Shown here one piece after another: positions 1 to 27,817 of a stretch of DNA of 27,817 nt (its first letter is position 1; each line of letters begins with the position of its first letter). A model generated the notes under the pieces. The model saw nothing but the letters and a program-made list of their open reading frames with translations. It ran no database searches and was not told where the DNA came from. This stretch comes from a virus, in IMG/VR virus record IMGVR_UViG_3300030104_006230, positions 1 through 27,817 of that record. One strand, given 5' to 3'. A program made the translations under genes and the position numbers.

Positions 1-470
1 CGGGTGCAGTGGTCGCAGAATACGAGAGTCTGCATCCCAGGCTGCAACCCCAGCGGATTTGCATCGATTCCATTGGTGTAGGTGGCGGAGTGTGCGATCG
101 CTTGAGAGAGCTCGGGCTGCCCGCGATCGGAATTAACACCGCCGAGGCTCCTGCACTAAGGGCCACCTATTTAAACCTCAGAGCGGAACTTTGGTTTAAG
201 CTGAAAGCCTACTTGGAAGCGAGAGATTGCTCGATCCCGAAAGACGATAACTTACTCGCCGAGTTGGTGTCCGTTAAGTATAAATTCACTAGCTCGGGCA
301 AGCTTCAAATCGAATCAAAAGACGACATGAAACGACGCGGACTCAATTCGCCGGACCATGGCGATGCGGTGTGCCTGACCTTCGCCGTAGAGGGCGCAAC
401 CGTAATGCACGGCGGATCACTAACAAGCGATTGGAACCAACCCTTGAGGCGCAACCTCTCCATCGTTTGA
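1..470 (+). CDS. Terminase large subunit, C-terminal nuclease domain (partial)
   Basis: The reading frame is open from base 3 and the start lies outside the window, so the GTG at base 9 is not the real start. The roughly 156 residues match the RNase H-like nuclease end of phage large terminases: an IDSIGVGGGV segment (acidic residue at the end of a strand followed by a glycine-rich turn) and, near the end, SPDHGDAV, the usual position of the last metal-binding aspartates. This enzyme packages DNA into the prohead, and the nuclease domain cuts the concatemer. The ATPase half is missing only because the window begins here. It heads the virion gene block, directly upstream of two small proteins and the portal gene. 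Confidence 0.85.
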   Translation, partial: GAVVAEYESLHPRLQPQRICIDSIGVGGGVCDRLRELGLPAIGINTAEAPALRATYLNLRAELWFKLKAYLEARDCSIPKDDNLLAELVSVKYKFTSSGKLQIESKDDMKRRGLNSPDHGDAVCLTFAVEGATVMHGGSLTSDWNQPLRRNLSIV

Positions 471-478
471 TAAAATAT

Positions 479-511
479 AAGACTACCTTTAACCCCATAT
501 ATGGTGGTCTT
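479..511 (+). promoter_or_regulatory. Stem-loop just after the terminase stop codon
   Basis: AAGACTACC at 479-487 can pair with GGTGGTCTT at 503-511 (nine pairs, one G.U), loop of 15 bases. No T-run follows, so it is not a standard intrinsic terminator. It ends two bases before the ATG of the next small gene, so it may be an RNA processing or translation-control element. Function is inferred only from position. Confidence 0.35.
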
Positions 512-513
512 AC

Positions 514-645
514 ATGGCAATGACAGATAACCCCAAGCCTTACAAACGCGGTCCAGCAGGACTTCGAGATGCAGCCGTGGACGTTGCAATAATCCTTAAC
601 GCAAGCGGCATGAAGAAAAAGCGCAAGGCGAAGAAGAAAAAGTAA
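514..645 (+). CDS. Small lysine-rich protein (43 aa), unknown
   Basis: ATG at 514, stop TAA at 643-645. The product begins MAMTDNPKPYKRGPAG, has a short hydrophobic middle (AVDVAIIL), and ends in a very basic tail of alternating lysine and arginine (MKKKRKAKKKK). It fills the gap between terminase and the next gene, and its stop is three bases before the next ATG, as expected for a real gene in a packed virion operon. The basic tail suggests nucleic-acid or capsid-surface binding, but I do not recognise a family. A hairpin sits directly before the start. Confidence 0.55.
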   Translation: MAMTDNPKPYKRGPAGLRDAAVDVAIILNASGMKKKRKAKKKK

Positions 646-648
646 TCG

Positions 649-1041
649 ATGGCAATCCCTTTACTTAGAGCCCTGGGCGCAACTGGTGCAGCCGCTAACG
701 CTGGCCAGGCGTTGATTGCGCCAATTAGCGAAGCGCCTTTCACATTGATGGAAGCATTAACAACTGATACGCCTACATCACAAATACGAGAAAACCAAGC
801 GCGTCGATTAGCACAAATGGATTTTCAGCCTGGCGCACTTGGCCAGCAATACACTGAAAACGCACAACGCGCTATCGGTTCAGCAATCAATAATTCCAAC
901 ATCCTTGATGCGCTAGGCAATGTTTACAATCGTTCGCGCATTCTTCAAACACCCGAACGCGCCATCAGACAGTCTGCTGATTTATTGCCTGATCGAGCTA
1001 GAGTAGTTGGCGGTTCAATTTTATCGGCACTAGGATTATGA
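649..1041 (+). CDS. Hypothetical protein (130 aa) between terminase and portal
   Basis: Not recognised. The protein is Ala/Arg/Gln-rich, starts with a mildly hydrophobic stretch (LLRALGATGAAANAGQALIA), and looks mostly helical with no clear membrane segment or catalytic motif. Its stop overlaps the portal start (ATGA at 1038-1041), which indicates translational coupling with portal. Small proteins at this position in podovirus-like phages are often minor head components, but that is inference from position only. Confidence 0.65.
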   Translation: MAIPLLRALGATGAAANAGQALIAPISEAPFTLMEALTTDTPTSQIRENQARRLAQMDFQPGALGQQYTENAQRAIGSAINNSNILDALGNVYNRSRILQTPERAIRQSADLLPDRARVVGGSILSALGL

Positions 1042-3140
1042 GCGAATTAGAAATCGTACAAGACGATCAATTTGAAGAAGACGCAATGGAGGACCAAGGC
1101 GGCGATGAAAATTTAGATAGCGTGGTCCGACTCGCCATTGAGGACGCCGTCGATTTTATCGACAACACTATGAGTCCTCGCCGGGCAGAGGCTGCTGATT
1201 ATTACGAAGGCGCTCCGCTCGGAAATGAGCAAGAAGGCAGGAGCCAGGCACAAACGATGGATGTGCGCGACACCGTGCAAGCCATGCTGCCCAGCCTAAT
1301 TAGAATTTTTTGTGGATCAGAGAAAGTAGTCGAGTACGCACCTCGAGGGCCCGAAGATATTGAGATGGCCAAGCAAGCGACTGATTACGTGAACTACATT
1401 CTTGAGAACGATCAGGATCAAAGTTATATCGAAATCTTATATCAAACATTCAAGGATGCATTGGTAAAAGGTTGCGGCGTTCTTAAATACGATTGGCGTG
1501 AAACAGAAAACATAGAAAGCGAAGACCTGGACCAGCTGACTGACGAAGGTTTGGCCGCGCTTAACTCTGATGAAAATGCAGAGATTACCCGGCTCGACAC
1601 AAGCATGAGCGAAGAGGGTGTTCCGATTCATTCGGTGACGGTAACGCGGCGATCTATGAATGGTCGAGTGGTTGTTGCAGCTGTGCCGCCTGAAGAGTTT
1701 TTAATTAATCGCTACGCAAGAAGTTTTAGCGATGCTGACATCGTTGCGCATCGAAAATATGTGACGGTGAGTGAGCTCGTTGAGATGGGCTACGACTTCG
1801 AAGAGATGTTATCTCTTTCTACTTCCGACGAAGATTTTGATTTAAAAAATCAAGAGGCTAGGCAACGAGAACCGCTAGGTGAAAATCGAGACTACCAGGA
1901 CGACGACTCGAGGAGGCGAGTCCTGTATGTCGAAGCGTATATGCAACTTGATACAAGCGGTGACGGTGTGAGCGAGCTCCGCAAAATTTGCACGGCAGGA
2001 CCGAGTTACGAAATATTAAGGAACGAGCCAGCCGACGACATTCCCTTCGCGTTTTTTAATCCAGACCCCGAGCCGCATTCGTTTTTTGGATTGAGCATTG
2101 CTGATCTGACTATGGACATTCAACGAATTAAAAGCGCAGTTCTCAGGAGCTCGCTCGACTCTTTGGCCATGTCTACGCATCCAAGGGTTGGAGTGATTGA
2201 AGGCCAGGTATCCCTCGAGGACGTTCTAAACGTCGAAGCGGGTGGCGTGATTAGAATGCGCAACGCTGGAGCCGTGCAGCCTTTCAATTTGCCCTTCGTG
2301 GGCAAGGAAGCCTTTCCCATGCTGCAATACTTAGATGAGCTCCGAGAGAACCGGACAGGCATCTCAAAGGCAGCTGCTGGGCTATCCCCGGATCAGTTGC
2401 AGAGCTCAACCCTGGCAGCAGTCACGCAGACGATCAGTGCCGCTCAACAACGCATTGAAATGGTCGCAAGAATCTTCGCTGAAAATGGCATGAAGCGGTT
2501 ATACAAAGGAATTTTAAAACTGGTACACACTTACCAGGAGCAACCGAAACTAGTGCGTTTACGAAATCAATTTATCCCAGTGCAGCCCGATCAATTCAGC
2601 ACCAATATGGATGTTGTCACCAACGTCGCACTCGGCGTGGGCGGTAACCAGGAACGCCTCGCGCTGCTTGGTCAAATAAATCAGATTCAAGAAAAACTTT
2701 TACAACAACTTGGGCCAGACAATCCAATTGTGAGCCCGCAGAATTATTACAACACTTTGGTATCGACCCTGGAGCTCGGCGGCATAAAAGATGTGGCCCG
2801 GTTTTTTAATGACCCGGCTCAATATCAACCACAAGCTCCGCAGGAGCCGCCTAAGCCCGATATCAATGAGCAACTTATTCAGGTTCAGATGTCAGAGATA
2901 CAAGCGAATATCCAAAAGAAAGCGGCAGAGCTTGAGCTCGAACGAGAAAAGATGGTCAGAGAGGATGACCGGCGACGCGACGAAACTGAAATGAATTTTG
3001 AGCTCAGGGCCGTTGAGATCGCAGCCAAGTACAACACGCAAATCGACACCGCTGCAATCAAAGCAAACGCCGAGCGTGACCGGGAAATGGTTAAAGCATT
3101 GAGCCAACCACCACAAGGACCAGCTAATGTCGGAGGTTGA
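1038..3140 (+). CDS. Portal protein (P22/SU10-like)
   Basis: 700 residues, the right size for the large portal proteins of P22- and SU10-type podoviruses. The acidic N-terminus leads into a helical segment with ADYYEGAPLGNEQEGRSQ and a DVRDTVQAMLPSLIRIF region, typical for this family, where the clip and wing region begins. Residues about 395-480 carry the NRTGISKAAAGLSPDQLQSS region, which is conserved in many phage portals. The last ~90 residues are a charged coiled coil (KKAAELELEREKMVREDDRR), matching a barrel-like C-terminal extension. The portal dodecamer is the DNA gate at one capsid vertex and binds terminase and connector. Start ATG overlaps the upstream stop; the gene overlaps the next one by 14 bases. 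Confidence 0.85.
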   Translation: MSELEIVQDDQFEEDAMEDQGGDENLDSVVRLAIEDAVDFIDNTMSPRRAEAADYYEGAPLGNEQEGRSQAQTMDVRDTVQAMLPSLIRIFCGSEKVVEYAPRGPEDIEMAKQATDYVNYILENDQDQSYIEILYQTFKDALVKGCGVLKYDWRETENIESEDLDQLTDEGLAALNSDENAEITRLDTSMSEEGVPIHSVTVTRRSMNGRVVVAAVPPEEFLINRYARSFSDADIVAHRKYVTVSELVEMGYDFEEMLSLSTSDEDFDLKNQEARQREPLGENRDYQDDDSRRRVLYVEAYMQLDTSGDGVSELRKICTAGPSYEILRNEPADDIPFAFFNPDPEPHSFFGLSIADLTMDIQRIKSAVLRSSLDSLAMSTHPRVGVIEGQVSLEDVLNVEAGGVIRMRNAGAVQPFNLPFVGKEAFPMLQYLDELRENRTGISKAAAGLSPDQLQSSTLAAVTQTISAAQQRIEMVARIFAENGMKRLYKGILKLVHTYQEQPKLVRLRNQFIPVQPDQFSTNMDVVTNVALGVGGNQERLALLGQINQIQEKLLQQLGPDNPIVSPQNYYNTLVSTLELGGIKDVARFFNDPAQYQPQAPQEPPKPDINEQLIQVQMSEIQANIQKKAAELELEREKMVREDDRRRDETEMNFELRAVEIAAKYNTQIDTAAIKANAERDREMVKALSQPPQGPANVGG

Positions 3141-3372
3141 TAAAAATTACCAATTAGCACTGCAAAGATTTTTTGATGATCCCTATTTTCAAGAAATGGT
3201 AGACCGATTGAAATTTGATCTTTTCGAAGAGTGGCAGCGATCTAGCAAGTCTGACGAGCGTGATCGCATTTTCGCAAAACTGGAAGTGGTCGAGCAAACG
3301 ATGAACGCCTTAAGGGCGGCAGCGGACTCAATCGCTTTTGAGAAGCAAAAAGGAAATATCACTAATGGATGA
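3127..3372 (+). CDS. Small hypothetical protein between portal and scaffold (81 aa)
   Basis: Starts at ATG 3127 inside the 3' end of the portal gene and ends eight bases into the scaffold gene, so it is tightly embedded in the head operon. The protein is charged and mainly helical (MVDRLKFDLFEEWQRSSKSDERDRI, split here by eye into two helices), with no cysteines, membrane segment or known motif. Similar short helical proteins follow the portal gene in many podovirus-like phages. Role unknown; a head assembly role is inferred from position. Confidence 0.65.
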   Translation: MSEVDKNYQLALQRFFDDPYFQEMVDRLKFDLFEEWQRSSKSDERDRIFAKLEVVEQTMNALRAAADSIAFEKQKGNITNG

Positions 3373-4375
3373 TAAAATAACAGATGAACCGAATCCCATA
3401 TCTGGGATTTCGGATGCGCAAAGTCGAATCATGGATTTACTGGCTCCTGAAGAGGAAAAAGCTGATAGCCCTGAAGAGACGATTGACGAGTCCTCCTTTG
3501 ACCAGGAGGGCGAGGTGTTAGAGGACGAAGAGCTCGAAGGAGACGAAGAGTTTGAGGACGACGATGCCGAACTGGTGGACGATGAGCAAGAGCTCGATGA
3601 AGAGCCCGAGGTCGCGGAGACATTCTCAGTCAAGGTTGACGGAGAAGAAGTTGAAGTTGATTTGCAGGAACTCAAATCTGGTTACTCGAGGACAGCAGAT
3701 TACACAAAAAAGAGCCAGGCATTGGCCGAAGAGCGAAAGCTTTTCATGCAAGATCGTGATGCCGTCTCTTTGGAGCGCCAGCAATACGCTCAATTACTTG
3801 GAGCATTGCAAGCGCAAATTGGAGCAACTGATGAGGTAGCCCCGGATTTTGATCAGTTATATGAGACAGATCCGATAGAGGCGACCAGGCAAGAAAGGCA
3901 ATGGACTAAGCGCCAACAAGAACGAGCGCAAAAACTTGCTGCAATTCAGGCTGAACAGGCTCGGGTAAGCCAAGCAAGCCAGAAAGAACAGCAGGAGCAA
4001 ATGCAACAATTGTTGAACGCAGAAGTGGCACGGCTGCCGGACTTAATCCCGGCATGGAAGGATGAGAAGGTTGCGAAGCGAGAGAGTGAGGAGCTTAAAT
4101 CCTATCTCGCAGACCAAGGAATCTCCGAAGAAGAAATGGGAGCCTTGGTGAGAGCATCTCACATAAACGTGCTAAGAAAGGCCATGCTTTTCGACAAGGG
4201 CCAGAGACGAGTGAAAAAAGCGACTCGGGCTCGAAGGAAAAATGCGGTAACCCCTGGCGCAAGAAGCCAGCAGGTGAAACCGGGCTCCAAGCGGGTGAAG
4301 ACCCAACGTCAACGTCTTGCAAAAGGTGGTCGCATTGATGATGCGGCTAATTTAGTTGAATCTTTATTAGGTTAA
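3365..4375 (+). CDS. Scaffolding protein
   Basis: 336 residues from ATG 3365, chosen because AAAGGAAA lies just upstream and a start further up gives a basic leader unlike the family. It directly precedes the coat gene, as scaffold genes do. The first ~90 residues are extremely acidic (DEELEGDEEFEDDDAEL), followed by a short beta-like segment (FSVKVDGEEVEVDLQELK) and GYSRTADYTKK, a signature I know from scaffolds of this phage group. A long Gln/Glu/Ala coiled coil follows, and the basic C-terminus (VKKATRARRKN) is the usual coat-binding end of scaffolds. It is a transient internal core for prohead assembly and leaves before or during packaging. Confidence 0.8.
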   Translation: MDDKITDEPNPISGISDAQSRIMDLLAPEEEKADSPEETIDESSFDQEGEVLEDEELEGDEEFEDDDAELVDDEQELDEEPEVAETFSVKVDGEEVEVDLQELKSGYSRTADYTKKSQALAEERKLFMQDRDAVSLERQQYAQLLGALQAQIGATDEVAPDFDQLYETDPIEATRQERQWTKRQQERAQKLAAIQAEQARVSQASQKEQQEQMQQLLNAEVARLPDLIPAWKDEKVAKRESEELKSYLADQGISEEEMGALVRASHINVLRKAMLFDKGQRRVKKATRARRKNAVTPGARSQQVKPGSKRVKTQRQRLAKGGRIDDAANLVESLLG

Positions 4376-4410
4376 AAACCTAGTAAAAACAATAGTTTAG
4401 GAGCTATACC

Positions 4411-5930
4411 ATGGCTATTATTACCAATACCGCGACTCGATACGGTGTCAATTCACTAGCTGAAGATTTCTCTGACATCATCTATTCGATCTCGCCCACA
4501 ACCACGCCTTTTATTTCGAACATGAGTCGAAGAAGGAAGGCAACTAACACAATTTTTGAATGGCAGATTTGAGAGAGTAGATCTGAATGTTGGTAACAGC
4601 ATATAGAAAACTGGGTGAATTGCGGGAAAATCCTAACGCACAGGCGAGGACAATCCGCAGCCAATCTCGACATGGAGGCATACAAAGCCGAGGGGTCGAG
4701 CAGGTTCAGAGACTAGGTGGTGACGAAAGAATAACCCGCCCAAGAGCGCCCAGCCCCCTAAAGTTAGTTTCTAGGGGTGATGATATAGTCCGAACTGCAA
4801 GGGACAACTTGCAGAAGGTGCGGCTAAACTCCGCATCGATAACAGAATTGGATTCACTCGCAAGCGCAGCAAGCAACGCGCAAATTGACGGTGACGATTT
4901 AAGTTCATTCACTGCAATTACGGCGACCACTAAGCTTAGTAACGTTACGATGATTAGCCGTAAAGATGCAGTGATTGCAGACAATTTAACGGGCCCTATC
5001 GAGCAAAAAGGATATCGTTCCCTCCTCAGTTACGAAATCGTAAAAAAAGGAAATGAGCTCAAGCGCGATCAAGAGTTCAATTTAGTAGGGGTCAACGTAG
5101 CAGCAGTCTCTGGAGCCGCTGGCACGGCGCGTAAAACTGCCTCGCTTTCTGCTTGGCTAACTTCAAATGTTTCTCGAGGAACTGGCGGAGCATCAGGCAC
5201 ATTATCGAATGGTATGCCGAATGCTGCTGCCACTGATGCGTCAGCGGGAAATATGCGAGCCTTTACCGAAACAATTTTGAAGGCCGTAATTCAGTCAACC
5301 TGGAGCGCGGGTGGTGAGCCTCAGTTCTTAATGACCGGGCCATTCAATAAGCAAGCTGTCAGTGCCTTTAGTGGTATTGCGAGCCAGAGGTACCAGGCTC
5401 CAAGTGATAGTCCTACGACGATCATTGGTGCAGCAGACGTTAACTCAAACATAGGCGTCGCCGCGTAGGAATGCGCGGGCAATAAGGTGGTGAACTCAGT
5501 GAACATCTCAAGACAGACAATACTGAGCCAAGCTCGCGAAAGCGAGAAGGTGCAACGACTATCCCGAGAGGGAGTAGGGCCAAGCGGCTCGAAGCGCCAC
5601 CCATCCAGAACGGATGAAGATATAGTCTCATCTGCGTGGCGACACGCAGCAGCCAAAAAAGGCGGGAACAAATTAGCGATTTGTTTTGAAGAAAAAAGCT
5701 ATATGAGTGACTTTGGGACTTTGCAAGTTGTCCCCAATAGGTTCAGCAGGGAGAGAGATGCTTATCTCATTGATCCCGACATGGTTGAGCTCGTCACCTT
5801 GCGTGACATGGCAGTGACCGAACTGGCTAAAACTGGTGACGCTAGTAAGTTCATGACTCTTGTAGAGTATGGCTTGCAAGTGAACAACGAAGCTGGCCTC
5901 GGCATTGCAGCGGACTTGACGACAAGCTGA
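4411..5930 (+). CDS. Major capsid protein, SU10-type, gene split by two group I introns
   Basis: The gene reads as three exons: 4411-4569, 4851-5440 and 5699-5930, together 981 bases or 326 residues plus stop. Exon 1 gives MAIITNTATRYGVNSLAED and ends FEWQI; exon 2 starts DSLASAASNAQIDGDD and ends GAADV; exon 3 starts with the rest of the Val codon and gives YMSDFGTLQVVPNRF. Joined, this reads through the conserved FEWQxDSLA and DVYxSDFG segments of the SU10 major capsid family (Pfam name DUF5309/SU10), at the usual length. AGGAG at 4399-4403 is the ribosome site. Without splicing, a TGA occurs as the first intron codon after exon 1, leaving a 53-residue stub. Exon 2 and 3 are each in an open frame with intron sequence, so gene finders will report two false starts at 4587 and 5487. 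Confidence 0.88.
4570..4850 (+). ncRNA. Group I intron 1 in the capsid gene (281 nt)
   Basis: Pairings found by eye: P1, exon CAGATT 4564-4569 with internal guide GATCTG 4580-4585, putting T4569 opposite G4580 as the splice-site U.G; P2, TGTT 4588-4591 with AACA 4595-4598; P3, CTGGGTG 4611-4617 with CGCCCAG 4747-4753; P4, TGCGG 4621-4625 with CCGCA 4655-4659; P6, CTCGA 4666-4670 with TCGAG 4696-4700; P7, GACTA 4711-4715 with TAGTC 4786-4790; P8, CCCCTA 4755-4760 with TAGGGG 4772-4777; P9, CTGCAAG 4795-4801 with CTTGCAG 4808-4814; a further hairpin TGCGG 4819-4823 with CCGCA 4831-4835. The intron ends with G4850. GTTCAGAGACTA and GATATAGTCC are the classic P7 halves of phage introns. There is extra sequence between P7 and P3', as in subgroup IA. 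No homing endonuclease gene is present. Confidence 0.92.
5441..5698 (+). ncRNA. Group I intron 2 in the capsid gene (258 nt)
   Basis: Pairings found by eye: P1, exon GACGT 5436-5440 with guide GCGTC 5455-5459, T5440 opposite G5455 as the U.G pair; P10, intron ATAG 5451-5454 with exon 3 CTAT 5699-5702, directly adjacent to the guide; P2, CCGCG 5461-5465 with CGCGG 5474-5478; P3, GGTGG 5486-5490 with CCACC 5597-5601; P4, CTCAGT 5495-5500 with ACTGAG 5522-5527; P6, CTCGC and GCGAG at 5533-5546 closed by a GAAA tetraloop; P7, GACTAT 5557-5562 with ATAGTC 5622-5627; P8, CATCC 5602-5606 with GGATG 5612-5616; P9, CTGCGTG 5632-5638 with CACGCAG 5643-5649 closed by GCGA. The last base is G5698. Extra hairpins between P7 and P3' (TCCC-gaga-GGGA) suggest subgroup IA. 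No endonuclease gene. Confidence 0.92.
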
Positions 5931-6256
5931 TGAGTGACAAGAAGACGCTGGACTTTGATCCTCTGACAGGGATTAAAAACGAATTTATCTTCGAGGCGGG
6001 GGACAAGCCGTCTCAAGATAAGTTTGTGATCCAGACAACGCAGGATGTGACTGACATCATTCGCCGTAATAAACAAGATTTGAACCAGGTAGATAAGCAT
6101 CAACCCTGGGGCGAATGGTCGAAGGTCGCATCACTGCCCTTGTCTATTTATTTTGATCTGAAGCAGCAAGGAATCTTGGACGATAAGAAAGCGTTTAAGA
6201 AATGGCTCAATGATCCTGATAACAAATATTACAGGACTAGAGGCGGGACCATCTAA
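5930..6256 (+). CDS. Conserved small protein downstream of capsid gene (108 aa)
   Basis: ATG at 5930 overlaps the capsid stop by one base (TGATG) and the stop overlaps the next start by one base (TAATG), so it is translationally coupled on both sides. The sequence is mixed alpha/beta, with WSKVASLPLSIYFDLKQQGI and a C-terminal WLNDPDNKYYRTRGGTI. I have seen this C-terminal pattern in small proteins after the capsid gene of marine podovirus-like phages; no biochemical role is known to me. A head-completion role is inferred from position. Confidence 0.7.
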   Translation: MSDKKTLDFDPLTGIKNEFIFEAGDKPSQDKFVIQTTQDVTDIIRRNKQDLNQVDKHQPWGEWSKVASLPLSIYFDLKQQGILDDKKAFKKWLNDPDNKYYRTRGGTI

Positions 6257-6873
6257 TGGCGATATCAACTTATTCAGAATTGAAAAGCGCAATCGCAGAT
6301 TGGCTCAACCGATCCGATCTAACGAGCGTGATACCAAGTTTTATAGAGCTTGCAGAAGCGGAGCTCACGCGAAATTTGCGTCACCGAAAAATGATTGCTC
6401 GAGCCGATGCAACGATTAATTCTGAATACACGCAGACGCCGCTTGATTGGTTTCAAACTCAGACTTTAATTTTAGAGACTGACCCGGTCACAACGCTGGA
6501 ATATTTAACGCCTGAAGCGCTTAACGCAAAACGAGCGGCGAGCACTGCGAACGGTAAACCTTTGTTCTACACGATGATAGGGACAGAGATTCAGGTCTAC
6601 CCGGTGCCAAGCGGAGACCACACCGCTGAGATGGTGTATTACGCAAAGATACCAAGTTTGTCAGATAGCGAAACAACTAATTGGCTGCTCACTTTAGCGC
6701 CTGATATTTATTTATATGGATCGCTTATGCAGTCAGCGCCTTATCTGCAAGACGACAATCGGCTTTCGGTTTGGAACGCTCTTTATCAGAAAAAAATAGA
6801 AGACATTTACATAAGCGATCAGCGCACCACTGGGCAAACGTCGGTGGTAATGCGAGCGGCAGTTTTAGGATAA
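6256..6873 (+). CDS. Head-tail connector / adaptor protein
   Basis: 205 residues. The N-terminal half is helical (YSELKSAIADWLNRSDLTS, then a long helix through FIELAEAELTRNLRHRKM), and the middle carries strands around an EIQVYPVPSGDHTAEMVYY hairpin that packs on helices ending KKIEDIYISDQR. This layout, helix bundle plus small beta hairpin, matches adaptor proteins that sit under the portal in P22-like and SU10-like phages. It would extend the portal ring and hold the tail. The assignment rests on this pattern and on gene position two genes after the coat gene; no catalytic motif is expected or seen. Confidence 0.65.
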   Translation: MAISTYSELKSAIADWLNRSDLTSVIPSFIELAEAELTRNLRHRKMIARADATINSEYTQTPLDWFQTQTLILETDPVTTLEYLTPEALNAKRAASTANGKPLFYTMIGTEIQVYPVPSGDHTAEMVYYAKIPSLSDSETTNWLLTLAPDIYLYGSLMQSAPYLQDDNRLSVWNALYQKKIEDIYISDQRTTGQTSVVMRAAVLG

Positions 6874-6879
6874 CAGACT

Positions 6880-7260
6880 ATGGCTTTTTCGAATTTTTTA
6901 GCGGGTGAGATACTAGACGATATTTTCTCTGGCAATGCGTATACGCCGCCAGGGACGTTTTATCTCGCTTTGTATACTTCCGCACCTACTGCATCTGGTG
7001 GCGGTACAGAGCTCTCAGGAAACGGCTATGCGCGGCAAACGGTTGCATTTACGACCACGGCGCAACAGAGCTCCAATACAGCCGCCGCCGAGTTCCCAAC
7101 GGCCACGGCAGATTGGGGAACCATTGTGGCCGTAGGTGTGTTTGATGCCAGCACAAGTGGCAACCTGCTGGCTTTTGGAAATCTTACAGCCAGTAAAAAC
7201 ATTGTGAGCGGAGACGTTTTAAGAATCCCCGCTGGCGATCTGGATATTAACTTAGCGTGA
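6880..7260 (+). CDS. Small virion beta-sandwich protein (126 aa), tail or decoration candidate
   Basis: Begins MAFSNFLAGEILDDIFSGN, then PPGTFYLALYTSAPTASGGGTELSGNGYARQ (described in two parts), an arrangement seen in a widespread family of short phage structural proteins with a single beta-sandwich. Ser/Thr/Ala-rich composition, many short strands and no cysteine suit a virion surface protein. The stop overlaps the next start (GTGA at 7257). It lies between the connector and fibre genes, so a tail-knob or fibre-attachment role is likely, but not proven. Confidence 0.6.
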   Translation: MAFSNFLAGEILDDIFSGNAYTPPGTFYLALYTSAPTASGGGTELSGNGYARQTVAFTTTAQQSSNTAAAEFPTATADWGTIVAVGVFDASTSGNLLAFGNLTASKNIVSGDVLRIPAGDLDINLA

Positions 7261-7553
7261 GCGTTGAGTCGGGTTGGGGCTCAAGCGCTTGGGGTTATGG
7301 CCTTTGGGGCCAGGAGAGCAATGAAGATGTTGCGGCAACGATTACAGGAACAAGCTCAGTCACTGTTAGTGCTACTGAGTCGGCTGGGGCGAGTGCGGTT
7401 ATCAACGGCGCGTGTTCAATCTCGGTTACAGCGGTTGAGGTATTTTCTGGACAATGCGCGATCCAAGGCACTTCGAGTGTGGCAGTGGCTGCGCGGACTC
7501 TTTGGGAAAAACAAACCGCAGCCAGCACCACCTGGACCAAGCAAGCCGCGTAA
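7257..7553 (+). CDS. Small Ser/Ala/Thr-rich protein with WG motif (98 aa)
   Basis: Starts with GTG at 7257, overlapping the previous stop. The N-terminus has a WGSSAWGYGLWGQ motif; a similar WGGSTWGSFEWGTQ run occurs in the 491-aa tail protein at 12487, hinting at a shared structural unit in the tail. The rest is a repeat-like series of short strands (TGTSSVTVSATESAGAS, then ACSISVTAVEV, then GTSSVAVAA), roughly every 25 residues. A competing frame at 7264-7578 gives a basic protein without such features and lacks coupling. Probably a minor virion protein. Confidence 0.6.
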   Translation: MSVESGWGSSAWGYGLWGQESNEDVAATITGTSSVTVSATESAGASAVINGACSISVTAVEVFSGQCAIQGTSSVAVAARTLWEKQTAASTTWTKQAA

Positions 7554-7570
7554 AAAGAGGAAAAAAGTAG

Positions 7571-8644
7571 ATGCCTAGTACATACACGAATGACTTACGA
7601 CTTGAGCTCATAGCGGTTGGAGAGGGCGCAGGGTCGGCACCCAATGATTGGGGCTCGAAAACAAACGTCAATCTCACAAGCATTGCTGGAGCTCTGGGCG
7701 CTGGCATAGAGCAAATGGCGAGCGATGCCGATGCCACAATCACCATGGTTGACGGTGCTGCTGACGAGTTCAGATCGCTGTTTTTAAAGATAACCAGTGC
7801 CGGAAGCCTGACCGCTACCCGCACGTTAACTTTTGCACCTAACACAATCAGTAAACTTTGGATTGTCGAGAATGCAACCACTGGCAGCCAATCAATTACG
7901 ATCAGCCAGGGAACTGGCTCAAACGTAACGATTGAGAATGGTAAATCAAAGATTATCTATACCGATGGTGCAGGAAGTGGAGCCGCCGTGGTTGATGCGC
8001 TTCTTGATTTAGACATTGGCGGCACCTTCACAGTCGGAACTGCTGCAACTGGCGTGAGCATAAGTTCTGGCGCAATTGATCTAAAAAATAGCGGTGCAGT
8101 TTCGAATATAAAATTTTATTGCGAGAGTTCGAATGCCCATTACGTTGAGCTAAAGAGCCCTGATCACTCGAGCTACTCTGGCAATGTTAATTTCACATTA
8201 CCGCCAACGAATGGCACGGCTGGTCAATTTTTGAAAGTGGACGGTTCTGGCGGGACTAGCTGGGCTTCGGGTGTAACGATTGACGCAAACGGCGTTGTCA
8301 AATTTGATAACGGCATTCAAGAAGAATCAACGGCAGTCACATCCAGTTCGAATGCGGCAACATTAAATTTGCAAGACGGCACGGTGTTTACACATACACT
8401 TACCGAGGATGTGACATACACATTCAGCAACCCTGCTGCATCTGGATATGCTTCTTCATTCACATTAAAGGTTACACAAGACTCTTCAGCTAGAACCATT
8501 ACTTGGCCGGGATCAGTAGATTGGGCGGCAGGTACAGCCCCTACACTTAGCACCGGGTCGGGAGATGTAGATGTATTTGTATTTCTTACCGTGGACGGTG
8601 GTACGACTTATTATGGATTTACAGCAGGACAGGATCTAAGCTAA
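7571..8644 (+). CDS. Tail fibre / spike protein
   Basis: 357 residues with AGAGGAAAA upstream of ATG 7571. N-terminus MPSTYTNDLRLELIAVGEG and NDWGSKTNVNLTSIAGALG is the attachment-type N-terminus common in fibres from marine phage metagenomes. The middle is Gly/Ser/Thr-rich with repeated strands (GGTFTVGTAATGVSISSGAI, VNFTLPPTNGTAGQFLKVDG), and the end has the TITWPGSVDWAAGTAPTLS and GGTTYYGFTAGQDLS pattern found at the C-terminus of many such fibres. Likely a trimeric fibre or its tail-proximal part. The TAATG overlap with the next gene suggests the 673-aa protein works with it as distal receptor-binding part. Confidence 0.7.
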   Translation: MPSTYTNDLRLELIAVGEGAGSAPNDWGSKTNVNLTSIAGALGAGIEQMASDADATITMVDGAADEFRSLFLKITSAGSLTATRTLTFAPNTISKLWIVENATTGSQSITISQGTGSNVTIENGKSKIIYTDGAGSGAAVVDALLDLDIGGTFTVGTAATGVSISSGAIDLKNSGAVSNIKFYCESSNAHYVELKSPDHSSYSGNVNFTLPPTNGTAGQFLKVDGSGGTSWASGVTIDANGVVKFDNGIQEESTAVTSSSNAATLNLQDGTVFTHTLTEDVTYTFSNPAASGYASSFTLKVTQDSSARTITWPGSVDWAAGTAPTLSTGSGDVDVFVFLTVDGGTTYYGFTAGQDLS

Positions 8645-10665
8645 TGGCTTTTCTTTCTGAAAAACTTATTTCTGCATCTGGCGCGACAGAAGAAACAGAT
8701 GACGATTTTAATCTAGTCACAGGGCTATACCATTTTGATGGCTCAAACGGAGCGCAGAACAATACGCTTCTTGATAGCTCTCCTGAATCTCACACAGTCA
8801 CAAGAAACGCTGATATTGTGCAAGGAACCTTCAGTCCCTTTAGCAGCGATGAAGGCAAGTGGTCAGTTGAATTTGATGGGACTGATGATTATATTGATGT
8901 TGCTTCAGGTGCGACACAACTTGGATCAGGTGATTTCACTGTAGAGTTCTGGATTAAAACTACTGACACAAGTTTTAATCTTGCTAATCCAGATGATTCA
9001 ACTGGTTCAGGTTATTGGGGTTTGCTGATGCAAAGTGGGGATCTTAGGTGGAATGATTCTTATGCAGTTAGCAATAAATGGGTAGTAGATGGTGCGGCTC
9101 TTACAGATAACCAGTGGCATCATGTAGCAATTGTAAGAGCTTCAGGTACGTTTGCTGTTTATTATGACGGCACTTCACAATCAATTCAGAGTGGATCGTT
9201 TAGTGACACTACTAACTATAGTGGCAGCGATGTTCTAAGAATAGGTAAAGGATATGGTGCTGGTGCTTTAGACGAATTTCAAGGGTTTTTAAGTAATTTT
9301 AGAACTGTAATCGGAACGGCAGTATATACAGGAAATTACACTACGCCTTCAACTCCTCTAACTGCTATTACAAATACAAAAGTTTTAGTTTGTTGCAGTA
9401 ATAGGTTCAGAGACAAAAGCACCTCTGCTCATGTAGTGACTTCATCGGGGGCTGCTATACAACCCTTCTCACCCTTTGCGCCTAGTGCATCTTACAATGC
9501 GGCAGTAAATGGAGGATCAGGGTATTTTGATGGAACTGGCGATTATGTGTCTATTTCAACGTCTGATGATTTTGCTTTTGGTACAGGTGATTACACGATT
9601 GAATGTTTTTTTTATAAAAAAAGCACAGGCGTACAGTTTATATATGAAGGAAGAGATAATTCAGACACAAGTGCCAGAGTTTTATTTTATGTAAATGAAA
9701 GCAACAAACTATCAACTTACCAAAACAATTCTGTAAAAGGTTCTAGCAGTGATGATGTTCCTTTAAATTCATGGGTTCATGTTGCACTAACAAGGTCATC
9801 TGGCACTGGTTATTTATTTATGAATGGCGCACAGGTTGCAACTTGGTCTAGTGATACCACCAATCTTTTAAAGCCTAATAATACCTTGTACATAGGCCAT
9901 TATCAGGGAGGAGGTACTACTTACGATTGGGATGGGTTTATTTCTAACCTAAGAGTAGTAAAAGGTACAGCAGTTTACACAAGCGCATTTACCCCTTCTA
10001 CCTCTCCATTGACAGCAGTAACAAACACTAAACTACTTTTAAACTTTACCAATGCCTCTATCTTTGACCAAACAGGTAAAACAAATGTAGACACCGTGGG
10101 CAATGCTCAACTAGACACAAGCGTTAAAAAGTTTGGGACAGCAAGCGTAGAGTTTGATGGCACTGGTGATTATTTACAAATCCCTTCAAGCAATTTTATT
10201 CCTTTTGGTTCAGGAGATTTCACTGTTGAATGTTTTATTAACATAAACTCAGGTACATCTTCTACAGGTAGCAGCGATGCAGTTATATTTGAATGTAGAG
10301 CGAGTGGGGCAACCGCTACTGGATTTGTTTTTAACATAAGACCGAATGGAACCACAAATTTTAAATTAAACTGCTATACAGATGGGGCGGCAAATTTAGA
10401 CGGTCAGACAATGAATTATGGAACGTGGTATCACATTGCTATTTCAAGATCAGGGTCAACCATCCGTTTTTTTGTAGATGGAACAACAACAACAAATATC
10501 ACAAAAAGCAATAATTTTTCAGATCAACCAAATGTAACAATAGGAGCCTCTACTTTATATAGCAGTTCATCAATTACTGGTTTTATAGACGAATTTAGAA
10601 TTACTCATAAAGCCAGATATACCAGCAACTTCACCGCACCCACGAAAGAATTTCCAAATTTATAG
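8644..10665 (+). CDS. Receptor-binding candidate with three LamG-like lectin domains
   Basis: 673 residues with three copies of a concanavalin A/LamG-like jelly roll, each opening with a VEFDGTxDY-type strand at about residues 75, 293 and 502 and containing GSGDFTVEFWI, GTGDYTIECFF and GSGDFTVECFI in turn. Each also has a WHHVAIVRASGT-type strand and ends with a FISNLRVVKGTAVYT-like segment. This domain binds glycans or glycoproteins, so the protein is probably the distal tail tip that recognises host surface sugar. The gene is visibly richer in A and T and in AGA/TTA codons than the head genes, a sign of recent exchange of the receptor module. Start overlaps the fibre stop. Confidence 0.75.
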   Translation: MAFLSEKLISASGATEETDDDFNLVTGLYHFDGSNGAQNNTLLDSSPESHTVTRNADIVQGTFSPFSSDEGKWSVEFDGTDDYIDVASGATQLGSGDFTVEFWIKTTDTSFNLANPDDSTGSGYWGLLMQSGDLRWNDSYAVSNKWVVDGAALTDNQWHHVAIVRASGTFAVYYDGTSQSIQSGSFSDTTNYSGSDVLRIGKGYGAGALDEFQGFLSNFRTVIGTAVYTGNYTTPSTPLTAITNTKVLVCCSNRFRDKSTSAHVVTSSGAAIQPFSPFAPSASYNAAVNGGSGYFDGTGDYVSISTSDDFAFGTGDYTIECFFYKKSTGVQFIYEGRDNSDTSARVLFYVNESNKLSTYQNNSVKGSSSDDVPLNSWVHVALTRSSGTGYLFMNGAQVATWSSDTTNLLKPNNTLYIGHYQGGGTTYDWDGFISNLRVVKGTAVYTSAFTPSTSPLTAVTNTKLLLNFTNASIFDQTGKTNVDTVGNAQLDTSVKKFGTASVEFDGTGDYLQIPSSNFIPFGSGDFTVECFININSGTSSTGSSDAVIFECRASGATATGFVFNIRPNGTTNFKLNCYTDGAANLDGQTMNYGTWYHIAISRSGSTIRFFVDGTTTTNITKSNNFSDQPNVTIGASTLYSSSSITGFIDEFRITHKARYTSNFTAPTKEFPNL

Positions 10666-10674
10666 GTAAAAAAT

Positions 10675-11154
10675 ATGCAGATAGCAATCATAAAAGATAA
10701 CAAAGTAGAAAGCATGGGAGAACACAGAGAGTTGTTCTCTAATGTGAGCTTTCCTGCAACTGGCCCATCATCTGATTGGATGACTGAAAACTCTGTTATG
10801 CCTGTTTACATGAGTCGATCTTATGACAGGATGACACAGAAAAGCACTAACGTAGATCCTTACATTGAGGATAATGTTGTTTATCTTCATAAAATAGAAA
10901 GTCTTACTGATAGTGAAAAGACAGCAGCACAGACAGAAACAAATAACAGACAGGCAGAATTGCAAAGGGCAGAGCGAAACAGAAGACTAGCAGAGACAGA
11001 TTGGATGGCCCTAAGTGATGTCACGATGTCCGAAGAATGGAAGACATACCGCCAAGCGTTAAGAGATATTACTAAGCATGAAAACTGGCCTAACCTTAGA
11101 GTCCCTGACATAGATGGTTCAGGCGAGAACGATTGGCCTGAGAAGCCTAGTTGA
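10675..11154 (+). CDS. Tail fibre-associated protein with tail-assembly-chaperone-like C-terminus
   Basis: 159 residues. The C-terminal half has AERNRRLAETDWMALSDVTM followed by EEWKTYRQALRDI and NWPNLRVP, the conserved pattern of the phage tail assembly chaperone-like domain often found downstream of, or fused to, fibre genes. The N-terminal half (MQIAIIKDNKVESMGEHREL) resembles a small beta domain and varies between phages. It probably helps fold or attach the fibre or receptor protein encoded just upstream. Like that gene, it is comparatively AT-rich, so the two may travel together. Stop overlaps the next ATG by one base. Confidence 0.65.
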   Translation: MQIAIIKDNKVESMGEHRELFSNVSFPATGPSSDWMTENSVMPVYMSRSYDRMTQKSTNVDPYIEDNVVYLHKIESLTDSEKTAAQTETNNRQAELQRAERNRRLAETDWMALSDVTMSEEWKTYRQALRDITKHENWPNLRVPDIDGSGENDWPEKPS

Positions 11155-11318
11155 TGGATGATTTGAAAGCACACGAGAAGCTGTGCCTCGAGCGTCAACA
11201 AAATATTCTCGACCGCCTTGAGAGAGGGTCAGCAAGGATGAATCGCCTGGAGCTTAGTGTCTGGGCAATTTACCCTTGGATTCTTGGGGTTATGTTCTTT
11301 AATTCTTATTTCGGGTAA
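11154..11318 (+). CDS. Small membrane protein (54 aa), holin candidate
   Basis: ATG at 11154 overlaps the previous stop (TGATG), stop TAA at 11316-11318. The first ~34 residues are charged and helical (MDDLKAHEKLCLERQQNILD and a basic RLERGSARMNRLE), and the last 20 form one hydrophobic segment, SVWAIYPWILGVMFFNSYFG. A short protein with a single C-terminal membrane helix next to an endolysin gene is consistent with a holin or a membrane anchor of the lysis cassette. One membrane helix only, so it would be an unusual holin; spanin-like or accessory roles remain possible. Confidence 0.6.
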   Translation: MDDLKAHEKLCLERQQNILDRLERGSARMNRLELSVWAIYPWILGVMFFNSYFG

Positions 11319-11323
11319 GTAAA

Positions 11324-11878
11324 TTGTTTGCGGAAATTTCCGCCATCCTCGGAATTTTAAACTCCGTTAATGCTGGCCTAAACACACTGCGCGAGACTGG
11401 CGGCAATGTTGAGCAAGCGGTTGGCATTCTCGACAAATTCCAAGACGCAAATCAGCGCCTTGATAAATGGGAGCGCAAGAAAAAAACCCGCAAACCTCTT
11501 AGCCAGGCAGACTCAATTAAGCTGGCCACAAGCCGAGCAAAAGCTGCCCAGGCCAGACAAGCGCTTGCAGATCATTTTCGCATGCTCCCTGGCGGCCAAA
11601 AAATCTATCAAGACGCAATGCGGCTTATGGAAAAAAGCCAGCGTGAGCACACTAATTATTTGAAAGAGATTGGAAAAAAAAGGGCCGAGCGTCGAAAAAA
11701 AATGCAAGCGATCTCTGCGAGCGCATTTATAACAGTGTCGTTCATTTTTCTTGCGTGGGCTGGTTGGTTTTTGCACGGCGAGTATCAAGATGCGCAACTT
11801 AAGTCAGCTATAAAAAAACTTGAGTACGCGAAAGAAAGGCAAGCCAACATGCGTAAGTGTGGCCGTCCAAAATGTTAA
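11324..11878 (+). CDS. Helical membrane-anchored protein (184 aa), lysis-cassette candidate
   Basis: Probable TTG start at 11324, five bases after the previous stop. A hydrophobic start (ISAILGILNSVNAGLNTL) is followed by a long basic helix region (KWERKKKTRKP, SRAKAAQARQALADHF), then one strong membrane helix, ISASAFITVSFIFLAWAGWF, at about residues 131-150, and a short charged tail with two cysteines in the last seven residues (CGRPKC). The position between a small membrane protein and the endolysin points to lysis. Not recognised as a known holin or spanin; the exact role is open. Confidence 0.55.
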   Translation: MFAEISAILGILNSVNAGLNTLRETGGNVEQAVGILDKFQDANQRLDKWERKKKTRKPLSQADSIKLATSRAKAAQARQALADHFRMLPGGQKIYQDAMRLMEKSQREHTNYLKEIGKKRAERRKKMQAISASAFITVSFIFLAWAGWFLHGEYQDAQLKSAIKKLEYAKERQANMRKCGRPKC

Positions 11879-11923
11879 AATAAGAAGTTAAGTTTCATCC
11901 CAGATATGGGATTAGGAGGACCG

Positions 11924-12133
11924 TTGAAATTTGTCATTGATGGCGAAGAAATTGATTTGCAAGCGCTTGGGCAAGAAGCCTTGGATATGGCAGAGAGAAT
12001 GCAGCAGTTGCGAGAGGAGATGCAAATTTTAGAAATGCGGCAAAAAGAAAATTTAGTTCTTATGAATACTTACGCTGCCAGTATCAAACAAATGGCAAAT
12101 ACTGATCCGAAAATTGAAATCGTAAAGAAGTGA
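11924..12133 (+). CDS. Small coiled-coil protein (69 aa), lysis cassette
   Basis: I prefer the TTG at 11924, because AGGAGG lies at 11914-11919 just before it; the ATG at 11906 in the same frame would place that ribosome site inside the gene and give 75 residues. Product MKFVIDGEEIDLQALGQEAL then a long heptad-like helix (MAERMQQLREEMQILEMRQK). No membrane segment or lipobox. Stop overlaps the start of the endolysin gene (GTGA at 12130). Possibly a soluble partner of the membrane proteins upstream; function unknown. Confidence 0.55.
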   Translation: MKFVIDGEEIDLQALGQEALDMAERMQQLREEMQILEMRQKENLVLMNTYAASIKQMANTDPKIEIVKK

Positions 12134-12486
12134 ATTATTTTTCCCCAGAAGAATTTATGTGCCAACACTGCAAAAAACAAGGAATTAAGAAAGACATCGT
12201 TGATGTGCTCAACGTCATGCGTGGTGAGTGTGGTTTTCCGTTTATTGTCACGAGCGGTTATAGATGCCCGGATCACCCCATTGAGGCAAAAAAGTCGAAG
12301 CCTGGAGCCCATGCAAATGGTTACGCCGTGGACATTAGCGTAAGGGGCGAGCAAGCCTTACGATTAATTCGCTCGGCAATGGAGCACGGAATTGAAAGAA
12401 TTGGCGTCAATCAAAAAGGCGATGGGCGTTTTATTCATTTAGACGTTGATCCTAATCGGGTCAGCCCTGCGATTTGGAGCTATTAG
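12130..12486 (+). CDS. Endolysin, peptidase M15 family
   Basis: 118 residues from a GTG start overlapping the previous stop. The sequence follows the M15 (zinc D,D-carboxypeptidase / L-alanyl-D-glutamate peptidase-like) plan: FSPEEFMCQHC at the start, VTSGYRCPDHP at residues 40-50, the zinc ligands H61 and D68 in GAHANGYAVDI, and H103 in FIHLDVDP. These enzymes cut peptide cross-links in peptidoglycan. It has no signal peptide, so it needs help to cross the membrane, as the two membrane proteins upstream could provide. The extra cysteines C11 and C14 near the start are common in this phage subfamily. Confidence 0.85.
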   Translation: MNYFSPEEFMCQHCKKQGIKKDIVDVLNVMRGECGFPFIVTSGYRCPDHPIEAKKSKPGAHANGYAVDISVRGEQALRLIRSAMEHGIERIGVNQKGDGRFIHLDVDPNRVSPAIWSY

Positions 12487-13962
12487 ATGGCATTAATTCC
12501 TCTCGCAATCCCTCCAGGCATCGTTAAGAACGGCACCGAGTTTCAACAACTCAATAGCTGGAACGATGGCAATTTAATTAGGTGGTATGAGAGTGCTTTA
12601 CAACCTATTAAAGGCTGGCGAACAAGATCAGTGAGTGCGCTGTCAGGAAGCGTTCGAGCATTGCTTACTTACATTGACAATTCGAGTTTACGTCGGACAA
12701 TTGCAGGATCAAACACCAAGTTATACGTAATTTTAGAAGCTGGTCAGATTTACGATATTACCCCAGCTGGATTTACAACTGGCAATGCTGATGCGGATCA
12801 AAATGTCGCATGGGGCGGATCGACCTGGGGAAGTTTTGAATGGGGAACACAACGACCAGACACTGGCACTTATTCTGTTGCAGATACTTGGTCACTAGAC
12901 ACATGGGGCGAGTACACCATTGCTTGTGCCACAAGCGACGGCAAGATTTACCAGTGGGTGAATAATACTGGTTCAGCAGCTGCCGTTCTCAGTAATGCAC
13001 CGACCAGCACGACGGCAATTGTCGTGACCGATGAGCGGTTTATTTTTGCCCTGGGTGCTGGCGGAGAAAACAACCGGGTTGAATGGTGCGACCAGGAAAA
13101 CAACAACACCTGGACCGCAGCTGCAACAAATCAAGCTGGCGGCCAGAACCTCACAACGGATGGCTCTCTTATCAGTGGCCACAGTCTGCGAGGTGAGACG
13201 TTGCTGCTAACAACTACTGATGCTCACGTTGCTAGATATTCGGGCCCGCCATTTGTTTACAGCTTTCAGCGAGTCGGAGACGGTTGCGGCACTATCTCCG
13301 CAAATGGGTGTGTGGCAGCTGACCAATTTGCTGTTTGGCCGGGACTTCATTCGTTTCATATTTATGATGGATCAGTCAGAGTTCTAAAAAGTGCCGTCGG
13401 TGACTTCTTTTTTAGCAACATCAACAAAGCGCAGCGATCTAAAATTGCTGGTGTTTTGAATTCAGAATTTAATGAGGTGTGGTGGTTTTATCCCTCAGTA
13501 AACAGTATTGAGAACGACAGTTATGTTGTTTGGAATTACCGCGACAACCATTGGAACATTGGAACACTTGCTAGAACAGCTGGTGCAGATTCGGGTGTGT
13601 TTCTTTACCCGCAAATGGTAGGCACTGACGGCTACGTTTATGAGCATGAAGTTGGTTATGCATACGACGGAGCCCAGCCATTCGTGCAGAGCGGCCCTGT
13701 AGAGTTAGGAAACGGCGATAATTTAATGGTAGCGCGACAGTTAATCCCTGATGAAAAAAACCAAGGTGATGTCACTGCGACTTTTAAAACGCGCCTGTAT
13801 CCGAATGGTACAGAGACAAGTCACGGTCCTTTCACGATGGCCAATCCAACGAGCGTTAGGTTCCAGGGGCGGCAAGTTTCTATGCGAATTGATGCAGCAG
13901 AAAACAGTGATTGGAGAGTTGGCACCATGCGACTTGATGCCGTAGCTGGAGGCAAACGATGA
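12487..13962 (+). CDS. Tail hub / DNA-stabilisation-like structural protein
   Basis: 491 residues, beginning MALIPLAIPPGIVKNGTEFQ and NDGNLIRWYESALQPIKGWR. This opening, an IPPG segment followed by a WxxxNLIRWY motif, is typical of a podovirus structural family that I associate with the tail nozzle or packaged-DNA stabilisation protein (P22 gp10-like). Repeated beta-blade-like segments follow (WGGSTWGSFEWGTQ, WSLDTWGEYTIAC, WNYRDNHWNIGTL), suggesting a propeller-like body. It closes the gap between portal/adaptor and the tail tip. The family assignment is by pattern memory, so the precise name is uncertain; a structural role is likely. Confidence 0.6.
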   Translation: MALIPLAIPPGIVKNGTEFQQLNSWNDGNLIRWYESALQPIKGWRTRSVSALSGSVRALLTYIDNSSLRRTIAGSNTKLYVILEAGQIYDITPAGFTTGNADADQNVAWGGSTWGSFEWGTQRPDTGTYSVADTWSLDTWGEYTIACATSDGKIYQWVNNTGSAAAVLSNAPTSTTAIVVTDERFIFALGAGGENNRVEWCDQENNNTWTAAATNQAGGQNLTTDGSLISGHSLRGETLLLTTTDAHVARYSGPPFVYSFQRVGDGCGTISANGCVAADQFAVWPGLHSFHIYDGSVRVLKSAVGDFFFSNINKAQRSKIAGVLNSEFNEVWWFYPSVNSIENDSYVVWNYRDNHWNIGTLARTAGADSGVFLYPQMVGTDGYVYEHEVGYAYDGAQPFVQSGPVELGNGDNLMVARQLIPDEKNQGDVTATFKTRLYPNGTETSHGPFTMANPTSVRFQGRQVSMRIDAAENSDWRVGTMRLDAVAGGKR

Positions 13963-14165
13963 TCCTTCCGACACCGAACGACAAATACGACAGAGTGACT
14001 ATTTCGCAAACTAACTTGGCAATTGAACAAGCTGACTATTTGAATCACAAAAAGAATCAGGACATCGAAGTGGGTGATGGTCGAGTCATCATTAAGAGCC
14101 CGAACGGCACTCGGTACAAGATCGCCGTCGATAATTCTGGCAATTTATCAGCGAGCGCAATATGA
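13959..14165 (+). CDS. Hypothetical small protein (68 aa)
   Basis: ATGA overlap with the upstream stop and ATGA overlap with the downstream start, so clearly part of the late operon. The sequence begins MILPTPNDKYDRVTISQTNL and contains a beta-hairpin-like DGRVIIKSPNGTRYKIAVDN. No recognised domain. Small two-stranded proteins of this type accompany tail genes in related phages; a minor virion or assembly role is inferred from neighbours. Confidence 0.6.
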   Translation: MILPTPNDKYDRVTISQTNLAIEQADYLNHKKNQDIEVGDGRVIIKSPNGTRYKIAVDNSGNLSASAI

Positions 14166-14554
14166 GAGAGCAAAGTTTACAAGCTGCAACACCCCTCGAG
14201 GCGATGCTGCCATATCAAGAAATGCTCGAGAAGGCATTGCAGTTTGGTCACAACACGCATTCGTTTAGGGACATTGTGCGAGGAGTGGCAAGCCAGGATA
14301 TGCAGTTCTGGCCCATGGAGCGATCTTGTTTGGTCACAGAGATTTGTGAGTACCCAAACATGAGAGCCTTGCATATTTTTTTAGCAGCAGGAGATTTATC
14401 AGAAATTAAAAGCATCGACGAAACGCTCGGCGAATGGGCGAAACAGCTTGATGCACAATTCATTAGTTTGTCTGGGCGCAAAGGGTGGGTGAAAGCACTT
14501 GCCGATTTAGATTACAAAGTTGCGCACGTTACGATGTTCAAGGAGGTTAAATGA
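14162..14554 (+). CDS. GNAT-fold-like phage protein (130 aa), internal virion candidate
   Basis: Strand CLVTEICEYPNMRALHIFLA, helix through SIDETLGEWAKQLDA, strand FISLSGRKGWVKAL and a final strand VAHVTMFKEV follow the order of the small acetyltransferase-like proteins that many podo- and siphoviruses carry near their ejection proteins (T7 gp13 is a known relative in fold). The GRKGWVKAL motif is the most conserved part of that group. Whether it binds acetyl-CoA cannot be seen. ATGA overlaps on both sides link it to its neighbours. I take it as a virion or assembly factor rather than a metabolic enzyme. Confidence 0.5.
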   Translation: MREQSLQAATPLEAMLPYQEMLEKALQFGHNTHSFRDIVRGVASQDMQFWPMERSCLVTEICEYPNMRALHIFLAAGDLSEIKSIDETLGEWAKQLDAQFISLSGRKGWVKALADLDYKVAHVTMFKEVK

Positions 14555-15333
14555 GCGCGTCAGGAAAGGGCGGTGGAAAAGGCGGAGGCCAGAGAAGTGC
14601 TGGCGGCTTAAAAACTGGTGCCGCTGTTCAACCAATGGGAGGCGGATTTTATCAGCAGCCCATGCAAATGTATCAGCCATCGAACACCCAAAGTATTTAC
14701 AATCCAGGCAACCGATTGTTTGATCGAATGACACCAGGGTTCCAAAGCGATTATCGCCCTGGCTTAGATTTTTATGGCCCGAGTCAATACAACGGACGGT
14801 TGCTGGTCAACCAGCCGAACCCTGGTTATTACCAGCAGTTCATGGCTCCCGGCAGCAACTATGCGCCGCCTCCCGAGCCAGTGAATCCAGACCCAACGCC
14901 AGCGCCTACTCAACCACAAGGCCCGGTATACGATATGCCGCCGTTCATTGATACGCCTTTCGGTCGAATTGATTTGCGGTTTTTGCAACAAAACGCCAAT
15001 GCAGCAACTAATCAGCCGCAAGCTGCTGCTGCACCTCCACCCCCGGTTGCGCAAGCCACGAATCAAAACGCTGGTGGTTACGATGGCAGCGGAATAAATC
15101 CAAATGGCGCGGCAGCAAGCAACACCTCGAGCGCACCGATCTTGGATCAGGCGGCTGGCAACTCGCCGCAGGTATCGCCATACGAACAAAGAATTCAAAC
15201 ACTTATGGGTCGAGGCATGACGCGAGAACAAGCAATGAGAAATCAAAGCAGCGCCATACGTCAGGGTGCTGACTACGACCTTTCAGGATTTGTCACCGAC
15301 GACGAGTGGCGCAAATTTTCAGGACAATCATAA
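14551..15333 (+). CDS. Gly/Pro/Gln-rich virion protein (260 aa)
   Basis: Low-complexity protein: a glycine/lysine-rich start (SGKGGGKGGGQRSAGG), a Gln/Tyr/Met region (FYQQPMQMYQPSN), and a Pro-rich stretch (PPPEPVNPDPTPAPTQPQGP). It ends in a folded-looking, charged tail (YEQRIQTLMGRGMTREQAMR). Such extended proteins occur among ejected internal virion proteins, where they must pass the portal unfolded. Stop overlaps the next ATG (TAATG at 15333). No enzyme motif; function inferred from composition and position. Confidence 0.6.
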   Translation: MSASGKGGGKGGGQRSAGGLKTGAAVQPMGGGFYQQPMQMYQPSNTQSIYNPGNRLFDRMTPGFQSDYRPGLDFYGPSQYNGRLLVNQPNPGYYQQFMAPGSNYAPPPEPVNPDPTPAPTQPQGPVYDMPPFIDTPFGRIDLRFLQQNANAATNQPQAAAAPPPPVAQATNQNAGGYDGSGINPNGAAASNTSSAPILDQAAGNSPQVSPYEQRIQTLMGRGMTREQAMRNQSSAIRQGADYDLSGFVTDDEWRKFSGQS

Positions 15334-16556
15334 TGAGTTTCGGAAAAAATAAGTCAGAGAGTTCTCAAACATTCGACCCACAATTGAAAGCAGCCTTGAT
15401 GGATGTTTTCAATACCGGGAAGAATATCTATAACACCACCGAGTTTGCTCCATACAATGCAGCCACCGTGGCCCCATTGTCCCCGATGCAACTTGCTGGG
15501 ATGCAAGGTGTGGTTGATGCTGCCCAAGCTGGCATTGGCCAGAATGAATTGATGAACGCCATCAACACAACTGGTGCGCTTACGAATTTCAACCCTTTGG
15601 CCGTGAACGCAGATACCTTTGGAATGGATCGTGTGACATCCAGAGACATTGGCCCAGGGTTTATTTCAGAAGAAAGAATCAATCCGTTTGCTGCAATCAA
15701 TGCGCAAAATATTGGTGCAGAAAGATTTCGAGATCAAAGCCTCACTCCTTATATGAATACTTTTGAGGATACCGTCGTTGATTCTGCATTAGGAGATATT
15801 GAAAGAGCCAGGCAAATGCAACAAAACCAAAACGCTGCAAGCGCAATTAGCGCCGGAGCGTTTGGCGGCGATAGGCAAGGGATCGTGGAAGCGGAAACCA
15901 ACCGGGCGGCTCTCGAACAGGCTGCCAAGACAGCAGGGGCACTTAGGCAGAGTGGTTTCGAAAGTGCAGCTAAACGACTCGAGGCCGATGCTAATCGAGG
16001 GCTCACGGCTGATCGAAGCAACCAAGCAGCCAACTTGACGGCAGCCAGGAGTAACCTTACAGCGGAGCAAGCCAGACAAAGTTTAAATGCCCAAAATGCG
16101 TTAAGAGCAAGATTGGCCAATCAATCAACGGATTTAACTGCGCAAGGCAGAAATCAGGACGCAGCACTCAGAGCCGGATTAGCCAATCAATCAACGAGAT
16201 TGCAAACAGAACGCTCCAACCAGGATGCGAGGCTTCGGGCAGCGCTTGCCAATCAGAACGCCGTCAGTGATGCAGCGAGATTAAGAATGAACGCGGCCAA
16301 CCAACTTGGCTCACTTGGCCAGGATATGCGCGGGCTAACTTTTGCAGACATGAATGCAATTCTCGGTGTGGGTGATATGCAGCAAGGCCAATCGCAAAGA
16401 ATCCTCGATGATCTGTACGACAGGTTTGCCAGAGAAAGAGACTTCCCTCTGCAAATGTTCGATGTGTTGAGAGGCGCGGCTGGTATCTTGCCTAATCCTC
16501 TGACATCGAGATCGTCACAGAGAGGATTTAACTTAGGCGTTCCAGGGGCAGGATAA
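15333..16556 (+). CDS. Internal virion / DNA ejection protein with coiled-coil repeats (407 aa)
   Basis: Start chosen at ATG 15333 (TAATG with the upstream stop), giving MSFGKNKSESSQTFDPQLK; the GTG at 15306 in frame would only add a leader inside the upstream gene. The middle AAAISAGAFGGDRQGI-like region (seen as NQNAASAISAGAFGGDRQGI) is a motif I know from phage DNA-transfer proteins. It is followed by a long Ala/Arg/Asn/Gln coiled coil with 22-23-residue repeats containing LRARLANQSTDL, LRAGLANQSTRL and LRAALANQNA. The C-terminus (LPNPLTSRSSQRGFNLGVPG) is flexible. Likely one of the proteins released into the host envelope to form the DNA conduit. Confidence 0.65.
   Translation: MSFGKNKSESSQTFDPQLKAALMDVFNTGKNIYNTTEFAPYNAATVAPLSPMQLAGMQGVVDAAQAGIGQNELMNAINTTGALTNFNPLAVNADTFGMDRVTSRDIGPGFISEERINPFAAINAQNIGAERFRDQSLTPYMNTFEDTVVDSALGDIERARQMQQNQNAASAISAGAFGGDRQGIVEAETNRAALEQAAKTAGALRQSGFESAAKRLEADANRGLTADRSNQAANLTAARSNLTAEQARQSLNAQNALRARLANQSTDLTAQGRNQDAALRAGLANQSTRLQTERSNQDARLRAALANQNAVSDAARLRMNAANQLGSLGQDMRGLTFADMNAILGVGDMQQGQSQRILDDLYDRFARERDFPLQMFDVLRGAAGILPNPLTSRSSQRGFNLGVPGAG
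16096..16275 (+). repeat. Coiled-coil coding repeat in the ejection protein
   Basis: Three imperfect units of about 66-69 bases encode LRARLANQS..., LRAGLANQS... and LRAALANQN.... The string GCCAATCAATCAACG is shared exactly by the first two units (near 16118 and 16181). The periodicity is visible in both DNA and protein, so it looks like tandem duplication of a helical segment rather than a regulatory repeat. Confidence 0.6.
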
Positions 16557-16889
16557 ATGAAAATACTCGAAGCAATAATTGGAGGGGTCGGAGATAGCTT
16601 GCAAAATACCGCATCAAATCTTGGCGATATCGTGAGCGATCCGGTTTCTTATTTGGGTGATGTGTTTAACAATAGCGGCATCAAACAACTTTTCAGTGAC
16701 CCCGAGGAGTACGCGAAATTCATTGAGCAAATGATAAGAAACGCACCCGCAAACTCGCGCAGTTCAGGCGGTTTTGCGGGAACGCCATATACTCAAGCAG
16801 CCGGACCTATGGCCCCAATGGGTGGTTTCGTTAATCAAAATCCGAACTACATGAACACTGATCAACTTATTTTAAGAGGATTGTTATGA
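16557..16889 (+). CDS. Hypothetical protein (110 aa) in the ejection-protein cluster
   Basis: ATG directly follows the upstream stop (TAAATG) and the stop overlaps the next start by four bases. The first ~30 residues are amphipathic and mildly hydrophobic (MKILEAIIGGVGDSLQNTAS), with VSYLGDVFNNSGIKQLF after that, and a Gly/Pro/Met-rich, flexible end (AAGPMAPMGGFVNQNPNY) ending LILRGLL. No family recognised. The amphipathic start could interact with membrane, which fits ejected virion proteins, but this is speculation from composition. Confidence 0.6.
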   Translation: MKILEAIIGGVGDSLQNTASNLGDIVSDPVSYLGDVFNNSGIKQLFSDPEEYAKFIEQMIRNAPANSRSSGGFAGTPYTQAAGPMAPMGGFVNQNPNYMNTDQLILRGLL

Positions 16890-18331
16890 GCGAGATGGCG
16901 CTTGCAGATGAAGAGTTAGTACAGCGACTGAATGCGTTGCCAATCGATCAACGTAACGCGATCATGCAAAATGTTTTAAATCCTAATCAACAAACGCTTC
17001 AGTTGCCCTATCCATATACACCCGCAACAAATTTGCGCGAGGGACTTGGAAACTTTTTCGATAACATTACTTTAGGTACGAGACAAGCGCTTGGTATGGC
17101 CCCTACAATAAAAGGGCAACTTGCAAACCAAACGTATATAAAAAACTTTATTGACTTACAAGAAACTGCGAAAGAAATTAAAAGAGGAGAAAACCTCAGA
17201 GAGTGGTACAAAGCTAACACTAAGATTAAACCAGAATTAATCGAAAACGCTCCTTTAAATCAATTGGAAAGTATTTACAGCAATCTTGTTGGAGGCATCG
17301 AATATATCCCTGGTGCTGGTGTGGGACAAGTAAACCTATCAACTAACCAAGCGGCAATCCTCGGTCAATCTACTGGCGACATGAAAGAATATGAAGTTGT
17401 AGTTGCTCAAATTGATGAAAGAAATAAAAATTTACCTATTGAGCAAAAAGAACCGATTCCTAGTTTTACAGACTATATAGAACAGAAAAAAGTTATCGAA
17501 AGAACACCTCCTGCTGCGCTACAGATTTATGACAAGATGCTGGAGTTAAACCCAGAAATTGCAAAGCAAACACCAGAGAAACAAACCGAACTGCTGAAAA
17601 CAATTATGCGGCAAGGTAGAGATCCTGATTACATTTTTGCTGAACAGTTAGCAGCATTAAAAGGAAGATTAGGTGGGGTCGAATTGACTCCAGGTCAAAT
17701 AGAGCTCGACAAAAAATTTGCAACGACAGTTGAATCCTATGAAAACGCAGGAGGATACGCGAATAGTCAGCGCAACTATAAAGAACTTAATGGTTTGATT
17801 GCAGGTTTGCTTGCAGAGCCTAGAGATGGCAGTTCTTCAATTAGCGGCAGAGTTGTTTTTGGAACGCCTGAACTTTTTAGGAGTGAAAGAGCAATTGATA
17901 CTAAAGATCAAATAGATCGAATCATTACTCAAGACTTGAGACAAACGCTTGGCGCTCAATTTACACAACAAGAAGGTGAGCGTTTTGTTGCTTACGCCTA
18001 TAACATAATGCTTCCGCCGCACATTAACGCGAGAAGGCTCGCTCGTATGAGAAACGCAATGGAGCAAGCGTCAAAAGCAAAAAGAGATTCCATTTCTTAT
18101 TTCAAAAAGAACGGTACCCTTAAAGGATTTAAAGGGACAGAAAATGTTGCGGAAGGGATTTACGAAAGCATTTTCAGAGAAGAAGATTACGCAGACTTTG
18201 ACGACAAAGAACTTGCAGAAATGTTTGCCCGAGTCGTAGACGATCCAAATACTTTCGATGAAGAATTTGAGGTAATCGCAGATTTGTTGATAAAGCGGAA
18301 TATCGATTTAGGCGCTTACAACGTAAAATAA
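16886..18331 (+). CDS. Large hypothetical protein (481 aa), internal virion candidate
   Basis: Mainly helical, soluble, charged. Notable are LRQTLGAQFTQQEGERFVAY and the following YNIMLPPHINARRLARMRNA at about residues 345-390; GAQFTQQEGERF and the later FKKNGTLKGF-like segment resemble a short motif seen in phage proteins associated with tail or ejection complexes. No transglycosylase or protease motif was found. The DNA looks more AT-rich than the head genes. Placed between two other ejection-type genes with a four-base overlap upstream and 14 bases before the next ATG, so a structural or ejection role is the best guess. Confidence 0.6.
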   Translation: MSEMALADEELVQRLNALPIDQRNAIMQNVLNPNQQTLQLPYPYTPATNLREGLGNFFDNITLGTRQALGMAPTIKGQLANQTYIKNFIDLQETAKEIKRGENLREWYKANTKIKPELIENAPLNQLESIYSNLVGGIEYIPGAGVGQVNLSTNQAAILGQSTGDMKEYEVVVAQIDERNKNLPIEQKEPIPSFTDYIEQKKVIERTPPAALQIYDKMLELNPEIAKQTPEKQTELLKTIMRQGRDPDYIFAEQLAALKGRLGGVELTPGQIELDKKFATTVESYENAGGYANSQRNYKELNGLIAGLLAEPRDGSSSISGRVVFGTPELFRSERAIDTKDQIDRIITQDLRQTLGAQFTQQEGERFVAYAYNIMLPPHINARRLARMRNAMEQASKAKRDSISYFKKNGTLKGFKGTENVAEGIYESIFREEDYADFDDKELAEMFARVVDDPNTFDEEFEVIADLLIKRNIDLGAYNVK

Positions 18332-18345
18332 AAAGGAAATTTTAA

Positions 18346-19986
18346 ATGGCTTCAGAAGCTAACCGCAAACAAATAGAAGCGATGCGAGAAAAACGCTTAC
18401 AAAATAAAAAGCAAGGTGGAACCGAACTAAGCCTTGGCGAAGTTGCAAGCCAAGCAGTGGGTAACCTTCCTAAGAGCGCATTGAAATACGCGGAAGATTT
18501 AGTCACGCCAATCACCGATCCAGTAGGCACGGCAAAAGGCTTGTATTCCTTTGCTGCTGGCTTGATTCAATTAGCAATCCCTGGCGAACAAGCAGATGAG
18601 AAAACCGTAAAGGCAGTCGGAGATTATTTCGCAAATCGTTACGGATCGCTTGAGGCGTTCAAGCTCGCAGTCGCAGAAGATCCAGTTGGTGTTGTTGGTG
18701 ACGTATCAACCGTCCTAACTGGCGGCGGAATGTTAGCTGCGAGAGCTCCAGGCATGGTCGGTAAAGCAGGGGCTGCACTAGAAGAAGCTGGTCGCAAAAT
18801 TGATCCGCTCGCAGTTGCTGGAAATACATTACAAGCAGCAGGAGGAGTTGTTACGGAAGGAGTGCCAGCAGCAATCGGCATGACAACTGGCGCGGGAAAA
18901 GAATCGATACAACAAGCGTTTAACGCTGGTCGAGTGGGTGGCGAAACAGATAGAAGGTTTGTCGAAAACTTGCGTGGACAAGAAGAGCCTGGCGCGATTG
19001 TGCAAGATGGCATTGCGGCGTTGCGAAGACTAAAAGAAACAAAACAAAATAAATTCGTAACTTCAAAAGAAGCGTTACAACTTGAAAAAATGCCAGTTGA
19101 TTTTGATGCGCTTGCTGCAAAAATTGGTGAGTTTGCAGAAAAATTCAATTTTGAAGGCGTGTCCGAGCTCTCTGAACTTGGCCAAAACAAATTAGCAAAA
19201 GTACAAAGTCTTGTTTCTGATTGGCAGAAAAGCCCAGCGTTACATAATGCCAAAGGTTTAGATATCTTAAAAAGAAGGATTGATAACGAATATCCTTCTG
19301 GCATCAACCCTGGCGATGAGGCAGTTGTTGTCGCGCAAGCCAGAGACATTATCAAAAAAGAAATTACCGACCAGGTGCCCGAGTATTCAAAAGTCATGCA
19401 GCCCTATGAGGAGGCCACCCGGCTCGAAAGAGAATTGCAGCGAGCACTATCACTGAGCGATAAAGCGTCGGCAGATACTGCGCTTAGAAAACTGCAAAGT
19501 GTGATGCGCAATAACGTGAATGCAAACTTTGGCAATCGACTTAAATTGGTTGAGCGCCTCGAGGAAGCAGGAGATTATTTCTTACTACCAAGGATTGCCG
19601 GGCAAGCACTGAACTCGCCAACTCCTCGAGGGCTACAAGCTGTGACCGCAACAGGAACCGGGATAACTGGCATGACCAATCCAGGTACACTGGCAGCACT
19701 GCCTATGTTTTCGCCTAGAGTTATGGGAGAGGTGAGTAGGGTAGCTGGCATGGCTCGAGGACAGTTAGATCGTGCATTCGATAAACTGCCGAAACGAGAT
19801 GCCCTAAGCCCTCAACAGCAACAGTTATTGGACATGATCCCAGACTTTCAAAAGCTGCAACTCCCATTACAAGCCTCTCGATTAGGCGGTGCAATCATGA
19901 ACGAAGACCCATCAGGACAAATGACTCCCGAAGAGCTCCAAAGGTTGATGATGTTGCGCGACGAGCAACGCATTCTAATGCAGTAA
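18346..19986 (+). CDS. Internal virion / ejection protein (546 aa), last gene of the virion operon
   Basis: Ribosome site AAAGGAAA just before ATG 18346. The first half is rich in Gly/Ala and small hydrophobic stretches (AKGLYSFAAGLIQLAIPG, VVGDVSTVLTGGGMLAARA, TLQAAGGVVTEGVPAAIGM), suggesting membrane-interacting helices. The second half is a charged coiled coil (EATRLERELQRALSLSDKAS). Similar architecture, loose membrane-active front and helical back, is known from podovirus ejection proteins and from structural proteins of marine phages. No catalytic motif was found. It is followed directly by the attP region, which marks the end of the late transcription unit. Confidence 0.6.
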   Translation: MASEANRKQIEAMREKRLQNKKQGGTELSLGEVASQAVGNLPKSALKYAEDLVTPITDPVGTAKGLYSFAAGLIQLAIPGEQADEKTVKAVGDYFANRYGSLEAFKLAVAEDPVGVVGDVSTVLTGGGMLAARAPGMVGKAGAALEEAGRKIDPLAVAGNTLQAAGGVVTEGVPAAIGMTTGAGKESIQQAFNAGRVGGETDRRFVENLRGQEEPGAIVQDGIAALRRLKETKQNKFVTSKEALQLEKMPVDFDALAAKIGEFAEKFNFEGVSELSELGQNKLAKVQSLVSDWQKSPALHNAKGLDILKRRIDNEYPSGINPGDEAVVVAQARDIIKKEITDQVPEYSKVMQPYEEATRLERELQRALSLSDKASADTALRKLQSVMRNNVNANFGNRLKLVERLEEAGDYFLLPRIAGQALNSPTPRGLQAVTATGTGITGMTNPGTLAALPMFSPRVMGEVSRVAGMARGQLDRAFDKLPKRDALSPQQQQLLDMIPDFQKLQLPLQASRLGGAIMNEDPSGQMTPEELQRLMMLRDEQRILMQ

Positions 19987-20006
19987 AACCAACGGCAAAA
20001 ACAATT

Positions 20007-20029
20007 GGTATCCCTATTGGTATCCCTAA
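20007..20029 (+). repeat. Left pair of GGTATCCCT direct repeats (possible integrase arm sites)
   Basis: GGTATCCCT occurs at 20007-20015 and GGTATCCCTAA at 20019-20029, spaced 12 bases start to start. A second pair with the same 12-base spacing lies at 20203-20224. Paired short direct repeats on both sides of a core are what lambda-type integrases use as arm-binding sites. Function is inferred from layout only. Confidence 0.5.
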
Positions 20030-20077
20030 GAGCCTCTTAAAAACCAAACCTCTTGATTTTACTGGGCTGTAGAGCAT

Positions 20078-20100
20078 TGGTGGCGGAGGGGCAGGGAGTC
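20078..20100 (-). other. attP: attP core identical in form to the 3' end of a serine tRNA gene
   Basis: Read on the minus strand, 20100 to 20078 gives GACT (end of a T-loop), CCCTG (T-stem), CCCCTCC (acceptor 3' strand), G (discriminator), CCA and then a second CCA. A G discriminator with acceptor CCCCTCC is expected of bacterial tRNA-Ser, whose 5' end would read GGAGGGG. Upstream of GACT the phage sequence no longer looks like tRNA, so this is a fragment restoring a tRNA 3' end after insertion, not a tRNA gene. It lies next to the integrase gene, with arm-like repeats on both sides. The match to a real host tRNA has not been tested. Confidence 0.7.
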
Positions 20101-20108
20101 CCACCTCC

Positions 20109-20130
20109 TAGACATACTTAGACTAAGTAT
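20109..20130 (+). promoter_or_regulatory. Palindrome and TAGACATACTTAGAC motif, copy 1
   Basis: TAGACATACTTAGAC at 20109-20123 overlaps a perfect palindrome, ATACTTAG (20114-20121), one base, CTAAGTAT (20123-20130). The same 15-base string recurs at 20161. It sits nine bases from the attP core, so it could be bound by integrase, excisionase or the phage repressor. Very similar strings occur at the other two control regions of this phage (24989 and 26050). Confidence 0.5.
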
Positions 20131-20160
20131 CACAAAAACAATCACTTACATATCTTTTGT

Positions 20161-20185
20161 TAGACATACTTAGACATGCTATGTC
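20161..20185 (+). promoter_or_regulatory. TAGACATACTTAGAC motif, copy 2, with adjoining inverted repeat
   Basis: TAGACATACTTAGAC at 20161-20175 is an exact copy of the one at 20109. It overlaps an inverted repeat, GACAT (20173-20177), three bases, ATGTC (20181-20185). The site lies about 40 bases before the integrase start, where it could act on integrase expression or on attP complex formation. Confidence 0.5.
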
Positions 20186-20202
20186 ATACTTCGCCATCAA
20201 AT

Positions 20203-20224
20203 GGTATCCCTAAAGGTATCCCCC
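20203..20224 (+). repeat. Right pair of GGTATCCC direct repeats (possible integrase arm sites)
   Basis: GGTATCCCTAA at 20203-20213 and GGTATCCCCC at 20215-20224, with the same 12-base spacing as the left pair at 20007-20029. They end just before the integrase ATG, so binding of integrase here could also repress its own gene. Inferred from repeat geometry. Confidence 0.5.
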
Positions 20225-20225
20225 A

Positions 20226-21473
20226 ATGCCAAAAGCGCTTTCAGACTTACAAGTAAAAAATTTAAAAAAATCTGGCAACTTTCGTTGCGCCCCGAGCCTC
20301 TATCTTTATGTAGAAAATAATAAAAACGCTACAAAAAAACAGTGGCGTATCCGCCAAACAATCGACGGCAAACGCAAGTGGATTTACATTGGCTCTTACC
20401 CGGCAATCTCTCCCAAACAAGCTCGAGCAAGAGCAGCCGAGCTCCTGAGCTCCGACCAAGCGCCGCAGGAAGTTTTACGCGAACAGAAACAAAAGAAAGT
20501 TGCGAGCGCCAGGAGGACTGAAAAGAAAGTTACTTCCTTTGCAGTGGTTGCCGAGGACTACATTAAAAATATTAAACGCCCGGTTTGGAATGATCGAGGC
20601 CGAAGCGAACAGTCCTGGCAGAACACTTTGAACAGTTACATCTTGCCAGTGATTGGTAAGAAAGAAATCGAGGACATCTATCCCGACGATGTTGTGAAAG
20701 TTCTAAAACCGATCTGGACCACCAAGCACGAAACAGCAGTTCGCACTCGATCTCGAGTAGAAAACATAATCGACTACGCTATCGCAAAAGGCATTAGCGA
20801 AAAAAGGAATCCAGCGCAGTATAAAAATTTGCTCGAGAATCTTTTACCTAAGTTCAAGCCAGAAATAAATCACCATGCAGCATTACCCTTCGATGAGCTC
20901 CCCGGCTTCATTTCTGAGATTTGGGACAGAAAAAGCGGCTCGTACAGTGCCCTAAAATTGATTTCGCTTACCCAAGTACGCAGTAATGATGCGAGAGAGG
21001 CCGTCTGGGACCACTTCGATTTGCAATCTGGCGTCTGGATGTGCCCGATTCAAAAACTTGGCGGGGAAGTGCATAAGCTACCAATTCCTAAAAGATTGCT
21101 CTGGTTACTTCAGGAAATGAAAGAGTATGCGCAAGATGAACGATTGTTTCCTGGCAGCGGCAAGAATAAATTTATCAGTAGCAACTCGCTCGATAAATCT
21201 TTAGACGTTTTCTCTCGAACTGATGCCCTGGGCAAACGAATAACCATTCATGGTTTTCGATCTACGTTCATGGATTGGGCCACGGCCACTGGTGCAGGAA
21301 CCCGCGAAGATGCAGATCGCCAACTCGGGCACCGAGAGAGAAACGCGGTCCTCGCCGCTTACATGAGGACCGATCTCTTCGACAGGCGCGTTAAATTAAT
21401 TCAAGAGTACGAGGACTTTGCGTTTTCTGATACTGCGTTTTCGATCCACGAATCAACTTCTTCCGCGATGTAA
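20226..21473 (+). CDS. int: Tyrosine-type integrase (P4/DUF4102-like)
   Basis: 415 residues. The N-terminus (LYLYVENNKNATKKQWRIRQ, then KWIYIGSYPAISPKQARA) is the arm-binding domain of P4-like integrases. The catalytic domain shows the expected residues: R252 in LTQVRSNDARE, a lysine in QKLGGEVHKLPIP, H342 and R345 in IHGFRSTFMDW, H369 in QLGHRERN, and the nucleophile Y379 in AYMRTDLFDRR. It joins phage and host attachment sites, here probably at a serine tRNA gene. The gene lies directly downstream of the attP core and faces the excisionase tail to tail, with 73 overlapping bases at the 3' ends. Integrases of this type commonly use tRNA genes. Confidence 0.92.
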   Translation: MPKALSDLQVKNLKKSGNFRCAPSLYLYVENNKNATKKQWRIRQTIDGKRKWIYIGSYPAISPKQARARAAELLSSDQAPQEVLREQKQKKVASARRTEKKVTSFAVVAEDYIKNIKRPVWNDRGRSEQSWQNTLNSYILPVIGKKEIEDIYPDDVVKVLKPIWTTKHETAVRTRSRVENIIDYAIAKGISEKRNPAQYKNLLENLLPKFKPEINHHAALPFDELPGFISEIWDRKSGSYSALKLISLTQVRSNDAREAVWDHFDLQSGVWMCPIQKLGGEVHKLPIPKRLLWLLQEMKEYAQDERLFPGSGKNKFISSNSLDKSLDVFSRTDALGKRITIHGFRSTFMDWATATGAGTREDADRQLGHRERNAVLAAYMRTDLFDRRVKLIQEYEDFAFSDTAFSIHESTSSAM

Positions 21474-21601
21474 TGAATTTTGGTTTGCGACACAAAATTA
21501 CCGTGCCTTGGCCAAGTTGGATCTTGTTCTTCCTTTCTTTGAATCGCACGATATGAAAGGCCCATCTTTTCAGCCACTTGTTTTCTAGTTAACAAATTCA
21601 C
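21401..21601 (-). CDS. AlpA/MerR-like excisionase or regulator (66 aa)
   Basis: I choose GTG at 21601 because AGGAG lies ten bases upstream and the start overlaps the stop of the preceding gene (GTGA); the longer frame from 21679 runs into that gene. Product begins VNLLTRKQVAEKMGLSYRAI, a helix-turn-helix of AlpA type, followed by a winged segment (DPTWPRHGNFVSQTKIHYI) and EEVDSWIENA, the usual AlpA/excisionase end. Such proteins bend attP DNA or regulate integrase direction. Its 3' end overlaps the integrase gene by 73 bases on the opposite strand, so the two transcripts are partly antisense. Confidence 0.75.
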   Translation of the reverse strand: MNLLTRKQVAEKMGLSYRAIQRKEEQDPTWPRHGNFVSQTKIHYIAEEVDSWIENAVSENAKSSYS

Positions 21602-21723
21602 GCTACTAAAACTCCTATTAAAACTATCCCGGTTAACGCATAGCCGTACACACTTGGCCATGCAATTCTTTCTCTCCAATCGCCAGGGTTATCGCCCCAG
21701 CTTCGTCTCTTCAAAATTCGCAT
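21598..21723 (-). CDS. Small single-pass membrane protein (41 aa)
   Basis: ATG at 21723 with a strong AAGGAGG site six or so bases upstream, located inside the 3' end of the DUF3310 gene; the stop overlaps the excisionase start (GTGA). The product has a basic/tryptophan-rich front (MRILKRRSWGDNPGDWRERI) and a hydrophobic segment at the end, YALTGIVLIGVLVA. Good ribosome site plus coupling on both sides make this a credible gene despite its size. Function unknown; small phage membrane proteins of early operons may act in superinfection exclusion or host takeover, but nothing here shows it. Confidence 0.6.
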   Translation of the reverse strand: MRILKRRSWGDNPGDWRERIAWPSVYGYALTGIVLIGVLVA

Positions 21724-22019
21724 GTTCCTCCTTCGCATCCAGTTTGGTTCAGGTATGCTTGCAGTTTTTGATCGTCCACTTCTCCGAGCTCTTTTCCTTT
21801 TTTTCCTTCTACTTCTTCTATTAAAAATTCAACGTAATGCTTTATCTTTTTTAAATCTTCAATTCCGTTTTTCTCGCGCCACCGGGAGATGTACTTCACA
21901 ATGTTACCTTCGATATAACTTAATCCGTTGGCCTGGATATATTCGATTGGCTGAATCGCCATGCTCTTGTAATGATCGCCGCCGATTTGTTTATCAATCG
22001 CTGACATCTTGTTTTCCAT
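21711..22019 (-). CDS. DUF3310 family protein
   Basis: The core IGGDHYKSMAIQPIEYIQAN and GNIVKYISRWREKNGIEDL is the defining pattern of DUF3310 proteins, small helical proteins frequent in phage replication/recombination regions, sometimes annotated as nucleotide-kinase-like without proof. The remaining part is a charged helix (LKKIKHYVEFLIEEVEGKK) and a Cys-containing tail. Start could be 22019 (102 aa) or the ATG at 22007 (98 aa, giving MSAIDKQIGGD). Biochemical role is not established for the family, as far as I know. Confidence 0.8.
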   Translation of the reverse strand: MENKMSAIDKQIGGDHYKSMAIQPIEYIQANGLSYIEGNIVKYISRWREKNGIEDLKKIKHYVEFLIEEVEGKKGKELGEVDDQKLQAYLNQTGCEGGTCEF

Positions 22020-22131
22020 TTTGCCGACGGATCTCTTCCTTTATTTCTTGGAGAAGTTGCGTCACCTCTCCGGCCCACTCGAGCGCCTCTCGCGCATCAT
22101 CGTCGTCGATCTCGATTGTAATTTTCGTCAT
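21994..22131 (-). CDS. Small acidic protein (45 aa)
   Basis: ATG at 22131 overlaps the nuclease stop (ATGA) and the 3' end overlaps the start of the DUF3310 gene. Product MTKITIEIDDDDAREALEWA followed by a helix (GEVTQLLQEIKEEIRRQNG). It looks like a short strand plus helix with strong acidic patch. Position between nuclease and DUF3310, with coupling at both ends, supports a real gene. No family recognised; a nuclease partner or regulator is only a possibility. Confidence 0.55.
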   Translation of the reverse strand: MTKITIEIDDDDAREALEWAGEVTQLLQEIKEEIRRQNGKQDVSD

Positions 22132-23153
22132 CCCGCGAGTCTCCCATCAAATGTTTGTTTAATCTCATCGACGGTTTCATTGCCGATGATCCTAACGTCG
22201 TTCACCAAACTGATCTCAATCGAGGAGTATCCTGGCTCGCCGTTGTAAAATTCTTTTCCATTCTGCGTGTTCTTATACTTAACGCTCTCGCCTTTCATCT
22301 CTAAAAACTCCGCCCAATTTTCTATAAGGTGCGGGATGAAGCGGTGCTGGTCGCAGCCTTGCTTTTGCAATTGGCGCGTGAGCTCCAAGTTTTTCTTTTC
22401 ACATAGCCAGCGGCCATCCTCTTGCTCTGGCGTGGAATGAACGCAAGTCCGGCAATTAGCCTGGGGCGTTGCCTCGTAATGACAGAGCTCCTTATAGTCG
22501 CAGAAACGGCATTTGAAAAACGTAGGATCTTCGCTCAACTTTGTTGGCGGAGACTCGGCAGCGACAATCGCTTCGGCCTTTGCCTCAATGCGAGCTCCTT
22601 CGTCTGGGTCATACTCAACGCGCTCGAAATAAAGTGCATCGTCGTTTTTATTCACCACGATGTAGGCCGCAAACTTGAGCCCACTTAAATGCATATAGAT
22701 TTGCATCTGCGCATAGTGAACTGGCTTTGCTGACCGTACTCCTGCTTTCTGCACCTTTTTAAATTCTTTGTCGCTCGAGGTTTTGAATTCAGCCAAGTGC
22801 CACTCAGGATGATCCGGCAGATTTTTTAATGCACCGTCCAGGTGTCCACCGCCATGCCCCCACGCAAAAGTCACTGCGAATTGCTCACCAGTTTTTTCAT
22901 CGACCTCGTAGCAATCCACGCCAGCGTCGGTCAGATATTTTATTAAGGCTGGCTCCTCTCTATGGCCTCGATCAAAGAGGCGCAAGATGCGAGGGCCAAA
23001 GACCAGCAACATACACCAGCGAAATGAGTACCAGAGTTTTCTCTCGCACTCTTCGCCAATCTGACTGCCGCCAAGATAGTGCCGCCCGACCGATGGTGGA
23101 TTGTTTTCCGCCACGGCCAGGTCGATTGCTTCGATGAGCTCTAGCTCTGCCAA
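22128..23153 (-). CDS. PD-(D/E)XK exonuclease with probable Fe-S cluster (Cas4/RecB-like)
   Basis: 341 residues. The nuclease core has D106 in GGHLDGAL, E122 and K124 in AEFKTSS (the ExK of motif III), and the helix HYAQMQIYMHL with Q149 and Q151 at motif IV. One cysteine lies before the core (C36 in GEECERKLWY) and three after (C215, C218, C224 in CRFCDYKELC), the arrangement of the 4Fe-4S cluster in Cas4 and AddB nucleases. A second cysteine group follows (C234, C237, C251). It would resect DNA ends for annealing with the DUF669 and Sak4-like proteins encoded just upstream. Overlaps both neighbours. Confidence 0.8.
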   Translation of the reverse strand: MAELELIEAIDLAVAENNPPSVGRHYLGGSQIGEECERKLWYSFRWCMLLVFGPRILRLFDRGHREEPALIKYLTDAGVDCYEVDEKTGEQFAVTFAWGHGGGHLDGALKNLPDHPEWHLAEFKTSSDKEFKKVQKAGVRSAKPVHYAQMQIYMHLSGLKFAAYIVVNKNDDALYFERVEYDPDEGARIEAKAEAIVAAESPPTKLSEDPTFFKCRFCDYKELCHYEATPQANCRTCVHSTPEQEDGRWLCEKKNLELTRQLQKQGCDQHRFIPHLIENWAEFLEMKGESVKYKNTQNGKEFYNGEPGYSSIEISLVNDVRIIGNETVDEIKQTFDGRLAG

Positions 23154-23665
23154 GGGGCTTTTTCCTCTCCACCAAGGTTTGGCACTGGATCATCGAAGTT
23201 GCTTTGGTTGGCTGCCTTCGTTGGTGCTTGAGGAGCCGCGGCTGCTTGAGGGAGCGGTTTGTATTTCTTGATCGCTACTCGCTCAGTGCCGTCGTTTTTG
23301 TCTACGTCAATTTTGGTTTCAACGATAAGCTCATTATTCAAGATATCCTCTTCGTTTTCTGCCGTGCCGGAAAGGCCAATTGCCCGGCATAATCGAGAAA
23401 GCTCCTCAACTGCAATTTTCTGAGCAACTGGGTTGTCATGCTCGATGTTGTAAAAAATACTGAAGTCCTTTCCCTCCTGGGGGCCAGCACCTTTTACTTC
23501 GAAGCCAAGTCGCAACCATTTCCCAGTCCCTCGGTTGTTGGGTTTTTGATCGCTATCAAAAATCACTACATGGTAATTTCCTGGCGGGATTGGTGTGTTG
23601 TCGTAAGAAGACTGATCCTGCTGATCTTCAGACTCATGCTGAATAGAAAAATTTAAATTACCCAT
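23141..23665 (-). CDS. DUF669 protein, probable ssDNA-binding recombination partner
   Basis: 174 residues. The segments IPPGNYHVVIFDSDQKPNN, GTGKWLRLGFEVKGAGPQEG and NIEHDNPVAQKIAVEELSRL match the DUF669 pattern, a beta-barrel-like domain that occurs beside phage annealing proteins and is thought to bind single-stranded DNA. The C-terminal ~45 residues are flexible and Pro/Ala-rich with an acidic-aromatic tip (GGEEKAPWQS), as in SSB proteins. It overlaps the ATPase gene by eight bases and the nuclease gene by thirteen, so the three proteins are made together. Confidence 0.8.
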   Translation of the reverse strand: MGNLNFSIQHESEDQQDQSSYDNTPIPPGNYHVVIFDSDQKPNNRGTGKWLRLGFEVKGAGPQEGKDFSIFYNIEHDNPVAQKIAVEELSRLCRAIGLSGTAENEEDILNNELIVETKIDVDKNDGTERVAIKKYKPLPQAAAAPQAPTKAANQSNFDDPVPNLGGEEKAPWQS

Positions 23666-24470
23666 TTACTGCTTTCTCCTTTTTTTCTGGATTCGTTAAT
23701 TCTGGATTAATTGCTTCTTGTAATGCGCTCCAAAAATCGCTCCAACTAAGCGGTATCTCTCCCTTCAAGTTGTAACGATTCTTGGCCGTGTAATGTGGGC
23801 TACCAGTGGTTACCAGGACGCGCTCCCCGGTGTCGATGCCCTTGTTCCGAGTTTGGCCGAAGCCCTTATCTTCTTTGCGCAATGTAATTTTGTGCTTTGC
23901 AAAGAAAACGCAGTCCACGGTTTCGGCAACAACGCTTGAGCTCTTTTGGTGTAGTTTGAGATCGTGCTTGTCTAATTGGCCATACTCAGCATCGTCGATT
24001 TTCTTTTGCTGGTTATGCGCAATCAAGATGATTGCCATCTCCTTGTTTTGCCTAAGTGTCTCAAGCTTTTTTAAGAAGACTCGCCATTCTTGAGCGGCAG
24101 CATTGTAGCCATGCGAATAGCCAGCCTTATCAATGTTGGCCCATCTGTTCTTTTGGCATAGGTCTGCCCAGATCAAGGGCTCGAGGTGATCAATTGAATC
24201 AATGACCAATGTGCTGTACTTGTGGTCATTGTTGAGGAGGCTATCGACGGCCTCGAGGACTTCCTCGTAACTGGTCGCAATGCCTTCGCTCCCGAAATGG
24301 AAGGTGTCAATTTCTAACAAGCCTTCACCTTTTTCCGTTTGGATAAAAATAGGATTGGGTGCTTGGCTTGCGAAGGTCGTTTTGCCAACTCCGCTCGTTC
24401 CATGAACGCAAATCATTGGAGGGCTTCCTAAGCCCTTGGTTTTTTTAATTGCTGATAAATCTATAGCCAT
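23658..24470 (-). CDS. Sak4-like RecA-fold ATPase (AAA_24), recombination
   Basis: 270 residues. Walker A is GTSGVGKT at residues 24-31 and Walker B is STLVIDSID around 86-94. An EKGEG segment follows the first strands and VAETVDCVFFAKHKITLR lies late in the core, both usual in the phage nucleotide-binding family (AAA_24) that includes Sak4 single-strand annealing proteins. With the DUF669 protein and the nuclease it forms a phage recombination/repair module. AAAGGAAAG precedes the ATG. A strong terminator with a possible attenuator lies directly upstream, so expression may be conditional. Confidence 0.8.
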   Translation of the reverse strand: MAIDLSAIKKTKGLGSPPMICVHGTSGVGKTTFASQAPNPIFIQTEKGEGLLEIDTFHFGSEGIATSYEEVLEAVDSLLNNDHKYSTLVIDSIDHLEPLIWADLCQKNRWANIDKAGYSHGYNAAAQEWRVFLKKLETLRQNKEMAIILIAHNQQKKIDDAEYGQLDKHDLKLHQKSSSVVAETVDCVFFAKHKITLRKEDKGFGQTRNKGIDTGERVLVTTGSPHYTAKNRYNLKGEIPLSWSDFWSALQEAINPELTNPEKKEKAVNG

Positions 24471-24489
24471 ATTCTTTCCTTTTGTTTTT

Positions 24490-24537
24490 AAAAAAACTGG
24501 CGGGAGTCATGAATTACTCTGAGCTCTCTCCCGCCAG
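24490..24537 (-). terminator. Intrinsic terminator inside the recombination operon
   Basis: On the minus strand CTGGCGGGAG (24537-24528) pairs perfectly with CTCCCGCCAG (24506-24497), ten base pairs, followed at once by seven T (24496-24490). It has a 21-base loop. It lies between the 137-aa gene and the Sak4-like gene in the direction of transcription. It has no T-run on the plus strand, so it acts leftward only. Confidence 0.8.
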
Positions 24538-24568
24538 GAATGGTGCTAGGGGGATTCAGAGCTCAGAG
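24517..24568 (-). promoter_or_regulatory. Possible attenuator: upstream segment complementary to terminator loop
   Basis: AGAGCTCAGAG at 24558-24568 and CTCTGAGCTCT at 24517-24527 (plus strand) are perfect reverse complements, eleven base pairs. The second copy sits in the loop of the terminator at 24490-24537. The first overlaps the stop codon of the 137-aa gene. Pairing of the two would enclose the 5' arm of the terminator and could block it; a ribosome at the stop codon would cover the first segment. Regulation is inferred from this geometry. Confidence 0.5.
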
Positions 24569-24976
24569 GATTGTTTCAATGGTGATGTTGGGCTTTTGAG
24601 GTTCACTCACAATGCAACGCGAAAGAATCTTATAGGTTTCAGGTTCGTTGTTTTGCAGATATCGCAGTCGCTTGGTGTCCAGCACTTCGCTGATTTTGAG
24701 CGGCAGCATATCTACCGGGATTTCTTTCCGCACTTCGTTTAAGGCTTTGCCGTCAAAGCTGCGTTTGATTTGTTTTTTTACAACAATCTTTTTGTTGTGG
24801 CGTGTGGTTGTGGTGGCCTGTCCTTCGACTTTTTGCTCAAGCAAAGGCAGCATTCGTTGCTCAACTTCTAAACGCTTTTTTCTTGCAGCTTCCTCACAAG
24901 CCTTTTGCATCAGCCAAATTTCTGCAAGCTGGTCGAGATCAGGTTCGTTGTGATTAACAATGTTCAGGTTGGTCAT
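24563..24976 (-). CDS. Helical phage protein (137 aa), first gene of the recombination operon
   Basis: Product has a helical first half (LDQLAEIWLMQKACEEAARK, then KRLEVEQRMLPLLEQKVEG) and a strand-containing second half (RHNKKIVVKKQIKRSFDGKA, then LPLKISEVLDTKRLRYLQN). I have seen similar short proteins upstream of Sak4-like and DUF669 genes in podovirus-like phages; the family has no known function to my knowledge. It lies just after the promoter and operator-like element at 24989-25034, and its stop codon is part of the attenuator-like pairing. No enzyme motif. Confidence 0.65.
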   Translation of the reverse strand: MTNLNIVNHNEPDLDQLAEIWLMQKACEEAARKKRLEVEQRMLPLLEQKVEGQATTTTRHNKKIVVKKQIKRSFDGKALNEVRKEIPVDMLPLKISEVLDTKRLRYLQNNEPETYKILSRCIVSEPQKPNITIETIL

Positions 24977-24988
24977 GTCGCGCCTCGG

Positions 24989-25034
24989 TTGGTCTGTTTA
25001 GGACAACCTTAGCGAAACTTTTGGGACTTGTAAA
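24989..25034 (-). promoter_or_regulatory. Leftward promoter with operator-like element
   Basis: On the minus strand TTTACA (25034-25029) and TAAGGT (25011-25006) are separated by 17 bases, a fair sigma-70 promoter for the recombination operon. The -10 lies inside an element read on the plus strand as TTGGTCTG, two bases, TAGGACA, then CTTAG (24989-25012). An almost identical element occurs in the repressor/cro region at 26050-26076, so repressor or Cro may act here. Confidence 0.5.
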
Positions 25035-25063
25035 CTTTTAAGACTAATTCGTTACAAAATTTT

Positions 25064-25627
25064 TTATTTTATAAGCTTTAATGCTTTAAAAGATTTAGGA
25101 TCAAAAGCATCTAAAAAGTCTTTGTAACCTTGCCATTGTTCATAAAGATTCTTGCCTCTTGTGTTGTAAGTGTCTGCAAAAAGCATGTCGGCGTGTGGCA
25201 GTGTGAAGACTCCGCCATCTTCGGCGAATTTCCGCCACACCGTCTCCATGATGTCGTCGTAATCTACTGGAACGCCAACTGAAAACCACTCGCTACCGCA
25301 AAACCACACCAGGCCAGGCATCACTCTATTGCCATTCTCATCAATGTTGGCCCCTAGATAGACCCTTGGGAATTTGAAACGCCGATCATCTGTCCAAACC
25401 GGAGACTTTTTTATTGCTCTCTCCACCATTGGGTGGTTCAAAAAAGTCTCGCAAAAACGGCTTTCTGATTCTGTGTGATATTCGGCGAGGTGCATCAATT
25501 CCAAGCCATATCTGGTTGTATGGCATGGAAAAACCTCGCCCATAAAAACATGATTTATAAAACTTTTAACTAATACTGAAATCCTTTTGTCGATTTGCGA
25601 TTGAGTGTTAAGAATTGCTAGTCCCAT
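25064..25627 (-). CDS. Unknown protein (187 aa) co-transcribed with the repressor
   Basis: ATG at 25627 preceded by AGGAG eight bases upstream; it overlaps the repressor 3' end by 20 bases, so the two are probably expressed together in the lysogen. The protein is soluble, rich in Trp, Phe and His (PHADMLFADTYNTRGKNLYE, VWFCGSEWFSVGVPVDYDD, HPMVERAIKKSPVWTDD). No domain is recognised. Position and likely lysogenic expression suggest a gene useful during lysogeny, such as superinfection exclusion or a partner of the repressor, but the sequence does not decide this. A small perfect hairpin, ACGAGG-act-CCTCGT, lies close to its ribosome site. Confidence 0.65.
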   Translation of the reverse strand: MGLAILNTQSQIDKRISVLVKSFINHVFMGEVFPCHTTRYGLELMHLAEYHTESESRFCETFLNHPMVERAIKKSPVWTDDRRFKFPRVYLGANIDENGNRVMPGLVWFCGSEWFSVGVPVDYDDIMETVWRKFAEDGGVFTLPHADMLFADTYNTRGKNLYEQWQGYKDFLDAFDPKSFKALKLIK

Positions 25628-26027
25628 TGTTTCTACTCCTACGAGGACTCCTCGTCTCTACGTCTTGAGCTTTCAAAAGCTCTTGCTTGATTGTTATTAA
25701 TATTTTGTAGCGATCATCACTCAAAAGATCGACGTCGTACCAATCGTTTATGCGGCCATCAATGTGCTTTTTAGCTGGTCCTACAGAGAAAATCTCGTCC
25801 AGCAAAAAGCTCGGCTCGACGTTAAATAGGTTGCAAAGTGCTGCAACGAACTCTCTTCGGGGCGGCGATCTTTCAGGTACATCTTTTTCCCACTTGGCTA
25901 AAGCCGTGTGAGAAATATCTACTTTATGTTCTTTTTGCAAAATTTCTGATAACTCCCTTAGCGAGAGACCACGTGCTTTTCGCAAGTCTCTGAGTCGGTC
26001 ACAAAATAAGACTCGTTGTTTCGCCAT
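25608..26027 (-). CDS. CI-like phage repressor, XRE-family helix-turn-helix
   Basis: 139 residues. N-terminal HTH of XRE type: FCDRLRDLRKARGLSLRELS, then helix with DISHTALAKWEKDVP (residues about 9-52), and the following NLFNVEPSFLLDEIF is usual in such repressors. The remaining ~70 residues are short and carry no visible LexA-type Ser/Lys peptidase motif, so it is smaller than lambda CI and may be controlled by another route than RecA-stimulated self-cleavage. It faces the Cro-like gene across a 169-base control region, the standard arrangement of a lysis-lysogeny switch. Confidence 0.8.
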   Translation of the reverse strand: MAKQRVLFCDRLRDLRKARGLSLRELSEILQKEHKVDISHTALAKWEKDVPERSPPRREFVAALCNLFNVEPSFLLDEIFSVGPAKKHIDGRINDWYDVDLLSDDRYKILITIKQELLKAQDVETRSPRRSRNNGTSNS

Positions 26028-26196
26028 TTTTTCTTCCTTTTGTTTTTGTTTGGTCTGACTAGGACATTCTTAGACAGCGCAAGACAAGCTACCGTGTTTC
26101 GCTTTGGTTGACAAGTGTGACGGCAAAAAAAGTTTGGCAATTAGTTTTTTATTACTGTAAAACTGTGGGACGAATTAGAACCAATAGTACACAGTT
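26028..26196. promoter_or_regulatory. Repressor/cro intergenic control region
   Basis: 169 bases between divergent regulators. The element at 26050-26076 (TTGGTCTG, AC, TAGGACA, TT, CTTAGACA) closely matches the one at 24989 and contains the GACATWCTTAGACA motif also found at attP. A candidate leftward promoter has TTGTCA (26114-26109) and TAGCTT (26091-26086), 17 bases apart. A candidate rightward promoter has TTGGCA (26134-26139) and TAAAAC (26158-26163), 18 bases apart. Small palindrome TTACTGTAA at 26152-26160. Promoters are weak matches and only suggestive. Confidence 0.5.
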
Positions 26197-26397
26197 ATGC
26201 TTCCTGATTTAATCTGGACCAAGATAAAAGAATTCGGAATAACCAACCTTTCGAACCGATTAAACATCTCTCGCAGAGCGATTTATTCTTGGAATGATCG
26301 AGGCAAAATTCCGCCCGAGAGAATAAAAAGTTTGATGGAGCTACTAGAGCTCGACCTTGAGGAAATAAGCTGCGCAGTGTGGCGGGATGCTTCGTAG
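26197..26397 (+). CDS. Cro-like HTH regulator (66 aa)
   Basis: Begins MLPDLIWTKIKEFGITNLSN and has the helix-turn-helix LNISRRAIYSWNDRGKIPPE at about residues 24-43, then SLMELLELDLEEI. This is the size and arrangement of a Cro-type protein that switches off the repressor promoter in lytic growth. It is divergent from the CI-like gene and one base before the start of the prim-pol/helicase gene (TAG, T, ATG), so it leads the rightward early operon. Confidence 0.75.
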   Translation: MLPDLIWTKIKEFGITNLSNRLNISRRAIYSWNDRGKIPPERIKSLMELLELDLEEISCAVWRDAS

Positions 26398-26398
26398 T

Positions 26399-27817
26399 AT
26401 GAGCGCTCAAGAAGAAGCGCAGCGACTCATCGAAGAAGGGCTGACAGTCATCCCCGCACACCCAATCAGAAAACATCCTTTGGTGCCCTGGGCTCAGTGG
26501 CAGACTGAAGATCCGCCCGATCATTTGTATGAGCGTTGGCTGGGCAGAGAATTCGAGGGCGCAAACTACGCCATCGTATGCGGCAAACAATTGGTGGTAA
26601 TTGATGCGGATAGCCAGGAGGCCGAAGTCTGGATCAAAGAGAATCTGCCCTTCACGCCACGCACGGTCAAAACTTCAAGAGGAAGGCATTTTTATTTTCA
26701 GGCATCGCCAGACTTAGAGATAAGAAACAGCACCAATGCCAATGCCAAGATCGATGTGAGGGGAAAGGGCGGCATTGTTATTGCTCCAGGCTCAGTTCAT
26801 GAGAGCGGGGCGGTTTATACGGAAGAGGTGGTCGAGGGGTTCGACGGTGACTGGAGAGAGTTGCCGCCTGTTTTGCAGACAGACGTTTTGCGCATCGAGG
26901 ACTACAACAAAGGGGGCGTGTTGCTCGACCCTTCAAAACTTGGTGTAGAGGAAGGTGGCGTTGGTGTTAGTGGACGCAATGACGCAACTGCAAGGAAGGC
27001 AGGACACCTTATAAAAAATGGCCATTCTTTAAACGAGACAATCGAAGAGCTCCTCCAGTGGAATCAATTTAACCGACCTCCGTTAGATCGAGAGGAGATC
27101 ATTAGAACCGCTCGGTCGGTCATGCAAACGCATGAGCGTAATGAGGGGGTGAGAGAGAAAGAGAAGGAAGAGACAAAAGAAGTATTAAAAGGAGAGCTCG
27201 AGCCAGTTGCGTTTGCCTTGAGCGATTTCTCGAGCATTCCAAAAAGAGATTGGATTTACGGACGCCACTACATCAGAAAATTTTTAAGCGTCACGGTAGC
27301 AGCGGGAGGCACTGGCAAAACTGCGCTCACCTTAGCCGAGGCAATGGCAATGGCCAGCGGTAGAGACTTGCTGGGCGTTGAAACGGAAAAGAAAAGAGTC
27401 TGGGTTTGGAATTTAGAAGATCCGCTTGAGGAGCTCCAGAGAAGGCTCGCGGCCATTTGCATTCATTTCGGTATTGAGCCAAGTGAGTACAAGGACCATT
27501 TGTTTGTGAACTCGGGTAGAGATTCGCAGTTGGTGCTTGCAACGCAGGAAGGCAATCAATCAGTTTTGACTCCCGCCGTTGATGTGGTGACGCAATTCAT
27601 CCAGGCATACAACATCGACGTCGTGATGGTCGATCCATTTGTGAGCTCGCACCGATTGAATGAGAACGATAACACTGGCATGGATCTAGTCGTAAAGGCT
27701 TGGGGCCGCATAGCCGAGGAGGGCCATTGTGCCGTGGAGCTCGTTCACCACGTTAGAAAAGCTCAAGCAGGGGCGTCTGCTTCTTATGGGGATGCCAGGG
27801 GTGCTTCAGCGTTAACC
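26399..27817 (+). CDS. Prim-pol / RepA-type helicase fusion (partial, 3' end outside window)
   Basis: The frame is open from ATG 26399 through the window end, 473 codons, no stop. The N-terminal ~170 residues are a bifunctional primase-polymerase domain: VVIDAD with D69 and D71 (metal-binding), HFYFQ around 97-101, and DVRGKGGIVIAPGS at 119-132. A linker and a primase C-terminal-like helical part (ATARKAGHLIKNGHSLNETI, EEIIRTARSVM) come next. From residue ~285 follows a RepA/AAA_25-type helicase with Walker A AAGGTGKTAL at 301-310 and Walker B VVMVDPF around 408-414 (D412), then LVHHVRK. It would start and unwind phage DNA replication. Typical of phages lacking their own full replisome. Confidence 0.85.
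   Translation, partial: MSAQEEAQRLIEEGLTVIPAHPIRKHPLVPWAQWQTEDPPDHLYERWLGREFEGANYAIVCGKQLVVIDADSQEAEVWIKENLPFTPRTVKTSRGRHFYFQASPDLEIRNSTNANAKIDVRGKGGIVIAPGSVHESGAVYTEEVVEGFDGDWRELPPVLQTDVLRIEDYNKGGVLLDPSKLGVEEGGVGVSGRNDATARKAGHLIKNGHSLNETIEELLQWNQFNRPPLDREEIIRTARSVMQTHERNEGVREKEKEETKEVLKGELEPVAFALSDFSSIPKRDWIYGRHYIRKFLSVTVAAGGTGKTALTLAEAMAMASGRDLLGVETEKKRVWVWNLEDPLEELQRRLAAICIHFGIEPSEYKDHLFVNSGRDSQLVLATQEGNQSVLTPAVDVVTQFIQAYNIDVVMVDPFVSSHRLNENDNTGMDLVVKAWGRIAEEGHCAVELVHHVRKAQAGASASYGDARGASALT

Follow-up and report, generated by a model that had tools for sequence, protein, structure and literature searches.

Group I introns favour positions that are conserved in the proteins of their host genes (PMC2814812), and trans-acting nucleases that mobilise introns lacking an open reading frame (ORF) are established in phages (PMC3984707, PMC6083498). 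The closest cases in phage structural genes are described in PMC3706429, which also cites a capsid-gene intron for lactococcal phage Tuc2009. There, a probable group I intron interrupts the capsid gene of mycobacteriophage LittleE and has intronless relatives; like the intron analysed here, it is preceded by U and ends in G. Its splicing was proven by RT-PCR, whereas splicing of ours is predicted, and unlike ours it is approximately 819 bp long, carries an endonuclease ORF, is the only intron of the gene and belongs to another phage group. The BAKA intron resembles ours in being 265 nt long, ORF-less and located in a structural gene, and its splicing was shown; it differs in lying in a tail gene, and the account consulted mentions no conversion track for it. 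Here, we analysed intron 2 of the major capsid gene in a viral contig of 27,817 nt (the window, that is, the whole stretch of DNA examined). With a probability of about 0.87, we regard it as a group I intron that splices itself, has no ORF of its own, parasitises capsid genes of the SU10 type and is spread by homing, the nuclease likely acting in trans.

When 4570-4850 and 5441-5698 were taken out of the window, a single open frame of 326 aa was obtained on the plus strand. It is composed of exon 1 (4411-4569, codons 1-53, aligning to the intronless contigs L003-L005), exon 2 (4851-5440) and exon 3 (5699-5930, from YMSDFG to the stop codon). Pieces of this frame matched SU10_MCP (PF17236; E 6e-31 for exon 2 and 1e-21 for exon 3), and the gene lies between an upstream SU10-type portal gene and a downstream SU10 adaptor gene. 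Purifying selection acted on it across the intron 2 split, with dN/dS of 0.15 versus L005 and 0.10-0.17 per exon. Scanned against Rfam with Infernal, the window as a whole gave just two matches up to E = 1, each covering the full RF00028 model (gathering score, 50). One, at 4560-4814 (85.8 bits), marks intron 1 (4570-4850, 281 nt, of a different lineage); the other, at 5431-5649 (70.2 bits, E 3.9e-16), marks intron 2 (5441-5698, 258 nt), which has no homing endonuclease ORF.

L003, L004 and L005, all IMG/VR viral contigs, encode the same 326 residues without interruption, at 93% protein identity. Their DNA reads GACGT/CTATATG at the intron 2 site (slash, insertion point) and is also continuous through the intron 1 site. 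Because these intronless alleles align exactly, both splice junctions of intron 2 are fixed independently of the RNA model. The original prediction had placed a group I intron at 5441-5698, splitting a conserved DVYxSDFG segment, and this was right to the base, the junction lying in DVYMSDFG; it had also named comparison with intronless coat genes as one way to overturn the claim, and the claim survived, as L003-L005 align across the junctions. We designated this insertion point site A. Another, site B, is located six nucleotides downstream in the same DVYxSDFG motif of SU10 capsid genes. The introns at both sites all follow U, end in G and restore D-V/L-Y-x-S in frame.

A frame of 147 aa with a GTG start (5487-5930) opens inside intron 2, in frame with exon 3; intron 2 contains one in-frame stop only, and its sole open frame continues into exon 3. 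The 147-aa frame is present in the site-A copies (including L097 and L101) and in L095. It is absent from the distant site-B introns, and was therefore dropped as a coding candidate. Gene callers would split such coat genes and give false capsid fragments.

The core order P3, P4, P6, P7, P8 is present in intron 2, and the full-model RF00028 match, the helices and their covariation bear out its earlier assignment to group I. All helices are on the plus strand. P1 (5436-5459) pairs GACGU at 5436-5440 with GCGUC at 5455-5459 and places U5440.G5455 at the 5' splice site; a U at the 5' exon end pairing with a G of the guide sequence was found in the window and in 21 of 21 copies examined. The final intron base was likewise G in all 21 copies examined (G5698, the omega-G, in the window). 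P3 joins 5486-5490 with 5597-5601 and is followed by P4 (5495-5500/5522-5527) enclosing P5 (5506-5508/5515-5517), by P6a with its GAAA loop (5533-5537/5542-5546), and by P7, the guanosine-binding helix, formed by GACUA at 5557-5561 and UAGUC at 5623-5627. P8 (5603-5606/5612-5615), P9 with a GCGA loop (5632-5637/5644-5649), P9.1 (5652-5654/5661-5663) and P9.2 (5667-5673/5679-5685) complete the fold. The predicted P1 with its U.G pair and both tetraloops were thus confirmed. Two extra hairpins, 5563-5572 and 5577-5590, lie between the P7 5' strand and the P3 3' strand: P7.1 (5563-5565/5570-5572) and P7.2 (5577-5581/5586-5590). We take such a pair to be a mark of subgroup IA, which would place intron 2 in that subgroup.

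P10 is formed in the window by AUAG at 5451-5454 and CUAU at 5699-5702 of exon 3. The 4 bp originally proposed therefore stood, but the idea that P10 by itself fixes the 3' splice site did not hold for the family: the pairing between guide sequence and 3' exon ranges from 2 to 5 bp across relatives (the window and L101 have 4 bp, the remaining site-A copies 3 bp, and L095 and L100 2 bp), and it is the empty-site alleles that fix the site.

We evaluated covariation in seven aligned copies (site A and L095). For these rows, which are related to one another, and a structure drawn from the window copy, the 66 proposed pairs held in 97.8% of cells, compared with at most 46% when the partners were slid, and 12 pairs had changed on both sides, compared with a mean of 1.8 expected from shuffles. 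The double changes sit in P7.2 (two compensatory changes), P8, P9 (four pairs altered on both sides in relatives), P9.1, P9.2 and one P10 pair. These counts are supportive of helices under selection and do not represent a probability. From the structure and the intact exon frame, we infer that intron 2 undergoes guanosine-initiated self-splicing. The transcribed intron would fold into the P3-P9 core with guanosine bound in P7; the RNA would be cut after U5440, held by P1; and exon 2 would be joined to exon 3 after G5698, with P10 helping, which would restore the 326-aa capsid protein. A dead intron, flanked by capsid halves translated as separate pieces (ORFs 4587-5468 and 5487-5930), would fit the GTG start inside the intron and the retention, in L097 and L101, of the 147-aa frame that it opens. 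This is highly improbable, as the ribozyme helices are preserved by compensatory changes and purifying selection acts on the flanking exons as a single protein; moreover, a single in-frame stop in 86 codons is no great rarity by chance.

Site A is occupied in eight other phage contigs (L060, L071, L072, L074, L075, L096, L097 and L101), several of which are near-identical to each other and so represent fewer independent phages than contigs. Their introns are 91-93% identical to intron 2, with compensatory base-pair changes, whereas their capsid proteins are only about 60% identical to that of the window, and the exon DNA of L060, L071, L072, L074 and L075 is 58-65% identical. A gap of the intron 2 type in the protein match was seen in 5 of the 80 best capsid relatives.

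The exons around the intron revealed gene-conversion tracks. Away from the intron region, L072 groups with the intronless L008 and L009; from −84 to +9 it is of the donor type (L071) at 28 of 28 informative sites, and it is of the recipient type (L008) at −96 to −87 and again from +12. By its sequence this mosaic is a natural co-conversion track, carried by a single 4.3-kb metagenomic contig, for which a chimeric assembly is conceivable. L071 itself, compared with L013, an intronless near relative with 96% overall identity, has a differing block running from −39 to the junction. In the window, the last four upstream sites that distinguish L101 from L005 (−15 to −6) all match the intron-bearing L101, and the 3' exon is of the L005 type immediately after the junction; these four sites point to 5424-5440 (plus strand) as a probable short 5' co-conversion tract. 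In all three records, L072, L071 and the window, the exon patch is longer on its upstream side. Had a nuclease initiated these conversions, the cut would be expected within the interval common to them, about −24 to +4.

Because near alleles lack the intron, genes only about 60% identical carry a copy about 92% identical, and L072 bears a co-conversion track, we conclude from these comparisons that intron 2 was transferred horizontally between phages into one and the same site by gene conversion, with flanking exon sequence co-converted. In view of the 33% core identity of the two introns, this movement was independent of intron 1. A fixed, immobile passenger inherited vertically with the capsid lineage would agree with the lack of an endonuclease ORF and with several contigs sharing the intron at one site; however, it is very unlikely in view of the intronless closest relatives, the contrast between exon and intron identity, the L072 track and the difference between L071 and L013. 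Under homing, the intronless allele would be broken near the insertion site during a mixed infection, and repair of the break from the intron-bearing allele would copy the intron together with part of the adjoining exon. The nested alleles (empty-site, donor and recipient) would then constitute a natural homing record for a nuclease-less intron, and they reduce the stretch of exon where the cut of the missing nuclease is to be expected.

Neither the 27.8-kb contig nor the site-A records yielded a candidate for HNH_3, HNH, GIY-YIG, LAGLIDADG_3 or Endonuclease_7; these contigs are fragments, and the search comprised those five families. No free-standing nuclease gene adjoins the capsid gene in the window, L097 or L101. 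Since the gene order around the capsid gene is identical with and without the intron, there is no room for an adjacent one. Because intron 2 lacks an endonuclease ORF and the five families were not found in the contig, mobilisation in trans is the likeliest mechanism. The nuclease would be a free-standing enzyme or that of another phage, as in collaborative homing; as the contig is a fragment, it may be encoded in an unseen part of the genome or by another phage. The phage is probably temperate, judging from a tyrosine-type integrase (20226-21473) and a helix-turn-helix regulator (25608-26027) in the window. A genome scan for its host yielded only capsid relatives at 34-65% identity in mixed bacterial records.

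A scan for related intron cores gave 93 stretches, 76 of them distinct after removal of duplicates. Capsid matches and PHROGs profiles assigned the largest share to head genes, comprising the SU10 family plus four or more further major-head PHROGs; second were DNA polymerase genes, and helicase, RNA polymerase and tail sheath genes gave single cases. The collection and the search pattern are not a fair sample, and these shares express a tendency rather than a measured enrichment. In blastn searches, core stretches about 70-90% similar were found in 409 phage records, including the td and nrdD introns. In L093 (837-2381), a pair of group I introns lies at the beginning of a head-protein gene or close to it, adjoining ORFs weakly similar to endonuclease VII-type nucleases. 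In L085 (9109-10972), a different major head gene has a related intron at its extreme end, and an ORF resembling HNH/endonuclease VII comes next.

Site B is occupied in L095 and L100; in L088, L094 and L099; and in L115, L131, L153, L158, L172, L128 and L169. Further SU10 capsid introns lie near residue 100 (L117, L161 and L157). The guide sequence of every intron at sites A and B fits its own site. L095 (2223-2498) and L100 (core near 2614) contain sister introns 79-82% identical to that of the window, inserted at GTATACGT/CTCAGAT and guided by GCGUA, not GCGUC; the six-nucleotide shift may have been made possible by an ACGTCT-like tandem repeat of the exon. In the core tree, the window copy groups with L095 and L100, beside introns of another capsid family (phrog_371). 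As the remaining site-B introns fall on separate branches, site B has probably been occupied more than once.

These neighbouring sites bear on an endonuclease-free route, in which the intron spreads by reverse splicing into capsid mRNA followed by DNA copying. Sister introns six nucleotides apart in one motif, each with a fitting guide, two related introns in one gene in L128 and L169, and the failure to find an endonuclease would suit such a route. The long, asymmetric donor-type exon tract of L072 is instead the signature of DNA break repair, and we consider reverse splicing unlikely and homing the preferred reading. A broader proposal, which we regard as speculative and rather doubtful, is that one small ORF-less lineage has specialised on capsid genes, hopping between unrelated capsid families and neighbouring DVYxSDFG sites by a route that is trans-acting or needs no endonuclease, and that each short move was followed by re-tuning of the guide.

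Intron 1 shares only 33% identity with intron 2 over the aligned core, in agreement with the earlier claim that the two differ and that a recent duplication is unlikely. No relative seen bears introns at both window sites. Because of these two observations, two independent insertions, as also proposed originally, are the likely history of the window gene. A search of viral contigs with a DNA pattern gave no copies of intron 1, and blastn gave short matches only, in six phage records. L100 also has a two-intron capsid gene, its first intron (about 1675-1940) lying approximately eight codons downstream of the window intron 1 site. In the SU10-type capsid genes of L128 and L169, two related group I introns occur near residue 100 and at site B, which suggests movement within one gene. 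Intron 2 could by analogy be a within-gene duplicate of intron 1, as both are group I introns of the same gene; the 33% core identity, together with the grouping of intron 2 with introns of other phages with high support in the tree of cores, leaves this reading a negligible probability.

Intron 2 is a known kind of element, and what stands out is the unusual clarity of its mobility traces. Our search of the open-access literature turned up neither a major capsid gene with two introns nor a description of this intron in SU10-type genes. Most descriptions of phage introns concern DNA-metabolism genes; within our sample, this lineage occurs no less often in coat genes, a location that requires one of the most abundant late messages to be spliced. 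Compared with known systems, the psbA intron of S-PM2 (PMC6083498, PMC3984707) is likewise an ORF-less group I intron at a conserved site of a phage gene and is mobilised in trans; its free-standing nuclease, F-CphI, is proven and encoded by an adjacent gene, whereas none was found near the window capsid gene. Phage Twort, as cited in PMC6669764 and PMC8541194, also has several group I introns in a single gene; unlike here, that gene is not the major capsid gene, and the host phage is unrelated. The T4 td/nrdD-type introns and those of phage DNA polymerase genes resemble intron 2 in their cores, at about 70-90% similarity; unlike intron 2, they often carry or adjoin endonuclease ORFs and reside in DNA-metabolism genes.
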